A DNA stretch of 64,000 nt, from assembly GCF_014645795.1 (NCBI RefSeq), contig NZ_BMMK01000027.1:1-64000 (forward strand), given 5' to 3'. Below the pieces are notes generated by a model. That model was not told the DNA's origin, did not search any database, and saw only the letters and a list, made by a program, of their open reading frames with translations. The position numbers and the translations under genes are program-made. Source of the DNA: Longimycelium tulufanense (GTDB lineage: Bacteria > Actinomycetota > Actinomycetes > Mycobacteriales > Pseudonocardiaceae). Below are positions 1 to 64,000 of this stretch, one piece after another (positions within the stretch are counted from its first letter, which is position 1; every line of letters starts with the position of its first letter).

Positions 1-78
1 CGTCACAACCCGATCTTGGACACCCTTCGCCTGTCTCCAGGGACCACCCCGACTTCGGAATTACTCGTCTAGACCCGA

Positions 79-84
79 TACGGT
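79..84 (+). promoter_or_regulatory. -10 element of a probable leaderless promoter
   Basis: TACGGT fits the actinobacterial TAnnnT -10 pattern and ends six bases before the GTG at 91, where a transcript would start on or next to the start codon. No Shine-Dalgarno sequence lies in front of that GTG. The same arrangement occurs before three other genes in the window (17116, 31447, 45816). No convincing -35 is visible. The first 70 bases of the window hold no gene I can call. Confidence 0.4.
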
Positions 85-90
85 GAGCGG

Positions 91-324
91 GTGCCTTACC
101 TGGTGAGCCTGGTGCTCGTCGTCTTCGGACTGGTCGTGTCGGGAGCGCTCGTGATGGGCACGTGGCGGGCCCTGCGTCGGCTGGCCCGGGCGCGGGCGGT
201 GTTGCTGGCCCGGGTGGGTGACCGGACCGGCCTGCTGACGGCCCGGGTCGCCGCACTGCGGGTGGCCGTGGCCCAGCGACGTCGTTCCGACCTCGACGAG
301 GCGTCTTCCCCGCGTACCATCTGA
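91..324 (+). CDS. small single-pass membrane protein upstream of tatA
   Basis: The product is 77 residues. It has one hydrophobic segment at about residues 3-24, followed by a basic, alanine/arginine-rich cytoplasmic stretch that looks helical. No family is recognised. It begins at GTG and lies 24 bp before tatA in the same direction, so it is probably the first gene of the tat transcription unit. Its membrane anchor and position suggest a link to the envelope or to Tat, but no function can be read from the sequence. Good codon bias and conserved-looking placement support it being real. Confidence 0.6.
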   Translation: MPYLVSLVLVVFGLVVSGALVMGTWRALRRLARARAVLLARVGDRTGLLTARVAALRVAVAQRRRSDLDEASSPRTI

Positions 325-348
325 CGGGGACTACACGGAGGTTCACCA

Positions 349-630
349 ATGTCCTTGCCCGGAGGCTGGGAACTGCTCCTTCTGCTCGGCGTGCTCGTGC
401 TGCTGTTCGGCGCCAAGAAGCTGCCGGACACCGCGCGGGCCATCGGCAAGTCGATGCGGATCTTCAAGGCCGAGACCAAGGGTATGCGGCAGGACGAGGC
501 GGCCGAGAGCGCGGCGGAGCAGGCTCAGCAGCAGCCCGCCCCGCAGCAGCTCCCGCCGGCCCAGCAGACGCCGCCCGCGGCGAACCCGGCCCAGCCGCAG
601 CACAACGCCCGCCCCGACGTCCAGCGCTAG
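349..630 (+). CDS. tatA: Sec-independent protein translocase subunit TatA
   Basis: TatA oligomerises to form the pore that moves folded twin-arginine proteins across the membrane. The 93-residue product has the family layout: a short N-terminal transmembrane helix (about residues 6-20), the hinge FGAKKLP at 20-26, an amphipathic helix to about 45, and a Gln/Ala/Pro-rich cytoplasmic tail. ACGGAGG lies at a good distance before the ATG. tatC follows after 12 bp, so the two are co-transcribed. The Tat substrate candidate in this window is the GH25 lysozyme at 49372-50076, which carries an RR signal peptide. Confidence 0.95.
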
Positions 631-642
631 ACGGTCGGCACG

Positions 643-1650
643 GTGGGGGACAACCCGCGGCGCAGCTTCGCGCTCCGCCGCCGAGACAAACGGCGCCGGT
701 GGGGCCGTCGGCACAACCCCGACGGCACCATGACGCTCATCGAGCACCTCTACGAGCTGCGGTACCGGCTGACCGTCAGCCTGATCGCGCTGGCGATCGC
801 CACGGTCGTCGGCTTCATGTGGTTCGAGCACGCCGCGCTCGGCCTACCCTCGCTGGGCCACCTGCTCACCGGGCCGTACTGCGAGGTGCCGCCGCAGCCG
901 CACGGACCCCGGGTGGTGCTCGGTGGTTCCGACGAGTGCCGCCTGCTGGGTACGGCGCCGTTCGATGCGTTCATGCTCCGGCTGAAGGTGGCGATGGCCG
1001 CCGGTGCCGTGCTGTCCTGCCCGTTCTGGCTCTACCAACTGTGGTCGTTCATCACGCCCGGGCTGTACGCGAAGGAACGGAAGTTCGCGCTGACGTTCGT
1101 TGGTTTCGCGGCGTTCCTGTTCGGTGCGGGCGCGGTGCTGGCGTACTTCGTCGTCGCGCAGGGCCTGCTGTTCCTGCTGAGCTTCGGCGGCGAGACCGTG
1201 GGATTCTCGCTCACCGCCGACAAGTACTTCGGTTTCATGCTGGGAATGCTGGCGGTATTCGGCGTCAGCTTCGAGCTGCCGCTGCTGGTGGTCATGCTCA
1301 ACCGGGTCGGGGTGCTGACCTACGAGCGGCTGAGGAACTGGCGGCGGGGCCTCATCTTCGCGCTCTTCGTGTTCGCGGCCGTGGCCACGCCCGGCCAGGA
1401 CCCGTTCTCGATGCTGGCACTGGCGCTGGCGTTGACGGCGTTGTTCGAGGGCGCGGTGCAGGTGGCGCGGTTGCATGACCGGAGAAAGGCGCGGCAGCGC
1501 CTCGAGGAAGGCTGGGACGGCCTGTCCGACGACGAGCCGTCGCCGCTGAACCACACGCCCGAGGCGGCGGAGCAGCCGGAGCCGGTCTCGCCCAGCACGG
1601 CGCCGACCGCGACGGATCCGCCACGGCAACGCTTCGACGACGTGACCTGA
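643..1650 (+). CDS. tatC: Sec-independent protein translocase subunit TatC
   Basis: TatC is the polytopic receptor that binds twin-arginine signal peptides. The protein has 335 residues. After a basic N-terminal stretch it carries the HLYELRYR motif at residues 35-42, several transmembrane helices, and the AVATPGQDPFS motif before the last helices. The C-terminal tail of about 75 residues is charged, rich in Pro and Glu, and longer than in Escherichia coli TatC, which is usual for actinobacteria. It starts at GTG only 12 bp after tatA. A strong hairpin follows at 1669-1712. Confidence 0.95.
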   Translation: MGDNPRRSFALRRRDKRRRWGRRHNPDGTMTLIEHLYELRYRLTVSLIALAIATVVGFMWFEHAALGLPSLGHLLTGPYCEVPPQPHGPRVVLGGSDECRLLGTAPFDAFMLRLKVAMAAGAVLSCPFWLYQLWSFITPGLYAKERKFALTFVGFAAFLFGAGAVLAYFVVAQGLLFLLSFGGETVGFSLTADKYFGFMLGMLAVFGVSFELPLLVVMLNRVGVLTYERLRNWRRGLIFALFVFAAVATPGQDPFSMLALALALTALFEGAVQVARLHDRRKARQRLEEGWDGLSDDEPSPLNHTPEAAEQPEPVSPSTAPTATDPPRQRFDDVT

Positions 1651-1668
1651 CGCTCGTCGTTGGCCACG

Positions 1669-1712
1669 GAAATGGGTCGTGCACCACAGGAATTGGGTGC
1701 GCGACCCATTTC
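1669..1712 (+). terminator. 17-bp stem hairpin after tatC
   Basis: The arms are 1669-1685 (GAAATGGGTCGTGCACC) and 1696-1712. They pair over 17 bp with a single G-U wobble around a 10-nt loop. No T-tract follows, as is common in GC-rich actinobacteria. It probably ends the tat transcript. Confidence 0.65.
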
Positions 1713-1826
1713 TCGTTCCCGCACGGAGCTTTCTCGTATCGCCCCCATGTCGAAAGCGTTGCCAGGTGCGGCGAACGCCATCCGGCACTAGCGCCGCTAC
1801 CGGCCAGTAGGACAAGATGCCCATTC

Positions 1827-2708
1827 GTGCGAACCGTCCTGCTTGTCAACCCTGCTGCCGCGACCGGTGCCGCCGCCCGGGTGGCCGGCAGCGTTGCCCA
1901 GCGGCTCCGGGAGGGTACGGACCAGCTCGCGTTGCGCGTGGCGACCAGCCCCGCCGAGACGCTGGGCCTGGCGGCACGCGCGGTGGCCGACGGTGCCGAC
2001 ACGGTGGTCGTGCTCGGCGGGGACGGCGCCGCACACGCCGCGGTCCAGGCGTGCGCCGGCACCGACACCGCGCTGGCGCTGGTCCCGGCCGGCACGGGCA
2101 ACGACCTGGCCAACGCGCTGGGCGTCCCCAACAACCCGCTGCTGGCCGCCGACGAGGTCGCCCGCGCGCTGCGCGAGGGCCGGCGCCGGCGGATCGACCT
2201 CGGCCGGGTCAGCGGCGGCAGCTGGTTCGCCACCGTGCTGTGTGCGGGCTTCGACTCCGCGGTGAACGAGCGGGCCAACGCGCTGCGCTGGCCAGGCGGC
2301 CCACGCCGCTACGACCTGGCGATCCTGCTGGAGCTGGCGCGGCTGCGGCCCCGCCCGCTGGTGGTGGACACCGGTGACGCGACCGTGGAGCTGGACGCCA
2401 CCCTGGTGGCCGTGGGCAACACCGGGTGCTACGGCGGGGGCATCCCGGTCTGCCCGGACGCCGACCCGGCCGACGGCCTGTTCGACGTCACCATCGTCGG
2501 CCGGGTGAGCCGCTCGGCGCTGGTCCGCATCGTGCCGACCCTGCGCACCGGCCGGCACGTCGAGCACCCCGCCGTCACCACGCTGCGTGTCCGCTCACTG
2601 CACCTGGGCGGCCGGACGGGGTGGGTGGCCTACGCCGACGGCGAACGGCAGGCCCGGCTGCCGCTCACGGTGCGCTGTGAGCCGGCCGCGCTGGCCGTGG
2701 TGGCCTGA
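1827..2708 (+). CDS. diacylglycerol/lipid kinase family protein
   Basis: This 293-residue protein belongs to the DAGK catalytic-domain family, which phosphorylates lipid alcohols such as diacylglycerol or sphingoid bases with ATP. The nucleotide-binding signature GGDG is at residues 64-67 and PAGTGNDLA at 87-95. An Asn-Pro pair near the N-terminus (LLVNP) is typical. The C-terminal half is the beta-rich domain of the family. It starts at GTG, where the NP motif sits at the expected distance from the N-terminus. The gene stands between tatC and the helicase, an order common in actinomycetes. Substrate cannot be told from sequence. Confidence 0.88.
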   Translation: MRTVLLVNPAAATGAAARVAGSVAQRLREGTDQLALRVATSPAETLGLAARAVADGADTVVVLGGDGAAHAAVQACAGTDTALALVPAGTGNDLANALGVPNNPLLAADEVARALREGRRRRIDLGRVSGGSWFATVLCAGFDSAVNERANALRWPGGPRRYDLAILLELARLRPRPLVVDTGDATVELDATLVAVGNTGCYGGGIPVCPDADPADGLFDVTIVGRVSRSALVRIVPTLRTGRHVEHPAVTTLRVRSLHLGGRTGWVAYADGERQARLPLTVRCEPAALAVVA

Positions 2709-2770
2709 GCCGCCACGCAGGCCGCCGGGTTTGCGTGCGGGAAGCCAGCCCAATGTGAAAGCCTGAACGC

Positions 2771-5557
2771 GTGGCACGTCCGTCCCGACCGTCGACGGTG
2801 GCCCCGGCCGAGGCGTTCGCCGCCTCCCGGCGGCGCGCCGAACACCCCCAGTTGACCGAGTTCGCCGCCGAGCTGTCCTTCGAGCTCGACCCGTTCCAGG
2901 TCACCGCCTGCGCGGCGTTGGAGGGGGGCCACGGAGTCCTGGTCTGCGCGCCGACCGGCGCCGGGAAGACCGTCGTCGGCGAGTTCGCCGTCCACCTCGC
3001 CCTGGCCGAGGGGCGCAAGTGCTTCTACACGACGCCCATCAAGGCGCTGTCGAACCAGAAGTACGCCGATCTCTGCGCGCGACACGGCTCCGCGGCCGTC
3101 GGTCTGCTCACCGGGGATACCTCGGTCAACGGCACCGCGCCGATCGTGGTGATGACCACCGAGGTCCTGCGCAACATGCTCTACGCGGGCTCGACGGCTC
3201 TGGACGGCCTGGGCTACGTGGTCATGGACGAGGTGCACTACCTCGCCGACCGGTTCCGCGGCGCGGTGTGGGAGGAGGTCATCCTCCACCTGCCCGAGCA
3301 CGTCCGGGTGGCCAGCCTGTCGGCGACGGTCAGCAACGCCGAGGAGTTCGGCGAGTGGCTGGTGGCGGTACGCGGGGACACCGCCGTCGTGGTCGACGAG
3401 CACCGGCCGGTTCCGCTGTGGCAGCACATGATGGTCGCCGGCCGGATGATGGACCTCTTCGCCGGGGAGCGGGTCAACCCGCGTACCGGCCGCCCCGAGC
3501 TGAAGATCAACCCCAACCTGCTGCGGCACACCCAGGACCTGGAGCGGTACCTGCCGGCCACCCGCATCCGCGGGCCGCGCGTCGCCCGCCGCGGCGGCCC
3601 GGCCCGTGGCCCCCGGTTCCGCCCACCGTCCCGGGTCGACGTGGTGGAGCGGCTGGACGACGCCGGCCTGCTGCCGGCGATCGTGTTCATCTTCAGCCGC
3701 GCCGGCTGCGACGCCGCGGTCACCCAGTGCGTGCGGGCCGGGCTACGGCTGACCACCGACGAGGAGGTCGAGCGGATCCGGCGGATCATCGACGAGCACA
3801 CCGCCGAGTTGCCCGAGGGCGACCTGCTGGTGCTGGGCTACTGGGAGTGGCGGGAGGCGCTGGAACGCGGTATCGCCAGCCACCACGCGGGGCTGTTGCC
3901 GGCGTTCAAAGAGACCGTCGAGGAGCTGTTCGTCCACGGCCTGGTCAAGGTCGTCTTCGCCACCGAGACGCTGGCGCTGGGCATCAACATGCCGGCCCGC
4001 ACCGTCGTGCTGGAGAAGCTGGTCAAGTTCAATGGCGAGGCGCACGTCGACCTCACCCCGGGGGAGTACACCCAGCTCACCGGGCGGGCCGGCCGGCGCG
4101 GCATCGACGTGGAGGGCCACGCCGTGGTGGTGTGGCAGCCGGGGATGGACCCCAGGCAGGTCGCCGGCCTCGCCTCGACACGTACCTACCCGCTGCGCTC
4201 GTCGTTCCGGCCGGGGTACAACATGGCGGTCAACCTGGTCGAGCGGCTGGGCGCGGCCGCGGCCCGGGAACTGCTGGAGCAGTCCTTCGCCCAGTTCCAG
4301 GCCGACCGGTCGGTGGTGGGGCTGGCGCGCCGGATCGAGCGCAACGAGGAGGCACTGGCCGGCTACGCCGACGCGATGACCTGCCACCTCGGGGACTTCG
4401 CCGAGTATGCCGGGCTGCGGCGCCAGATCTCGGCCCGGGAGAAGGCCCTGGCCCGGCAGAGCAGCGCCGCCCGCCGCGCCGAGGCGGCCGCCTCGCTGGA
4501 GCGGCTGCGCCGCGGTGACGTGATCGCGGTGCCGTCGGGCCGCCGCTCCGGGCTGGCCGTGGTGGTCGACCCCGGCCTGGAGCCGCTGGGCGAGCCGCGC
4601 CCCCTGGTGGTGACCGAGGACCGCTGGTCGGGCCGGCTCTCGGTGGCGGACTTCCCGACGCCGGTGGAGCCGCTGGGCCGGGTCCGGCTGCCCAAGCACG
4701 TCGACGTGCGGTCCCCGCGCTCCCGCCGGGACCTGGCCTCGACGTTGCGCAACACCGGCATCGAGGTGCCTCGCCCGGGTCGGCGGCGCGGCGGCGCGGG
4801 CGACGACCCGGAGCTGGCGGCGTTGCGGCGCGCGCTGCGCTCGCACCCCTGCCACGGCTGCGACCGGCGCGAGGAGCACGCCCGCTGGGCCGAGCGGCAC
4901 CAGCGGCTGGCCGGGGAGACCGAGCAGCTGCGGCGCCGGGTCGCCGCCACCACCCACTCGCTGGCCCGCGCCTTCGACCGGATCCGGGCGTTGCTGCGCG
5001 AGCGCGGCTACCTCGCCGCGGGCGACGACGGCGAGCACGTCACCGACCACGGCCGCTGGCTGGCCCGGCTCTACAGCGAGTCGGACCTGCTCGCGGCCGA
5101 GTGCCTGCGGCAGGGGGCGTGGGACGAGCTCAACCCGGCCGAGCTGGCGGCCGTGGTGTCGGCCCTGGTGTACGAGTCGCGCCGGGAGGCGATGTCCGCG
5201 CCGCGGCTGCCCGGCGGCGCGGTGACCGGCGCCCTGGAGGTCACCCTGCGGCTGTGGGCGGAGCTGGAGGACGACGAGCGCCGGCACCGCCTGGACCGCA
5301 CCCGCGAGCCGGACCCCGGGTTCGCCTGGCCGGTCTACCGGTGGGCGCGGGGCGAGTCGCTGGAGAGGGTGCTCACCGCCGCGGAGACCGCCGGGCACGA
5401 GCTGTCGGCCGGCGACTTCGTGCGCTGGTGCCGGCAGGTGGTCGACCTGCTCGACCAGCTGCGCGACGTGGTGGGTGCGGGGCATCCGGTGGGGCGGGCC
5501 GCGGCCCGCGCGGTGGCCGCGGTGCGCCGCGGCGTCGTGGCGATGGGGGCCGTGTGA
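2771..5557 (+). CDS. DEAD/DEAH-box RNA helicase, HelY/Ski2-like
   Basis: The 928-residue protein is an ATP-dependent helicase of the Ski2/Mtr4/HelY group, thought to act on structured RNA. Walker A (APTGAGKT) lies at residues 60-67, the DEVH box at 153-156, motif III SATVSN follows, and motif VI (QLTGRAGRRGID) is near residue 435. The C-terminal third (about 740-928) looks like the DSHCT domain, and a CHGC motif precedes it. The length matches mycobacterial HelY. The gene begins at GTG with no other in-frame start nearby. A 580-residue open frame on the opposite strand (3743-5485) is only a by-product of high GC. Confidence 0.92.
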   Translation: MARPSRPSTVAPAEAFAASRRRAEHPQLTEFAAELSFELDPFQVTACAALEGGHGVLVCAPTGAGKTVVGEFAVHLALAEGRKCFYTTPIKALSNQKYADLCARHGSAAVGLLTGDTSVNGTAPIVVMTTEVLRNMLYAGSTALDGLGYVVMDEVHYLADRFRGAVWEEVILHLPEHVRVASLSATVSNAEEFGEWLVAVRGDTAVVVDEHRPVPLWQHMMVAGRMMDLFAGERVNPRTGRPELKINPNLLRHTQDLERYLPATRIRGPRVARRGGPARGPRFRPPSRVDVVERLDDAGLLPAIVFIFSRAGCDAAVTQCVRAGLRLTTDEEVERIRRIIDEHTAELPEGDLLVLGYWEWREALERGIASHHAGLLPAFKETVEELFVHGLVKVVFATETLALGINMPARTVVLEKLVKFNGEAHVDLTPGEYTQLTGRAGRRGIDVEGHAVVVWQPGMDPRQVAGLASTRTYPLRSSFRPGYNMAVNLVERLGAAAARELLEQSFAQFQADRSVVGLARRIERNEEALAGYADAMTCHLGDFAEYAGLRRQISAREKALARQSSAARRAEAAASLERLRRGDVIAVPSGRRSGLAVVVDPGLEPLGEPRPLVVTEDRWSGRLSVADFPTPVEPLGRVRLPKHVDVRSPRSRRDLASTLRNTGIEVPRPGRRRGGAGDDPELAALRRALRSHPCHGCDRREEHARWAERHQRLAGETEQLRRRVAATTHSLARAFDRIRALLRERGYLAAGDDGEHVTDHGRWLARLYSESDLLAAECLRQGAWDELNPAELAAVVSALVYESRREAMSAPRLPGGAVTGALEVTLRLWAELEDDERRHRLDRTREPDPGFAWPVYRWARGESLERVLTAAETAGHELSAGDFVRWCRQVVDLLDQLRDVVGAGHPVGRAAARAVAAVRRGVVAMGAV

Positions 5558-5703
5558 CCGGCGGCATGACCCGGACGTGTCCGCCTACCGCCACACCCCG
5601 TACGCCGGCTGGGTCGGTGACCCCACCTGTGGTTTGATCCCCGGGAGGTGCGGCCCGGCGCACTGTCGCGACACTGTCTCGGATTTGACCGCGGAGGCGA
5701 ACG

Positions 5704-6342
5704 ATGACCACCCCGTACGGCCCGTCCGGAGGGAACGACCCGCAGCAGTGGGGCCAGCAGCCCTACGGTTCGGGGACCCCGTCCGGGGGCGTCCCGGCAC
5801 CGGGGCAGGGTGGCTATGGCCAGCCGGGCGGTTACGGCCAGGGCTACGGTGCGGACCCGAGCCAGGGCGGTGCGGCGTACCCGGGTTACGGCCCGCCGGG
5901 CCAGCCGCCGCAGCAGTACACCGGCTCCTACGGGCAGCCCGGCGGCTACCCGCAGCAGCCCGGCTATCCGGGTGGGTTCGGCCAGTACGGCGGCATGACC
6001 CCGGCGACCGCGCCGAAGAAGAAGTCGGCGATGCCGTGGCTGCTCACCGGCGCGGTGGTGGTCGTCGTCGCGGTCGTGCTCGTGCTCGGCTTCGTGTGGC
6101 CGGCCTGGTTCATGACCAAGGTGTTCGACGAGGCCGCGGTGCAGAACGGCGTGCACAAGATCCTCACCGAACACTACAACCTGACCCGGGTGGAGAACGT
6201 GAGCTGCCCGGCGGACCAGCCCGTGAAGACGGGCACGACCTTCACCTGCGAGCTCACCGTCGACGGTAAGCCCAAGAAGGTCACCATCACCGTCAAGTCC
6301 GACTCGGGCGAGTACGAGGTCCCGCAGCCGCAGGCACGCTGA
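5704..6342 (+). CDS. DUF4333 membrane protein with Gly/Pro/Tyr/Gln-rich N-terminus
   Basis: The 212-residue product has three parts. Residues 1-100 are a low-complexity Gly/Pro/Gln/Tyr-rich cytoplasmic region. One transmembrane helix spans about 111-131. The extracellular domain (about 137-205) resembles DUF4333, with two cysteines at 168 and 182 that could form a disulfide. A GCGGAGG ribosome-binding site precedes the ATG. Such proteins are common in mycobacteria and Pseudonocardiales, and their role is unknown. The gap before it (5558-5703) shows no gene. Confidence 0.8.
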   Translation: MTTPYGPSGGNDPQQWGQQPYGSGTPSGGVPAPGQGGYGQPGGYGQGYGADPSQGGAAYPGYGPPGQPPQQYTGSYGQPGGYPQQPGYPGGFGQYGGMTPATAPKKKSAMPWLLTGAVVVVVAVVLVLGFVWPAWFMTKVFDEAAVQNGVHKILTEHYNLTRVENVSCPADQPVKTGTTFTCELTVDGKPKKVTITVKSDSGEYEVPQPQAR

Positions 6343-6399
6343 GCACCGGCCGGAAAATCGGTGGCCGTGCGCATCCGGGTGACGGCAGTATGAGCTGCC

Positions 6400-7588
6400 G
6401 TGCCGCACATTCGGGTCCTCGAGCCCCACGAGTACGAGGTCGCAGTCGCGCTGTTCCTGCGTAGCCTGCACCACAAGCCGCTCGGGGACGAGCACCGGGA
6501 GTTCGTGCGACTGTCCACTCAGGACGGTCGCCAGCTGGGTGCGTTCGAGGGCGGCGAGCTGATCGGCACCGCCTACAGCTTCGGGAGCGCGCTCGCCGTG
6601 CCGGGCGGCGCGGCGGTGCCCATGGCGGCGGTGACCCGGGTGGGTGTGCGTGCGGACCACACGCGGCGCGGGGCACTGACCGCGCTCATGCGCGGGCAGC
6701 TGGCCCGGTGTCGTGATCTGGGGGGAGCCGATCGCGACCCTGCGTGCCAGTGAGCCGGGCATCTACGGCCGTTTCGGGTACGGTGTCGCCAGCCGCTTCC
6801 GCGTCGTCGAGGTACGGCCGGGCACAGTGGCGGACGCCGTTCCCCGGGACGGTCAGGTCCGCCTGCTGGAGCCCGCGGAGTTCGAGAAGCGGGTGCGGGA
6901 GGTTTACGACCGCATCGGCCTGTCGCGGCCAGGGATGATCGCTCGGCCGGATTCCTGGTGGGCGCGTTACCGGCACCGGCTCGCCACCGGGGACAACCTC
7001 GTCGCGGCGGTGCACACCGGTGACGACGGGGACGACGGTTTCGTCGTGTGGGAACCCAAGCCGGGCACGTCCTGGCTGACACACCAACTGCAGGTCGCGG
7101 ACCTGCATGCCGCGAACCCCTCCGCGCTGGCCACCCTGTGAGCGTTCCTGCTCGGGGTCGACCTGTCCGACGGGGTTGAGGCACGGCGGCCGCTGGACGA
7201 GCCCCTGGAGTGGATGCTGGCCGACCGCGACACGGTGCGCACCACCGGGCTGAAGGACGAGACCTGGCTGCGGTTGGTCGACGTCGAGACCGCGCTGTCC
7301 GTGCGGAGCTGGGGTGCGGCCGAACCGGTGGTCCTGGAGGTGCGGGACGGCGTCCTGCCGGAGAACCAGGGCTGCTATCGGATTGGCGGGGACGGGGTGA
7401 CGCGGGTCGACACCGAGCCCCACCTCGGGCTGGACGTCGCGGACCTCGGCGCGCTGTACCTCGGCGACGTGCGACCGTCCACGCTGGCTGCAACCGGCCG
7501 AGTCGTCGTCCACGATCCCGCCGCCCTGGCCCTGGCCGATCGTCTGTTCGCCACCGACGTCGTTCCCTGGTCAGGAACCGGATTCTGA
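6400..7588 (+). pseudogene. broken Eis-family GNAT N-acetyltransferase
   Basis: The reading frame resembles the Eis family (acetyl-CoA-dependent acetyltransferases of lysines and aminoglycosides) but has two lesions. From the GTG at 6400 it reads correctly to a run of six G at 6720-6725. One G too many there shifts it out of frame, and the family sequence GEPIATLRASEPGIYGRFGYG continues in another frame. A TGA at 7139-7141 then stands where a Trp codon (TGG) is expected, before AFLLGVDLSDGV. Removing one G and restoring TGG gives 395 residues, close to the family length of about 400. The acetyl-CoA site (VTRVGVRADHTRRG) is in the first part and the last part ends at 7588. The gene is inactive as written. 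Two lesions of different kinds favour real decay over a single base-calling error. Confidence 0.8.
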
Positions 7589-7810
7589 AAGTCCACTGTG
7601 GATGTCGGGGTGCCGTGCCTGGGGGTCGGCGCCCCGGCCCTGCCCTGCCCGGACGAAGGTGTGAGCACCGCGGGGAAGCCGGGCCGGAAATGACACACCG
7701 AAGACCCCTGCCGGATCTTCCAACGAGGGACCAACCTCTCCCATCATAGGGAACGGCTTGATCACCACAGGTCGCGCAATCATGCGGCGCAGCCGACACC
7801 GGAGGTCCAC

Positions 7811-8164
7811 GTGCACATCGCCACCATCGTCCTGTCCATCCTGCTCGCGCTGGCATTTCTCGCCATCGGCGGTCCGAAGGCGCTGGCCCTGGAGTCCGCT
7901 ACGCGGCGGACCGTGGAGATGGGGTTGGACACCAGAATGATGCGTTTGACCGGAATACTCGAGGTTGCTGCGGTGGTGGGTCTGGTGGCCGGCTTGTGGG
8001 TGAGGTGGTTGGGGCTGGCTGCTGCGGTCGGTCTCGTGCTTCTGATGCTCGGCGCGCTCGTGTTCCACGCCCGCAGGGGGGACCCGGCGAAGCAAATGGC
8101 TCCTGCCGCGGTGTTCCTGGTGCTCTCCGGTGCCCTGGTCACCACGGGGCTGCTGTCGCAATGA
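7811..8164 (+). CDS. DoxX-like small integral membrane protein
   Basis: The product has 117 residues and four hydrophobic segments (about 4-22, 45-63, 65-86, 97-115), the layout of DoxX-like proteins. It starts at GTG with CCGGAGG upstream. Some DoxX proteins take part in respiratory or oxidative-stress complexes, but the branch seen here is uncharacterised and no catalytic residue can be pointed to. It is alone between the broken acetyltransferase and the biosynthetic operon. The 222 bp before it hold no gene. Confidence 0.7.
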   Translation: MHIATIVLSILLALAFLAIGGPKALALESATRRTVEMGLDTRMMRLTGILEVAAVVGLVAGLWVRWLGLAAAVGLVLLMLGALVFHARRGDPAKQMAPAAVFLVLSGALVTTGLLSQ

Positions 8165-8868
8165 GCGGGCAGATGGCGTAGTCAACCGATTCTCCGTAAA
8201 GGAGAGAAGCGCGTCGCCGCGGGCTGTCGCAGCTGGCAGCGACGCGCGCGGCGACCTTGCCCACCGTTGAGCTGTGATCCGCTGGGAGCGCTTCGCTCCG
8301 CCGCGTGTCAGGTTGTCGAGTGCTGCCCGACCGCGGCACAGGAGGCACCGGGGCGGACTGTTGTTCCGCCTGCGGTGCTGACCACGTCCGCAGGAAGCCT
8401 CAATCGGGGCAATGGTCTTCCCAGTGCTGACGGATCTTCCGAGTGGCAGGGAGCAGTCCGGTGCCCGCTCCATGATGCTTACGTCAAATAGCTGCCATGG
8501 GCCGATACCTGACGGCGATGGAGGAGATCATCGTTCTTCTGCTGGTTGTTCCTGCATCTGCACCCCCGGATTCGGCTACAAGAAGGCAAGCTCGCGGTTT
8601 CGCTGTTACGTCGATTTGGTCGAACTGGTGAGATTCACCCGGCCAGCCGTCGTCCGGAGGTGTGGGCGTGTGCGACCTTGGGTCGGAGCAGCCATGTCTT
8701 GGATGGGGGAGTGGCAGGTTTGCCCTGGGGCAAGGAAGATCCGTTGCTCAAGTACGCCATAACTCCTCGATGCCGTTTCGGCACGTCTGCCGTGCGGGGA
8801 TGCACCTGCCTGCCAGGGTGAGTCGGTGTGCCCCCGCAGACGCGGCGGAAACGTTGGAGAAAGGAACA
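8165..8868 (+). other. 704-bp stretch without a supported gene
   Basis: This region in front of the biosynthetic operon is visibly less GC-rich than its surroundings, especially around 8500-8650. Several short open frames exist on both strands, but none combines a ribosome-binding site, normal codon usage and a recognisable product. The open frame of the A-T-TE gene extends back to 8662, yet codons 8662-8868 lack actinobacterial codon bias, so I read them as upstream DNA. It probably holds the operon's promoter, which I could not place. Confidence 0.5.
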
Positions 8869-11616
8869 ATGATCGGACTTGGCCACAGTGGTGGCGAGAT
8901 ACCTACGGTGACCGACCTACTGTTCCGCGCCGCCGAAACCTGTCCGCACGCGAACGTTCGCCACATTGCCGACGACAATCTCGATCATTCGGTGGTTCGG
9001 ACCTACCCGGCGCTGGTGGACGAGGCGCTTCACCTGCTCGGTGGCCTGCGCACCAGGGGGCTGCGGCCGGGCGACACCGTCGCACTCCTTCTGGAGCGGC
9101 TGCAGGACTTCGTCCCCGCGTTCTGGGCGTGTGTCCTGGGTGGCTTCGTGCCGTGCCCACTGACCCCGCCGACCGACAGCAGCGAGTTGCCGGCCCGGCT
9201 CGACCATCTCAACGGACTGCTGGCCGGTCCACTGCTGGTCACCACCGCCGACCTGCAGCGCACGCTGCCGGCAACCGAGCTCGTGACCGCGTCCGTGGCG
9301 GAGCTTTCGGCCAACGCTCGGGAAACCACCGTGCACCGGGCGCGCCCCGAGGAAGTTGCACTCCTCATGCTCACCTCCGGCTCCACGGGAAGCGCGAAGG
9401 CCGTCAGGCTCACGCATCACAACCTGCTGGCCTCGCTGCGCGGAAAGACCGGGCGACTGGAGGTGACCGCACGCGACGTCACCCTGAACTGGGTCCCCTT
9501 CGACCACATCGCCGCGGTGGAGTTCCACCTGATGCCGCTGTATGCGGGCGCACCGCAGATCCAGGTCGAACCGCAGGTGATCCTGGGAGACCCGCTGCGG
9601 CTGCTCCGGCTGGTCGACACGCATCGGGTGACGATGACCTTTGCCCCGAACTTCCTGCTCGCCCAGATCGTCAAGGCGGTGGCGCGAGGCGGGCACCGTC
9701 CCGTCGAGCTGTCGTCGCTGCGTCACCTCATCTCCGGTGGAGAGGCCGTAGTGTGTGCCACGGCGCGAGACTTCCTCGATCGGCTGGCGCGGTTCGGGCT
9801 TGCCCGGAACGCGCTGGTGCCGGCCTTCGGCATGACCGAGACCTGTGCCGGGAGTGTCTTCTCCACGCAATTCCCCGACGTCGACGCCGGGCTGGAGTTC
9901 GCCTCGCTGGGGCTACCCATAGCAGGGCTGCAGATGCGCATCGTCGACGACAACGACGTGCCACTGGCTGACGGGGAAGCCGGTGACCTCCAGGTACGCG
10001 GACCGATGGTCTTCGACGGCTATCTCGACAACGACGAGGCCAACCGGGCCGCCTTCACCACCGACAGCTGGTTCCGCACCGGCGACCGCGGAGAGATCCA
10101 CGATGGACGGCTGAGCCTGGTCGGACGCGGCAAGGACAGCATCATCGTCAACGGGGTCAGCTACTACAGCCACGACCTGGAGACGGTGCTCGAGCGGATG
10201 GAGGGGGTCGAAGCCTCCTCCGTGGCCGCGTTCCCGACCCGGAGGCGACACGGCGACACCGAGCAACTCGTCGTCGTCTTCAGCCCGCGCGCTCCCTTCC
10301 GGGACGACACCGCACTGCGGCGCCTGCTCAGCGCCATCCGGGACCGGGTGGTCCTGCACTGGGGGTTCCGCCCGGCGCTCGTCCTGCCGTTGCCGAGTTC
10401 CACGATTCCCCGCACCAGCCTGGGCAAGATTCAGCGCTCCCGGCTGCGGCAGTGGCTGGAGGCCGGGGACCTCGCTCGCCACGTCGACCGGGTCGGCGCG
10501 CTGCTGCAGGGCCGGCCCGACGACCACCGGGCACCCGACACCGAGACCGAGGTGGTGCTGGCCGACGTCTACGCCGAGGTTTTCGGACTCGAACCGGGCG
10601 CGGTCAGCGCCACGGCGAATTTCCTCGACCTGGGCGGCACCTCACTGGAGATTCTTCGGCTCAAACGCCGCGTGGAGCAGCGGTTCGGAATGCGGGACCT
10701 GCCGATGTCGTGGCTGCTTCGGGCACCGACGGTCCAGGACCTGGCCGGCCACCTGGACGCCCACCCCACCGCCCAGGACTACGACCCGCTCGTTCCACTC
10801 CAGCGCAGCGGGCACAAGACCCCGCTGTTCTGCGTGCATCCCGGGGTGGGAGAGGTCCTGGTGTTCGTCAACCTCGCCACGTGCTTTGCCAACGAGCGGC
10901 CGTTCTACGCGCTGCGCGCCCGCGGCTTCGGAGCGGGCGAGAGCTACTTCAGCAGCTTCGCCGAGATGGTCGACTGCTACGTACGGGCGATCCGCGCCGA
11001 GCAGCCCACCGGACCCTATGCCGTCGCCGGCTACTCCTACGGCGGGGTGGTGGCGTTCGAGATCGCCAAGGAACTGGAGGCGACGGGAGAGCGGGTCGCG
11101 TTCCTCGGCATCCTCAACATCCCGCCGCGCATCAGACACCGGATGCACGAGCTGGACTTCACCGAGGGCGCGGTCAACCTCGCGTTCTTCCTGTCCCTGG
11201 TCAGCAGGGAACAGGCCGCGGAGCTCCCGCGGCAGCTGCGGGACGGCCTGTCCCGACAGGAACAGCTGAAACACCTTCTGGAGCTGGCACCACAGCGACG
11301 GCTGAACGAGCTGGACCTCGACCCGGACAAGTTCGCCGCCTGGGTCGAGGTGGCCCAGTCGTTGGTGCGCCTGGGCCGTACCTACGAGCCGAGCGGAACG
11401 GTCAGGTCCGCCAGCGTCTTCTACGCCGAACCCCTGCGCGGCACGAAGCAGGAGTGGCTGGACACCCAGATCAGGGAATGGGACACGTTCGCGCGGCAGC
11501 CGAACCGGTACATCGAGGTGCCCGGCGAGCACTACACCCTGATGGGAACCAGGCACCTGGCCACCTTCCACGACATCCTCCGCAAGGAGCTGGACCTGGT
11601 GTTGGGCGAGGACTGA
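8869..11616 (+). CDS. A-T-TE arylpyruvate condensing enzyme (terphenylquinone/furanone synthetase type)
   Basis: This is a 915-residue single-module NRPS-like enzyme with no condensation domain. The adenylation domain spans about 1-545: LTSGSTGSAKAV at 168-179, FGMTE at 320-324, TGD at 404-406, and the catalytic Lys of LGKIQ at 520. The NWVPFDH stretch after motif A3 is, as I recall, typical of atromentin/polyporic acid synthetases. A carrier domain follows (about 555-630) with the phosphopantetheine Ser592 in GGTS. Last comes a thioesterase (about 645-915) with Ser723 in GYSYG and a late His in GEHYTLM. Such A-T-TE enzymes load two arylpyruvates and condense them to a quinone or furanone. 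The start at 8869 is chosen because GGAGAAAGGA precedes it. Downstream genes follow closely in one operon. The substrate (phenyl-, 4-hydroxyphenyl- or indolepyruvate) cannot be decided by eye. Confidence 0.85.
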   Translation: MIGLGHSGGEIPTVTDLLFRAAETCPHANVRHIADDNLDHSVVRTYPALVDEALHLLGGLRTRGLRPGDTVALLLERLQDFVPAFWACVLGGFVPCPLTPPTDSSELPARLDHLNGLLAGPLLVTTADLQRTLPATELVTASVAELSANARETTVHRARPEEVALLMLTSGSTGSAKAVRLTHHNLLASLRGKTGRLEVTARDVTLNWVPFDHIAAVEFHLMPLYAGAPQIQVEPQVILGDPLRLLRLVDTHRVTMTFAPNFLLAQIVKAVARGGHRPVELSSLRHLISGGEAVVCATARDFLDRLARFGLARNALVPAFGMTETCAGSVFSTQFPDVDAGLEFASLGLPIAGLQMRIVDDNDVPLADGEAGDLQVRGPMVFDGYLDNDEANRAAFTTDSWFRTGDRGEIHDGRLSLVGRGKDSIIVNGVSYYSHDLETVLERMEGVEASSVAAFPTRRRHGDTEQLVVVFSPRAPFRDDTALRRLLSAIRDRVVLHWGFRPALVLPLPSSTIPRTSLGKIQRSRLRQWLEAGDLARHVDRVGALLQGRPDDHRAPDTETEVVLADVYAEVFGLEPGAVSATANFLDLGGTSLEILRLKRRVEQRFGMRDLPMSWLLRAPTVQDLAGHLDAHPTAQDYDPLVPLQRSGHKTPLFCVHPGVGEVLVFVNLATCFANERPFYALRARGFGAGESYFSSFAEMVDCYVRAIRAEQPTGPYAVAGYSYGGVVAFEIAKELEATGERVAFLGILNIPPRIRHRMHELDFTEGAVNLAFFLSLVSREQAAELPRQLRDGLSRQEQLKHLLELAPQRRLNELDLDPDKFAAWVEVAQSLVRLGRTYEPSGTVRSASVFYAEPLRGTKQEWLDTQIREWDTFARQPNRYIEVPGEHYTLMGTRHLATFHDILRKELDLVLGED

Positions 11617-11627
11617 ACGGAGCGTCG

Positions 11628-12548
11628 TTGTCCACCAAGAAGATCCTGATCACCGGAGCGACCGGTCAGGTGGCACGGCGGGCAGCCGAGGACCTGGCGA
11701 AGGACAACGAGGTGTGGTGCCTGGCCCGGTTCACCGACCCCCGCATCGAACGCGAGCTGGCCGCAGGTGACATCCGAACGTGGCGCTGGGACATGGACGG
11801 GGGCACCCTCGAAGGATTGCCCGACGACTTCACCCACGTCATGCACGCGGCCGCCTATCGGGGCGACGGTACCGACTTCGAGGCCGCGGTCACGATGAAC
11901 TCACTTGCCACCAGCCGGCTCATGACCCACTGCCACCACGCGGAGTCGTTCCTTTTCGTCTCGACGGGTGCGGTCTACGCGCGCAAGGCGCGCGATCATC
12001 GCTATGTCGAGACAGATCCGCTGGGCCGGCGCATGGGGTGGCTGCCCACCTACCCGGTCAGCAAGATCACCGCTGAGGCCACGGTGTGCGCCTTCTCCGC
12101 GACGTTGGATCTGCCGGCAACGATTGCACGACTGAACGTTGCATACGGCCCACACGGCCACGGTGGGATGCCCGTAGCGCTGTTCCGACGGATGCTGGCC
12201 GGCAGGCCCATCGAGGTTCCACATGAGGGGAGCGACTGGTGCAACCCCATCCACACCGACGACGTGGCGCGACAGGTCCCCTTGCTGTGGGAGGCGGCCG
12301 CGGTCCCGGCGCGAATGGTGAACTGGGGAGGTGACGAGATGGTCAGCATCCAGGACATGATGACCTTCGCCTCGGAGATCACCGGTGTGCCGGTGACATT
12401 TCTGCCCAGCGCGGTGACTCGGGAGACGGACGCCTTCGACAACAGCCTCCGCCGAGCCCTCATCGGGAACTGCGCGGTGAGCTGGCGGGATGGGCTGCCG
12501 CCAACGCTGCGGGCCCACGTTCCCACCGTGAGAGGCTCAGGCGCCTGA
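11628..12548 (+). CDS. extended SDR, NAD-dependent epimerase/reductase-like
   Basis: The 306-residue protein has an N-terminal Rossmann fold with GATGQVA at about 10-16 and the SDR catalytic pair Tyr142/Lys146 in YPVSK, plus an upstream STGAV strand carrying the catalytic Ser/Thr. It begins at TTG, with GGAG five bases upstream and 11 bp after the synthetase, so it is co-expressed. In echoside and terfestatin p-terphenyl pathways a ketoreductase of this general fold acts with a small dehydratase on the diarylquinone. By position and fold this gene could take that role. That is inference. It could also act on an aglycone side chain or a sugar. Confidence 0.8.
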   Translation: MSTKKILITGATGQVARRAAEDLAKDNEVWCLARFTDPRIERELAAGDIRTWRWDMDGGTLEGLPDDFTHVMHAAAYRGDGTDFEAAVTMNSLATSRLMTHCHHAESFLFVSTGAVYARKARDHRYVETDPLGRRMGWLPTYPVSKITAEATVCAFSATLDLPATIARLNVAYGPHGHGGMPVALFRRMLAGRPIEVPHEGSDWCNPIHTDDVARQVPLLWEAAAVPARMVNWGGDEMVSIQDMMTFASEITGVPVTFLPSAVTRETDAFDNSLRRALIGNCAVSWRDGLPPTLRAHVPTVRGSGA

Positions 12549-12620
12549 CATGGCCCCAGTCGCATACCAGTGTCGCCCGTGTCGGGCGAATCTCGCGAAC
12601 ATGGAGGGCGAGGAGCCGGA

Positions 12621-14069
12621 ATGACGACCAACGCCGACATCATCCGGGCCTCCTATTCGGCGTTCCGTCGCGGCGACCTCGAGGGCGCACTCGCCGACTT
12701 CGCACCGGACGTCGAGTGGACCCACCCGAACGGGATGAACGAATACGGCCTGGGTGGTACGAAGCAGGGGCACCGCGAAGTCCGGTCGTTCATGGCCCGC
12801 GCCCGAACCGTCTTCAGTGAGATACGGCCCGAGCCGCACGAGTTCGTAGAGTCCGGTGACCGCGTCATCGTGCTGGGCACCCACCACATGCGGGGTGCGC
12901 GCAGCGGCGTGGCCGGCACCGTACGGTTCGTGCACTCCTGGCGGCTGGCCGGCGGTAAGGTAACCCACTTCGAGGACCACCACGACACCGCCGATGTCCG
13001 TCGGATCGTGGAACCGCAGACCGCGGCCAGCGACCCGTGCGCGGATATCATCCAGCGGGGCCTGGGATTCTGGAGCGCGAAGGTCCTCCTCGCCGCGGTC
13101 GAGCTCGGAGTTTTCACCGAACTGGCTCGCCAGCCCCTCGACGCGGCAGAGCTACGGTCCCGGCTCGGTGTGCACGAGCGGGGAGCGCGGGACTTCTTCG
13201 ACGCTCTGGTGTCGTTCGGCCTGCTCGACCGTGACGATGAGCAGTACCGCAACACACAAGCCACCCAGGTGTTCCTGAACCGGAACCAGCCCGAGACCTA
13301 CATCGGCGGTCTCTTCGAGGTGGCCGACCAGTACTGGTACCGGTCATGGGAAAACCTGGTCACGGCACTGCGCACCGGCGTTCCACAGAACAACACCGCC
13401 AAAGGTACGACCGACCCGTTCCAGGTGCTCTACGCGGACCCCGCACGGGTGCGGCAGTTCCAACGCGCGATGACCGGTGGCGCGATGCCGGCCAGCATGG
13501 CGCTTGTCGAGAGATTTCCCTGGACCAGGTACCGGACGGTGGCCGATGTCGGCTGCGCGGAGGGAGCGTTGCTCGGCCGCCTGTTACGGCGGTACCCACA
13601 CCTCACCGGCGTTGGTTTCGATCTTCCTCCGGTTGCTCCCACCTTCCAGGAGACGGCGGCACGACTCGGGTTGACCGATCGTATGCGCTTCGTCGACGGC
13701 AACTTCTTCACCGACTCACTGCCACCCGCCGACGTCGTCGTCTACGGTCACGTGCTGCACGACTGGGATCTCGACGGCAAACGTCTGTTGCTGGGCAAGG
13801 CATATGACGTACTACCGGTGGACGGTGTGGTCGTGATCTATGAGACGTTGATCGACGATGAGCGTCGACGAAGCACCGCCGGTCTTCTCATGAGCCTGCA
13901 CATGCTCCTGGAGAGCCCCGGGGGGTTCGACTACACCGGCGCCGACTGCATGCGATGGCTGGACGAGGCCGGATTCCACGACTGTCGGGTTGAGCATCTG
14001 GCAGGACCGGACTGGATGATCGTCGGCACCAAGCCGAGGAACGGGACGGGTTCCGATGATGCGCGATGA
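12621..14069 (+). CDS. SnoaL/NTF2-like domain fused to SAM-dependent O-methyltransferase
   Basis: The 482-residue protein has two parts. Residues 1-130 form a SnoaL/NTF2-like domain (an ADIIRASYSAFRRGD helix, the EWTHP strand, the FVHSWRLAGGKV strand). Residues 140-480 form a caffeic-acid/hydroxyneurosporene-type O-methyltransferase: a winged-helix dimerisation region, SAM motif VADVGCAEG from residue 307, and the GHVLHDWD motif with the probable catalytic His. GAGGAG precedes the ATG chosen here. In p-terphenyl clusters a separate NTF2-fold dehydratase works with a reductase. Here the corresponding domain is joined to the methyltransferase, which could couple dehydration of a reduced quinone to methylation of the new phenol. 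The gene overlaps the next by 14 bp, so translation is coupled. Confidence 0.85.
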   Translation: MTTNADIIRASYSAFRRGDLEGALADFAPDVEWTHPNGMNEYGLGGTKQGHREVRSFMARARTVFSEIRPEPHEFVESGDRVIVLGTHHMRGARSGVAGTVRFVHSWRLAGGKVTHFEDHHDTADVRRIVEPQTAASDPCADIIQRGLGFWSAKVLLAAVELGVFTELARQPLDAAELRSRLGVHERGARDFFDALVSFGLLDRDDEQYRNTQATQVFLNRNQPETYIGGLFEVADQYWYRSWENLVTALRTGVPQNNTAKGTTDPFQVLYADPARVRQFQRAMTGGAMPASMALVERFPWTRYRTVADVGCAEGALLGRLLRRYPHLTGVGFDLPPVAPTFQETAARLGLTDRMRFVDGNFFTDSLPPADVVVYGHVLHDWDLDGKRLLLGKAYDVLPVDGVVVIYETLIDDERRRSTAGLLMSLHMLLESPGGFDYTGADCMRWLDEAGFHDCRVEHLAGPDWMIVGTKPRNGTGSDDAR

Positions 14070-15090
14070 GCAACGGTACGAGGACGGCGGGCAGCACGAC
14101 GGAGCAATGCGACTGCTGGAGCTGCACGACTACTTCCTTCAAGCCAGAGCGATCCAACTCGCGGCCGAACTCGGCATCGCCGACCTACTGGCCGACGGGC
14201 CGCAGAGTGTCGGCCATCTTGCCGCCGCCACCTCGACCGACCGGGATGCGCTACACCGCCTGCTGCGGACTCTCACCGGGTGCGGGATTTTCGCCGGGAC
14301 AGCATCGGGAGACTACGAGCTGACAGCGATGGGGGCTCATCTCCGCCGCGACCACCCACGCTCCGTGCGGTCGTTCATGGTCCTGGGCGGGACGTTCGTG
14401 GGGGTCTTCGTCGACGCCATGCACAGCCTGCGCACCGGCAACGCAACGTTTTCGCAGACCTACGGTGAACCGTTGTTCTCCCACCTCCGCCATCACCCAG
14501 ACCGGCAGTCCCTCTTTGATGCCGCGATGGCCGACCTCAGTCGGCTGGAAAGCGACGCGGTGCTCAACACCTACGACTTCACCCGGGCACGAACCATCGT
14601 GGACGTCGGCGGTGGGGACGGCAGCCTGCTCAGCGCGATCCTGCTCCGATACCGGGAGGCGAGGGGCGTCATCTTCGACCAACCGCACGTCGCCGCAGCC
14701 GCGGACAACGGGATCGTCGCCAGTGGCCTCACCGGACGCTGCACGTTCGCGGCCGGGGACTTCTTCGAAAGCGTCCGCCCCGGTGGGGATCTGTACCTGT
14801 TGAAATCAATCGTCCACGACTGGCCCGACGAGCAGGCACTGACGATCCTGCGCAACTGCCGCCGGGCGATGGGTCCCCACGGCCGGCTCCTGCTCATCGA
14901 ACGTGTGCTCCCGGCCAACGACGCCCCGCACCCGAGCAAGACCATGGACTTCGCCATGCTCGTCCTGCTCGGTGGCCGGGAGCGCACCGGCGACGAGTAC
15001 GCCGCGCTGTGCGGTCAGGCCGGGCTCCGCCTCGACCGGGTCATCGGCACCAGCACACCCTCGAGCATCCTCGAGGTCTACCCGGCCTGA
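14056..15090 (+). CDS. SAM-dependent O-methyltransferase
   Basis: A 344-residue O-methyltransferase of the same family as the C-terminal part of the preceding gene, but without a fused N-terminal domain. It has the winged-helix dimerisation region (about 15-100), SAM motif VDVGGGDGS from residue 182, and the catalytic-His motif SIVHDWPDE. The ATG at 14056 overlaps the end of the preceding gene and a second in-frame ATG follows at once. It is the last gene of the operon. Together with the fused enzyme it suggests two O-methylations of a phenolic product. The acceptor is unknown. Confidence 0.88.
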   Translation: MMRDEQRYEDGGQHDGAMRLLELHDYFLQARAIQLAAELGIADLLADGPQSVGHLAAATSTDRDALHRLLRTLTGCGIFAGTASGDYELTAMGAHLRRDHPRSVRSFMVLGGTFVGVFVDAMHSLRTGNATFSQTYGEPLFSHLRHHPDRQSLFDAAMADLSRLESDAVLNTYDFTRARTIVDVGGGDGSLLSAILLRYREARGVIFDQPHVAAAADNGIVASGLTGRCTFAAGDFFESVRPGGDLYLLKSIVHDWPDEQALTILRNCRRAMGPHGRLLLIERVLPANDAPHPSKTMDFAMLVLLGGRERTGDEYAALCGQAGLRLDRVIGTSTPSSILEVYPA

Positions 15091-15105
15091 CCTGTGCTGC
15101 GCTGC

Positions 15106-15206
15106 TCAGACTCGTCGGCACTTGACGATCGTGGTCTTGTTGTTACACGCGTAGACCTTGGCCCAGCATTCGTTCGTGAAACTCTTGGTGACGCCTTGAT
15201 GATCAT
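15106..15206 (-). pseudogene. frameshifted short Cys-containing peptide gene
   Basis: On the minus strand a strong ribosome-binding site (AAGGGAGGGA) stands before ATG ATC ATC AAG, but the frame then turns into an Arg/Ser-rich run. One frame over, the sequence reads VTKSFTNECWAKVYACNN and on through KTTIVKC to a stop at 15106. That frame has three cysteines and nearly all codons end in G or C, as in real genes here. Adding one base after the fourth codon gives a 33-residue peptide. I cannot name the family. It has no visible leader region, so a ribosomal natural product is only a guess. As written it is disrupted. Confidence 0.35.
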
Positions 15207-15271
15207 GGTTTTCCCTCCCTTGGCGGCGGGTGGTGAGGGGTGGCCCCGGGGAGCCCCTGGCCGGTCCCCTC

Positions 15272-15298
15272 GGCCGGGCGCAAGCTAATTGCGCGGCC
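15272..15298 (+). terminator. weak hairpin in the O-methyltransferase/FMO gap
   Basis: GCGCAA and TTGCGC pair around a 5-nt loop, and flanking GGCC sequences can extend the stem past a two-base bulge. It lies between the end of the biosynthetic operon and the monooxygenase promoter. It may end either the operon or nothing. The case is weak. Confidence 0.3.
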
Positions 15299-15400
15299 CC
15301 GGGAGCGAGGGCCGTTTCCGCCTCGCGCCACCCGCTCGGGCCAGCCGGTGGAGAGTGATGCCGATCACAATCAGGTTCCTTGACCGGAACGTCGAGGTTG

Positions 15401-15419
15401 GTGTTACCGTCGGTAACAC
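15401..15419 (+). promoter_or_regulatory. perfect 19-bp palindrome, probable repressor operator for the FMO gene
   Basis: GTGTTACCGTCGGTAACAC is a 9-1-9 perfect inverted repeat lying 42 bp before the monooxygenase start. A TTGACC hexamer at 15380-15385 could be the -35, in which case the palindrome covers the -10 region (TACCGT at 15405-15410). Such a layout is typical of a TetR-type repressor site. The tetR gene at 20071 has a different palindrome upstream, so the cognate regulator is probably elsewhere. Confidence 0.6.
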
Positions 15420-15460
15420 GTTTCGCGCGGTGGTGTGCGACACACGTTCCGGGAGGTGCG

Positions 15461-17026
15461 ATGGCCGCGGGCGCACGGGCAACGGACGAGCAACCGGACC
15501 ACCAGGTCGCGATCATCGGTACCGGCTTTGCCGGCCTCGGGATGGCGATCCGGCTCAGGCAGGCCGGCTGCGACGACTTCGTGGTGCTGGAGAAGGCCGG
15601 TGAGGTGGGGGGCACCTGGCGGGACAACACCTACCCGGGGTGCGCCTGTGATGTGCCGTCCCACATGTACTCCTTCTCCTTCGACCTCAACCCCTCCTGG
15701 TCCCGGATGTACGGCCGGCAGGAGGAGATCTGGGACTACCTGCGACGGTGCACCGACAAGTACGGAGTTCGTCCGCACATCCGGTTCCACTCCGAGGTGG
15801 TCTCGGCCCGGTTCGACGAGGACGCCTGTCTCTGGCGCCTGGGCACGGCCGACGGCCGCGACCTCACCGCCCGCGTCCTCGTGGCCGGTGTCGGTCCGCT
15901 GCACGTGCCCGCCTATCCGGACGTTCCCGGCCTGGCCCGGTTCCAGGGCGTCACGTTCCACTCCTCGCAGTGGAACCACGACTACGACCTGACCGGCAAG
16001 CGGGTCGCCGTCATCGGCACCGGTGCCAGCGCGATCCAGTTCGTGCCCCAGATCGCGCGGCAGGTCGAGCAGCTGCACCTGTTCCAGCGCACCCCGCCGT
16101 GGATCATGCCCAAGCCCGACCGCCGGATGCGGTCGGGGATCAAGCACCTGTTCGCGAGGTTCCCGTTGGCGCAGCGGCTGTTGCGCAACACGCTCTACTG
16201 GATGCTGGAGGGCCAGCTGCTGGCCTTCAACGGCGACAAGCGGCTCATGAAGATGGGCGAGGCGATGTCCCGGCAGCACATCGCGCGCCAGATCCGCGAC
16301 CCCGAGCTCCGCAAGGCGGTCACCCCGAAGTACACGATGGGCTGCAAGCGCGTGCTCATCTCCAACGACTACTACCCGTCGCTCGCCCGGCCCAACGTCG
16401 AGCTGGTCACCGACGGGATCCGCGAGGTCCGCGAGCACTCGGTGGTCACCGCCGACGGGGCGGAGCGGGAGGTCGACGCCATCATCTACGGCACCGGCTT
16501 CAAGATCGGTGACTTCAACTCGACGAAGATCTTCGGGGCCGGTGGGGTCGAGCTGAGCGAGCTGTGGCGCCGCGAAGGCATGGAATCCTACAACGGCGTG
16601 GTCACCGCCGGGTTCCCCAACATGTTCATGCTGGTTGGGCCGAACACCGGGCTCGGCCACAACTCGATCGTGTTCATGATCGAATCCCAGGTCCATTACG
16701 TGTTGCGCTGCCTGGAGCTGATGGACCGCCACGGGGCCCAGCAGCTCGCGGTACGCCCGGAGGTACAGCGCCGGTTCAACCGGGCGATCCAGAGCCGGAT
16801 GAAGAACTCGGTGTGGCAGTCGGGGTGCAAGAGCTGGTACCTCGACGAGAACGGGGTGAACCGGACGCTGTGGCCCGGCTTCACGTTCACCTACTGGGCC
16901 CGGCTGCGCCGGGCGCGCGCCGCCGACTTCGACCTGGTCAGCCGCAACACCCAGGAACCGGTGCGACGGCTGCTGCCCACGGAACCGGTCCGAGAGTGGG
17001 AGCGGGTGCCGGCCGGAGCGCGCTGA
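15461..17026 (+). CDS. flavin monooxygenase, Baeyer-Villiger type
   Basis: The 521-residue enzyme contains the FAD-binding GTGFAG at 20-25, the NADPH-binding Rossmann motif VIGTGASA around 184-191, and between them the Baeyer-Villiger fingerprint FxGxxxHxxxW at 161-171 (Phe161, Gly163, His167, Trp171). Class B flavoprotein monooxygenases of this kind insert oxygen next to a carbonyl or oxidise heteroatoms, using NADPH and O2. The start at 15461 has GGGAGG upstream. The gene follows the biosynthetic operon in the same direction but has its own promoter and palindrome. It may tailor the product, or it may be an unrelated ketone-degrading enzyme under its own repressor. Confidence 0.88.
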   Translation: MAAGARATDEQPDHQVAIIGTGFAGLGMAIRLRQAGCDDFVVLEKAGEVGGTWRDNTYPGCACDVPSHMYSFSFDLNPSWSRMYGRQEEIWDYLRRCTDKYGVRPHIRFHSEVVSARFDEDACLWRLGTADGRDLTARVLVAGVGPLHVPAYPDVPGLARFQGVTFHSSQWNHDYDLTGKRVAVIGTGASAIQFVPQIARQVEQLHLFQRTPPWIMPKPDRRMRSGIKHLFARFPLAQRLLRNTLYWMLEGQLLAFNGDKRLMKMGEAMSRQHIARQIRDPELRKAVTPKYTMGCKRVLISNDYYPSLARPNVELVTDGIREVREHSVVTADGAEREVDAIIYGTGFKIGDFNSTKIFGAGGVELSELWRREGMESYNGVVTAGFPNMFMLVGPNTGLGHNSIVFMIESQVHYVLRCLELMDRHGAQQLAVRPEVQRRFNRAIQSRMKNSVWQSGCKSWYLDENGVNRTLWPGFTFTYWARLRRARAADFDLVSRNTQEPVRRLLPTEPVREWERVPAGAR

Positions 17027-17079
17027 CTCTGGGCCGACACCGATCGGGGACGGCCGACCCTACTTCCGGCGCAGAAAGA

Positions 17080-17108
17080 TTGTGCACAACTTAATTGGAC
17101 ACTACAGT
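17080..17108 (+). promoter_or_regulatory. ohrR-ohr promoter with OhrR-type operator
   Basis: TTGTGC (17080-17085), a 17-bp spacer and TACAGT (17103-17108) make a good promoter. The -35 is part of the palindrome TTGTGCACAA (17080-17089), which resembles known OhrR boxes. The GTG at 17116 begins seven bases after the -10, so the message is probably leaderless. OhrR would block the -35 until its cysteine is oxidised. Confidence 0.6.
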
Positions 17109-17115
17109 TGGCCGG

Positions 17116-17616
17116 GTGACGGGAGCGGAATCCGGACACGGTGCCGAGGACCTGGCCCTGGACCGGCAGCTGTGCTTCGCGCTGTACGCGGCCTCCCGGG
17201 CGGTGACCACGCTCTACCGCCCGGTGCTCGACGCGCTCGGCCTCACCTACCCGCAGTACCTGGTGCTGCTGGTGCTGTGGGAGCACGACGACCGCACGGT
17301 CGGCGAACTCGGCAAGGCGTTGCACCTGGACTCGGGCACGCTGTCGCCGCTGCTCAAGCGGTTGGAGGCCGCTGGGCTCGTATGGCGTCGCCGCGGCGTC
17401 GACGATGAGCGCTCGGTGCGGGTCGGCCTGACCGGGATCGGCCGTGCCCTGCGGGACCGCGTCACCGAGATGCCCTCCCGGATCGCGTGCGCCACCGGCA
17501 TGGACCCCGACGAGGTGGCCGGGCTGCGCACGGCCCTGACCAGGTTGGCCGACCGGGTCAACCGCACCCGGCTCGAGCCGGGCGTCATCCTCCAGCAACG
17601 AGGGGAGCCAACGTGA
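17116..17616 (+). CDS. ohrR: MarR-family organic hydroperoxide sensor OhrR
   Basis: A 166-residue winged-helix repressor of the MarR/OhrR family. Cys20, in the RQLCFALYAASRA context, is the peroxide-reactive cysteine of OhrR proteins. The DNA-binding helix lies in the SGTLSPLLKRLEAAGLV region and the wing (RRRGVDDERSVRV) follows. The frame could also start at TTG 17095, but the GTG at 17116 fits a leaderless promoter and the usual OhrR N-terminus. Its end overlaps the ohr start by 4 bp (GTGA), and ohr is the classical target. Confidence 0.9.
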   Translation: MTGAESGHGAEDLALDRQLCFALYAASRAVTTLYRPVLDALGLTYPQYLVLLVLWEHDDRTVGELGKALHLDSGTLSPLLKRLEAAGLVWRRRGVDDERSVRVGLTGIGRALRDRVTEMPSRIACATGMDPDEVAGLRTALTRLADRVNRTRLEPGVILQQRGEPT

Positions 17617-18029
17617 ACGTCCTGTACACGGCCGAGGTGACGGCCAGCGGCGATGGGCGCGCCGGGCACGTGCGGTCCGGCGACGGGGTGATCGACGCGC
17701 AGCTGGCCGTACCCGAGGGCCTCGGCGGCCCGGGTGGCGCGGCGACCAATCCCGAGCAGCTGTTCGCCGCCGGATACTCCGCCTGCTTCCACGGCGCCCT
17801 GAAGGCGGTCGCCCGTCAGGAGAAGGTCAGTGTCGACGGTTCGGTGGTGACCGCGCGGGTCCACATCGGCAAGGGCGACGACGGCTTCGGGCTGTCGGTC
17901 GAGATCACCGTCGACCTACCCGGCAAGGAGCGCACCGAGGCGGAGGCACTGGTCACCAAGGCCCACCAGATGTGCCCCTACTCCAAGGCCACCCGGGGCA
18001 ACATCGACGTTGCGGTGAACCTCGCCTGA
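17613..18029 (+). CDS. ohr: organic hydroperoxide reductase Ohr
   Basis: The 138-residue OsmC/Ohr-fold peroxidase reduces organic and lipid hydroperoxides with a Cys pair. The peroxidatic Cys58 is in GYSACFHGAL and the resolving Cys121 in HQMCPYSKATRGN, both at family positions. Length is normal. GTG overlaps the ohrR stop codon, so the two are translationally coupled and induced together by peroxide. A bidirectional terminator lies 240 bp downstream. The gap contains a coding-like stretch (about 18060-18230, frame including DILGGIKALAKFAQP) that lacks a start codon and that I do not call as a gene. Confidence 0.95.
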   Translation: MNVLYTAEVTASGDGRAGHVRSGDGVIDAQLAVPEGLGGPGGAATNPEQLFAAGYSACFHGALKAVARQEKVSVDGSVVTARVHIGKGDDGFGLSVEITVDLPGKERTEAEALVTKAHQMCPYSKATRGNIDVAVNLA

Positions 18030-18270
18030 CCCCGGTCCCGAACGCGCTGCAGCAGGGCCAGGGTGTCAGCACCACCGACGGCATCGACATCCTCGGCGGG
18101 ATCAAGGCGCTGGCCAAGTTCGCCCAGCCGATCATCGTGGCCGCGCTGCGTGTCGGCGGGCCGGTCGCCGAGGGCGTCCTGGACGGCACCCTGGCCACGA
18201 TCTACGGCGCTGACCGCCGGCCCGCACGCGGTGGTGGTTCTCGACCCACTGCCACCACCGGGCAGGGGAT

Positions 18271-18298
18271 GGGGGTGGCTTCGCGGGAAGCCACCCCC
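18271..18298. terminator. bidirectional terminator between ohr and mgtE
   Basis: A perfect 12-bp stem (GGGGGTGGCTTC with its complement) encloses a 4-nt loop. It sits between two convergent genes and would serve both. Confidence 0.75.
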
Positions 18299-18321
18299 TC
18301 GTCGTCCGATGCCCCGGTGCC

Positions 18322-19653
18322 TCACAGGCCCAGAACGACGCGGGCGGTCAGGAAGTAGATGATCAGTCCGGTGGCGTCGACCAGGGTGGTGACCAAAGGC
18401 GCGGAGATCACGGCGGGGTCGATGCCGAGCTTGCGTGCCAGCAGCGGCATGGTTGAACCGATCATGGCGGCCCAGGCACAGATCACGACCAGCGAGACCG
18501 CCACGGTGATGGCGATGTCGACGCCGACGAGCAGCGAACCGATGGCGAGCGCGACCACCGCGAGCATGGTGCCCAGCAGCAGCCCGACGCGGCATTCCCG
18601 CCAGGCCACCCGGAGTACGTCCCCGGTGCGGACCTCGCCGACGGCCAGCGCGCGGACCGCGGCGGTGGCCGCCTGGGCCCCGGCGTTGCCACCGGTACCC
18701 ACCAGCAGGGGGATGAACAGGGCCAGGGCGGTGACCTGGTGCAGCTCCCCCTCGAAGACCTGCAGCACGTTGACGGTGAGGGTGGCGGCGACGATGAGCA
18801 GCAGCAGCCACACGACGCGGGAGCGCGCCAGCTGGGCCACGCTGACCGACATGTAGTGGCCGGGCCAGGGGGTGGTGGCCGACTGGCGGGCGATGTCCTC
18901 GGTGTCGGCCTCGGAGATGATCTCGATGGCGTCGTCGATGGTGAGTATGCCGACCACGCGGTCCTCGCTGTCGACCACGGGCAGGTCGATGAGGTTGGCG
19001 TCCTGCATCAACCGGGCGGCGGCCTCGGCCTCGTCGGTGGCCTGCACGCGCGGGACTTCTGGATCGACCAGGTCGCTCACCGGCCGGTCGGGGTCGGCCA
19101 GGACCAGGTCGCGCAGTGCCACGACACCGGCCAGCCGGCGCTGGTCGTCGACGACGGGCAGGGTGTAGACGGTCTCGGCGTCGGCGCCCCTGGCCCGCAC
19201 CCGGGCCAGCGCCTGCTCGACGGTGGCGGTGCGGCGCAGCAGCACGGTCTCCGGCGACATGTAACGCCCGACCGCGCCCTGCGGGTACCCCAGCAGCGCC
19301 GCGGTCATCGCGCGCTCCTTGGCACTGAGCCCCGCCAGCACCCGTTGGGCGAACTTGGCCGGTGCCTCGCCCAGCAGGCGGGCCCGGTCGTCGGGGTCCA
19401 TCTCCTCGACCACGTCGCGGAACGCCTGGTCGCGCAGGCCAGAGAGCACATTCTGCTGGTCGGGGGGATCCAGTTCCTCGAACACCGCCAGCGCCCGGTC
19501 CTTGTCCAGCAACCGGAACAACAACACCGCGGTCACCGCGTCCTGACGAGCCAACTCGTCGGCGATCACGTGCGGCGGGTGCTCGGCCAGCCAGGCCTGC
19601 ATCCCGGGCACGTCATTGCGCTCCGTCAGCTCGCGCAGCGCGTCAGCGCCCAC
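18322..19653 (-). CDS. mgtE: magnesium transporter MgtE
   Basis: The 443-residue protein has the full MgtE layout: an N-terminal helical MgtE_N domain (about 1-125), two CBS domains (about 130-255) that sense cytosolic Mg, a connecting helix, and a C-terminal membrane domain of five helices containing PLLVGTGGNAGAQAAT, the pore motif. The GTG start at 19653 has GGGAG at the right distance. An upstream in-frame start at 19716 lacks a ribosome-binding site. No metal riboswitch could be recognised in front of it, although I cannot fold the leader reliably. Confidence 0.93.
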   Translation of the reverse strand: MGADALRELTERNDVPGMQAWLAEHPPHVIADELARQDAVTAVLLFRLLDKDRALAVFEELDPPDQQNVLSGLRDQAFRDVVEEMDPDDRARLLGEAPAKFAQRVLAGLSAKERAMTAALLGYPQGAVGRYMSPETVLLRRTATVEQALARVRARGADAETVYTLPVVDDQRRLAGVVALRDLVLADPDRPVSDLVDPEVPRVQATDEAEAAARLMQDANLIDLPVVDSEDRVVGILTIDDAIEIISEADTEDIARQSATTPWPGHYMSVSVAQLARSRVVWLLLLIVAATLTVNVLQVFEGELHQVTALALFIPLLVGTGGNAGAQAATAAVRALAVGEVRTGDVLRVAWRECRVGLLLGTMLAVVALAIGSLLVGVDIAITVAVSLVVICAWAAMIGSTMPLLARKLGIDPAVISAPLVTTLVDATGLIIYFLTARVVLGL

Positions 19654-20010
19654 CGTGTCTCCCTTCCGAACCCGCAACGATCGTGGCGGCCGTGTGGGGC
19701 GGGAAACACCGGCCACGCCGTTGTGAACCGCCGCCGGCCTGCTGGGTCACCGTGCGAGGCGCCGCCCCCCATCGGGCTGACCCCACGCGGACACCCTCCA
19801 GCGGTTGGCACGGCACGTCACCGACCACGTACCCCTCCCGTCCGTCCGGTGTGACCGCCGATCAGCCCCAGCACACCACAGGCCGTCGCGGACTCGCCCT
19901 TCGGACGGCCTCCTGGCCCGCCCGTTCGGGTGATGCACGGTGTCGGGTGGAGCAATCGCTGACAGCTTCGTTGTCCCCACGCCGACCGGAAGTCTAGCGT
20001 CGGGGTTGAC
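19654..20010 (+). other. 357-bp divergent gap between mgtE and tetR
   Basis: I see no gene here. The stretch must hold the mgtE promoter reading left. TTGACC at 20006-20011 may be the -35 for the rightward tetR promoter, just before the palindrome at 20011. Confidence 0.4.
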
Positions 20011-20041
20011 CCGATGACCAGATTTGAAACCTGGTCATCGG
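20011..20041 (+). promoter_or_regulatory. 31-bp palindrome, probable TetR autoregulatory operator
   Basis: The arms CCGATGACCAG and CTGGTCATCGG are perfect complements over 11 bp. The 9-bp centre (ATTTGAAAC) is itself symmetric except for one pair, so 30 of 31 positions fit a palindrome. It lies 29 bp before the tetR start and overlaps a possible -35, as expected for autorepression of the tetR-P450 operon. Confidence 0.75.
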
Positions 20042-20070
20042 ATCGGCGGCGGGGTTGGCGAGGAGCGGGG

Positions 20071-20775
20071 ATGAGCGGGGCGCGGGCGGAACGGATCCTG
20101 GACGTGGCCGGTGACCTGCTGCAGCGCTGGGGCTACAAGCGGGTGACCATCGCCGATGTCGCCCGCGTGGCCGACGTTGGCAAGGGGACCGTCTACCTGC
20201 ACTGGCGCTCCAAGGAGGACCTGTTCGTCACGGTGCTGGTCCGGGAACGCCTCGCCGTGCTCGCGGAGCTGGTCGAGGCCATGCGCCAGGACCCGGGCAC
20301 GGTGTTGCTCGACCGGTTCACGTGTGCCGCGCGGGTTGCCCTCACCCACCGGCCCATCGCGGACGCCATGTATCGCAACGACTTCGACACGCTCGGGGCG
20401 CTCGCGCGCACCGGCTCCGAGGTGATGCAGGAGTCGCGGCGGTTGTCCGAGGAGGGGATCGCCGACCACGTCCGGCTGCTCCGGGAGCACGGGCTCGCGC
20501 GCACCGACCTCGACCTGGACGCCCAGCTCTTCGCCTTCTCGGCGGTGGGTGTCGGGTTCCTCGTCATCGACCGCTTCGTGATCGACGACGAGCAGCGCGA
20601 GCTGGACTGGAAGCTCGACGTCCTGGGCAAAACCATCCGCAACGCCTTCGGTCCGGTCGAGAAGCCCGAACCCGACGTCCTGCGCGCGGTGGCGCCCCGG
20701 ATCAGGGGCATCTACCAGGACCAGATCACCCGGGTCGACAAGCTGATCCGGGCACAGATGGGGGAAGACTCATGA
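20071..20775 (+). CDS. TetR-family transcriptional regulator
   Basis: A 234-residue TetR-type repressor. The N-terminal helix-turn-helix includes TIADVARVADVGKGTVYLHW (about 33-52), with a C-terminal ligand-binding helical domain of normal length. AGGAG precedes the ATG. It overlaps the P450 by 4 bp (ATGA), and the palindrome at 20011-20041 stands in front, so it most likely represses itself and the P450, with a substrate-like small molecule as inducer. The ligand is unknown. Confidence 0.9.
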   Translation: MSGARAERILDVAGDLLQRWGYKRVTIADVARVADVGKGTVYLHWRSKEDLFVTVLVRERLAVLAELVEAMRQDPGTVLLDRFTCAARVALTHRPIADAMYRNDFDTLGALARTGSEVMQESRRLSEEGIADHVRLLREHGLARTDLDLDAQLFAFSAVGVGFLVIDRFVIDDEQRELDWKLDVLGKTIRNAFGPVEKPEPDVLRAVAPRIRGIYQDQITRVDKLIRAQMGEDS

Positions 20776-21962
20776 CAACCCAGGACAACCTCGTCCTGTC
20801 CACACCGAGCCCGACCGAGGGGCTGCCGGCCTTCCGCGACTGGTCCCGCCGGATGCGGGACGAGCACCCGGTGCACTTCGACGAGGCCAGGAACGCCTGG
20901 CAGCTGTTCCGCTACGACGACGTGATGCGGGCACACCAGGACCACAACGTGTTCTCGTCACGGTTGGACAAGGTGATGCCGGAGATCGGTGACCTCGGTC
21001 GCGGGTCCATCGTCATCATGGACCCGCCGCAGCACCGGAAGGTGCGGACCCTGGTGAGTCAGGCGTTCACCCCGCGCACCGTGCGCGGCCTCGCGCCACG
21101 GATCACCGAGATCACCGAGGAACTGCTCTCCGCCGTCGTCGACCGGGACCGGTTCGACCTGGTCTCCGACCTCACCTATCCGCTCCCGGTCACCGTCATC
21201 TCCGAGCTGCTCGGGCTACCGGTCGAGGATCGCGAGTTCTTCCGACGCTCGATCGACGCGCGCCTCTCCAGGGATTTCGTCCGGGTCGAGGACGCGTTGA
21301 CCGACGAGGAGCTCATAGCCTCGATGGAGGAGGCGAACTCCTACATGCTCGACCACGTCCGCGTCCTGCGGCGCCAGCCGGGCGAGGGCCTGATCAGCAA
21401 GCTGATCACGGCGGAGGTGGATGGTGAGAAGCTAGACGACGTCGAGATCGTCAACTTCGCCAACCTGTTGTTCGCCGCCGGCCACATCACGACCACGATG
21501 TTGCTGGGCAACACCATGTTGTCCCTCGATGAGCATCCGGCGGCCGCGGTGGAGCTGCGGGCCGACCCCGACCTCATCCCCTCCGCCCTGGAGGAGGTGC
21601 TCCGCACGCGGACGCCGGTGTCGATGACGTTCCGGGCCACCGCGACCGACGTCGACCTGCACGGTCGGACGATTCCGGCGAACAGCCTGGTCGCGCTGTG
21701 GTTGTTCGCCGCCAACCACGACGAGCGGCAGTTCGGTGAGCCGGACACGTTCGACATCCGGCGCGACCCCAACCCGCACCTGGGCTTCGGCCAGGGCATC
21801 CACTTCTGCCTGGGCGCGCCCCTGGCCCGTCTGGAGTCGAAGATCGCGCTGGAGATCCTGCTGCGCCGGTTCCCGGAGCTGCGCGTCCTGCGCGACGAGG
21901 TGGAGATCTACCCGAACACCCGCATCATCGGGACTCGGCGGCTGCCGGTCGCACCACGCTGA
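20772..21962 (+). CDS. cytochrome P450
   Basis: The 396-residue protein is a soluble bacterial P450 of the CYP105/107-like type. Heme-ligand Cys346 lies in FGQGIHFCLGAPLA and the ExxR motif is at 275-278. The I-helix oxygen-binding motif reads AGHITT, with His where many bacterial P450s have Ala or Gly followed by Asp/Glu. It is coupled to the tetR gene and needs ferredoxin partners, none of which is adjacent; the nearest ferredoxin and reductase genes are at 56-58 kb. It may detoxify or modify a small molecule. The substrate cannot be inferred. Confidence 0.92.
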   Translation: MTTQDNLVLSTPSPTEGLPAFRDWSRRMRDEHPVHFDEARNAWQLFRYDDVMRAHQDHNVFSSRLDKVMPEIGDLGRGSIVIMDPPQHRKVRTLVSQAFTPRTVRGLAPRITEITEELLSAVVDRDRFDLVSDLTYPLPVTVISELLGLPVEDREFFRRSIDARLSRDFVRVEDALTDEELIASMEEANSYMLDHVRVLRRQPGEGLISKLITAEVDGEKLDDVEIVNFANLLFAAGHITTTMLLGNTMLSLDEHPAAAVELRADPDLIPSALEEVLRTRTPVSMTFRATATDVDLHGRTIPANSLVALWLFAANHDERQFGEPDTFDIRRDPNPHLGFGQGIHFCLGAPLARLESKIALEILLRRFPELRVLRDEVEIYPNTRIIGTRRLPVAPR

Positions 21963-22048
21963 ACCACATCCGTACCAAATTCCGTTTCCTCCGTTGCGGT
22001 TCCATCGTCGACTCGCGTTGGCCGGGGAACGGGGGAAGAGGGGACAGG

Positions 22049-22090
22049 GTGCCGGTCGGCCCGCGCATCAGCCTGCGGGCCGACCGGCAC
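22049..22090. terminator. strong 16-bp hairpin between P450 and MFS genes
   Basis: Arms 22049-22064 and 22075-22090 are perfectly complementary over 16 bp around a 10-nt loop. They lie between two convergent genes. The rest of the 320-bp gap holds nothing I can support. Confidence 0.75.
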
Positions 22091-22282
22091 CACCGTGTTG
22101 TTGAGTGTGTTCAGGCATGCGGCCGAGTGGTTGGCGTCATTGGGAAACAACGCCTGCCTACCCCGCCCGCTCCGGCGCGGCGGATACCCACGGTCCGACC
22201 AAGCTGCGCAGACTTGGCGGCGCACCGGACAGTGGCGCCAAGCCGACGTCCGCGCAGCCGCCTCCAGTGCCTTGCCGTTGGC

Positions 22283-23641
22283 TCACCGTGCCTCGGTCGC
22301 CGCTCCCGCTGGCGTCGGCCGCTGCCGCGGGTCCTCCAGCGGAGACCGCCGCGACGTCTCGCGCATGAAGAAGTACACGACGAGGGAGACGAGCACGCAG
22401 CCGGATACGTACCAGAAGAAGAGTGATTCGTGTCCGGCCAGCTTCAGCGACAACGCGATGGTCTCGGCGGTACCACCGAAGATGGCCACCGTCAGCGCAT
22501 AGGGAAGGCCAACGCCGAGTGCGCGAATCCGGGTCGGGAACAGCTCCGCCTTCACGATGGCGTTGATGGAGGTGTAGCCGGTGACGATCGTCAGACCGAA
22601 CAACATCAGGAGGAACGCCACGACGGGACTCCGGGTACTACCAAGCACTGTCAGCAGCGGGACGGTGAGCAGCGTGCCCGCGATCCCGAACCCGAGCAGC
22701 AGCGGCCGCCGACCGATCCGATCGGACCAACGACCCGCCAAGGGCTGCAGCACAACGAAAACCAGCAGTGCGAGGAAGTTGATCAGTGAGACCGTCGGCT
22801 TGTCGAAGCCGCTGGTATTGATCATGAACTTCTGCAGGTATGTGGTGTAGGTGTAGAAGGCCACCGTGCCACCCAACGTGAGTCCGGCAACCAGCAGGAC
22901 CTCCTTGGGATGGTGGAGCAAGGCACGCAGCGTCCCCCGAGATTTCGCGGAGTTGGGTGCGACCGCGGCCGCACGCCGGTAGCTCTCGGACTCGTCCATG
23001 CTGCGCCGCAACCACATCACCATGACGGCTCCACCCGCGCCGACGAGGAACGGCACACGCCAGCCCCAGTCATGCATCTGCTGGCTGGTCAGCGCCTGTT
23101 GCAGCAGGATCTGCACTGCCAACGCGAGCAACTGGCCCGCGGTCAGGGTCACATACTGGAAACTGGAGTAGTACCCGCGCCGCCCCGGCGTGGCGACCTC
23201 GGACAGATACGTGGCCGAGGTGGAGTATTCGCCGCCAACGGACAATCCCTGCAGCAGGCGGGCTGTCACCAGCAGGATCGGTGCCGCCACACCGATGGCG
23301 CCGTAACCCGGGTTGCCCGCGATGGCCAGCGAGCCCAGGGCCATCAACGTGACCGACATGGTCAACGCGGCACGACGGCCGAACCGGTCCGCATAGCGGC
23401 CCAGCAGCCAACCACCGATCGGTCGCATCAGGAACCCGACGGCGAAGACGGCCGCGGTTTTCAGCCACTGCGCGGTGGTATCGCCCTCGGGAAAGAACGC
23501 ACTGGCGAAGTAGACCGAGAACGCGGAATAGGCATACCAGTCATACCACTCGATGAGGTTGCCGATCGACCCGCGGACGACGTTGTGTACGACCCGCCGC
23601 TCGTCCCCTCGCGCGGCCGGATGCTTCACCCCAGGTGTCAT
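22283..23641 (-). CDS. MFS transporter, metabolite:H+ symporter (MHS) type
   Basis: A 452-residue, 12-helix major facilitator protein. The N-terminus (IGNLIEWYDWYAYSAFSVYF), the motif GRYADRFGRR between helices 2 and 3, and RLLQGLSVGGEY in helix 4 place it in the MHS group, which contains alpha-ketoglutarate, shikimate, citrate and proline/betaine symporters. It should import a small acid with protons. GAGGAGG lies before the ATG. A very short open frame precedes it on the same strand (23711-23794). No regulator or catabolic gene sits next to it, so the substrate is open. Confidence 0.88.
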   Translation of the reverse strand: MTPGVKHPAARGDERRVVHNVVRGSIGNLIEWYDWYAYSAFSVYFASAFFPEGDTTAQWLKTAAVFAVGFLMRPIGGWLLGRYADRFGRRAALTMSVTLMALGSLAIAGNPGYGAIGVAAPILLVTARLLQGLSVGGEYSTSATYLSEVATPGRRGYYSSFQYVTLTAGQLLALAVQILLQQALTSQQMHDWGWRVPFLVGAGGAVMVMWLRRSMDESESYRRAAAVAPNSAKSRGTLRALLHHPKEVLLVAGLTLGGTVAFYTYTTYLQKFMINTSGFDKPTVSLINFLALLVFVVLQPLAGRWSDRIGRRPLLLGFGIAGTLLTVPLLTVLGSTRSPVVAFLLMLFGLTIVTGYTSINAIVKAELFPTRIRALGVGLPYALTVAIFGGTAETIALSLKLAGHESLFFWYVSGCVLVSLVVYFFMRETSRRSPLEDPRQRPTPAGAATEAR

Positions 23642-23710
23642 GTGCCCTCCTCGCGGACCTGATCACCGTGGGTGCAACGATGCGGTGAGGGCAAGGAAGA
23701 GGGATGTTCC

Positions 23711-23794
23711 TTACATCCCCGGGCCGCTCGGTGGGATTTGTCCGTTTCGGGCGGGTGGCCCCGGCGGGCGGGCAAGTACGACAACAGTGCTCAT
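23711..23794 (-). CDS. possible 27-residue leader peptide upstream of the MFS gene
   Basis: The short open frame starts at ATG with CGAGGAG at a suitable distance and encodes a Pro/Gly-rich peptide (MSTVVVLARPPGPPARNG and on). TTGACA lies 35 bp upstream on the same strand, though no good -10 follows it. The peptide ends 69 bp before the transporter start. It could be a translated leader that tunes the transporter, or chance. Confidence 0.3.
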   Translation of the reverse strand: MSTVVVLARPPGPPARNGQIPPSGPGM

Positions 23795-24292
23795 ATCGCT
23801 ACTCCTCGTGATGACGGTTCTCGGAATCTGTCAATGCATTGCGTGAGTCATCTCAAAAGATATGCGGCCGTTGACGAGAGCTGTGTCACAGGTTTCGGGC
23901 TGGATGTGGCCGGCGTCGTTGAGCTGCGTCACGTCGGATACACAGGGTGAACAGAAACCGGTGGATCGCCTCGACGTCGTCACTCGATGACAACGCCGGT
24001 TCGACGGGGAAGTGGATCTGGGTTTTTCTCCCGTACCGGGTTCTCGGGTTGCGTTACGTGTTGTGGTCCGCGTCTCTTTACTGGATCTGAACGGCAAGGT
24101 TGCGAATGAGCGTCACGCTGGCATAGTGGACGGCCGGTAAAACCCCCGACCGCCCCTGCCGGAACGCCGCCCCGAATTCCCGGTGTTTACGGCAGGGGGT
24201 GCCCCGAATAATCGATCCTTGCACGCTTCGCATTGCGTGTTTTTTGGCGTGCCGAGCGTCGGGTCGATTCAGAACCAGGAGAAAAAACCCCA
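23795..24292 (+). other. 498-bp divergent gap with no supported gene
   Basis: The region is lower in GC than average and separates the leftward transporter from the rightward transglycosylase. Promoters for both should lie here. Open frames on either strand are short, without ribosome-binding sites or codon bias. Confidence 0.4.
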
Positions 24293-24883
24293 GTGATCGT
24301 CCCGTTGTCACTGGGCGTGCAGGTTGTCGCCGCCGCGCTGACCATTGGACAGCTCGCGGGGGTGACGGCGCCTGACGCGCCCGCCCCGAAGGACGCCGCC
24401 CCGAGCACCGCGGCGCACGCTCCGGCTCCCAGGGCCGTTCGGGCAACGCTTCCCCCGCCCCCACGCAGCGCGGTCGAGCTGCGCCCCGCCACCGACGCCG
24501 TCCCCGCCACCACCGCCGCACCGGCGGACCTGGCCTTCTGGCTGGACGTGGCCAGCCAGGCGCTCACCGAGGCCGGTGAGGCCGGGCTGTCCCCGGAGGA
24601 CCGCGACGCCGCGCTCATCATCGCCGAGCACGAGTCGCACAACCAACCCAGGGCACACAACGGCTGGGACTCCAACGCCGCGGCCGGCACGCCGAGCATC
24701 GGCCTCATGCAGGTGATCGGGCCGACCATGGCCGCGTACTGCCTGCCCGGCTTCTGCGAGCAGGCCAACCCGGTCGACTCGATTGTCGCCGCCACCCGCT
24801 ACGCCCGGTCGCGTTACGGCTCGCTGTCCGGTGTCCCCGGCGTCATCGGCGTCCGGTCCGGTGGCTACTACGTCGGCTACTGA
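24293..24883 (+). CDS. secreted transglycosylase SLT-domain protein
   Basis: The 196-residue product has an N-terminal hydrophobic helix (about 3-24) that could be a signal peptide or anchor, a Pro/Ala-rich linker to about 75, and a small lysozyme-like SLT domain. Glu114 in EHESHNQP is the likely catalytic acid and PSIGLMQVI matches the family GxMQ motif. Two cysteines (in YCLPGFCEQ) may form a disulfide. It would cleave peptidoglycan outside the cell. The GTG start is chosen because it puts the hydrophobic helix at the N-terminus. The ribosome-binding site (AGGAG) is rather far upstream. Confidence 0.78.
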   Translation: MIVPLSLGVQVVAAALTIGQLAGVTAPDAPAPKDAAPSTAAHAPAPRAVRATLPPPPRSAVELRPATDAVPATTAAPADLAFWLDVASQALTEAGEAGLSPEDRDAALIIAEHESHNQPRAHNGWDSNAAAGTPSIGLMQVIGPTMAAYCLPGFCEQANPVDSIVAATRYARSRYGSLSGVPGVIGVRSGGYYVGY

Positions 24884-24925
24884 GCCTTCAGCCACGCTTT
24901 CGCCCACTCTATTCTGGGTGGCGCC

Positions 24926-24964
24926 ATGCCCGTGCGGTCGTCGTGACGGCGACTGCACGGGCAT
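24926..24964 (+). terminator. terminator after the transglycosylase gene
   Basis: ATGCCCGTGC pairs with GCACGGGCAT, and an inner stem continues after one mismatch. The right arm is followed by a short T-rich run (TTTCCCTT). The remaining gap to 25212 contains the fabG promoter region, with TAGTGT at 25168-25173 as a -10 candidate. Confidence 0.7.
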
Positions 24965-25163
24965 TTCCCTTGCCGGGCAAAGCTCTCGTTTCGCCGCTGG
25001 CGTGAATGCAGAGCGGGGGAGTGATGCGCGTAACGCGACACCCGCCGTGGCGCATGCGGCTAGGTGCTGGCCGGGCCCCTTGTGCGGCGGCAAGCCGCGC
25101 AGGGCACATCGGCGCCGGTCATATGTTGTGGATCGGGGCCGTTTCGGGGATACCGGCCGGTAG

Positions 25164-25916
<753 letters not shown>

Positions 25917-25962
25917 CCCGCACTGCCGCCGCTGAATACCCGCCCCATCGGAGGATCGTGAA

Positions 25963-26730
25963 GTGACCGGACTGCTGGAAGGCAAGCGGCTGCTGATCAC
26001 CGGCGTCATCACCGACGCCTCGATCGCGTTCCACGTCGCCAAGGTGGCCCAGGAACAGGGCGCCCAGGTCGTGCTCACCGGCTTCGGCCGGCTGCGGCTG
26101 GTGGAGACGATCGCCAAGCGGCTGCCCGAGCCGGCCCCGGTGATCGAGCTCGACGTCACCAACGACGAGCACCTGGACACCCTGGCCACCCGGGTAGCCG
26201 AGCACGTCGACGGCCTCGACGGCGTGCTGCACTCCATCGCCTACGGCCCGCCCTCCACCCTCGGGGAGGACTTTTTGGCCGCCCCGTGGCAGGACGTGGC
26301 CACCGCCGTGCAGGTGTCGGCCTACTCGCTGAAATCGCTGACCACCGCCTGCCTGCCGTTGATGCCTCACGGCGGATCCGTGGTCGGCATGGACTTCGAC
26401 GCCCGCGTCGCCTGGCCGGCCTACAACTGGATGGGCGTGGCCAAGGCCGCGCTGGAGTCCACCACCCGCTACCTGGCCCGCGACCTCGGGCCGCGGGGTG
26501 TCCGGGTCAACCTGGTCGCGGCCGGCCCGGTGCGCACCATGGCCGCCAAGTCCATCCCCGGCTTCTCCGAGCTGGACAGCGCCTGGGAGAAGCGCGCGCC
26601 GCTGGGCTGGGACGTCACCGACCCGACCCCGGTGGCCAAGGCGTGCTGCGCCCTGCTGTCGGACTGGTTCCCGGCCACCACCGGCTCCATGGTCTGGGTC
26701 GACGGCGGTGTGCACGCCCTCGGCATGTGA
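25963..26730 (+). CDS. inhA: enoyl-ACP reductase FabI/InhA
   Basis: A 255-residue NADH-dependent enoyl-ACP reductase that completes each round of fatty acid elongation. It has the divergent glycine motif of the FabI/InhA group (GVITDASIAFHVA) and the active-site signature YNWMGVAK with Tyr154 and Lys161, very like mycobacterial InhA. GGAGG stands eight bases before the GTG. It is second in the fabG-inhA operon and is followed by a strong terminator. InhA homologues are the isoniazid target in mycobacteria. Susceptibility cannot be judged here. Confidence 0.93.
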   Translation: MTGLLEGKRLLITGVITDASIAFHVAKVAQEQGAQVVLTGFGRLRLVETIAKRLPEPAPVIELDVTNDEHLDTLATRVAEHVDGLDGVLHSIAYGPPSTLGEDFLAAPWQDVATAVQVSAYSLKSLTTACLPLMPHGGSVVGMDFDARVAWPAYNWMGVAKAALESTTRYLARDLGPRGVRVNLVAAGPVRTMAAKSIPGFSELDSAWEKRAPLGWDVTDPTPVAKACCALLSDWFPATTGSMVWVDGGVHALGM

Positions 26731-26743
26731 CCGTTGCGCGCTG

Positions 26744-26780
26744 GCTGGCCCGGTGTCCGTTGCCCGGACACCGGGCCAGC
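26744..26780 (+). terminator. terminator after inhA
   Basis: A perfect 16-bp stem (GCTGGCCCGGTGTCCG and its complement) with a 5-nt loop lies 14 bp after the inhA stop codon. Confidence 0.8.
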
Positions 26781-26864
26781 GCCTGTCTGGAAAACCTTCC
26801 TTGCCCGCTCCGGCGGGAGCTGCTCCGTGGTGAGTCCCCGGGCCGAGCGGGGCACCCTGAAGGC

Positions 26865-27404
26865 ATGGGTTCGCCCCTGCTGACGTTCGGGCACGGCACC
26901 GCGAGCGCCGAGCAGATCGTCGAGCTGCTCCACGGCGCCGGGGTTCGTGCGCTGGTCGATGTGCGTACGGCGCCGGGCAGCCGGCGTAACCCGCACGTCG
27001 TGCGGGAGGAGCTGGACCGGTGGCTTCCCGAGCACGGCATCGGCTACCGCTGGGAAAAACGGCTCGGCGGTTGGCGGAAAGCCCGGCCCGACTCACCTGA
27101 CGCCGCGCTGCGTGAGCGGGCCTTCGCCGGCTACGCGGCGCACATGAGGTCGCCGGAATTCCACGCCGCGATCGACGAGGTACTCGCCAGTGCCGAACGG
27201 GTCGCCGTGATGTGCGCGGAGAGCCTGTGGTGGCGGTGCCACCGGCGGATGATCGCCGACTTCGTCGAACTGTGCCGCAATGTCCCCGTCCTGCACCTCG
27301 GGCACGACGGCAAGCTGAAACGCCACGTGCCGATGGACATCGCCCGCCTCCGCCCCGACGGCCTGCTCGTCTACGACGGGGGCCAGGACTCCCTCTTCGG
27401 GTAG
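26865..27404 (+). CDS. DUF488 family protein
   Basis: The 179-residue protein matches the DUF488 family: N-terminal TFGHGTAS, the LVDVRTAPGSRRNPH strand-loop, and MCAESLWWRCHRRMIADF near the middle with the conserved Cys/Arg/His cluster. The family is uncharacterised, although its conserved Cys and His hint at metal binding or catalysis. It is a single gene after the fabG-inhA terminator. The start at 26865 gives the family N-terminus, but the ribosome-binding site is weak. Confidence 0.85.
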   Translation: MGSPLLTFGHGTASAEQIVELLHGAGVRALVDVRTAPGSRRNPHVVREELDRWLPEHGIGYRWEKRLGGWRKARPDSPDAALRERAFAGYAAHMRSPEFHAAIDEVLASAERVAVMCAESLWWRCHRRMIADFVELCRNVPVLHLGHDGKLKRHVPMDIARLRPDGLLVYDGGQDSLFG

Positions 27405-27491
27405 CCCGTGCGCAGAGTCGACGGCGTCCCAGATCAATGCTGCCGTGCGGTGACTAGCGGAAGATATGGTCTGTGCTTCGGTCGGAAAGGT

Positions 27492-27529
27492 GTCACGGGC
27501 GCTAACCCAGCGGGACCAACACCCGTGAC
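27492..27529. terminator. hairpin between DUF488 and the GNAT-like gene
   Basis: GTCACGGG and CCCGTGAC form an 8-bp outer stem enclosing a small CGCT/AGCG stem. It lies in the 309-bp gap between convergent genes. Nothing else is recognisable in that gap. Confidence 0.45.
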
Positions 27530-27713
27530 AATGCGGCGGACTGTCGCGCCGAAAGATGACAGCTTGCCGTTGCCGTACTAGCGACGCTGCGTCGATCGTG
27601 GTCGGTTTTCGCCCAGCAGTCTTCTCAGCAGGATGTCGATGTCGGTCGAATCGCCTTCCACCATGCGCCTCGACATCTTCCGCGGGTAAACGTTGTGTAC
27701 ACCGCGTGACGGA

Positions 27714-28739
27714 CTATCGGGTTGGTTGCATCGACGGCCCCGACGGCGGCAGCCAGTACCCCGCACTGCAGTAATCAATCGGACCGAAGGTGGACTTGAA
27801 GCGGGTCACACCCGTACCGGGGTAGGTGTCACCGAGGTGAAAGAACTCCCGTCCTTCCTCACACGCACGTTCGATGGCCAACGCATGGAGGTAGGTCTGG
27901 CCGTGGACGGGGCCGGACACGTTCTTGTCCATGGCGCTGTGCCAAGCGTAGGTGTAGGCACCGTGCGATAAGGTGATCATCGCGGTGGCGGGATTTCCCT
28001 TGTGCCACAGCACCCACACCTGACACGTCGACCCGAGATGGCGAGGGACCGCTTGGAAACGTCGTGAGGGGTACTTGCGGTTCACCCGAAGCCGAGTCAG
28101 CCATGACGGGCCTCGCCCCTGCTCCGCCCACCGGTCGACAGACCGTCGGTAAAGGCGTTCGAACACCGGAAGCAGCCGGCCGGTCGAATCGCATTCGACG
28201 GTCAGCTCGGCGCGTCGCGCCCTGCGGATCTGCTTCCGCTTCGAGTCACTGAAGCCCTTCCAGACCACGTCGATACCGCCGCGCAGATCGATCGTCTGTA
28301 CAAGGCGGGGATTACGTCGCGCCGAGGTCGGGATGATCGCCGACCACACGTCATCATGGATCGGATGCGGCCGGAAGTAGGTAGGGCGAAGTGACTGGCC
28401 GGCCAGCCGCGCGACCACCGCCTCGGCCTGCTCCTTGCTGATTCGTCCCCCCGCACACAGCACGCCGCCGATGTCCCACCCCACCGGCCACGACCCGTGG
28501 ACCGCCAGCCGGGGCGGGACCCCCCGCTTCCGCACCAGCGGAACGAGGATTCGGTGCCCATCCGGCCACTCGTAGAGCTGGCTGACATCGGTGTACCGGC
28601 CGCCGTCGCAGACCGCGTCGAGCCACTCCGGTGTCTGGGTGGGCATTGTGTGGGGATCGGAGTCCGCCAGGCTCCGCCACACCTCCCGTGGTGCCGGGCT
28701 GGTCACCCGGACCTCCGCCAGCGACGCTGACCTCGACAC
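27714..28739 (-). CDS. FemAB/GNAT-like acyltransferase
   Basis: The 341-residue protein has the double-GNAT look of the Acetyltransf_6/FemAB-like group. Signs are an N-terminal TPEWLDAV region, a central basic helix SDSKRKQIRRARR with a following VFERLYRRSVDRW segment, and a C-terminal part ending FHLGDTYPGTGVTRFKSTFG. Members transfer amino acids or acyl groups to cell-wall or secondary-metabolite acceptors. GAGGAGG precedes the GTG start. It follows two disrupted genes on the same strand with a 12-bp gap to the first of them, so it was probably part of one operon with them. Confidence 0.75.
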   Translation of the reverse strand: MSRSASLAEVRVTSPAPREVWRSLADSDPHTMPTQTPEWLDAVCDGGRYTDVSQLYEWPDGHRILVPLVRKRGVPPRLAVHGSWPVGWDIGGVLCAGGRISKEQAEAVVARLAGQSLRPTYFRPHPIHDDVWSAIIPTSARRNPRLVQTIDLRGGIDVVWKGFSDSKRKQIRRARRAELTVECDSTGRLLPVFERLYRRSVDRWAEQGRGPSWLTRLRVNRKYPSRRFQAVPRHLGSTCQVWVLWHKGNPATAMITLSHGAYTYAWHSAMDKNVSGPVHGQTYLHALAIERACEEGREFFHLGDTYPGTGVTRFKSTFGPIDYCSAGYWLPPSGPSMQPTR

Positions 28740-28751
28740 GGCCGTCCTCCT

Positions 28752-29293
28752 CTACCACAGTGCTGTTCGGACCGGATCCCACGACCGACCGGCAACCGGC
28801 GTCCTCCCGGGGATGTGTGCTCGCACCGGTGCGGTGAAGTCCAGCACGGCAGGACACCTCATGTCGTGGTTGTGGCTGGAGGGACCGGTCGCGGGCTGGT
28901 GGCCGGAAGCAGGTCCCGGGTGTTCAACCCAGGCCCGACGGTCCGGGGTGAACCGGTCCAGCGCCACGCACAGGTCCGCGGGCGGGCCGGCCAGGAAGGC
29001 GTCGAAGCGGCGCCCCACCGCGCTGCGGGTCCGGCTGCCAGGCCGACGTCGTAGCGGGTGACGTCGTCGGGAAGGCGCGCCTCGGGCTCGACCCTGCCGG
29101 CAATGGCGAACACTCCGGCCGCGCCCAGTTCGACCAGCTCCCGAGCCAGCCGAACCAGACCCGACCGGACACTGTTGACGGTATGCAACCACGTACCGGC
29201 CGGGCACGTTGGGGTTTCGTGGTACAGAACGTGATTCGGGAAAACAGGTGCGGGGACATCGGAGCGGAAGGGGAGAGGATCACGACGTGTCAC
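28752..29293 (-). pseudogene. frameshifted gene of unknown function
   Basis: From the GTG at 29293 a frame with good codon bias runs through HVLYHETPTCPAGTWLHTV and LPDDVTRYDVGLAAG to about 29017. There it turns to nonsense. One frame over, the sequence continues with RRFDAFLAGPPADLCVALDR to a stop at 28752, just before the ribosome-binding site of the GNAT gene. The switch is at a run of four C on the plus strand (29013-29016) and one missing base explains it, giving 180 residues. The last 60 codons have poorer codon bias, so a second lesion is possible. I do not recognise the family. No good ribosome-binding site precedes the start. Confidence 0.5.
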
Positions 29294-29384
29294 GACTTAC
29301 TTTGACTGGCTACTTCTACCCGGCATCCGTGTCAATTCACGGTCGACAAGGTCGAACGTGGGTTGCTGGCTGATTTTCGGCACG

Positions 29385-30898
29385 TCATCCAAGCGGTTCT
29401 CGGATCCGCTCGGTGGTCGATGCCGGGCCGTCTGCCGCCCCCGAGCCGGCCGGTTCGACGACGCGGAACTCGACAATCGAGCCGCCGGCAGGTAGCAGGG
29501 AGCAGGATCCGAGTGTCAGCCCCGCCCGGGCGGCGAGGTCACCGAGGTGCGCCAGGGTGCGTTTTCCGCCGCCGGTGAGTACGAGCATGCGCAGGTCGTG
29601 CGCGGTGGCCACGCGACGGTCGACGCTCGCCGTGGGCGAGTCGTGGGTGTCCTCGCCCATCAGCCTCTCGGCGACGAGCACGCGGTTGCCGGCACCGGCC
29701 GCCTCGGCGCAGCGACGCAGCAACACAGTGGCGTGCTCGTCGTTCCAGTCCGCGATGACGCGCGAGAGCAGGTACACGTCACCGCCGGGGGGCAGCGCGG
29801 AGAACATGTCCGCCACGACCACGTCGGTACGGTCCGTCAGGCCCTGGTCGGCCAAATACTGTCGTGCCTGTGCCGCGGTTCCGGCCTGGTCCACCACGGT
29901 GCCGCGAAGAGGTGGGGATGAGCCAGCAGGATCTCGGCGAGCACGGCTCCGGTGCCCCCGCCAACGTCGACGACGCGGCGCACGCCGCTCCAGTCATACC
30001 CCTGGGCGACCCCGTCGGTCGAGCGCGGTACCTCGGCCATCAGCCGGTCGAAGGCTCGGGTGCGCTCCGGATCGGCGGCGAGATCGCTCCAGAACGGCAG
30101 CCCGTGCACCGACACGTACGCGGGTCCCGCGGTGCGGATGCTCTCGGTCAGCCGCGGATACGTGGCCTCCAGCCGGCCGGCGATTCCCTCGGCGTCCAGC
30201 CACTGCCACCACCCGGAGGGATGGTCCCGGGTGAGCAGACGTGCGGTGGGTGTCAACCCGTACGCCTCGGGGGAGGATTCGACGAAGACACCACGGCAGG
30301 CCAGGAACTGCAACAGACGTCGGAGCGCGTGCGGGTCGGCACCGGCCGCTTCTGCGAGACCTGCCAGCCCGACGGTGCCCGACGCGATGTGGTCGGCCAG
30401 ACCCAGTGCCACCGCGGCGCGGATCGCGAAGGGCGTCAGCGCGTCAGTGAGCGCCTGAAGCTGTCGGTCGGGGTCGGCGTCGACATGACCGGGCACCACG
30501 GGTGCGATGGCCTCGCCCTCACCGTGGCCGGTGCCGGCTGGCTGGGTGACCGCCCACCGGTGGCCGTCCAGATCGGCCACCACGTAGCTACGGTCGCCGT
30601 TCGGGTGCCCGAAAGGCTCGGTCAGGATCTGTGCCCCGGCGTGCCTGGCGCGTTCGTGGTGGGAGTCCACCTTCTCGACGGAGAGGTGCTGAAGCTGGTG
30701 AACGTGCCCGCGTGGCCCCACATAGCCGGGACCCCCGTCGGCGATCGAGACAACGGCGTCGTTCCATGCCAGGTCGACGCGGTCGAGGTCACCGTCGTCA
30801 TTCACCTTCCGGTTGATTTCGCGAAAGTTGAAAGCCCGCTGGTACCAGTCCAGTGCCGCCGCCACGTCGGACGAGTACAGCTGGAGCGCGATGCCCAT
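29385..30898 (-). pseudogene. frameshifted fusion of a VOC domain and an O-methyltransferase
   Basis: The N-terminal 120 residues form a glyoxalase/VOC domain (start ALQLYSSDVAAALDWYQRAF, end DLDGHRWAVTQP). Then comes an O-methyltransferase like those at 12.6-15.1 kb: winged helix, SAM motif VVDVGGGTG, then VIADWND and the RMLVLTGGGKRT region. Near 29900-29911 the frame shifts: HPHLF is followed in another frame by GTVVDQAG. One missing base would restore 504 residues. GGGGAGGAG precedes the ATG. If intact, it would be a second methyltransferase in this window with an extra small N-terminal domain. The VOC part could bind metal or substrate. Confidence 0.7.
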
Positions 30899-31032
30899 CG
30901 TTGGTGGTCTCCTCCCCGTAGTGCGGTGGTATGTCGTTTGCGCCTCCGACGGGGCAATCGTGCGGTAGGTCGGTGATGACGTCATAGGTGACGTCTCGGC
31001 GCACGGAACAGTTCCTCTGGTGCGTGGCAAGA

Positions 31033-31239
31033 TCAGCCACACGCCAGCGCCGGCTTTGTTGGAATCGAAATACTCCATACTGGTTTTGACAGTGCCGTTG
31101 CCGGAAGTTTTCGGCTGACGTGGTGGAGTGCGGGGACGGCCAGAAGGATGAGGCCGGTGAGGGCCAGCGAAAGCGCCGCGTTGCCGAGGGCGAGCAGCTG
31201 GCGAACAATGCCGGCGCGCTGACCGAGGAGACGCCCCAC
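31033..31239 (-). CDS. small membrane peptide heading the minus-strand operon
   Basis: The 68-residue product starts at GTG with AGGAG at the right distance. It has a basic N-terminus (MGRLLGQRAGIVRQ), one hydrophobic helix (about 18-40) and a polar Ser/Lys/Pro tail ending in Cys-Gly. Codon usage is normal for the organism. It lies 134 bp before the VOC-methyltransferase start and an imperfect palindrome stands just upstream. No family recognised. A membrane anchor or a precursor peptide are both possible, with no direct evidence for either. Confidence 0.45.
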   Translation of the reverse strand: MGRLLGQRAGIVRQLLALGNAALSLALTGLILLAVPALHHVSRKLPATALSKPVWSISIPTKPALACG

Positions 31240-31259
31240 GCTCGCTCCTAGTCGATCTT

Positions 31260-31274
31260 GTACCAAATTTGTAC
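31260..31274. promoter_or_regulatory. imperfect palindrome upstream of the minus-strand operon
   Basis: GTACCAAATTTGTAC has 7-bp arms with one mismatch. It is AT-rich in a GC-rich background and lies 20 bp before the small membrane peptide start, reading left, and 173 bp before lpdA. It could be an operator or the promoter core. Confidence 0.35.
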
Positions 31275-31434
31275 GGAAGCCCCTGGATGGGGCGGTTCGC
31301 CGGTCGCACGGGCCCATCCCGGTCACCGTCGGAAGGGCCTGGGACGTGTCCGGCCGTCGCCCCGCGCTCGTCTGGGTGAGGCGCGACGAGGATGGGGCGG
31401 ACCACCGGAACCGGCGCGAGCCGGGGCCGGAACA

Positions 31435-31440
31435 TATGGT
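31435..31440 (+). promoter_or_regulatory. -10 of a leaderless lpdA promoter
   Basis: TATGGT ends six bases before the lpdA ATG, and no Shine-Dalgarno sequence is present. This fits transcription starting at the initiation codon. Confidence 0.5.
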
Positions 31441-31446
31441 TCGGGC

Positions 31447-32844
31447 ATGACTCACTTCGACGTGGTGGTCCTGGGAGCGGGACCGGGTGGGTACGTCGCC
31501 GCGATCCGGTCCGCCCAGCTCGGCCTGCGTACCGCGATCATCGAGGAACGCTACTGGGGCGGTGTCTGCCTCAATGTCGGCTGTATCCCCTCCAAGGCGT
31601 TGCTGCGCAACGCCGAGCTGGCCCACATCGTCACCAAGGAGGCCAAGACCTTCGGCATACGCGTCCAGGGCCAGGTCGACTTCGACTACGGCGAGGCGTT
31701 CCGGCGCAGTCGCAAGGTCGCCGACGGCCGCGTCAAGGGCGTGCACTTCCTGATGAAGAAGAACGGCATCACCCAGTACCAGGGGCGAGGTACGTTCACC
31801 GACGCGAACACGATCCAGGTGGCGGTCAACGGCGGTGGCACCGAGACCGTCACGTTCGACCACTGCATCATCGCGGCGGGGGCGACGCCGCGGCTGCTGC
31901 CGGGCACCTCGCTCAGTGCGCGGGTGGTGACTTACGAGCAGCAGATCATGACCGAGGAGCTGCCGGGCAGCATCGTCATTGCCGGTGCGGGCGCCATCGG
32001 CGTGGAGTTCGCCTACGTGCTGCACAACTACGGCGTGCAGGTGACGATCGTCGAGTTCCTGGACCGGATGGTCCCGCTGGAGGACGCCGAGGTCTCGGCC
32101 GAGCTGGCCAAGCGGTACCGGCGGATGGGCATCGAGGCGCACACCTCCACCCGGGTGGAGGCCATCGACGACAGTGGGCCCAAGGTGCGGGTCACCGTGT
32201 CCAAGGACGGCCAGCAGCAGGTCCTGGAGGCGGACAAGGTACTGCAGGCGATCGGCTTCCAGCCCAACGTGCAGGGCTACGGCCTGGAGAACACCGGGGT
32301 CCGGCTGACCGAGCGCGGCGCCATCGACGTCGACGGCCGGTGCCGCACCAGCGCGCCGCACATCTTCGCCATCGGCGACGTCACGGCGAAGCTCATGCTC
32401 GCGCACGCGGCCGAGGCCATGGGCATCGTGGCGGCGGAGACCATCGCCGACGCCGAAACCATGGAACTCGACTACGTGATGATTCCGCGGGCCACCTACT
32501 GCCAGCCGCAGGTCGCCAGCTTCGGCTGGACCGAGGAGCAGGCCCGCGAGCGGGGTTTTGACGTCAAGGTGGTGAAGTTCCCGTTCACCGCCAACGGGAA
32601 GGCGCACGGGCTCGGCGACAGCGGTGGGTTCGTCAAGGTGCTCAGCGACGCCAAACACGGCGAGATCCTGGGCGCCCACCTGATCGGGCCGGACGTCACG
32701 GAGCTGCTGCCCGAGCTGACCCTGGCCCAGCAGTGGGACCTCACGGTGCACGAGGTGGCGCGCAACGTGCACGCGCACCCGACGCTGGGGGAGGCCGTCA
32801 AGGAGGCCGTGCACGGCCTCGCCGGCCACATGATCAACTTCTAG
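31447..32844 (+). CDS. lpdA: dihydrolipoamide dehydrogenase
   Basis: A 465-residue FAD-dependent disulfide oxidoreductase (E3), which reoxidises lipoamide in 2-oxoacid dehydrogenase complexes and passes electrons to NAD. FAD-binding GAGPGG is at 10-15, the redox disulfide Cys41-Cys46 is in [13 protein letters not shown], and the NAD-binding GAGAIG follows mid-protein. The C-terminal dimer interface carries the catalytic NVHAHPT His. It is very close to mycobacterial LpdC in length and motifs. The message is probably leaderless. No other 2-oxoacid dehydrogenase gene lies nearby. Confidence 0.95.
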
Positions 32845-32860
32845 CGCACGCCCACCCGAC

Positions 32861-32892
32861 GGCCCGTCGTCCCCGCCCCGGGACGGCGGGCC
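32861..32892. terminator. terminator after lpdA
   Basis: A 13-bp stem (GGCCCGTCGTCCC with its partner, one G-U pair) and a 6-nt loop start 17 bp after the lpdA stop. In the following 200 bp, before the end of rtcB, a minus-strand open frame (32841-32960) could encode a 39-residue hydrophobic peptide, but it lacks a ribosome-binding site and I do not call it. Confidence 0.65.
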
Positions 32893-33094
32893 GCCCGGCA
32901 CAACGCCACCCCGACCAGCACCGCCAGCATCCCCATGTCGACCACGAGCAGGACCCACACGGCGCCGATTCTGTGGCGGCACAAGAAGATTGGGCCGACC
33001 CTGTCCATGGCGTGGGGATGTCTGCGCGGTGCAGAGTCGCGGCGGGTGCTGCTTGTGGACTTCGATGTCAAGTCCACTGCTCGATCGACAGCGA

Positions 33095-34513
33095 TCATCC
33101 CTTGACGACGCCGATGGGGACCAGGCGGGCAACCTTGCGGCACAGCCCGGCACCTTCGGCCGTGTCGACCACGGCGTCCACGTCCTTGTACGCCGAGGGC
33201 GCCTCCTCGGCCAGGCCGCGCCAGGAGGTCCCGCGCACCGCGATGCCCCGGGCCTCCAGCTCGTCCCGCAGCCTGCGCCCGCTGACGGAGCGCAACGCCT
33301 GGTGCCGGCTGCGCACCCGGCCGGCCCCGTGGCAGGTGGAGTGGAAGGCCCCGCCACCGGCCACCCCGGCGAGCACGAACGAGGCGGTGCCCATCGTGCC
33401 CGGGATGAGCACGGGCTGGCCCACGGGCGCCAGGTCGGGCGGCAACTCCGGATCCCCGGGGGGCAACGCCCGGGTCGCGCCCTTGCGGTGCACGCAGAGC
33501 CGGCGTCGCTTCCCGTCCACCTCGTGCGTCTCGATGGCGGCCACGTTGTGCGAGATGTCGTAGACCAGGTCCAGCTCGGCGGTCGTGTGCCGGGCGAAGG
33601 CGTGACGGGTGGCCTCGGTGAGCAACTGCCGGTTGGCGCGCGCGTAGTTGGTGGCGGCGGCCATGGCACCCAGGTAGGCACGCCCCTCGGGCGAGTTCGC
33701 CGGGGCACACGCGAGCTGGCGGTCGGGCACGGTGATGCCGTAGCGCGACATCGCCGCCTCCATCGTCCGCACGTGGTCGCTGCACACCTGGTGCCCGAGG
33801 CCACGCGACCCGCAGTGGATCATCACGCACACCTGGTCCGGGTGCAGCCCGAACGCCCTCGCCGCCGCCTCGTCGTAGATCTCCGCGACCACCTGCACCT
33901 CAAGGAAGTGGTTGCCGGAGCCGAGGCTGCCCACCTGCCCCAGACCGCGCTCCACCGCCCGGGCACTGACCCGGTCCGGGTCCGCCCCGGCGATGGCGCC
34001 GCCGTCCTCGCAGCGTTCGAGATCACGAGCCACCCCGTGCCCGACCTCGACCGCGTAGCGGGCCCCCGCACGCAGCACGTGCTCCAGCTCGCGGTGACCG
34101 GACACGTGCCACACGCCGCCCCCGTGCATCCCGCGCGGGATCGTCCGGTCGAGCGCGTCCATCAGGCCGTCCAGGTGCGGGACCAGCTCGGCCCGGTCGA
34201 GGCCGGCGGCGAGCAGCCGGACCCCGCAGGAGATGTCGAACCCGACCCCGCCGGGGGAGATCACTCCGTCGGCGTCGATGTCGGTCGCCGCCACGCCCCC
34301 GATCGGGAAGCCGTAGCCCCAGTGCACGTCGGGCATCGCATAGGAGGCCCGCACGATCCCCGGCAGCGCCGCCACGTGGATGACCTGCTCCAGGGACTTG
34401 TCGTGGTCGGGGTCCGGGAGCAGGGCCCGGGACGCGAACACGACACCCGGCACCCGCATCGTGCCGAAGGGCTCGATGCGGAACCGGTAGGGGCTCTCCG
34501 CCACGATCTTCAT
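33095..34513 (-). CDS. rtcB: RNA-splicing ligase RtcB
   Basis: The 472-residue protein is the GTP- and Mn-dependent 3'-phosphate RNA ligase. Metal-binding residues appear in [19 protein letters not shown] (Cys96), GSGNHFLEV and [12 protein letters not shown], and the guanylylated His lies in STCHGAGR. Length is normal. It is transcribed left after the archease gene with a 107-bp gap. The pair forms an RNA repair unit that rejoins RNAs cleaved to 2',3'-cyclic phosphates, for example by toxins. No RNA cyclase (RtcA) or RtcR regulator is present. Confidence 0.94.
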
Positions 34514-34620
34514 GGTCGTCTCCCGTGCTCGTGCACCGCCCCCGCGGAACCGGCCGACGGCCGGAACCCGGCGGGCGCACGGCCCGCTCCGCGCCGGTCA
34601 GGCGCTCGCCGGCACGGACC

Positions 34621-35064
34621 TCACACGTCAACGGTGACCGAACAGCACCAACCGTCCAGGGTGGGCTCGAACCGCAGCTCGTGTAGGGACACCGCCTTGG
34701 GCACCGGGCCGATGAGGACCGCGCCGGCGATGTCGACCGCCTCGAAGCGCAGCCTGGCCCCCTCCGGGGTGGCGGTCACCTCGGCTCTGCTGGGCAGCTC
34801 CCGGGCGGTGTCCAGGTGGTAGATGATCTCGTCGAGCACGGCCACGAGCAGGTCGCTGTCGCTGGTCGCCACGACCGCCCGCTCCCGGGTGCCCACCGGC
34901 TGGGCGGCCTCGAGGTCGGCGAAGCTGCCCACCAACGCGCGCACGGCCTCGGCGGCGCACCGCTCCCGCGTCGGGCCCCACGCCTCGAGGCGGAGGTCGG
35001 CGGTGTGCGGCACGATCCGGTGCCCGGCGTCCGCTGCTGTGCTCATGGCATGCCTTGCGGGCAT
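34621..35064 (-). CDS. archease, RtcB activator
   Basis: The 147-residue protein fits the archease family: HTADLRLEAWG near the N-terminus, VLDEIIYHLDT mid-protein and a C-terminal LHELRFEP strand region, with the conserved acidic metal-binding residues (Asp in HTADLR, Asp/Glu in LDEIIY). Archease speeds RtcB guanylylation. GGAGGAG precedes the ATG at 35064. A second ATG at 35046 is also possible. Its position directly upstream of rtcB on the same strand supports the call. Confidence 0.9.
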   Translation of the reverse strand: MPARHAMSTAADAGHRIVPHTADLRLEAWGPTRERCAAEAVRALVGSFADLEAAQPVGTRERAVVATSDSDLLVAVLDEIIYHLDTARELPSRAEVTATPEGARLRFEAVDIAGAVLIGPVPKAVSLHELRFEPTLDGWCCSVTVDV

Positions 35065-35253
35065 GGTGCTCCTCCGGTCCGCCCCCAGTGTCCTCGTTCC
35101 CCGCGCCGGGCGCAGCGTCGCACGCGCGTTTTGCGTCGAAGGGAGGACGAACGAATAACGGTTTGCGCGGACGATCGGGCCGGACGGTAAAGTGATCGCC
35201 GAAGTTGGGGTTTTGTTTCTGGGTCCCGTTGTGCCTGCGACGGAACGAGCTGC

Positions 35254-36039
35254 ATGGGGATTGTCACATTGGATAATCGTTCGCCGGTCGTTCCGCCGGC
35301 CAGCTTCGGTGCGCCCTCGATGTCCGAACTCGTCGACTACCGGCCGGTACGAGGAATCGCGATCGCGGCCGTCGCGTTGGTCCTGCTGTCGGCGTTCCAC
35401 ACCGCGCTCGGCATGGGTGCCCGGTGGTACATCTATTTTGGCGGCGGTGCCGTCGACCCGTTCTCCGTGTGGCAGCGACTCTTCCGCTACCTTGCGTTGC
35501 CCGGGCTGTTGCTCGAGATCGCGGCGCCGGTCGTCTTCATTGTTTGGTTGTGGCGGGCCAGGAACAATGCCGAGCTCCGGTGTCGGGCACCGCACCGGTT
35601 GGCGCGCGGCTGGACCATCGGGGGCTGGTTCTGTCCGATCGTCCAGCTCTGGTTTCCCCTGATCCTGATGATCGACGTGTGGCGTGCGAGCGACCCGCGT
35701 ACCCCGGCGGACGCGGGCGAGCTCGGCGTGGGGAGGCGGAGCTGGCTGGTCTACGGCTGGTGGATCGCCTGGATGCTCGCTGCGGCCATCAACGTGGCGT
35801 CGGGGTTGGTGTCCTGGGGCCAGACCGGCTGGAGCACGCTCCTCGCCCTGACGACGGTGTCCGCCCTGCTCACCGTCGCCGCGGCGATCATGGTCGCGCT
35901 CATCGTCCAGACGGTCACCGGATGGCAGACGACCACGCCGTTCGTCCCGTGGTGGGAGGCGCAGGCAGCACAGCCGGTCACACCCGTGCCGGCGCCGCTA
36001 CCGACGCCCGCACCGGAGCCGGACGTTCCCCGTGACTGA
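35254..36039 (+). CDS. DUF4328 multi-pass membrane protein
   Basis: The 261-residue product has four to five hydrophobic segments (about 34-52, 83-100, 125-142, 164-184, 195-218) and the DUF4328 hallmark RGWTIGGWFCPIVQLWFP followed by VWRASDP. The C-terminal tail is proline-rich and ends in charged residues. The family is common in actinomycetes and its function is unknown. The ribosome-binding site is poor. TAAAGT at 35188-35193 may be the -10. Confidence 0.8.
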   Translation: MGIVTLDNRSPVVPPASFGAPSMSELVDYRPVRGIAIAAVALVLLSAFHTALGMGARWYIYFGGGAVDPFSVWQRLFRYLALPGLLLEIAAPVVFIVWLWRARNNAELRCRAPHRLARGWTIGGWFCPIVQLWFPLILMIDVWRASDPRTPADAGELGVGRRSWLVYGWWIAWMLAAAINVASGLVSWGQTGWSTLLALTTVSALLTVAAAIMVALIVQTVTGWQTTTPFVPWWEAQAAQPVTPVPAPLPTPAPEPDVPRD

Positions 36040-36049
36040 CCCGCGCATG

Positions 36050-36086
36050 CGAACGGCCCCCGACCTCGTGGGACGGGGGCCGTTCG
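36050..36086 (+). terminator. terminator after the DUF4328 gene
   Basis: A perfect 13-bp stem (CGAACGGCCCCCG and its complement) encloses an 11-nt loop, just after the stop codon. Confidence 0.75.
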
Positions 36087-36094
36087 ACACCGGC

Positions 36095-36134
36095 GGCCCC
36101 GCCTTTGCCATCAGGTGAGACGACAGGCGGGGCC
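36095..36134 (-). terminator. terminator for the convergent gene at 36140
   Basis: GGCCCCGCCT and AGGCGGGGCC form a 10-bp stem around a 20-nt loop, directly after the end of the minus-strand gene. Confidence 0.55.
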
Positions 36135-36139
36135 CGGCC

Positions 36140-36595
36140 TCACTCCGACAGCTCGGCGAGTGCGGCCTTCACGCGCTGCAGTTCGGCCTCGAGTTCCTCC
36201 ATCCGAGCCCGGTGCTGCTCCCGTGCCTCGCTGAGCACGGTCTCGATGCCGTCGAAGATGTCCGAGTGCAGCTCCTTGGCGGCACGGGAGACCGCGGCCG
36301 CGGAGATCGGCAGGCCACGCACGACCCGGGTGGTGCCGTGCACCAGGTCGGCCTGCCAGTCGCCGTCCGCCGTGCCGGTCACGGTCAGGGTCAGGGAGAC
36401 CGTGCGCGTCTTGCGCGCGGTGCTCTTCTTGCGGGTCTTGTTGGCGCCGCCCGAGCCCGCCTCGGCCTTCTCCGGGGCCGGGGACGCGTCGTCGGCAGCG
36501 GCGGCCGGCGGCGTGGGCGCAGTGTTGGTCATGACGTCTTCACCCTGTTCCTGCTGGCCCACGGTGTCGTGCTGAGCAGGCGAATCCGAGCCCAC
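36140..36595 (-). CDS. uncharacterised protein with C-terminal coiled coil
   Basis: The 151-residue product begins with an Ala/Glu/Gln-rich disordered segment, followed by a basic Lys/Arg/Thr stretch. A compact domain comes next (TVSLTLTVTGTADGDWQADL, then VRGLPISAAAVSRAAKELH), and a C-terminal helix (about 118-150) shows heptad-like hydrophobic spacing suited to a coiled coil. The GTG at 36595 is preferred because GGAAGGAA stands before it. An in-frame ATG at 36532 would shorten it by 21 residues. I do not recognise a named family. It may bind DNA or nucleoid through the Lys-rich part, but this is speculation. Confidence 0.65.
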   Translation of the reverse strand: MGSDSPAQHDTVGQQEQGEDVMTNTAPTPPAAAADDASPAPEKAEAGSGGANKTRKKSTARKTRTVSLTLTVTGTADGDWQADLVHGTTRVVRGLPISAAAVSRAAKELHSDIFDGIETVLSEAREQHRARMEELEAELQRVKAALAELSE

Positions 36596-36800
36596 GATCG
36601 TTTTCCTTCCGACCAGGTCGACTAGCTGGGACCGCGGCTGGACGGGCCGGGCGGACCGCCGAGCCGCAGGGCGCATGTTAGAACACCCGTTCGACGTTGC
36701 TTCCAGCGTCCACTATGGACCCGTCCAGAACGTCGTGACCTGGAGCGTTGCCGGTTGCGGCGAATGTCGCAAGGCTTCTGCCGCGAAGCGTCGGGAGCGA

Positions 36801-36823
36801 GTCGGCGGGCAGTGCCCGCCGAC
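36801..36823 (-). terminator. hairpin after katE
   Basis: GTCGGCGGGCA and its exact complement are separated by one base, giving a tight stem-loop 18 bp past the end of the catalase gene. Confidence 0.6.
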
Positions 36824-36840
36824 GTCCGTCCAGCCGCCCG

Positions 36841-38982
36841 TCATGCCGGGACCGCGTCCGTGGGGCGCTCCCACGCCCGGTGCCGGGCCAGCTCCGCGCG
36901 GAGCGCCTCGGCGAACTCGGTGGCCAGGTCCTCACCGGCAACGGGGGTGGTCACCACGCCCTGGTCGACCACGACGCCCGCACCGTCCCGGGCCAGGCTG
37001 GCGGAAACCCAGGGCTGGTCGAGCAGGTCGACACCGGTACCGAAGGCGGCGACCGGCTTGTGGTGCTTGTATGCCTCGGCAATGAAATGCATGGCATAGC
37101 CGTTGTCGGCCAGGGCTCGCACGCTGTCCGGACCGCAGGGAACCACCACACCGTCGTATAGCACCGACGCCATGGTCGTGATGGCTCGGTCGACCGTCAG
37201 ATCGTCACCCTCGACGGTGTGCACGGTGCCGTCGCTCGGCGCCAGGAGTTCCGGGACGACCTGGTGCTCACGGAGCCATGCCACGAGCCTGCTCACGCCG
37301 GCCCCGTCCACGCCGTCCGCCACGAGCACGGCGACCTGCCGGGTGGCGGCCGACTCCATCGCCGTGCTGAGCTGGCTCAGCGCCGGCGAGCTGCGGCCGT
37401 GGTTGTCCACCACCGCCGCCGGGGGCTCGGGCCCCCCGATGCCCCGCGCGACCAGGACCGCCAGCTCGTGGTCGACGTGGTTGAGCCGGTCCACCACGGT
37501 GGCCCGCACCGACCGGTCCGTGACCCTGCCCAACTCGAACTGGAACGCCGCGACGATGTGCTTGCGCTCGGGCTCACTCATGCTGTTCCAGAACAGGGTT
37601 GCTTGGCTGGTGAAGTCGAGGAAGCTGTTGCTGCGACGTCGGATCTTGTGCCCCTCCACCTTCTCCTGGTAGTGCGAGAACACGTCGGGACCGGGCCCGG
37701 CGATTTCCGGGTAACCGTCGGAGAGCGCGTTCTCACTGTAGCTGGTCCGTCCTTTGTGGATGAGGTGCTGGTGATAACCGTCGCGTTGGTTGTTGGTGAC
37801 AGGCACGACCGGACTGTTCACCGGGATCTGGGGGAAATTGGGGCCACCCAGCCGGATGAGCTGGGTGTCGAGGTAGGAGAAGTTCCGGAACTGCAGTAGC
37901 GGGTCGTTGGTGAAGTCGATGCCGGGAACGAGGTTCGCGGTATGGAACGCAACCTGCTCGGTCTCGGCGAAGAAGTTGTCCGGGTTACGGTTCAAGGTCA
38001 ACCGACCCACCGGCTGGACCGGCACCACCTCCTCGGGAATGATCTTCGTCGCGTCGAGCAGGTCGAAGTCGAAGGCAAACTCGTCTTCCTCCGCGACCAG
38101 CTGTACTCCCAGCTCATACTCCGGATGGTGGCCGCGTTCGATCGCGTCCCACAGGTCGCGCCGGTTGTAGTCCGGGTCCTTGCCGGCGATTTTCTGGGCC
38201 TCGTCCCACACCAGCGAGTGCGTACCCAGCACCGGAGTCCAGTGGAACTTGACGAACGTTCCCTTCCCTTCGGCGTTCACCAACCGGAACGTGTGCACGC
38301 CGAATCCCTGCATCATCCGGTAGCTGCGGGGCAGGGCCCGGTCGGAGATCAGCCACATGACCATGTGCAGGGTCTCGGGCTGCTGGCCCACGAAATCCCA
38401 GAACGTGTCGTGCGCGGCCTGTGCCTGCGGGATCTCGTTGTGCGGTTCCGGTTTCAGCGCGTGCACGAGGTCGGGAAACTTGATGCCGTCCTGGATGAAG
38501 AAGACCGGGATGTTGTTGCCGACCAGGTCGTAGTTCCCTTGCTGCGTATAGAATTTCGTCGCGAAACCACGCACGTCCCGAACCGTGTCGGCCGAGCCGC
38601 GCGAGCCCGCGACGGTGGAGAAGCGGACGAAGACCGGGGTCCGCACCGAAGGGTCCGCCAGGAACTCCGCGACCGTGTACGGCACCAGCCGGTCGTCGTA
38701 GGGCTGGAAGTACCCGTAGGCCCCGGCGCCACGGGCATGCACCACGCGTTCCGGGATCCGTTCGTGGTCGAAACGCGTGAGCTTCTCCCTGGCATGGAAG
38801 TCCTCCAACAGGGTCGGGCCGCGCTCGCCGGCCTTGAGCGCGTCATCGGTGTGGTCGACACGCACTCCCTGGTCGGTGGTGAGCTCGGACCCGGTGAGGT
38901 CGACGCGGACCGCGTCGAGCTGGCGTTGCTTGTCGTCCGTGCCCGGGGATGTGTCGTCGGGAGGACCGGGCTGGGCTGCCAT
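36841..38982 (-). CDS. katE: large-subunit catalase (HPII/KatE type)
   Basis: The 713-residue heme catalase decomposes hydrogen peroxide. The catalytic His lies in [15 protein letters not shown], the NADPH/heme-pocket region includes [18 protein letters not shown], and [16 protein letters not shown] is the usual distal-side motif. After about residue 540 it carries the class I glutamine-amidotransferase-like (DJ-1/PfpI) domain that distinguishes large-subunit catalases. GGAGG precedes the ATG. It is a single gene with its own terminator. Such catalases are often stationary-phase or osmotic-stress induced, but no regulatory site could be read. Confidence 0.94.
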
Positions 38983-39407
38983 GACCTACCTCCAAGATCG
39001 CGTTGCTCGTGCGGCGGTGGCTGCCCCGCGGCCTACCCTCGGCCGTCGGCGGGGAAACCGCAGGTGGGGCAGGTCGGTCGAGGGGAGTAACCAGACCGGA
39101 CGCACTGCGGCGTTGTGCGCAACGGCCAGGACACGGTGGGAGCAGCGCTGCGGGTTTCCGCAACCGCGGTCACTTCGTTCCATGTCGCTCGTCCGGACGC
39201 GGTGTCGCGGGAGCGTCCCGGGGATCGACCGGTGCGGCGCCGCTACACATCCGTTATCACCACCGTCATGCGAAGGAGTGGGTGACGACACCTGGGGGGG
39301 TGACGGAGGTTGAGGAGCGGGGCCGGTTAGGCGTTGCCTTCCCGCCGAACCCGGCAGGAACTCACTTGCAGAACGCGACTTGTAACCGACTTGCACGGAG
39401 GCTTCCG
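38983..39407 (+). other. 425-bp gap between katE and the type II PKS operon
   Basis: This divergent region must hold promoters for katE (left) and the PKS operon (right). I found no clear -10/-35 pair. Open frames on both strands lack start signals or codon bias. Confidence 0.4.
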
Positions 39408-39584
39408 GTGACCCGCAGGACCCGCCCGGTCCGGCTCAGGATCGCCGCGTTGGCGGCCGCCCCGAACCCCGCTACCGTCCGCCGGCTGCTGAGCCGCGTC
39501 GAGCAGCGCCGCACCGACCGCACCGACCCTCCTCCGGGCACCCAGCCCCCGCACCGGCCGGACCTGCCGGGGGGCGAACCGTGA
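39408..39584 (+). CDS. small basic protein leading the type II PKS operon
   Basis: A 58-residue Arg/Pro-rich peptide starting at GTG with ACGGAGG six bases upstream. It begins [19 protein letters not shown], continues with a helix [12 protein letters not shown], and ends in a Pro-rich tail. Its stop codon overlaps the KS-alpha start by 4 bp, so the two are translationally coupled. I know of no matching family. It could be a coupling leader that sets KS expression or a small partner protein. Confidence 0.55.
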
Positions 39585-40846
39585 GCAGAGCGGCCGTCAC
39601 CGGCCTGGGCGTGGTCGCCCCGGGTGGCATCGGCGTCAAGGAGTACTGGGAGCTACTCACCGCCGGTCGCACCGCGACCAGGACCATCACCCACTTCGAC
39701 CCGAACGGCTTCCGTTCCCGGATGGCCGCCGAGTGCGACTTCGAACCGGCCCATCATGGCCTGTCGCCCCAGCAGATCCGGCGCATGGACCGCTGCGCAC
39801 AGATGGCCGTCGTGGCCGCCCGCGAGGCGTTGACCGACAGCGGCGTGCTCGGTGAGGCCCCACCCGAGCGCATCGGGGTGAGCCTGGGCAGCGCGGTGGG
39901 CTGCACCGTGAGCCTGGAGCGGGAGTACGTGGTGGTCAGCGACGGCGGCGCCCGCTGGGAGGTGGATCCCGGCTACGGCGCCCCACACCTCTACCACAGC
40001 CTCGTGCCCAGCTCGGTCGCTGCCGAGGTCGCCTGGGTGGCCGAGGCCGAGGGCCCGGTCACCATGGTCTCCACCGGCTGTACCTCCGGCCTCGACGCGG
40101 TGGGGCACGGTGCCCGGCTGGTGGCGGACGGTCAGGCCGACGTCGTGGTGGCCGGGGCGGCCGACGCCCCGATCTCCCCCATCACCGTGGCCTGTTTCGA
40201 CGCCATCAAGGCCACCTCGCCCAGCAACGACGACCCCCAGCACGCCAGCCGGCCCTTCGATCTGGAGCGCAACGGTTTCGTGCTCGGGGAGGGCGCGGCC
40301 GTGCTGGTGCTGGAGTCGCCCGAGCACGCCGCCCGCCGGGGCGCCCGCGTCTACGCCACGATCGATGGTTTCGCCAACCGCTGCAACGCGTTCCACATGA
40401 CCGGCCTGAAGCCCGACGGCGTGGAGATGGCGGAGGCGATCCGGCTGGCGCTGGCCGAGGCCGGGTTGCCCGCCTCAGCCGTCGACTACGTCAACGCGCA
40501 CGGGTCCGGCACCAAGCAGAACGACCGGCACGAGACCGCGGCGATCAAGCGCGCCCTCGGCCCCCACGCCTACGACACCTGCGTCAGCTCCATCAAGTCG
40601 ATGGTGGGTCACTCCCTCGGCGCGATCGGCTCCCTGGAACTGGCCGCCTCGGTACTGGCCATCCACCACGACGTCGTGCCGCCGACGGCCAACCTACACA
40701 CCCCCGACCCCGAGTGCGACCTGGACTACGTTCCCCTGACCGCGCGGGAGAAACCGGTCGACGTCGTGCTGTCGGTGGGCAGCGGGTTCGGCGGCTTCCA
40801 GACCGCGGTCGTGCTGCGGGCTCCCGGGGAGGCCACGGGTGAGTGA
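39581..40846 (+). CDS. type II PKS ketosynthase alpha subunit
   Basis: The 421-residue ketosynthase does the decarboxylative Claisen condensations that build an aromatic polyketide chain. The catalytic Cys167 is in [10 protein letters not shown], His307 in [11 protein letters not shown] and His344 in [11 protein letters not shown], all as in actinorhodin-type KS-alpha. GTG overlaps the preceding small gene. The following chain length factor overlaps by 8 bp, so the heterodimer is made in balance. Confidence 0.94.
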
Positions 40847-42113
40847 ACCGGGGACGCCGATTGCCGTGGTGACCGGCATGTCCGCGGTGACCGCGATCGG
40901 GGTGGGGCTGGAAACCTACTGGGCCAACCTGCTCGACGGTGCCTGCGGCATCCGACCGCTGTCCCGCTTCGACACCACCGGCTACCCCACGCGACTCGGT
41001 GCGGAAGTGGTGGACTTCGACAGCAGGGCGGTGCCCGGCCGGCTGGTCGTCCAGACCGACCGCTGGACGCACTTCGGGCTGTGGGCGGGCGAGCAGGCCC
41101 TCGCCCATGCCGGGCTCGACCCGGCGCAACTGCCCGGCTACGCCCTGTCCGTGCACACCGCCAGCTCCTCGGGCGGTAACGAGTTCGGCCAGCACGAGAT
41201 GCAGGGACTGTGGTCGGTCGGCCCGCAACGAGTCGGGGCCTACCAGTCCATCGCCTGGTTCTACGCAGCCACCACCGGCCAGCTGTCCATCCGGCACGGC
41301 ATGAAGGGCTGGTGCGGGGTCCTGGTGGCCGAGCAGGCCGGCGGCCTGGACACCTGCGCCCAGGCGCAACGGGCCCTGGCCCAGGGCTCGGCCGTGGTGC
41401 TCACCGGCGCGACCGAGGCCCCGCTCGCGCCCGCGGTCCTGACCTGCCACATCGCCAGCCGCCTGGTGAGTACCGCCGACGACCCGCAACGCGCGTACCT
41501 GCCCTTCGACGAGGCGGCGAACGGGTTCCTGCCCGGGGAGGGCGGGGCGATGCTCGTCGTCGAGCCAGCCGATCGTGCGCGCACCCGCGGCGCCCACCGC
41601 TACGGGGTGATCGCCGGCCACGCAGCCACCTTCGACCCGAGACCGGGCAGCGACCGGCCGCCCCGCCTCCGGCACGCCGTCGAACAGGCGCTGGACGACG
41701 CCGACGCGCGGCCCGGCGACATCGACGTGGTGTTCGCCGATGCCCATGGCAGCCGGCCGGCCGACCAAGCCGAGGCACGGGCACTCACCGAGGTGTTCGG
41801 CCGGTGCGGCGTACCGGTCACCACCACCAAGGCGGCCACCGGGCGACTGGCCGCCGGCAGCCCCGCGCTCGACGTCGTCACCGCGTTGCTGGCGATGCGG
41901 GACGGGGTGCTGCCGCACGTGGTCAACGTGCACCGGCCGGCCGTCGACCTCGACCTGGTGCTGGGGGCACCCCGCCCGGCACGACCGCGCACGGCGCTGG
42001 TGCTCGCCCGCGGATACGCCGGCTTCAACTCAGCGCTCGTGGTACGGGCCCCGGAGCCGGATCCGCGGCATCCGGGAAGCACCGAGCAGGGGACAGCAAG
42101 CAGCGCGCAGTAA
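40839..42113 (+). CDS. type II PKS chain length factor (KS-beta)
   Basis: The 424-residue partner of KS-alpha has the same fold but lacks the catalytic cysteine. Gln166 in [10 protein letters not shown] stands in its place, which is diagnostic of chain length factors. It primes and sets chain length within the heterodimer. The usual DAHGSRPAD region replaces the KS His motif. The C-terminal tail (about 400-424) is Ser/Gly/Gln-rich and looks unstructured. The chain length cannot be predicted reliably by eye. Confidence 0.93.
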
Positions 42114-42147
42114 CCGAGAAAGCACGAGAGCAGGGAAGGAACACCTT

Positions 42148-42411
42148 TTGCTGGCCGAGAAGTTCACACTCTCCGATCTCATCGAGATCATGCGGGCCCG
42201 CGCCGGGGTCGCCGAGGGGGTGCGGTTGGACACCGCCATCGGTGACACCAGCTTCCTGGAGCTGGGCTACGACTCGTTGGCCGTGCTGGAGATCCAGGCC
42301 CGGATCGCCGAGCGGGTCGGCGTGTCGATGCCGGACGACGCGGTCTCCCGCATGCCCACCCCGAACGCCGCGGTCGAGTTCGTCAACCAGCAGCTGGCGC
42401 AGGGGCGGTGA
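42148..42411 (+). CDS. type II PKS acyl carrier protein
   Basis: An 87-residue ACP. Ser43 in LGYDSLAVLEI is the phosphopantetheine site, and the four-helix pattern and acidic second helix are normal. It starts at TTG with GGAAGGA about seven bases upstream. No ATG or GTG in frame would give a complete first helix. It lies 34 bp after the chain length factor and its stop overlaps the next start by 4 bp. A TTG start may lower ACP output relative to the coupled KS pair. Confidence 0.9.
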   Translation: MLAEKFTLSDLIEIMRARAGVAEGVRLDTAIGDTSFLELGYDSLAVLEIQARIAERVGVSMPDDAVSRMPTPNAAVEFVNQQLAQGR

Positions 42412-42881
42412 CCATGGCCGGGCACACCGACAACAGCATCGTCATCGCGGCACCGTTCGATCTCGTCTGGGAGCTGACCAACGACGTCACCCGCTGGCCG
42501 CGGCTGTTCACCGAGTACGCCGCGGCCGAGGTGCTGGAGCGGACCGAGGACACCGTGCGGTTCCGCCTCACCATGCACCCGCAGCCGGACGGCACCGTGT
42601 GGAGCTGGGTGTCCGAACGGCGGATGGACCGGGCCGCCCGCGAGGTCCGCGCCCGCCGGATCGAGCTCGGTTGGTACGAGTACATGCACCTGCACTGGAC
42701 CTACGCGGAGGTGCCGGGCGGGGTGTTGATGCGCTGGCGGCAGGATTTCGAGGTCCGTTCCGACGCGCCGGTCACCACCCAGCAGATCCAGGAGAAGATC
42801 AACCGGAGTACCAAGATCCAGATGGCGCACATCAAGGAGCGGGTCGAGGAGCACCACGCCGAGCTCTGCCGGTCGTCCTGA
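42408..42881 (+). CDS. single-domain aromatase/cyclase (SRPBCC, TcmN/WhiE-ORFVI type)
   Basis: The 157-residue protein has the START/SRPBCC fold of polyketide aromatase/cyclases: NSIVIAAPFDLVWELTNDV at the N-terminus, WPRLFTEYAAAEV, and a long C-terminal helix (IQMAHIKERVEEHH). Single-domain members direct first-ring closure of unreduced polyketides, which agrees with the absence of a ketoreductase here. The GTG at 42408 overlaps the ACP stop. ATG at 42414 is an alternative. It is the last gene of the operon and a terminator follows. Confidence 0.9.
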   Translation: MTMAGHTDNSIVIAAPFDLVWELTNDVTRWPRLFTEYAAAEVLERTEDTVRFRLTMHPQPDGTVWSWVSERRMDRAAREVRARRIELGWYEYMHLHWTYAEVPGGVLMRWRQDFEVRSDAPVTTQQIQEKINRSTKIQMAHIKERVEEHHAELCRSS

Positions 42882-42909
42882 ACGGCCGGAACCGACCCGC
42901 GACCGGGCC

Positions 42910-42945
42910 GGGGGTGCCGGAGGTCCCCTCCCCGCCGGCACCCCC
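42910..42945 (+). terminator. terminator after the type II PKS operon
   Basis: GGGGGTGCCGG pairs perfectly with CCGGCACCCCC over 11 bp around a 14-nt loop, 28 bp beyond the last stop codon. Confidence 0.7.
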
Positions 42946-43304
42946 ATCCCCTCCCGCGCCCACCATGAGCCGCGGCCCCGGCCACCGCCGGACAGCGTGA
43001 CCGTCACGAATCCGGTGGCGCGACACCGACTCGGCACGCGGCGGGTAGGCGCCGTTGCTGGTTCCCGGCGTGCTCGAATGGCAGGGTCGGCGCAGCACCG
43101 CACGGCGTCCAGTCACACTCCTCCGTTCACTCCGCGACCCTCACCCGGGCGTACTACTACCTAACGTGGCCGCAGCGATGGCCTACGTCGCCATTCGGTG
43201 GTCATGCCGCTTACCCCGGTCGGGGAAGCAACATTGACATTCGGTGGATGACTGCTCACTCTGAGTTTGCCCCTGTCAGTGGCTGCCGCCGGGGAAGGAC
43301 GGTC
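42946..43304 (+). other. 359-bp gap upstream of the hexosaminidase gene
   Basis: No gene is supported. The 10-mer CATTCGGTGG occurs twice, at 43192-43201 and 43238-43247, 46 bp apart. It may be a regulator half-site pair or chance. An in-frame ATG at 43248 could extend the hexosaminidase, but the start at 43305 has a better ribosome-binding site. Confidence 0.3.
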
Positions 43305-44912
43305 ATGAGTCGCCGAAACGCCGCGGCATGGCGTGTCCTGCTCGCGTTGCTCGCCATCTCCCTGCTGCTGTCCGGTGCCATCTCCTCCGCGTCACCGGTG
43401 TCCCCCCGTGCGGCGCTGACCAGCTACGCCGACATCGTCCCGGCTCCGATGGACGCCCGCCCGGGCGACGGCGCCCCGTTCACCCTGCACCCGGGCAGCG
43501 TCGTTTCCGTCGAGCGAGGGTCGCCCGAGGCGGCGGATGTCGCAGAGCACCTCGTCGGCATACTCCGCCCGTCCACCGGATACCTGCTGCCCATCGTGCC
43601 CGCCACCGAGATCCCGCGGGGGAGCAACGAGGGCATCGCCCTCCTGCTCTCCGATGTCGACCCCGCCGTGGGGGAGGAGGGCTACCGGCTCGACGTGACC
43701 GAGCGGTTGGTGGTCATCCGGGCACGCACGGCCGATGGCTTGTTCGCCGGGGTGCAGACCCTGCGCCAGTTGCTGCCGCCGAAGGTGGAGAGCCGGGCGG
43801 TGCAGGCCGGGCCGTGGCAGGTTCCGGCCGGTCGCGTGCTCGACCGCCCGAGGTTCACGCACCGGGGTGCCATGCTCGACGTGGCACGGCATTTCATCCC
43901 CGCCGAGGACATCAAGCGCTACATCGACCAGATCGCGCTCTTCAAGATCAACCGCCTGCACCTGCACCTCACCGACGACCAGGGCTGGCGCATCGAGATC
44001 AAGAGCTGGCCGCGACTGGCGACCTACGGGGGCAGCACCCAGGTGGGCGGTGGTCCCGGCGGGTACTACACGCAGGAGGAGTACCGCGAGATCGTCGAGT
44101 ACGCGCGGCTGCGACGTATCACCGTGGTGCCCGAGATCGACATGCCCGGGCACACCAACGCGGCCTTGGCCTCCTACGCCGAGCTGAACTGCGACGGCGT
44201 GGCACCTCCGCTCTACACCGGCACCGACGTCGGCTTCAGCTCCCTGTGCGTGCCGCGGGAGATCACCTACCAGTTCATCGACGACGTCATCCGCGAGGTG
44301 GCGGCCCTGACGCCGGGTCCCTACCTGCACATCGGCGGCGACGAGGCGCACGCCACGGATCCCGTCGAGTACCTGTACTTCATGGCGCGGGTGACGCCGA
44401 TCGTGCAGAAGTACGACAAGGTGCTGGTCGGGTGGAACGAGATCGCCAAGACCGACCCGCCGGAAGGCTCGCTGGTGCAGTACTGGCACCTGAGCCAGAC
44501 GAACGACGAGGTGGTCGAGGCCGTACGGCAGGGGAGCCGGGTCGTCATGTCCCCCGCGAAGCACGCCTACCTGGACATGAAGTACCACCCGGGCACCCCG
44601 CTCGGGTTGACCTGGGCCGGCTACATCGAGGTCGCCGACGCCTACGGCTGGGATCCGGGCACGTACCTGGCCGGGGTCGACGAGTCGGCGATCGCCGGGG
44701 TGGAAGGTCCACTCTGGACGGAGACCATCACCAACCTGGACGAGATCGAGTTCATGGCCTTCCCGCGGCTGGCCGCGCTCGCCGAGCTGGCGTGGTCGCC
44801 CAAGGACGTGCACGGCTGGGAGGAGTTCCGGCACCGGCTGGGCGCGCAGGGACCACGGTGGCGCGTGATGGGCGTGGACTTCTACCCCTCATCGCAGGTT
44901 CCGTGGCGCTGA
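43305..44912 (+). CDS. secreted beta-N-acetylhexosaminidase, GH20
   Basis: The 535-residue enzyme has a signal peptide (basic N-terminus, hydrophobic run to about 30), a GH20b-like N-terminal domain, and the GH20 catalytic barrel. Asp346-Glu347 in HIGGDEAHA are the catalytic pair for substrate-assisted hydrolysis. RGAMLDVARHFIP, HLHLTDDQGWR and EIDMPGHTNA are further signatures. It releases terminal GlcNAc/GalNAc from chitin oligomers or glycans outside the cell. GGGGAAGGAC precedes the ATG. It is a single gene. Confidence 0.93.
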   Translation: MSRRNAAAWRVLLALLAISLLLSGAISSASPVSPRAALTSYADIVPAPMDARPGDGAPFTLHPGSVVSVERGSPEAADVAEHLVGILRPSTGYLLPIVPATEIPRGSNEGIALLLSDVDPAVGEEGYRLDVTERLVVIRARTADGLFAGVQTLRQLLPPKVESRAVQAGPWQVPAGRVLDRPRFTHRGAMLDVARHFIPAEDIKRYIDQIALFKINRLHLHLTDDQGWRIEIKSWPRLATYGGSTQVGGGPGGYYTQEEYREIVEYARLRRITVVPEIDMPGHTNAALASYAELNCDGVAPPLYTGTDVGFSSLCVPREITYQFIDDVIREVAALTPGPYLHIGGDEAHATDPVEYLYFMARVTPIVQKYDKVLVGWNEIAKTDPPEGSLVQYWHLSQTNDEVVEAVRQGSRVVMSPAKHAYLDMKYHPGTPLGLTWAGYIEVADAYGWDPGTYLAGVDESAIAGVEGPLWTETITNLDEIEFMAFPRLAALAELAWSPKDVHGWEEFRHRLGAQGPRWRVMGVDFYPSSQVPWR

Positions 44913-44976
44913 GCGAGCACCGGCAGGAGATGTCCGAATCCGGACGTGCCAGGCATTTCTCGTTCCGTACGGCTGC

Positions 44977-45756
44977 TCAGCCCGGTTGGCAGCGCTGACA
45001 CCAGACGGTGCCGCGGCCACTGAGCCGACGCCGGGACAGCGGGGTGCCACACCGAGGACACGGGGCGTCCGGGGAGTCCCGGGCGCCGGTGAGCCATGAG
45101 CGACGGGGTGGCACCCGGCCGGTGGGGACGGCGGCGCGCAGGACCCGGCGCATCGTGTCGAACAGCACCCGGCGCCGGGCGTCGTCGAGCCGGTCCACCG
45201 GAGTCCACGGGGAGATGCGGGCCTGCCAGAGGATCTCGTCGGCGAGCAGGTTGCCCAGCCCGGCCAGAACCGACTGGTCGGTCAGGACGGACTTCACCCG
45301 GCCCCGCCGGCCGCGCAGCCGCTCCGTGAAGTCCCGGCGCGTGACGGACAACGCGTCCGGCCCGACCTTGGCCAGCAGCCCGGCGACCTCATCGGGCTCG
45401 TGGGCCAGCCGCACGCCCTGCAGCTTGCGCATGTCGCGGTACCGCAGCTCACCCCGGTCGAGCACGAATATCACTCGATCGTGGCGGTGGGGTGCCGCTT
45501 CCGTCCCGCACCAGTGCAGGGAGCCGGTCATCCCGAAGTGCAGGAGCACGGTCGGGCCGTCGGTGTGCGCGAGCAGCCATTTGCCGTGCCGCTCCGGCTC
45601 GTCGAAACGGTGCCCCCGCAGCGCGCGGTCGAGCGTGCCCGCCCCCACACCCCGGAGCACACCCGGATCGACGACCCGCACCCGCTCGATCCGGCGGCCC
45701 ACCCCGTGCTCGGCGAGCACCCGGCGGAAGCCCTCCACGTCCGGCAGCTCGGGCAC
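44977..45756 (-). CDS. Fpg/Nei family DNA glycosylase
   Basis: The 259-residue protein removes oxidised bases and nicks the abasic site. It begins MPELPDVE, with Pro2 as the expected nucleophile and Glu3 as partner, has the H2TH region around VLAGLGNLLADEILWQA, and ends with a zinc finger (CPRCGTPL to WCQRC). It starts at GTG and diverges from polX, another DNA repair gene, across 59 bp containing a 10-bp inverted repeat. Fpg and Nei cannot be separated safely by eye. Confidence 0.92.
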   Translation of the reverse strand: MPELPDVEGFRRVLAEHGVGRRIERVRVVDPGVLRGVGAGTLDRALRGHRFDEPERHGKWLLAHTDGPTVLLHFGMTGSLHWCGTEAAPHRHDRVIFVLDRGELRYRDMRKLQGVRLAHEPDEVAGLLAKVGPDALSVTRRDFTERLRGRRGRVKSVLTDQSVLAGLGNLLADEILWQARISPWTPVDRLDDARRRVLFDTMRRVLRAAVPTGRVPPRRSWLTGARDSPDAPCPRCGTPLSRRRLSGRGTVWCQRCQPG

Positions 45757-45766
45757 GTCGGCAGAG

Positions 45767-45790
45767 ATACCCGCCGGGGGCGGCGGGTAT
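45767..45790. promoter_or_regulatory. perfect inverted repeat in the fpg/polX divergent promoter
   Basis: ATACCCGCCG and CGGCGGGTAT flank GGGG. With only 59 bp between the two start codons, this palindrome sits in the promoter of both repair genes and could be a shared operator. Confidence 0.4.
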
Positions 45791-45803
45791 GCCCACCTCG
45801 CCC

Positions 45804-45809
45804 TAGACT
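45804..45809 (+). promoter_or_regulatory. -10 of a leaderless polX promoter
   Basis: TAGACT ends six bases before the polX ATG, with no Shine-Dalgarno sequence. The spacing is the same as at lpdA. Confidence 0.45.
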
Positions 45810-45815
45810 CGGGGC

Positions 45816-47537
45816 ATGGCCCGACCGAACGACGAGGTCGGGGCCCTGCTCCAGGAGTACTCCGACCTCATCTCCATCACCGGAGGCGACGAGTTCAAGG
45901 CGCGGGCGTACGAGAAGGCCGCGCGCGCGGTCGCCGGGTACCACGAGGATGTCTCCCGGCTCGACGTCAGGAAGTTGCGGGAGATCCCCAACGTCGGCAA
46001 GTCGATCGCGGACAAGGTCGTCGAGTACCTGCGGACCGGTCAGGTGCGGGTCGTGGAGGAGCTGCGCGCGAAGATCCCGGCCGGAGTGCGCGAGATGATC
46101 GCGATCCCCACGCTGGGACCGAAGAAGGCGATGCTGCTGTACCGCGATCTGGGCATCTCCTCGGTGGACGAGCTGGTGCACGCCATCCACAGCGAGCGGC
46201 TGCGCGAGCTGAAGGGGTTCGGACCGCGTACGGAGGAGAACATTCTGCACGGCATCCAGGTACTGCAGCAGGCCGGCGGTCGGGTGCACCTCAACGTCGC
46301 CACCGAGGTCGCCGACGAGATCGTCGCGGAGCTGTCCGCGGTCACCGGCTGCTCCCGCTGCTGTTACGCCGGATCGCTGCGCCGGTTCCGGGAGACCGTC
46401 GGCGACGTCGACGTGCTGGCCGCGGCGAAGGACCCGGGCAAGCTGATGCGTGCCTTCTCCCAGATGTCCACAGTGGACGAGGTCATCGCGCACGGGGAGA
46501 AGAAGACCTCGGTTCGCACCACCAAGGGGCTCCAGGTGGACCTGCGGGTCGTACCGCCGGAGGCGTGGGGCGCGGCGCTGCAGTACTTCACCGGTTCCAA
46601 GCAGCACAACATCCGGACCCGGGAGATGGCGGTGCACGCCAGGTTGAAGCTCTCCGAGTACGGCCTGTTCGACGTCGAGACCGGCGACCTGGTGGTGTCC
46701 GAGACCGAGGACGAGGTCTACCAACGCCTCGGGCTGCCGTGGATCCCGCCGCCGCTCCGCGAGGACCGTGGCGAGATCGAGGCCGCGCAGCGGGGCGAGC
46801 TGCCCGACCTGGTGAGCCTGGACGACATCCGAGGCGACCTGCACACCCACACCAACCTCACCGACGGACTGTCCACACTGGAGGAGATGGTGCGGGAGGC
46901 GGCCCGCCGCGGATACTCCTACTACGCGGTCACCGACCACGCGCCCAACCTCTACATGCAGCGGATGTCCGACGACAAGATGCTGGCGCAGCGCGAGGAG
47001 GCGCGGCGACTCGACGGCAAGCACCGCCGGATGCGGCTACTGCACGGCACGGAGCTGAACATCGACCCGGACGGGGAAGTGGACTGGCCGCACGACTTCC
47101 TGGCCGGGTTCGACCTGTGCGTCGCGTCCGTGCACTCGCACTTCACCCAGCCCGCAAGGGAGATGACCCGGCGCATCGTGCGCGCCTGCGAGAACCCCTA
47201 CGTCAACATCATCGGCCACCCGACCGCCCGGCTCATCGGCCGTCGTCCCGGGGTCGATGCCGACCTCGACGAGGTGTTCCGTGCCTGTGCCCGCACCGGC
47301 ACCGCCCTGGAGATCAACGCCTACCCGGACCGCCTCGACCTCAACGACGAGAACATCCTGCGTGCCAAGCATTTTGGGGTGAAGTTCGCGATCAACAGCG
47401 ACTCGCACTCGGTGGTGCACCTGGGGTTCCTCCGCTACGGGGTGGGCACCGCGCAGCGCGGCTGGCTCACCGCCGAAGACGTCATCAACACCTGGCCACT
47501 GCGTCGACTGCGTACCTTCCTCCGTAAGGGGAGGTGA
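45816..47537 (+). CDS. polX: PolX-type DNA polymerase/3'-5' exonuclease
   Basis: The 573-residue protein has an N-terminal family X polymerase core with helix-hairpin-helix motifs (LREIPNVGKSIADKV, LKGFGPRTEENIL) and a nucleotidyltransferase core (YAGSLRRFRETVGDVDVL with the catalytic Asp residues). A C-terminal PHP domain follows (DLHTHTNLTDG, YAVTDHA, NSDSHS). It fills gaps in base excision repair. It is transcribed away from the Fpg/Nei gene and has capA 3 bp behind it. Confidence 0.93.
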   Translation: MARPNDEVGALLQEYSDLISITGGDEFKARAYEKAARAVAGYHEDVSRLDVRKLREIPNVGKSIADKVVEYLRTGQVRVVEELRAKIPAGVREMIAIPTLGPKKAMLLYRDLGISSVDELVHAIHSERLRELKGFGPRTEENILHGIQVLQQAGGRVHLNVATEVADEIVAELSAVTGCSRCCYAGSLRRFRETVGDVDVLAAAKDPGKLMRAFSQMSTVDEVIAHGEKKTSVRTTKGLQVDLRVVPPEAWGAALQYFTGSKQHNIRTREMAVHARLKLSEYGLFDVETGDLVVSETEDEVYQRLGLPWIPPPLREDRGEIEAAQRGELPDLVSLDDIRGDLHTHTNLTDGLSTLEEMVREAARRGYSYYAVTDHAPNLYMQRMSDDKMLAQREEARRLDGKHRRMRLLHGTELNIDPDGEVDWPHDFLAGFDLCVASVHSHFTQPAREMTRRIVRACENPYVNIIGHPTARLIGRRPGVDADLDEVFRACARTGTALEINAYPDRLDLNDENILRAKHFGVKFAINSDSHSVVHLGFLRYGVGTAQRGWLTAEDVINTWPLRRLRTFLRKGR

Positions 47538-47540
47538 GCG

Positions 47541-48509
47541 ATGTCGGTGCGGGTCGCGCTCGCGGGCGACACGATGCTGGGTCGTGGCGTTGCCGAGCAG
47601 CTCCGCGAACGCCCGGCCCGGGAGCTGTTCGCCCCAGGGGTGCGCAAGGCCGTCGCCGATGCCGACCTGTTCCTGCTCAACCTGGAATGCTGCGTCTCCA
47701 AGCGGGGCACGCCGTGGCCCGATCCGGACAAGATGTTCTGGTTCCGCGCGCCACCCGCCGCGGCGGACCAGCTGGCCGCGCTCGGGGTCGACTGCGTGAC
47801 CCTGGCCAACAACCATGCCCTCGACTTCGGCCACACCGCCCTGCTGGACACCCTGCGGAACCTGGAACGCGTCGGGATCCGTTTCGTCGGCGCCGGCGGG
47901 GACCTGGCGCGGGCCCGCGCCGAGGCCGTGTTCACGCTCGGCGGGCTCCGGTTGGCCGTCCTCGGGGTGACCGACCACCCCGCCGACTACGCGGCGGGGT
48001 CCCAGACGCCCGGCGTGGCCCACGTGAATTTGCGGCAGGGACCGCCGCGGTGGCTCACCGAACGGGTCCGCCGGCTCCGGGACGAGGGCGACCTGGTGCT
48101 CGTCACCCCGCACTGGGGACCCAACATGGTGGCCGAGCCGCTGCCCTACGTCCGGAACTCGGCCGCCAGCCTGGTCGAGGCCGGCGCCAGCGTGGTCGCC
48201 GGGCACTCCGCGCACGTCTTCCACGGGATCGCCGGCCCGGTCCTGTTCGACCTCGGCGACTTCCTGGACGACTACGCGGTCCACCCGGTGCTCCGCAACG
48301 ACCTCGGACTGCTGTTCGTGCTCACCCTCGACGAGCGGGGGCTGGACCACGTGGAGGCCGTGCCCCTCGCGCTGGACTACTGCCACACCCGGCTCGCCGG
48401 CCCCACCGAGTACGCCTGGATCCGGGACCGGTTCGCGTTGGCCTGCGCCGCCCTCGACAGCACCGTCACCGACGAGGGCGACCATCTGCGCGTGTGCTGC
48501 CGCTCGTAG
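47541..48509 (+). CDS. CapA-family metallophosphatase-like protein
   Basis: The 322-residue protein carries CapA/PgsA-type motifs: ALAGDTMLGRGVA at the N-terminus, LFLLNLECCVS, TLANNHALDFG and PHWGPN, the residues that form a dinuclear metal site in this calcineurin-like family. CapA proteins are linked to poly-gamma-glutamate capsule, yet this one lacks a signal peptide and has no PgsB/C partners, so a capsule role is doubtful. It follows polX by 3 bp with GGGGAGGTG upstream and is co-transcribed with it. Confidence 0.85.
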   Translation: MSVRVALAGDTMLGRGVAEQLRERPARELFAPGVRKAVADADLFLLNLECCVSKRGTPWPDPDKMFWFRAPPAAADQLAALGVDCVTLANNHALDFGHTALLDTLRNLERVGIRFVGAGGDLARARAEAVFTLGGLRLAVLGVTDHPADYAAGSQTPGVAHVNLRQGPPRWLTERVRRLRDEGDLVLVTPHWGPNMVAEPLPYVRNSAASLVEAGASVVAGHSAHVFHGIAGPVLFDLGDFLDDYAVHPVLRNDLGLLFVLTLDERGLDHVEAVPLALDYCHTRLAGPTEYAWIRDRFALACAALDSTVTDEGDHLRVCCRS

Positions 48510-48644
48510 GAACGTTTCCGGTGGGTGCGGCGGGGTAGTCGTTCGACACCAGGGCCGACAAGCGGAAAGGCGGACACCGCCGACGGCCAGGTGCGCCCGG
48601 GCGCTGCACGGACGAACCGGGATCGACGAGGCCGGAGGATGCAC

Positions 48645-49361
48645 GTGGTGCCGACACAGCCACCGTCCGGCCGGCGAGCCCGGCTGTGCGACCAGCTCCT
48701 GACGGAAGCGGCGCGAGAACTCCTCGAGCACGACGACCGGGTGCGCGGGCTGGCCATCGACATCGGCTTCGACGGTGGGGTCGCGCACCTGACCGGCACG
48801 GTGGACCGACCGGAGCAGCTGAGCATGCTCCGGGAACTACTCGGCAGACTCGTCGGGGTGCACGCTGTTTGGGACCGGGTGGCCGTTGCCGGGCACCGGC
48901 CCGTCGTGCTCGACCTCGGTTGTGGAGCTACCAAGCAGTACCCGTCGAACATCGGCGTGGACCGCCGACGGACCTCGGCTGTGGACCTGGTGGCCGACAT
49001 CGGCGACGGCCTTCCCTTCATTGACGAGTCGGTCGACCGCATCTTTGCCGTGCACGTGCTCGAGCACCTGGTTGACTTCGTGGAGATCGTCGACGAATGC
49101 CACCGGGTACTGTGCCGTGGAGGAGTGCTACACGTGCTGGGCCCGTGGTGGCGACACGTCAACGCGGTAGCGGACCCGACCCATGTGCGGCTGCTCGACG
49201 TCCAGACCATCAAGGGAATCTGCGAACAGCCGGGCCGAATGCGCCGCTGGTACCCGCTGCACGCCTCGTGCGACGGTGCCACCGTGTTCGCCGACCTCAC
49301 CCCGGTGAAGGAACCCGCCGACGAACCGGACGAGCAGCGGCTCGCCCGGTTCTTCGACTAG
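48645..49361 (+). CDS. BON domain fused to a SAM-dependent methyltransferase
   Basis: The 238-residue protein has a BON-like domain at about 14-82 (a helix, then GLAIDIGFDGGVAHLTGTV and a second helix with a final strand). It is followed by a class I methyltransferase core: SAM motif VLDLGCGATKQ at about 88-98, the acidic loop GVDRR, DRIFAVHVLEHL and the GGVLHVLGP strand. BON domains usually bind phospholipid or occur in periplasmic proteins. Joined to a cytosolic methyltransferase, the domain may target the enzyme to the membrane. GGAGG sits best for the GTG at 48645. ATG 48639 is possible. Substrate unknown. Confidence 0.7.
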   Translation: MVPTQPPSGRRARLCDQLLTEAARELLEHDDRVRGLAIDIGFDGGVAHLTGTVDRPEQLSMLRELLGRLVGVHAVWDRVAVAGHRPVVLDLGCGATKQYPSNIGVDRRRTSAVDLVADIGDGLPFIDESVDRIFAVHVLEHLVDFVEIVDECHRVLCRGGVLHVLGPWWRHVNAVADPTHVRLLDVQTIKGICEQPGRMRRWYPLHASCDGATVFADLTPVKEPADEPDEQRLARFFD

Positions 49362-49371
49362 CCGGCTCCCC

Positions 49372-50076
49372 TTACAGGGTGAGTCCGTGGAGCGGGAAGA
49401 GGGCAAGGTTCATGTCCACCCGGCCCTTGATCCCCGGTACCTTCCCGGAGGACGTGTACTGGTGCATCACCACCCGTTCCGTGGGCGAGGAGAACTTCCC
49501 CGGACCGCCCCCGTAGTTGGCCACCCACCACGACACGTCGTGGGTGTCCGCCCACGATCCACTGAGGTGGTCACGGATGAAGTTGGTGGAGGCGTAGACC
49601 AGAACCGGGTACGTGTCCAGGCGGTAACGCAGCCGGTCCAGGAACCGACCACACCAGTCGCGCAGATCCTTGCCGACGCGTTCGATGTCCAGGCAGGGTG
49701 GCAGGGCGCCGAAATAGTGGGCGTCCAGCCGGTACACGTGATCGGCGAAGTGGTCGGCCTCCCGCACCGGATCACCACCGCTGTCCGGCCGGGCGAAGTG
49801 ATACAGGCCGGTCACCAGGCCGGCGCCGCGCGCTCCCGCGTACTGGTCGTCCAGCGTGGGGGACGTCCAGCTGTGGCCCTCGGTGGCCTTGACGTAAACG
49901 AACTCGATACCGGCACCGCTGACCGCGGTCCAGTCCGGCCGCCCCTGGTGGCTGGAGACGTCGATCCCGCGCGGACCCGGTTCGGCGGCCGCGGTCCGGA
50001 TCGGGCCCAGGGCGAACAACCCGGCCGCCGCGGCGCCCGCCTTCAACAGGGTCCGACGCGTCTGTTGGTGTGTCAC
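49372..50076 (-). CDS. Tat-exported GH25 lysozyme
   Basis: The 234-residue protein begins with a twin-arginine signal (TRRTLLKAGAAAAGLFALGP, Arg7-Arg8) and a cleavage-like AAA near 31. The GH25 muramidase barrel follows: RGIDVSSHQGRPDW with the first Asp at 39, EFVYVKATEG, GLYHFARP, and PPCLDIE with the catalytic Glu. It hydrolyses the MurNAc-GlcNAc bond. The GTG at 50076 puts the RR motif at the N-terminus but lacks a ribosome-binding site. A longer form to 50133 is possible. Export would need the Tat genes at the left end of this window. Confidence 0.88.
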   Translation of the reverse strand: MTHQQTRRTLLKAGAAAAGLFALGPIRTAAAEPGPRGIDVSSHQGRPDWTAVSGAGIEFVYVKATEGHSWTSPTLDDQYAGARGAGLVTGLYHFARPDSGGDPVREADHFADHVYRLDAHYFGALPPCLDIERVGKDLRDWCGRFLDRLRYRLDTYPVLVYASTNFIRDHLSGSWADTHDVSWWVANYGGGPGKFSSPTERVVMHQYTSSGKVPGIKGRVDMNLALFPLHGLTL

Positions 50077-50513
50077 GTGAGGTGACAATGAGCGCGGCGA
50101 ACGGAGGAAACCGCGCTGGACCAAGATCCACACGATCGGGCGGGACCCACCACCGGGTCAGGTTATGTGGCACACCAATGAGCAACCCGTGAGCGCCAAG
50201 TCTGCGGCAATCACAGCACCGGACGATCATGGCGGCAACGCGCCTTGCCCGGCACCCAGAGTTCACGGCGACATCGCGTAGCCGCCTCTCCAACGCGAAC
50301 AGTGATCAACAGCGTGTTCCCGGGTACCGGGGGAGTCGCCCCGGCTGGCGTCATCTCGGGACAGCAGCGCAGGCCAGCACATGGACAAAGCGCCCGATCA
50401 GTAGGCGGATCGGCCCCGAACGCATCCGCAACGATGGGCAACCGCCGATACGGCGCCCGGTCCTACCTCCTTCTTGGTCGGTGGGCTCCTGCTCCCCGGC
50501 AGGTGCGTTGGGG
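50077..50513 (+). other. 437-bp gap with no supported gene
   Basis: The stretch lies between the lysozyme start and the sigma/anti-sigma terminator. TGTCAC and GTGACA form a short inverted repeat at 50071-50087, covering the lysozyme start. Open frames on both strands look random. Confidence 0.35.
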
Positions 50514-50540
50514 CCCGTCCGGCGGGAGCCGCCGGACGGG
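50514..50540 (-). terminator. terminator of the sigma/anti-sigma operon
   Basis: CCCGTCCGGCGG pairs perfectly with its complement around a 3-nt loop, three bases past the anti-sigma factor stop codon. Confidence 0.75.
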
Positions 50541-50543
50541 GTC

Positions 50544-51281
50544 TCAACGGTTGTTCGGCACCTGGACGAGCGTGTCGCCGCGATCGGTCCGGACCTCGAA
50601 CCGTTCGATGTCCTTGGCCGACAACGCCACGCCACCCTGCCACTGCAACGGATCCGGCGATCCCGGTACGCCGTACCCCTTGTCCGGTACCCGCCAGCCG
50701 CCCGCGGAGTGCGTCTCGCCGCCCCGGGACACCGCCACCAACTCGCACCGCAGCGGTCCCCGGACTCCCTTCAGCTCCATGTCGATCCCTGTGCCCCAGG
50801 CCCCGGTACGGATCGTGAGCCGTGCGTTGGTGCGGTTGGCCGGGTTGAAACCGACCAGTGTCTGGGCGGCCTCGAGCGGCTGCGGAGGATCCGGTGGAAT
50901 GGAGGTCGTGGTGCTCGCCCGGTCATGGGTCGGGGGCGAGGAACGCAACGTCTCGTTGATCACCGGTGCGGCGACCACCAGCGTGGCCGCCGCGGCCGCC
51001 GCGAAGACCAGGGTGCGGCGCCGGCGTCTGCGCAGCGTCACCACCCGGTCCAACGCGCCCTGCAGTGCCCCCGCCCCGTCCTCCGCCGTCTCGGACGGGG
51101 CAGGTATCAACAGGTCGCGTCGCCGGGCCTGCTCCAGCAGGTCGGGCAGAACGGCCAGCTCCACCAGCTCGCTGCGACACCGTGGGCAGTCCACCAGATG
51201 TTCTTCGAACGTTTCCGCATCGTCCGGATCGAGCACACCGAGCGCATAGGCGGCGACGTCGATATGGCTCGGTGGTGTCAT
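50544..51281 (-). CDS. anti-sigma factor with zinc-binding HC2 domain (RslA-like)
   Basis: The 245-residue protein has an N-terminal zinc-finger anti-sigma domain (HxxxCxxC in EEHLVDCPRCRSEL, with an earlier His in SHIDVAAYALG). A basic stretch comes before a transmembrane helix at about 91-107. The extracellular C-terminal domain begins with Thr/Ser/Pro-rich linker. The ATG overlaps the sigma factor stop by 4 bp. Zinc anti-sigma factors of this kind release their sigma factor when oxidised or proteolysed. Size and layout resemble RslA of mycobacteria. Confidence 0.9.
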   Translation of the reverse strand: MTPPSHIDVAAYALGVLDPDDAETFEEHLVDCPRCRSELVELAVLPDLLEQARRRDLLIPAPSETAEDGAGALQGALDRVVTLRRRRRRTLVFAAAAAATLVVAAPVINETLRSSPPTHDRASTTTSIPPDPPQPLEAAQTLVGFNPANRTNARLTIRTGAWGTGIDMELKGVRGPLRCELVAVSRGGETHSAGGWRVPDKGYGVPGSPDPLQWQGGVALSAKDIERFEVRTDRGDTLVQVPNNR

Positions 51282-51835
51282 GTCGGATCCCGCTCCTGGA
51301 GTGCTTGTCGGAGCGCCCGCAGCGCGTAGTACACCCTGGACTTGACAGTCCCCGGGGGGACTCCCAGCACCTTGGCCGCTTCCTTGACGGTACGTCCTCT
51401 CAAGTAGGTTTCCATGATCGCCTCACGGTGCTCCTGCGTGAGGTGCCGTAATGCCTCGCCCACCACGATGGCCGAAAGCGTGCGGTCCGAGTCGTCCCGC
51501 ACGGGCACCACCGCTAACCGTGTCAGGTCCACCTCCTCCGGTCTGGCTCGGCGACTTCGGTGACCATCGATGACGATGCGACGCGCCACCGTGAACAGCC
51601 ATGCGCGTAGCAGCCCCGGCTCCCGGTCCAGCTTGGGCGCGTGACGCCACGCCCGGACCAGGGTCTCCTGCACGACGTCCTCGGCCCATTGCCGGTCGTA
51701 GTCGGTCAGCTTCAACGCATGGCCGAACAGCGGACCCCCGAACTCGCGGTACAGCCTCGTGATCAGGTCCTCGTCGTAGTCGCCGGCCCCTTCCGCGTCA
51801 GCGCGTGCATGTGGGGTGATCCGGTGCCGGCCCAT
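51278..51835 (-). CDS. ECF RNA polymerase sigma factor (SigL-like)
   Basis: The 185-residue protein has sigma region 2 (about 24-90, with DVVQETLVRAWRH and ARRIVIDGHRSRR) and region 4 (about 122-178, with VPPGTVKSRVYYALRALR), and no further domains. It is coupled to the anti-sigma gene. The ATG at 51835 gives a normal N-terminus. An earlier ATG at 51874 adds 13 residues. Resemblance to SigL is a judgement from motifs and from the zinc anti-sigma partner. The divergent promoter at 51919 has a SigL-like form. Confidence 0.9.
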   Translation of the reverse strand: MGRHRITPHARADAEGAGDYDEDLITRLYREFGGPLFGHALKLTDYDRQWAEDVVQETLVRAWRHAPKLDREPGLLRAWLFTVARRIVIDGHRSRRARPEEVDLTRLAVVPVRDDSDRTLSAIVVGEALRHLTQEHREAIMETYLRGRTVKEAAKVLGVPPGTVKSRVYYALRALRQALQERDPT

Positions 51836-51918
51836 GGTGACGCTGCCACCTCCCAGCAGTGGGGCACAATTCATCGTCTGTGAGCCATGTCACAGTAGGA
51901 GCTTGTCCGAGTCGATAT

Positions 51919-51946
51919 TGAACCGTGTCGGTGGCGTCACCGTACC
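51919..51946 (+). promoter_or_regulatory. ECF-type promoter TGAACC-N16-CGTACC
   Basis: TGAACC (51919-51924), 16 bases, and CGTACC (51941-51946) match the published SigL-type consensus (TGAACC and CGTnnC, as I recall it). It reads right, toward the lipoprotein gene at 52030, and lies 84 bp from the sigma factor start. It would put the envelope gene run under the adjacent sigma factor. Confidence 0.6.
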
Positions 51947-52029
51947 CCCTAGCGACCACACCCCGCGCGGACCCCGACCATCCTCACACCGGACAGATCG
52001 GGTTTCCGTTGTCCAGAAAGGGAATGCGC

Positions 52030-52629
52030 GTGCGTCTGCGACACGACCGGGCCGCCGTCCTGGCGGCCTTGGGCCTGGCCACCGCGCTGTTCACCGGCGC
52101 CTGCTCCGACGGAACTTCCGGTGGTACCAGCGGCCATGGCGACCGGAGTGGTGCCGACAGCTCGGCGCAAGCCGGAAGTTCCACTTCCCAGAACGAGGGC
52201 CTGGTGAGGCTGAACGTGGCCAAGGCCAACGGTATTGGCTCGGTCGTGACCGACGGCCAGGGGTTGACCCTGTACCGCTTCGACAAGGACACTGCCAAGC
52301 CGCCGAAGTCCAACTGCGAGGGTGAGTGCCTCAAGGCGTGGCCGCCGGTGTTGGCCGACGGTTCGGTCGAGGCCAGTGGCGTTGACAAGAGCCTGATCGG
52401 CACGGTGACCCGGTCCGACGGCACCAAGCAGGTCACCCTGGCCGGCTGGCCGCTCTACCGCTTCGCCTCCGACACCGCCCCGGGCGATGTCAAGGGCGAG
52501 GGCAAGGGCGGCGCCTGGTACGCCGCGGCCCCGGACGGGAAGAAGGCCAAGGCCAACGGTGGTGGTGGCAAGGACGGCGGGAAGGACAACGGCAAGTCCA
52601 GCGGTAACTCCGGCGGCTACGGCTACTGA
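52030..52629 (+). CDS. secreted lipoprotein with two COG4315 repeats
   Basis: The 199-residue product has a signal sequence ending in a lipobox-like LFTGAC, so it is probably lipid-anchored outside the membrane. A Ser/Gly-rich linker follows. Two repeats of the Lipoprotein_15/COG4315 type come next (GSVVTDGQGLTLYRFDKD; then LAGWPLYRFASD), with a Cys pair in NCEGECLKAWPP. The C-terminus is Lys/Gly-rich. The GTG at 52030 fits the AAAGGGA ribosome-binding site better than the ATG at 52024. It is first after the ECF-type promoter. Its biochemical role is unknown. Confidence 0.82.
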   Translation: MRLRHDRAAVLAALGLATALFTGACSDGTSGGTSGHGDRSGADSSAQAGSSTSQNEGLVRLNVAKANGIGSVVTDGQGLTLYRFDKDTAKPPKSNCEGECLKAWPPVLADGSVEASGVDKSLIGTVTRSDGTKQVTLAGWPLYRFASDTAPGDVKGEGKGGAWYAAAPDGKKAKANGGGGKDGGKDNGKSSGNSGGYGY

Positions 52630-52637
52630 TCTCTCCT

Positions 52638-53453
52638 ATGCGAACAAGAACATCTCTCCTCGGAACCCTGCTACTCCTGGCGTTCGTCGTGCTCCCCGGT
52701 GTCGCCGCCGGCCACGACGGCAACACCAACCCCACTCCCCCCGACGTACGCAACGACAAGGTTGTTCCCCTGGCGCAGGGCGTGCTCAACGACGATGACC
52801 GCACGCTGCTGAAGAAGGTCCGGCTGGCCGGGTTGTGGGAGCTGCCGATGGCCAAGGAGGCCCCGCAACACAACCCCGGACAACGCACCCGCGAGGTGGC
52901 CAAGCATCTGGTCGCCGATCACGAGCCGTTGGACGTGCAGACCCGGAAGCTGGCCGCCAAGCTCGGCGTTCCCATCCCGGACGAGCCCGCCCCCGAACAG
53001 AAGGAGTGGATGGCCGAGCTGCGCGCGGCCTCCGGCCCGGAGTTCGACCGCATCTTCGCCAAGCGGCTGCGCGCCGCGCACGGTCAGGTCTACATCGTGG
53101 CCGCCAAGGTCCGCGCCGGTACCAAGAACAACGACATGCGTGCCTTCGCCCAGACCGCGGTGAACCTCGTCGGCAAGCATATGGCCCTGCTGGAGAGCAC
53201 CGGCTTGGTGGACGGCGACTCCCTGGTGGCCGGGGCCTCCAGCCCGACCCCGACGCCCGAGGCAACGACGCCGGAGGCAACGGGGTCCGCCTCGACCGCG
53301 AGCCCGAAACCACGGGCGGTCAGTTCCCGCGACGACGGCGGGATGAACATCGGAGTCGGGCTCGTGGTGGCGATCCTGCTCGTGGTGGTCGGGGTGGCCG
53401 CCACGCTCGGCATCGTCCGGCTCCTCCAGACCCCCGGCAAGTCATCGAGGTGA
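52638..53453 (+). CDS. DUF4142 protein with signal peptide and C-terminal anchor
   Basis: The 271-residue product has an N-terminal signal peptide (LLGTLLLLAFVVLPGVAAG), a helical DUF4142 domain at about 45-190 (LNDDDRTLLKKVRLAGLWE, then LVADHEPLDVQTRKLAAKLG), a Pro/Thr/Ser-rich linker, and a transmembrane helix near 240-262. DUF4142 resembles ferritin-like four-helix bundles and includes HxxxD-type residues, but metal binding is not shown. It follows the lipoprotein by 8 bp, in the same operon. Confidence 0.83.
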   Translation: MRTRTSLLGTLLLLAFVVLPGVAAGHDGNTNPTPPDVRNDKVVPLAQGVLNDDDRTLLKKVRLAGLWELPMAKEAPQHNPGQRTREVAKHLVADHEPLDVQTRKLAAKLGVPIPDEPAPEQKEWMAELRAASGPEFDRIFAKRLRAAHGQVYIVAAKVRAGTKNNDMRAFAQTAVNLVGKHMALLESTGLVDGDSLVAGASSPTPTPEATTPEATGSASTASPKPRAVSSRDDGGMNIGVGLVVAILLVVVGVAATLGIVRLLQTPGKSSR

Positions 53454-53461
53454 GAAAACCC

Positions 53462-54547
53462 ATGGCAGGAGTGGACTTCAGGCGCGGGCGCCACCGGCTG
53501 CCCAAGCCCATTCGCGCATTGGCCTTCGCTGCCGCGGCACTGATCATCGGTGGTGTCGCGGTGAGCATGGGGAACGCCTTCGCCTTCAACGGCTTCGGGC
53601 AGAACAGTGGGTCCGGGCAGCGCGGTGACAACAACGCCGCGGGCCGGCAGGGGGTTCGGGTAGCGAACGTCGGTCCGTTCCGGAAGGACTTCGTGGACAT
53701 CCGGAGCGTGCAGCCGAACGTTCGCGACCTGCAGGGACGTTCCGGCTCGACCGGCACGTTCGTGTCGCAGTGCGGTCGCAACGAGGACGGGCACCACAAC
53801 TCGGACAACTTCATCGTGACGCCGGGGCAACGTAACGGGGCGCACCACACGCACGACTACGTCGGCAACAAGTCCACCAACGCGTTCTCCACCAACCGCA
53901 GCCTGCTCCAGGCCGACACGACGTGCCAGACCGGGGACAGGTCGGCCTACTTCTGGCCGGTGCTGCGGTCCCGTGACGGGGTGGAACGGGACCAGAACGC
54001 TCCCGGTGGTGGACGGGACGGCAACGTGGGCACCATCCTCACGGCCAGCTCCGTGCAGTTGCAGTTCCGGGGTAACGCGGCCAACAAGGTCAGCCCCATG
54101 CCCCGCTTCCTGCGGGTGATCACCGGGGATGCCAAGGCGGCCAGCAGCGGTGACAAGAGCAACGCACGGGCACGGTGGACCTGCTCCGGGTTCGAGGACC
54201 GGTTCACCGCCAAGTACCCGATTTGCCCCCAGGGCAGCCAGGTCAAGCGGGTGCTGGACTTCCCCAGCTGCTGGGACGGCCGCAACCTCGACAGTGAGAA
54301 CCACCGCACGCACATGCGGTTTCCCAACAACAACGGGCAGTGCCCATCCGGCACCAGGGCGGTGCCCCAGCTGCGCATGGTGCTGACCTACGACGTTCCG
54401 GCCGGGCAGACGTTCGCGTTGGACACCTTCCCGGAGGAGAAGCACAACCCGGTGACTGACCACGGCGACTTCGCCAACGTCATGCCGAACGAGTTGATGA
54501 ACTTCGCGGTCAACTGCATCAACAGCGGCCAGCGCTGCGGAGGATGA
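53462..54547 (+). CDS. DUF1996 secreted protein, copy 1
   Basis: A 361-residue exported protein. The N-terminal RRGRHRLPKPIRALAFAAAA looks like a signal or anchor, with an AFA near residue 40 as possible cleavage site. The DUF1996 domain (about 75-355) contains HHTHDYVGN with a conserved His-x-His-Asp, QADTTC, PRFLRVITGDAKA and paired cysteines. Homologues occur in actinomycetes and fungi without an assigned function; the His/Asp cluster suggests metal or sugar binding. It begins 8 bp after the DUF4142 gene. A strong terminator follows. Confidence 0.85.
   Translation: MAGVDFRRGRHRLPKPIRALAFAAAALIIGGVAVSMGNAFAFNGFGQNSGSGQRGDNNAAGRQGVRVANVGPFRKDFVDIRSVQPNVRDLQGRSGSTGTFVSQCGRNEDGHHNSDNFIVTPGQRNGAHHTHDYVGNKSTNAFSTNRSLLQADTTCQTGDRSAYFWPVLRSRDGVERDQNAPGGGRDGNVGTILTASSVQLQFRGNAANKVSPMPRFLRVITGDAKAASSGDKSNARARWTCSGFEDRFTAKYPICPQGSQVKRVLDFPSCWDGRNLDSENHRTHMRFPNNNGQCPSGTRAVPQLRMVLTYDVPAGQTFALDTFPEEKHNPVTDHGDFANVMPNELMNFAVNCINSGQRCGG
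53864..53898 (+). repeat. 35-bp block identical in both DUF1996 genes (first copy)
   Basis: This block encodes GNKSTNAFSTN and recurs without mismatch at 55151-55185. A second shared block of 38 bp lies at 54503-54540 and 55784-55821. Surrounding codons differ at synonymous sites. Confidence 0.7.
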
Positions 54548-54549
54548 AC

Positions 54550-54594
54550 GGAAAGACGCCGAAGGGACCTCACCGGTCCCCTCGGCGTCTTTCC
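54550..54594 (+). terminator. terminator between the DUF1996 copies
   Basis: The stem GGAAAGACGCCGA with its complement, plus an inner GGGACC/GGTCCC stem separated by one A-C mismatch, ends in CTTTCC. It is one of the best intrinsic terminators in the window. It may end the first operon or only reduce read-through. Confidence 0.8.
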
Positions 54595-54634
54595 TATGTA
54601 CGGGGACCGGCAATGCATTAACTAGGTGATACAT

Positions 54635-55828
54635 ATGGCAAGAACAGGCAGGCAACCACGCCACGGGCGTCACCGGCTTCCCAAGCCGCTCAAGGCCCTG
54701 GCGTTCGCTGCGGCGGCCCTCGTTCTTGGCGGGGCCGCCATCACCGTGGGCAACGCCTTCGCCACCGGTAGCTACCAGGCTAAGCCGGGTCGCAACGGGG
54801 AGCAACGGAACAACAGCGCCGAGTTCCGTGGTGCGGACCGTGACGGGGGATTCGACGGTCTTGTTCCGAACTTCGACACCAGGTCGAACAGGGGATTCGA
54901 CCAGGGTGGTCGGCGGAGGTTCGATCAGGGCGGCAACCGGAACCTCGGCGCGACCGGACCGTTCCGGCGGGACTTCGTGGACATCCGGGCCGTGCGGCCG
55001 AAGCAGGACTCGTTCCAGGTCCGGGAGTCCGGCTCGGCCGGCACGTTCGTCGCGCAGTGCGGTCGGAACGAGGGCGGCCAGCGCAACTCGGACAACCTCG
55101 TGATCAGTCCGGGCAAGGTCAACGCGGCCCAGCACATGCACGACTACGTGGGCAACAAGTCCACCAACGCGTTCTCCACCAACCGGAGCCTGTTGCAGGC
55201 CGACACGACGTGTCGCGGTGGTGACAAGTCGACCTACTACTGGCCGGTGGTCCGGGTGCGCACGGGCCAGGACGGCGACCAGTTCCTGCCGGGCGGTGGC
55301 CGGGACGGCAACTTCGGCAAGATCGTGACGCCCTCCGACGTCCGACTGGAGTTCCGTGGAAATCCCCTCAGCAAGGTATTTCCAATGCCGCGTTTCTTGC
55401 GCATGATCACAGGTGACGCGAAGGCTGGAACGAACGGTAACAAGAACGTGGCGGCGAAGTGGACGTGTACTGGATTCGAGAACCGGACAACTCGGAAATA
55501 TCCGATCTGTCCGCAGGGTAGCCAGGTCAAGCGAGTCCTGGAGTTTCCCAACTGTTGGGACGGACGCAGCCTGGACAGCAAGGACCACCGGGCACACACC
55601 GCGTTCGCCAACAACGGGTTCTGCCCGCGTGGGACCCGACCCGTCCCGCAGCTGCGCATGCTGCTCACCTACGACGTTCCGGCCGGCGTGACCTACGCAC
55701 TGGACAGTTTCCCCGAGCAACAGCACAATCCCATTACCGACCACTCGGCTTTCCTTAACGTGATGCCTGATCAACTGATGAGGTTCGCGGTCAACTGCAT
55801 CAACAGCGGCCAGCGCTGCGGCGGTTGA
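54635..55828 (+). CDS. DUF1996 secreted protein, copy 2
   Basis: A 397-residue paralogue of the preceding gene with the same N-terminal RHRLPKPLKALAFAAAA segment and domain. It differs by a longer Arg/Gly/Asp-rich linker (about 45-105) containing FDQGG repeats. The His motif reads HMHDYVGN, so one His of copy 1 is Met here. AGGTGA precedes the ATG at 54635. The terminator upstream means it probably has its own promoter. Confidence 0.85.
   Translation: MARTGRQPRHGRHRLPKPLKALAFAAAALVLGGAAITVGNAFATGSYQAKPGRNGEQRNNSAEFRGADRDGGFDGLVPNFDTRSNRGFDQGGRRRFDQGGNRNLGATGPFRRDFVDIRAVRPKQDSFQVRESGSAGTFVAQCGRNEGGQRNSDNLVISPGKVNAAQHMHDYVGNKSTNAFSTNRSLLQADTTCRGGDKSTYYWPVVRVRTGQDGDQFLPGGGRDGNFGKIVTPSDVRLEFRGNPLSKVFPMPRFLRMITGDAKAGTNGNKNVAAKWTCTGFENRTTRKYPICPQGSQVKRVLEFPNCWDGRSLDSKDHRAHTAFANNGFCPRGTRPVPQLRMLLTYDVPAGVTYALDSFPEQQHNPITDHSAFLNVMPDQLMRFAVNCINSGQRCGG
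55151..55185 (+). repeat. 35-bp block identical in both DUF1996 genes (second copy)
   Basis: Matches 53864-53898 exactly. Confidence 0.7.
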
Positions 55829-55995
55829 TCAATACGTGCGCTCATCCGCTCCGTGCGGCAGGAGGTGCTACCGCAAGGTTCCATTCCCCGGATCTCCCTT
55901 CCACACCGCACTATGCCCGTCGTCCGCAGCGGCTTCCCCCGCCCGCCATCCCCGCCGCGGTCGACGGGTTCCCCCGTGACACCGGAGGCCCCGAC

Positions 55996-56835
55996 GTGTT
56001 CAGCCGTCTCACCGTGCTGGCGGCAGCTATCACTCCGCACGATTCCGGTGTACGTCAGATGGCGGCGCTCTCCGCGCGACTGGCGTACGTGATGATGTGT
56101 CTGACCCTGTGCTGGGGGGTGTTGACCGCGACCGGCTGGGTACGCCGTACGACGGGGCGGCAGGCGTTACGCAGCGGACACATGGTCCTGGCAACACTCA
56201 CACTGGCGTTCGGAACGCTGCACGCCGCAGCGTTCACGTTTCTCGACGAACATTTCAGCGTTGTACAGCTGATCATCCCGTTCGTCGGCCCGACCCGACA
56301 CGCGTTCGGGATCATCGGCCTGGAGCTGATGTTCGCGGTCGCGATCACGGTCGGGATGCGGAAACTCATGTTCTACCGCAACTGGCTGCGGATCCATCAG
56401 CTCGCGTATCCCGCTGTTGGGCTCACTGTCATCCACTCCTGGTTCGGTGCGGCGGCGAACGGACATCTCAGCCTGTTGTGGTTGGCGGGGCTCACCCTGC
56501 TGGTACCGACGGTGACCATCACCATCCTGCGGTTCCTGCCGGTGGAGACCCTCGCCCGGATTGGTCTCGTGGAGGCCGAGCCGGTCGGGCCGACCGGTCC
56601 GACGGACGACCCAGGGGGTTCGGCGCGGACGCAACGGATCAACGTCAGCGTCGACAACCAACGTTGTCGACGCTACGGAATCTGCCAGGCCGAGGCGCCA
56701 CAGGTGTTCCAACTGACTGAAGACGGCCGGCTGCACTACGAGCGCCGGCCGGACCCCCGGGACTCCGCGCAGGCACGCGCGGCCGCCCGGGCCTGCCCGA
56801 CGAGAGCAATCGAATTGCGGGAAAACACGCGGTGA
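55996..56835 (+). CDS. di-heme ferric-reductase-like membrane protein fused to a ferredoxin
   Basis: The 279-residue product has five to six membrane helices (about 25-47, 62-82, 105-122, 132-150, 159-178). His62/His76 lie on one helix and His134/His147 on another, the 13-14 residue spacing of two stacked b-type hemes in ferric-reductase-like proteins. The C-terminal domain (about 213-275) is a single-cluster ferredoxin with Cys224, Cys230 and Cys267 (RCRRYGIC and ACPTRAI), of the three-cysteine kind seen with P450s. GGAGG precedes the GTG. It overlaps the reductase gene by 4 bp. Together they could move electrons from NAD(P)H through FAD and Fe-S to the hemes and across the membrane. Confidence 0.8.
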   Translation: MFSRLTVLAAAITPHDSGVRQMAALSARLAYVMMCLTLCWGVLTATGWVRRTTGRQALRSGHMVLATLTLAFGTLHAAAFTFLDEHFSVVQLIIPFVGPTRHAFGIIGLELMFAVAITVGMRKLMFYRNWLRIHQLAYPAVGLTVIHSWFGAAANGHLSLLWLAGLTLLVPTVTITILRFLPVETLARIGLVEAEPVGPTGPTDDPGGSARTQRINVSVDNQRCRRYGICQAEAPQVFQLTEDGRLHYERRPDPRDSAQARAAARACPTRAIELRENTR

Positions 56836-58145
56836 GGGAGATGGAGCACATTGTCGTGGTGGGCGGAGGGCTGGCCGGCCTCCGCGCCGCCGAGCGCCTC
56901 CGTGAGCTGGGTTTCGACGGCAGGCTGACGATCTTCGGGTCGGAGCGGCACGGCCCGTACCACCGACCTGCCCTGTCCAAGGGAATGCTGACCGGAGAGG
57001 AGCACCCCCGCGACGTCTCGCTGCCCAGCTACTGCGAGCTGGACGCGGTGTGGCGGCTGAACTCACCGGTGCGGCACCTGGACCCCCGACGCCGCCTGCT
57101 GCAGCTGCCCGGTGGGGAGACGGTGCGGTATGACGGCTTGGTCATCGCCACCGGGGTCGAGCCGCGCCACCTGGAAGGCGCGCCGTTCCAGGATCCCCGG
57201 GTGCACATGCTGCGCACCCTTGACAACTCGATCACGTTGCAACGCAACATTGCGGCCAGCCGCGGTCCCGTTGTCGTGATCGGCGGTGGTTTCACCGGCT
57301 GCGAGGTGGCCTGCAGCATGGTGGACATCGGGCGGGAGGTCGCCATCGTCGGCCGCTCGGCCCCGTTGCTGGGCAACGTTCTGGGCAAGGACCTGGGCGG
57401 TCGACTCACCGACCTGCACCGGCACCACGGTGTCCGGCTCGCCTTGGGCGTGCGCATCCTGCACTGGGTTCCCCAGCGGTACGGCATCGCGCTGCACCTG
57501 TCCGACGGCCAGTTCATCCTGGCCGCCGCCGTGGTGGTGTCGGTCGGCTCGGTGCCTTCGGTGAGCTGGTTGCGCGGTTCCGACCTGGTGCTGGAGGACG
57601 GGGTACTGTGCGAGGCCACCTGCCACGTGGTGGGTGCGACCGACGTGGTGGCCGCCGGGGACGTGGCGCGTTGGCCGAACCTGCGGTTCGACAACACACC
57701 GCGCCGGGTGGAGCACTGGCTCAACGCGGTCGAGATGGGACGCCACGCCGCGGAGAGCCTGCTCGCCGGGAGCCGGGACGCGCGCCCGTTCACCCCGATG
57801 CCACGGTTCTGGTCCGAGCAACACGGGGTGCGCATCATGGCTGCGGGAATGCCCAAGCTCGGCACCGACACCATCCCGTTGACGGCACCGGACCGCGGCG
57901 ATCGCGTGGTCACCGGCTACGTGCGGGAGGGCCGCCTCATCGGGATCGTGGGGCTGGACAATCCGCGTGCGGTGTTGGCCTGGACCGACGAGCTGGAACG
58001 GCAGACCCAGCCGCGGACGATCCCGACGCGGAACCGCTACCTGCGCACGCCCGACGAGGGATCCCGGTCGCAGCCGCGGATGTCGGCCGGTGAGCGGGAG
58101 AAGACCCAGTTCCTGCTCAAGACGCAACTGAGGACGCGAGTCTGA
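56832..58145 (+). CDS. FAD-dependent ferredoxin reductase-like oxidoreductase
   Basis: The 437-residue enzyme has FAD-binding VVGGGLAGLRAA near the N-terminus, PYHRPALSKG, the NAD-binding VVIGGGFTGCEVA, and ATDVVAAGDVARW near the FAD end, as in putidaredoxin/rubredoxin-type reductases. It should take electrons from NAD(P)H to the ferredoxin domain of the coupled upstream protein. GTG overlaps the preceding stop. ATG at 56841 is an alternative. The C-terminal tail past residue 400 is longer than usual and basic. Confidence 0.88.
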   Translation: MREMEHIVVVGGGLAGLRAAERLRELGFDGRLTIFGSERHGPYHRPALSKGMLTGEEHPRDVSLPSYCELDAVWRLNSPVRHLDPRRRLLQLPGGETVRYDGLVIATGVEPRHLEGAPFQDPRVHMLRTLDNSITLQRNIAASRGPVVVIGGGFTGCEVACSMVDIGREVAIVGRSAPLLGNVLGKDLGGRLTDLHRHHGVRLALGVRILHWVPQRYGIALHLSDGQFILAAAVVVSVGSVPSVSWLRGSDLVLEDGVLCEATCHVVGATDVVAAGDVARWPNLRFDNTPRRVEHWLNAVEMGRHAAESLLAGSRDARPFTPMPRFWSEQHGVRIMAAGMPKLGTDTIPLTAPDRGDRVVTGYVREGRLIGIVGLDNPRAVLAWTDELERQTQPRTIPTRNRYLRTPDEGSRSQPRMSAGEREKTQFLLKTQLRTRV

Positions 58146-58154
58146 TCCGGCTTC

Positions 58155-58199
58155 GTGGTGGGGAGACGGGAGGACGGCCTGTGCCCGTCTCCCCACCAC
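58155..58199. terminator. 16-bp stem terminator between reductase and LuxR genes
   Basis: GTGGTGGGGAGACGGG and its exact complement enclose 13 nt. The site serves two convergent genes. Confidence 0.8.
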
Positions 58200-58281
58200 C
58201 GGCTCCATCCCCCAGCAGCCCGCCTCTGTCCGTTGCGGCTGGTCCCATGAGGACATATCGGGTCGGTGCTCGGAATTCTGG

Positions 58282-61209
58282 TCAGGGTTCACCGAGCAGG
58301 TTGCGTTCGGCGAGGTACCGGGTCAGCGCGGTACGGGAGGAGAGTCCCAACCGCGCATAGACGTGCTGCAGGTGGGTGGTGACGGTTCGGCGGCTCAGGT
58401 AGAGGCGCTCGGCGATCTCGGCGTTGGACAGCCCGGCAGCCACCAGCCGGGACACCTCCAGTTCCCGGGCGGTGAACGCGGGCACCGGGCGGGACCGCGG
58501 TGCGGCCGGCCGCGCTCCCAGCTCGCGCAGCAGCGCCCGGGCGCGATCGGCCAGGGAACGGGCATTGACGCGCCGTGCAACGTCCAGCGCGCGTCGTGCC
58601 TCGGCAACCACTGGTTCGTCCGGTCGGCACGCCCGGGCCCAGTCCACTCTGGACCGTGCCGCCTCCACCGGCATACCCAGCTCGTCGAACGCGGCCACGG
58701 CCTGCGCGTGCGCGTCGGCCGCCTCCGTCCGGTCGCCCCAGGCAGTGCGCACCAGGCCGCGCAGCCGCGCCGCGTGACCGTTGAGGAACGGCGCGGTGGG
58801 TTCCAGGGCCAGGAGCTTCTCCGCGGTGGCCAGTGCCGCGGTGTGCGCTCCGCGCAGGACCTGGGCCTCGCCGAGCAGGGCCAGGATGAACGGGGGATAG
58901 CGGGTTGGCGCCGCGCCCAGTTGTTCGGCGGTCGCCAGCGCGGCTTCGGTGTCGCCCGCGTGCAGGGCCAGGACGGCGTCGACGAGGTCGACGGTCTCCC
59001 GCACCTCCGGGTCCAGTCGGTGTCCGCCGACGGCGCGCGCCTCGGCCAGCAACTCGGCCGCCACCCGGTGCCGCCCCTGGTGACCGGCGATCAGGGCACG
59101 TCCCGCCGAGCCGAGCGCGACCTGGCGCACCTCCCCGGTCCGGTGCCCAGTCGCGACCAGCTGCCCGGCGGTGTCCCAGGCGGGTTCCCACTCGCCCGCC
59201 AGGAAGTAACCGAGATACGCGCAGAATCGCGGGCCGGCCTCCAGCGCCGGAACACCGTCCCGACGCGCCTCGTCGAGGGCTTGCTCGGCCAGGGCGATCG
59301 CGGCCGGAGCACCGGACAGCGTCAGCTCGAGCAGGAACAGCGGCAGGTGGAACAGGACGGTGAGAGCCGGGTCGCCGGACTGCGGGGTCAACGGGAGGAC
59401 CTGGTCGGCCGCCCGGCGCGCCTCGGCATACCCGCCGTGGGTGAGCTGCCGGCTCATTCGCGCCACGGCGGCCACCGTGCGGGCCCGCGCCGAGCCCTGC
59501 CGGTCGGCCAGGTCGAGCAGCCGTCGCTCGTCGATCACCAGCCCCGCGGCCGGACCCGGGCGGCGGGACGCCAGCACCACCCGGGTCTCGGCCAGCCGGA
59601 TCAGCTCCTCGGCCGGGGCGTGCGGGCCGAGCAGCCGCTCGGCCTCGGCGACCGCGCGAGCGGCCCCTTCGGGGTCACCGTGGTCGTGCGCGGCCAACGC
59701 CCAGCGGCGCAGGCACCGCACCACCCCGGCCGGCTCGCCCGCATCCCGCCACGCCGCGGCCGCGTCGCGCCACGCGGACAGGGCGTCCACCACCCGGCCC
59801 GCGATGTCGTAGCCGATCGCGAGCTGCTCGGTGAGCCGGGGGAGCAGGTCGGTCCGACCTTGGCGGTGGGCCAGGTCGAGGGCTGCGGCGAGGTGGTCGA
59901 CCGCAACGTCCCCGCCCTGCCGGCGAAGGGCTTCCTCACCGGCGGCGTGACAGGCGCGCAGTGCCTGGTCGGGGTCGGCGAGTTCCCCCGCGGCGCGGTA
60001 CTGACGCGCGAGAACGCCCCGGTCGGGCACCCCGAGCAGGTCGAGCGCCCGGGCAAGGCCGATGTGCAGCGCACGCAGTCGGTCCGGCGGCACCAGGTCG
60101 CAGGCCATCTCGGCGTAGTAGGGGTGGGCCAGCCGGTAGCGGAGCCGCCCGGCCACGCTCTCCTTGCCGAGCAGGTCGCGACTGAGCAAGGAGAGGACGG
60201 CGTGGAACAGCTCGGTCTCGCTGCGCTGGGGAACGGCTGTGACGATCTCGTGGGTGGCGGCGTCGCCGGCGAGCGCGACGACGCGGAGCAGGTCCAGCTC
60301 GGCGGCGGACAGCTGGTCCAGGCGCGCGGCCACGGCATCGCGGAGCGTCGGTGGCACCGGAACCCCGTGGGCGAGCATCCACTCGCCGCGGCCCCGGCGG
60401 TAGAGCAGGCCCGCCGTCTGGAGGTACTGCACCAGGACCACCGCGAACAGCGGCAGCCCGGCAGCGTGCCGGGCGACCGCGTTGACCAGCGGCCGCGGTG
60501 GTGTGCCGTCGAGCAGGCCGGCCAGCAGGACCGCGAGCTCGTCCCGGTCCAGCCCCTCCAGGTGCCAGCACCGGGCCGCCGAGCCGGGCGCGATGGCGGT
60601 GGGCAGGGCACGTAACGCCGCGTCCACTGGCTCGCGGCCGAGCGGCCGACACGCACTCAGCAGCAGGACCGCGGTGTCGGGTACCCCGCGCGCGACGTAG
60701 CCCAGCAGCTCGACCGAGGCCACGTCGGCCCAGTGCAGGTCGTCCAGGAACAACGCCACCGGCCGGCGCGCGGCCAGCCGGGCGAGCAACTTGGCCACCG
60801 CCTCGAACAGCCGGGCCCGCTCCAGACCGCGTTCCCGGGCCGTGGGCGGGGGCGGGAGGTCCAGGTCGGCGAACAGCCGGCCCAGATCGGGCAGGCCGTG
60901 CACCACCCGGGCGCGGTCACTGGCGGGGAGCGCGCGCAGCAGTGGGCCGAGGGCCTCCAACCACACGCCGTAGGCGGCGTGCGGGCCGGGTGGCCGGCCC
61001 GCACCGGCCCCGACGGTGAATCCGCGCCGGGCGGCGAGGGCGAGCGCCTCGTGGCAGAGCCGGGTCTTGCCCACCCCGGGCTCCCCGTCGATGACGAGCA
61101 GCTCCCCGCGTGCCAGGACGACCCGGTCGACGATGTCGCGCAGGGCATCGATCTCGGTCTCCCGCCCCACCACGGGCAGCTCCGGCCCAGCCAGCACAGC
61201 AGTGCCCAT
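58282..61209 (-). CDS. large ATP-binding LuxR-family (LAL) transcriptional regulator
   Basis: The 975-residue protein has an N-terminal AAA/STAND ATPase with Walker A GEPGVGKT at 42-49 and Walker B LFLDDLHWAD. A long helical TPR-like middle follows. The C-terminal LuxR helix-turn-helix (about 905-960) reads FTARELEVSRLVAAGLSN, then TVTTHLQHVYARL. Such regulators activate secondary metabolism or sugar use after ligand and ATP binding. GGGAG precedes the ATG. It is a single gene, divergent from the acyl-CoA dehydrogenases. Its target cannot be told. Confidence 0.92.
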   Translation of the reverse strand: MGTAVLAGPELPVVGRETEIDALRDIVDRVVLARGELLVIDGEPGVGKTRLCHEALALAARRGFTVGAGAGRPPGPHAAYGVWLEALGPLLRALPASDRARVVHGLPDLGRLFADLDLPPPPTARERGLERARLFEAVAKLLARLAARRPVALFLDDLHWADVASVELLGYVARGVPDTAVLLLSACRPLGREPVDAALRALPTAIAPGSAARCWHLEGLDRDELAVLLAGLLDGTPPRPLVNAVARHAAGLPLFAVVLVQYLQTAGLLYRRGRGEWMLAHGVPVPPTLRDAVAARLDQLSAAELDLLRVVALAGDAATHEIVTAVPQRSETELFHAVLSLLSRDLLGKESVAGRLRYRLAHPYYAEMACDLVPPDRLRALHIGLARALDLLGVPDRGVLARQYRAAGELADPDQALRACHAAGEEALRRQGGDVAVDHLAAALDLAHRQGRTDLLPRLTEQLAIGYDIAGRVVDALSAWRDAAAAWRDAGEPAGVVRCLRRWALAAHDHGDPEGAARAVAEAERLLGPHAPAEELIRLAETRVVLASRRPGPAAGLVIDERRLLDLADRQGSARARTVAAVARMSRQLTHGGYAEARRAADQVLPLTPQSGDPALTVLFHLPLFLLELTLSGAPAAIALAEQALDEARRDGVPALEAGPRFCAYLGYFLAGEWEPAWDTAGQLVATGHRTGEVRQVALGSAGRALIAGHQGRHRVAAELLAEARAVGGHRLDPEVRETVDLVDAVLALHAGDTEAALATAEQLGAAPTRYPPFILALLGEAQVLRGAHTAALATAEKLLALEPTAPFLNGHAARLRGLVRTAWGDRTEAADAHAQAVAAFDELGMPVEAARSRVDWARACRPDEPVVAEARRALDVARRVNARSLADRARALLRELGARPAAPRSRPVPAFTARELEVSRLVAAGLSNAEIAERLYLSRRTVTTHLQHVYARLGLSSRTALTRYLAERNLLGEP

Positions 61210-61431
61210 CCGCTCCCACCCCCGCTCCGACCACGGCGTCTTCCCAGGTTGCCGCCTTCACACGTGCGGGGGGAGGGGCGGACGGCGCACTCCGCCCAGA
61301 CAGGCGGCGCAGACTGGGGTTATGCAGGGAACACGGGCGAGCCGCGGAGGGAACGCGGCGGACACCCGACGCGGCTGACGAGGTGGTGACCGGTGCCGCG
61401 GGGACTGTGACGTACGTCCCCAAGAGTTTGT

Positions 61432-61473
61432 TTACCGAGTAGTAAGTCTACTCTAGAGTAGATAGTGCGGTAA
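61432..61473 (+). promoter_or_regulatory. nested palindromes upstream of the acyl-CoA dehydrogenase operon
   Basis: The perfect 16-bp palindrome TCTACTCTAGAGTAGA is at 61447-61462. It is flanked by TTACCG (61432-61437) and CGGTAA (61468-61473), and a further GAGTAG half-site lies at 61437-61442. The cluster is AT-rich in a GC-rich background and 31 bp before the first start codon. It looks like a TetR-type operator for fatty-acid genes. Confidence 0.6.
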
Positions 61474-61503
61474 GCGACGTGTTCGACCTGGGTGGGAGTC
61501 CGG

Positions 61504-62832
61504 ATGGTCAGTACACAGCGGCGGGGACGGCCCCGCCGGGACGCGATCGGCCTCGGCCTGGCCTTCATCAACCGGCTCGCCGGCGTAGGACTGATTGACC
61601 GGCTGGGCCTGCGCAAGCCGGTGGAGCGAACGGTCTACCAGGCCGCCAAGACCGGGTTCCGCACCCTGGGCGCGGCCACCCGGACCTTCCAGTCCACGCA
61701 GCGGCAGGACAGGCCGGTGCGCCCGCCCGCCGCCGGCGAGGCGGGCCTGTTCGACCTGACCCCGTCCGAGGACCAGCAGCTGATCCGGGAGACGGTGGCC
61801 GAGTTCGCCGCCGAGCAGCTGCGCCCGGCCGCCGCCGAGGCGGACACCCGGTGCGCGCCCCCGGACGGCCTGCTCGACCGGGCCGGCGAGCTGGGCGTCA
61901 CCCTGGTCGGCATCCCCGAGCAGCTCGGCGGCGTCGGCGGTGAGCGGTCGGCGCTCACCAACGTGCTGGTCGCCGAGGCGATGGCGCACGGCGACATGGG
62001 CCTGGCCGTCGCGTGCCTGGCCCCGTCGGCGGTGAGCACCGCCCTGGTGCTGTGGGGGGACGAGCACCAGCAGGCCACCTACCTGCCGGCGTTCGTCAGC
62101 GAGCACGTGCCGCCGGCCGCGCTGGCACTGCAGGAGCCCCGGCCGCTGTTCGACCCGCTCGACCCGAAGACCCGCGCGCGGCGCGTGGGCGGCGGTTTCG
62201 TCCTCGACGGCGTCAAGTCGTTCGTGGCCCGGGCCGCCGACGCCGAGCTGTTCGTGGTGTCGGCGAACCTGGACGGCACGCCGGCCCTGTTCCTGCTGGA
62301 GTCCGACACCGCGGGGATCGTGATCGAGGCCGACCCGGGGATGGGCTTGCGTGCGGCCGGCATGGGGCGGCTGCTGCTGGACAACGTGTCGGTGCCGGCC
62401 ACGGCACTGCTGGGGCGCGCCGACGAGCTCCGCGAGTGCGTACGCCTGTCCCGGCTCGCGTGGTGCGCGCTGGCCGTGGGCACCGGCCAGGCCGTGCTCG
62501 ACTACGTCGTCCCCTACGTCAACGAGCGGGAGGCGTTCGGCGAGCCGATCAGCCACCGCCAGGGCGTGGCGTTCAGGGTGGCCGACATCGGCATCGAACT
62601 GGAGGGCATGCGCCTGGTGACCTACCGCGCCGCGAGCCGCGCCGAGCAGGGCCTGCCGTACGCGCGCGAGGTCGCACTGGCCCGGAAGCTGTGTGTGGAC
62701 AAGGGAATGGCCATCGGCAGCGACGGCGTGCAGCTGCTCGGCGGTCACGGCTTCGTCAAGGAACATCCGGTCGAACGGTGGTACCGCGACCTGCGGGCCA
62801 TCGGGGTGGCCGAAGGCGTCGTCCTCGTCTAA
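61504..62832 (+). CDS. acyl-CoA dehydrogenase family protein
   Basis: The 442-residue protein has an N-terminal extension of about 75 residues (helical, containing AFINRLAGVGLIDRLGLRKP) and then the acyl-CoA dehydrogenase fold: helical N-domain (LTPSEDQQLIRETVAEFA), beta middle domain, and C-terminal helices (VNEREAFGEPISHRQGVAF, VQLLGGHGFVKEHPVER). It introduces a double bond into acyl-CoA with FAD. From memory the pair resembles mycobacterial FadE24/FadE23, but I leave the symbol blank. GGTGGGAG precedes the ATG. The operator cluster lies just upstream. Confidence 0.88.
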   Translation: MVSTQRRGRPRRDAIGLGLAFINRLAGVGLIDRLGLRKPVERTVYQAAKTGFRTLGAATRTFQSTQRQDRPVRPPAAGEAGLFDLTPSEDQQLIRETVAEFAAEQLRPAAAEADTRCAPPDGLLDRAGELGVTLVGIPEQLGGVGGERSALTNVLVAEAMAHGDMGLAVACLAPSAVSTALVLWGDEHQQATYLPAFVSEHVPPAALALQEPRPLFDPLDPKTRARRVGGGFVLDGVKSFVARAADAELFVVSANLDGTPALFLLESDTAGIVIEADPGMGLRAAGMGRLLLDNVSVPATALLGRADELRECVRLSRLAWCALAVGTGQAVLDYVVPYVNEREAFGEPISHRQGVAFRVADIGIELEGMRLVTYRAASRAEQGLPYAREVALARKLCVDKGMAIGSDGVQLLGGHGFVKEHPVERWYRDLRAIGVAEGVVLV

Positions 62833-62863
62833 CGGGACTCGGATCCGTCTGGGAGTAGTGGAC

Positions 62864-64000
62864 ATGATCAACCTTGAGGTCCCGAAGAAGTTCGCGGCAC
62901 TGGTGAACCAGGCCCAGCAGGTGGCGAACGAGGTCTTCCGGCCCAACTCGCGCAAGTACGACCGCGACGAGCACACCTATCCCAAGGAACTGGACATGCT
63001 GGCCGCCCTGCTGGACGGCATGAACGCCTCCGGCGAGGGTGGGCACGGGGCCAGCGGCGTGCGGCGCAAGAAGGACGACGGCGAGGGCGTTCGCAACGGT
63101 GCCAACCTCTCGACCGTGCTCGGTACGATCGAGCTGTGCTGGGGCGACGTCGGACTGTTGCTCTCGATTCCCCGGCAGGGCCTGGGGAACGCGGCCATCG
63201 CCTCCGTCGCCAACGACGAGCAGCTGGCCCGCTTCAAGGACGTGTGGGCGTCGATGGCAATCACCGAGCCCGGTTGCGGCTCGGACTCGGCGGCCATCCG
63301 CACCACCGCGGTCCTGGACGGGGAGCACTACGTCCTCAACGGCGAGAAGATCTTCGTCACCGCGGGGGAGCGGTCCGACGCAGTGGTGGTGTGGGCGTCA
63401 CTGGACCGCAGCAAGGGGCGCGCCGCCATCAAGTCGTTCGTGGTGGAGAAGGGCACGCCCGGCCTGGAAGTGGTGCGGGTCGAGGACAAGCTCGGCATCC
63501 GCGCCTCCGACACCGCCACGCTGCGGCTGGACAACTGCCGCGTGCCCAAGGAAAACCTTTTGGGCAGCCCGGAAATCGACGTGGAGCGCGGTTTCGCGGG
63601 CGTCATGCAGACCTTCGACAACACCCGGCCGCTGGTGGCCGCCATGGCCGTCGGGGTGGCCCGGGCCGCCCTGGAGACCGCCCGGGAGCTGCTCGCCAAG
63701 GCCGGCGTCGAGGTGGACTACGACCGGCCCGCCAACACCCAGCATGCCGCGGCTGCGGCGTTCCTGGCAGCCGAGGCCGACTACGAGGCGGCCTACCTGC
63801 TGACGCTGCAGGCGGCCTGGATGGCCGACAACAGCAAGCCGAACTCGCTGCAGGCGTCGATGTCCAAGGCCAAGGCCGGCCGGACAGCCACCGAGGTCAC
63901 GCTGAAGTGCGTGGAGCTGTGCGGCGCCCTCGGCTACACCGAGCACGAGCTGTTGGAGAAATGGAGCCGGGACGCGAAGATTCTGGACATCTTCGAGGGC
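62864..64000 (+). CDS. acyl-CoA dehydrogenase (cut by window end)
   Basis: An open frame from the ATG at 62864 (GGGAG upstream) runs to the last base without a stop, giving 379 residues so far. It has the acyl-CoA dehydrogenase motifs MAITEPGCGSDSAAIR (flavin-binding loop), VLNGEKIFVTAGER, KLGIRASDTATLRLDNCRV and a C-terminal CVELCGALGYTEHELLEKW. Only a few tens of residues should be missing. It follows the first dehydrogenase by 31 bp and the two may act as a heterotetramer, as reported for several actinobacterial FadE pairs. Confidence 0.88.
   Translation, partial: MINLEVPKKFAALVNQAQQVANEVFRPNSRKYDRDEHTYPKELDMLAALLDGMNASGEGGHGASGVRRKKDDGEGVRNGANLSTVLGTIELCWGDVGLLLSIPRQGLGNAAIASVANDEQLARFKDVWASMAITEPGCGSDSAAIRTTAVLDGEHYVLNGEKIFVTAGERSDAVVVWASLDRSKGRAAIKSFVVEKGTPGLEVVRVEDKLGIRASDTATLRLDNCRVPKENLLGSPEIDVERGFAGVMQTFDNTRPLVAAMAVGVARAALETARELLAKAGVEVDYDRPANTQHAAAAAFLAAEADYEAAYLLTLQAAWMADNSKPNSLQASMSKAKAGRTATEVTLKCVELCGALGYTEHELLEKWSRDAKILDIFEG

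Follow-up and report, generated by a model that had tools for sequence, protein, structure and literature searches.

Gene Content and Organization of the Operon

The analyzed stretch of DNA (the window) comprises 64,000 nucleotides from Longimycelium tulufanense and harbors four genes which lie together on the forward strand (Table 1). An A-T-TE gene is followed after 11 bp by the gene of an extended SDR, after 72 bp by an ORF which fuses an NTF2/SnoaL domain to an O-methyltransferase domain (OMT1) and finally, with an overlap of 14 bp, by a second O-methyltransferase gene (OMT2). Pfam assignments and reading frames bear out the initial annotation, which had listed these four functions as tightly packed on one strand.

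Table 1. Features of the operon and its upstream flank (positions in the window).
Feature	Position	Strand	Characteristics
DoxX_2-like membrane protein, possible fifth cluster gene	7811–8164	+	PF13564 E = 1e-22
A-T-TE gene	8869–11616	+	915 aa; Pfam AMP-binding, carrier, thioesterase
Extended SDR gene	11628–12548	+	TerB/EchB-like reductase; frame open from 11613
NTF2/SnoaL (TerC-like) + COMT-type methyltransferase fusion gene	12621–14069	+	482 aa, one open frame
NTF2/SnoaL domain of the fusion	12621–13016	+	3ebt and TerC matches, site comparison
RedM-type methyltransferase domain of the fusion	13029–14066	+	RedM match, His380, trees
Second COMT-type O-methyltransferase (OMT2)	14056–15090	+	344 aa; PF00891 E = 6e-50; His254

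In the A-T-TE enzyme, AMP-binding (E = 1e-53), carrier (E = 1e-12) and thioesterase (E = 2e-28) domains were detected by Pfam, and all motif residues, counted from alignment segments, are present: Lys520 of A10, Ser592 of the carrier and Ser723 and His888 of the thioesterase. The gene starts with ATG, with GGAGAAAGGAACA ahead of it. The nearest solved A domains are those of McyG (383 bits) and of the 6ulw/6ulx chains, and 53–62% of the residues are identical to A-T-TEs adjoining TerB-like SDRs. Judged from its sequence, the protein is presumed to be a diarylquinone synthetase. The previously suggested membership in the arylpyruvate-dimerizing clade held only in part: homology extends over the full length and every motif is there, but in the rooted tree the ech-type and Burkholderia enzymes share a branch (98/99) that does not include the window's A-T-TE, in which one residue of the A4 region is deleted; the residue preceding A5 also differs. 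Given this position in the tree and the A4-region deletion, an aryl-pyruvate is only a presumptive substrate. The partial sequence L035 was left out of all A-T-TE trees.

Among the 37 window frames scanned with Pfam, some of them listed only at E ≤ 1e-8, no glycosyltransferase was found, as the initial annotation had assumed for the operon, and no prephenate dehydrogenase either. In Sphaerisporangium (locus L042) a prephenate dehydrogenase gene overlaps the stop of the fusion, which is a hint, and only a hint, at 4-hydroxyphenylpyruvate as substrate.

The SDR was assigned to the Epimerase family (E = 2.5e-24) and matches TerB (6d2v, 6nd7) with 381 bits over residues 3–304 at 57% identity. Its frame can open at 11613, and the TerB-like start is a TTG at 11628 with GGAG just upstream (by eye), so that translation probably begins there. 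Its motif residues Ser117, Tyr147 and Lys151, numbered from 11613, are present. In the SDR trees the window enzyme is found beside, not within, the TerB branch.

The DoxX-like protein is 54% identical to the product of a DoxX_2 gene that immediately precedes the A-T-TE gene in locus L101, from a genome of another family; in the other 12 loci searched no match at E ≤ 1e-4 was detected. Given the shared place and identity, the cluster may start upstream of 8869, and the gene may belong to the pathway.

The Fusion Protein and Its NTF2 Site

The fusion comprises SnoaL_2 (8–116), Dimerisation (140–220) and Methyltransf_2 (243–452) domains and matches 22ow_A over its full length with 470 bits. 22ow is likewise an NTF2-methyltransferase chain and keeps Arg143, but neither the WTHP and GLGGTK stretches nor the COMT His are present in it. 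Among solved NTF2 proteins, 3ebt (142 bits) is the nearest to the NTF2 domain itself, which also matches TerC (127 bits), and His88, Arg91, Asp119 and His121 of the fusion align with the TerC chain positions 143, 146, 173 and 175. In an abstract of 2021 on TerB and TerC, Arg143 of TerC is said to be catalytic, and we take Arg143 and Asp173 to be the catalytic positions of TerC. Arg143 is present in 24 of 24 standalone TerC-like proteins and replaced in all eight fused NTF2 domains from genomes, in the window by His with Asp173 kept. Position 175 is His in 8/8 fused domains versus Phe in the standalone proteins; Asp173 and the GLGGT stretch are retained in all eight. Since Arg143 is consistently replaced, dehydration may be altered or lost in the fused domains. 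Across the fusions, identity to the window amounts to 61–74% for the NTF2 domain versus 58–65% for the methyltransferase domain; the former is thus as conserved as the latter and therefore not decaying. Arg143 is also missing (by eye) in the weakly related NTF2 proteins 3fgy and 3ec9 from the PDB, so that either state may be the older one.

As a marker for terphenyls the site pattern was weakened by a genome (G390) in which a fusion with the same pattern adjoins a cyclodipeptide synthase, and 22ow keeps Arg143. In this genome neither an A-T-TE at E ≤ 1e-60 nor a TerB-like SDR at E ≤ 1e-50 was found, and the fusion is therefore not bound to terphenyls. An AlphaFold model of the fusion, computed with three sequences, reached a mean pLDDT of 45.5 and was discarded.

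Both methyltransferases carry Dimerisation and Methyltransf_2 domains and the COMT-type His (His380 in the fusion, His254 in OMT2), which supports the earlier assumption of two separate O-methyltransferase domains. The fused domain matches RedM with 371 bits; RedM shows no NTF2 match and is devoid of the catalytic His (excerpts of PMC10784701). OMT2 matches 6c5b with 275 bits; it shares 53% identity with the product of the downstream gene in L101 and 56% with the methyltransferase domain that is fused to NTF2 in L042 and L102.

Distribution and Phylogeny

A total of seven operons with a fused NTF2 domain was identified, five with a RedM-type methyltransferase and two with an OMT2 orthologue as partner. 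The fusion was found again in L101, L079, L019, L020 and L080, open and conserved in each, which argues against chance or an assembly artefact. Four other genomes of the same family encode it at 57–64% identity over nearly the whole length, and in L101 the four-gene order is identical; this recurrence is more than chance would give. The fusion clade is, in our view, a new element of the operon. Searches of titles and abstracts, which covered few subscription journals, for NTF2/SnoaL-methyltransferase fusions and for polyporic acid together with a Streptomyces methyltransferase returned no description of such an operon.

The family survey comprised 390 genomes including that of the window (E ≤ 1e-90, match start at or before residue 6, best four candidates per genome scored). 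Matches occurred in six of them, and in five after removal of G208, which, at 44% identity and with two internal stops, turned out to be a methyltransferase on its own, lacking any NTF2 match. In a sample of the phylum, only the window's own genome among 396 gave a match of fusion strength (E ≤ 1e-125). Seven Streptomyces loci among 28 TerB-like loci combine A-T-TE, SDR and OMT with no NTF2 found; in these seven, tblastn with several NTF2 queries up to E = 10 gave scattered weak matches, the best at E = 0.03. A Burkholderia stagnalis locus contains A-T-TE and OMT only. Left out were L046 (23% identity, archaeal MAG), the duplicates L082 and L083 (same contigs as L019 and L020) and, presumed duplicates because their contigs are equally long, L106, L107 and L112 (of L030, L028 and L021).

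The first OMT tree joined the OMT1 fusions with 22ow in a group (95/98) that also took in L009, a locus with no NTF2; after addition of four rows this group was no longer resolved. The methyltransferase domain of L042 and L102 grouped with OMT2 in both trees (L042 alone in the first). In the last A-T-TE tree L109 and L110, for which no NTF2 was seen, sit inside the fused-operon group. These outcomes weaken a neat single-fusion story. The idea that RedM-type methyltransferases usually have an NTF2 neighbor was dropped: of 24 loci searched, many with a flank of about 1.5 kb, few showed NTF2, namely L054 (same place as L020), L080 and, as an oppositely oriented gene, L064.

Comparison with Described Systems

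The ech, ter and dat clusters of Streptomyces (EchABC, TerABC, DatABC) share the order of A-T-TE, TerB-type SDR and TerC-type NTF2 protein with the window. In a comparison which rests on loci of this layout and not on the three clusters themselves, NTF2 proteins are standalone with Arg143 and Phe175, whereas in the window NTF2 is fused to a methyltransferase and lacks Arg143; in the flanks examined no OMT1- or OMT2-like gene occurs, whereas in the window a second methyltransferase follows the fusion. In one locus of this layout (L004) a methyltransferase is annotated at a distance of about 7 kb. DatA and EchA convert phenylpyruvate to polyporic acid, and the dat strain yields terferol and other O-methylated p-terphenyls, with no methyltransferase among the genes named in the excerpts (PMC9379647). 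In echoside biosynthesis polyporic acid is reduced and dehydrated to the triol by two collaborating enzymes (excerpts of PMC12105029).

The operon BTH_II0204-0207 is annotated as NRPS, dehydratase, isomerase and methyltransferase, and its nature is called unknown (excerpts of PMC6481063). A p-terphenyl congener named ‘BTH-II0204-207: D’ links it to terphenyls (excerpts of PMC9379647), and BPSS0130 is labelled ‘putative terphenyl’ (PMC9821509). By annotation, the four functions of this Burkholderia thailandensis/pseudomallei operon appear to agree with those of the window, the only link by sequence being 3ebt (142 bits). The latter is presumably BPSS0132 of the B. pseudomallei operon. By description there is a single methyltransferase and no fusion, whereas the window has NTF2 and methyltransferase in one frame plus OMT2. 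With this operon, equal in its four functions by description, and with the identical order in L101, the initial claim of a set without a known counterpart was too strong.

In the alf pathway to allantofuranone of the fungus Allantophomopsis lycopodina, an A-T-TE leads via polyporic acid and the triol to terferol; AlfC performs both reduction and dehydration, and AlfD methylates the triol, whereby dimeric shunt products vanish (excerpts of PMC12105029). That capping by AlfD abolishes the dimers provides a direct reason to join dehydratase and methyltransferase. By description, alf resembles the window in A-T-TE, reductive dehydration and O-methylation, but it is fungal, AlfC is bifunctional, AlfD is a separate methyltransferase and a ring-cleaving dioxygenase follows.

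Proposed Pathway and Alternatives

We consider it fairly probable that the genes form a p-terphenyl operon in which the fusion enzyme both makes and caps a reactive intermediate, yielding a terferol-type, possibly doubly methylated product. Two aryl-pyruvates would be activated and joined by the A-T-TE to a 2,5-dihydroxy-3,6-diarylbenzoquinone, i.e., polyporic acid or, with 4-hydroxyphenylpyruvate as substrate, atromentin. The TerB-like SDR would reduce this quinone, the fused NTF2 domain would remove water to give 2',3',5'-trihydroxy-p-terphenyl, and the methyltransferase domain of the same chain would methylate the oxygen-sensitive triol at once to a terferol-type compound, to which OMT2 would add a second methyl group. 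Gene content, homology of the parts, conserved residues and recurrence of the operon are direct observations. By analogy, the first three steps are known from relatives, and a fungus is known to methylate the triol; substrate, capping in cis and methylation sites are what we infer for the window, as is an altered NTF2 pocket (Arg143 replaced, His175, Asp173 kept) that would still dehydrate.

The p-terphenyl assignment, already made in the initial annotation, is well supported since TerB-like (381 bits) and TerC-like (127 bits) relatives stand beside the A-T-TE. Immediate capping is suggested by the alf pathway, in which O-methylation stabilizes the reactive terphenyl triol. The proposed pathway is further favored by the COMT His of both methyltransferases, which RedM lacks, by the recurrence of the gene order in L101 and by the conservation of the fused NTF2 domain. 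The A-T-TE outside the ech-type/Burkholderia branch, the seven Streptomyces loci with no NTF2 found, the replacement of Arg143 in the fused domains and the fusion beside a cyclodipeptide synthase in G390 count against this pathway.

An unlikely alternative is that the methyltransferases act on the quinone, giving a betulinan-type dimethoxy-diarylbenzoquinone, or on the SDR product, with the NTF2 domain holding the substrate or acting differently rather than dehydrating. The loss of Arg143 and the change of Phe175 to His in 8/8 fused domains would fit, the seven of 28 TerB-like loci and the Burkholderia stagnalis locus suggest that methylation is workable without a dehydratase, and betulinan A accompanies terferol in the dat strain (excerpts of PMC9379647). 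Against this, Asp173 and GLGGT are kept in all eight and the domain is no less conserved than the methyltransferase, whereas a dead domain should drift. Distinctly less probable is an SDR which alone performs the full reductive dehydration, with an NTF2 domain in the service of the methyltransferase: AlfC unites both steps (excerpts of PMC12105029) and the SDRs of fused and OMT-only operons fall outside the TerB branch, but TerB, the partner of TerC, and the SDR of the window share 57% identity. A-T-TE enzymes form several kinds of core ring, and the enzyme's place outside the characterized branch and its pocket-region deletion could also point to a furanone or butenolide of the ralfuranone or microperfuranone type which is then O-methylated. 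This is very improbable, as the neighboring TerB and TerC relatives act on terphenylquinones, not furanones, and it is the A domain rather than the TE that carries the deletion.

Beyond the preferred p-terphenyl pathway with capping in the same chain, we suggest only tentatively, with more doubt than confidence, that the fused proteins may be a new kind of dehydratase-methyltransferase which makes a reactive hydroquinone and caps it unreleased. Their NTF2 pocket would use Asp-His for Asp-Arg and dehydrate by another route or at another position than TerC, giving a substitution pattern outside that of ech/ter/dat, and in L042 and L102 the methyltransferase half would have been swapped for that of the neighbor.

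p-Terphenyls are bioactive, and the operons supply concrete methyltransferase candidates for O-methylated p-terphenyls like those of the dat strain. The contrast at positions 143 and 175, with 24/24 standalone proteins on one side and 8/8 fused domains on the other, opens the mechanism of TerC to direct testing. The fusion would exemplify how nature protects an unstable intermediate, with the enzymes that form and cap it united in one chain. NTF2-OMT1 and NTF2-OMT2 fusions represent a natural domain-swap experiment and, if the tentative view holds true, the methyltransferase swap in the L042/L102 line would shift the methyl position.

Composition of the operon and nearest solved structures

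All four genes of the operon were found exactly at the positions given in the initial annotation, and the motif residues expected of the encoded enzymes are all present.

Genes of the candidate terphenyl operon of Longimycelium tulufanense
Gene	Position (nt)	Strand	Remark
A-T-TE	8869-11616	+	
SDR	to 12548	+	start probably TTG at 11628
NTF2/SnoaL-methyltransferase fusion	12621-14069	+	482 aa
Second methyltransferase (OMT2)	14056-15090	+	

Among solved structures, the top match of the SDR was TerB, the reductase of terfestatin/echoside biosynthesis, with 381 bits, the next-best other protein reaching 62 bits. The NTF2 domain was closest to 3ebt (142 bits) and to TerC, the corresponding dehydratase (127 bits), followed by 22ow (97 bits), an NTF2-methyltransferase chain in the PDB. 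The A domain matched best McyG (383 bits) and the 6ulw/6ulx chains, A domains which load aryl or keto acids, and OMT2 was closest to 6c5b (275 bits), the phenazine O-methyltransferase LaPhzM. For the methyltransferase domain of the fusion (OMT1), RedM and 22ow tied at 371 bits; RedM is devoid of a catalytic-type His (PMC10784701), whereas the fused domain keeps this residue.

Elsewhere in the window (29385-31435, minus strand) a glyoxalase/VOC domain is followed by a COMT-type methyltransferase with its halves in different frames, which is a broken gene or an assembly error; the frame break lies near 29.85-29.9 kb. At 15461-17026 (plus strand) an FMO-like flavoprotein precedes a MarR regulator and an OsmC protein, and its motif FQGVTFHSSQW resembles the Baeyer-Villiger fingerprint. 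For this region no match at E<=1e-4 was found among the 13 other loci searched.

Active site of the fused NTF2 domain

Arg143 and Asp173 of TerC were reportedly critical in a study of TerB/TerC from 2021, and the chain 6d34 indeed carries Arg and Asp at these positions. All 24 standalone proteins (from 22 loci, plus TerC and 3ebt) have R/T/D/F at positions 143/146/173/175. The eight genomic fused domains, from seven operons and genome G390, have His (five), Tyr (two) or Leu (one) at position 143 and Arg (seven) or Cys (one) at position 146, together with Asp173 and His175 in all eight; 22ow reads R/R/D/H. In the NTF2 tree one branch (100/99; 100% of 200 bootstrap trees) sets apart the fused domains and 22ow, which are therefore related sequences and not the outcome of independent events. 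The apparently rebuilt pocket argues against equating the window-type fused domain with plain TerC, and its conservation argues against a dead relic.

Fused operons and their history

A fused NTF2 domain occurs in seven A-T-TE/SDR operons. It is joined to a RedM-type domain in the window, L101, L079, L019 and L020, and to another methyltransferase in L042 and L102. L101 shows the full four-gene order of the window, with identities of 61, 67, 74+64 and 53% in gene order, and an upstream DoxX-like gene 54% identical to that of the window. No second methyltransferase of the OMT2 type was found in L079, L019 and L020. The methyltransferase tree places the L042/L102 domain at a great distance from the RedM-type domains, together with OMT2 of the window (96/88) and then OMT2 of L101 (100/99). 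In the L042/L102 chain the NTF2 end runs directly into an OMT2-like start. The simplest history would be an ancestor with an NTF2-OMT1 fusion and a separate OMT2, from which the L042/L102 line arose by a deletion that brought NTF2 and OMT2 together in one chain. The trees leave this ancestry unsettled, because one tree placed L009, which is without NTF2, with the OMT1 fusions and the OMT1-fusion group was unresolved in the next.

The candidate substrates of the window operon are phenylpyruvate and 4-hydroxyphenylpyruvate. A one-residue deletion at A4 is shared by the A-T-TEs of all seven fused operons and of L109 and L110; the remaining 27 of the 32 A-T-TE rows of the alignment lack it, as does L108, L111 being left out of this comparison. 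In L042, the last 4 bases of the fusion are shared with a prephenate dehydrogenase gene. In L079 (6126-14655, minus strand) A-T-TE, SDR and fusion are followed by genes for an EryCIII-type glycosyltransferase, a YceI-domain protein and a MycE-type methyltransferase; given the glycosyltransferase, relatives of the window operon may make glycosylated products.

Distribution of TerB-like loci

The scan of genome contigs, which used a 3-sequence TerB-like alignment and two short peptide patterns only and is thus no census, yielded 29 loci; L046 was no true relative, and 28 were kept. A-T-TE, SDR and a standalone NTF2 gene were present in 18 of the 28, the NTF2-methyltransferase fusion in three, and A-T-TE, SDR and an O-methyltransferase, with NTF2 not found, in seven. 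The FAD aromatic hydroxylase was checked in two of these seven, Streptomyces L018 (9926-12460) and L044 (9935-12411), where it accompanies A-T-TE, SDR and O-methyltransferase with no NTF2 gene found; this gene set is a separate terphenyl-type layout.

In an evenly drawn sample of the window's class (394 genomes including its own, five best candidates per genome scored), 13 genomes, own counted, carried a TerB-like SDR at E<=1e-60. The other 12, three of which were also in the contig scan, comprise two with the fusion (L101, L102), four with standalone NTF2, one with the OMT-only layout and three whose SDR had no A-T-TE found within the 16-18 kb examined. In the remaining two, L109 (genome G1130) and L110 (G1137), A-T-TE and TerB-like SDR are followed by a protein of about 660 aa with a C-terminal aminotransferase domain; a carbamoyltransferase lies near the L109 pair. 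Within the window's family, six of 390 genomes, own counted, had an SDR match at E<=1e-50; in two, G184 and G206, the SDR is about 40% identical, with no A-T-TE, NTF2 or methyltransferase match nearby.

TerB-like SDRs (41-43% identity) also occur on three Sphingobium plasmids, including L053 (5974-6933), in whose records no A-T-TE match at E<=1e-60 was found; they perhaps belong to a broader family of reductases for quinones or aryl compounds. On a Burkholderia stagnalis plasmid (L005, 7475-11479) the A-T-TE is adjoined only by an OMT2-like methyltransferase, perhaps a minimal methylated-diarylquinone operon.

Proposed pathway and relation to known clusters

Two collaborating enzymes convert polyporic acid to a trihydroxy-terphenyl in echoside biosynthesis, and in the fungal alf pathway this triol escapes reoxidation or dimerisation only through its conversion to terferol by the methyltransferase AlfD (PMC12105029). 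A dehydratase joined to a methyltransferase would hand the triol straight to capping. Polyporic acid is the product of DatA, and terferol, betulinan A and further O-methylated p-terphenyls come from the DatA strain, although no methyltransferase is among the genes named in the text (PMC9379647); products of this sort are therefore nothing unusual in the terphenyl family.

BTH_II0204-0207 of Burkholderia is described as an operon of four genes, with the annotations NRPS, dehydratase, isomerase and methyltransferase, its nature being called unknown (PMC6481063). A terphenyl link is supplied by one p-terphenyl that bears the name of BTH_II0204-0207 (PMC9379647) and by the label 'putative terphenyl' for BPSS0130 (PMC9821509). 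A terphenyl cluster is also reported to be induced in B. thailandensis, with no mention of the BTH_II0204-0207 genes (PMC7042699). The kind of cluster is therefore known and the window holds a new version of it. The NTF2-methyltransferase pairing alone is not new either, since such a chain has already been crystallised (22ow). Three features were not found in the papers that the searches listed: a terphenyl operon as the setting of this chain, the pattern of site residues, and the exchange of domains.

The fusion of G390 (L080, 7289-10902) adjoins a cyclodipeptide synthase and a nitroreductase-family protein, and neither an A-T-TE (E<=1e-60) nor a TerB-like SDR (E<=1e-50) was found in this genome. 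It may act on a diketopiperazine. This neighbourhood and genome content argue against a role in terphenyls alone, and the NTF2-methyltransferase fusion is therefore probably a module that can serve several scaffolds.
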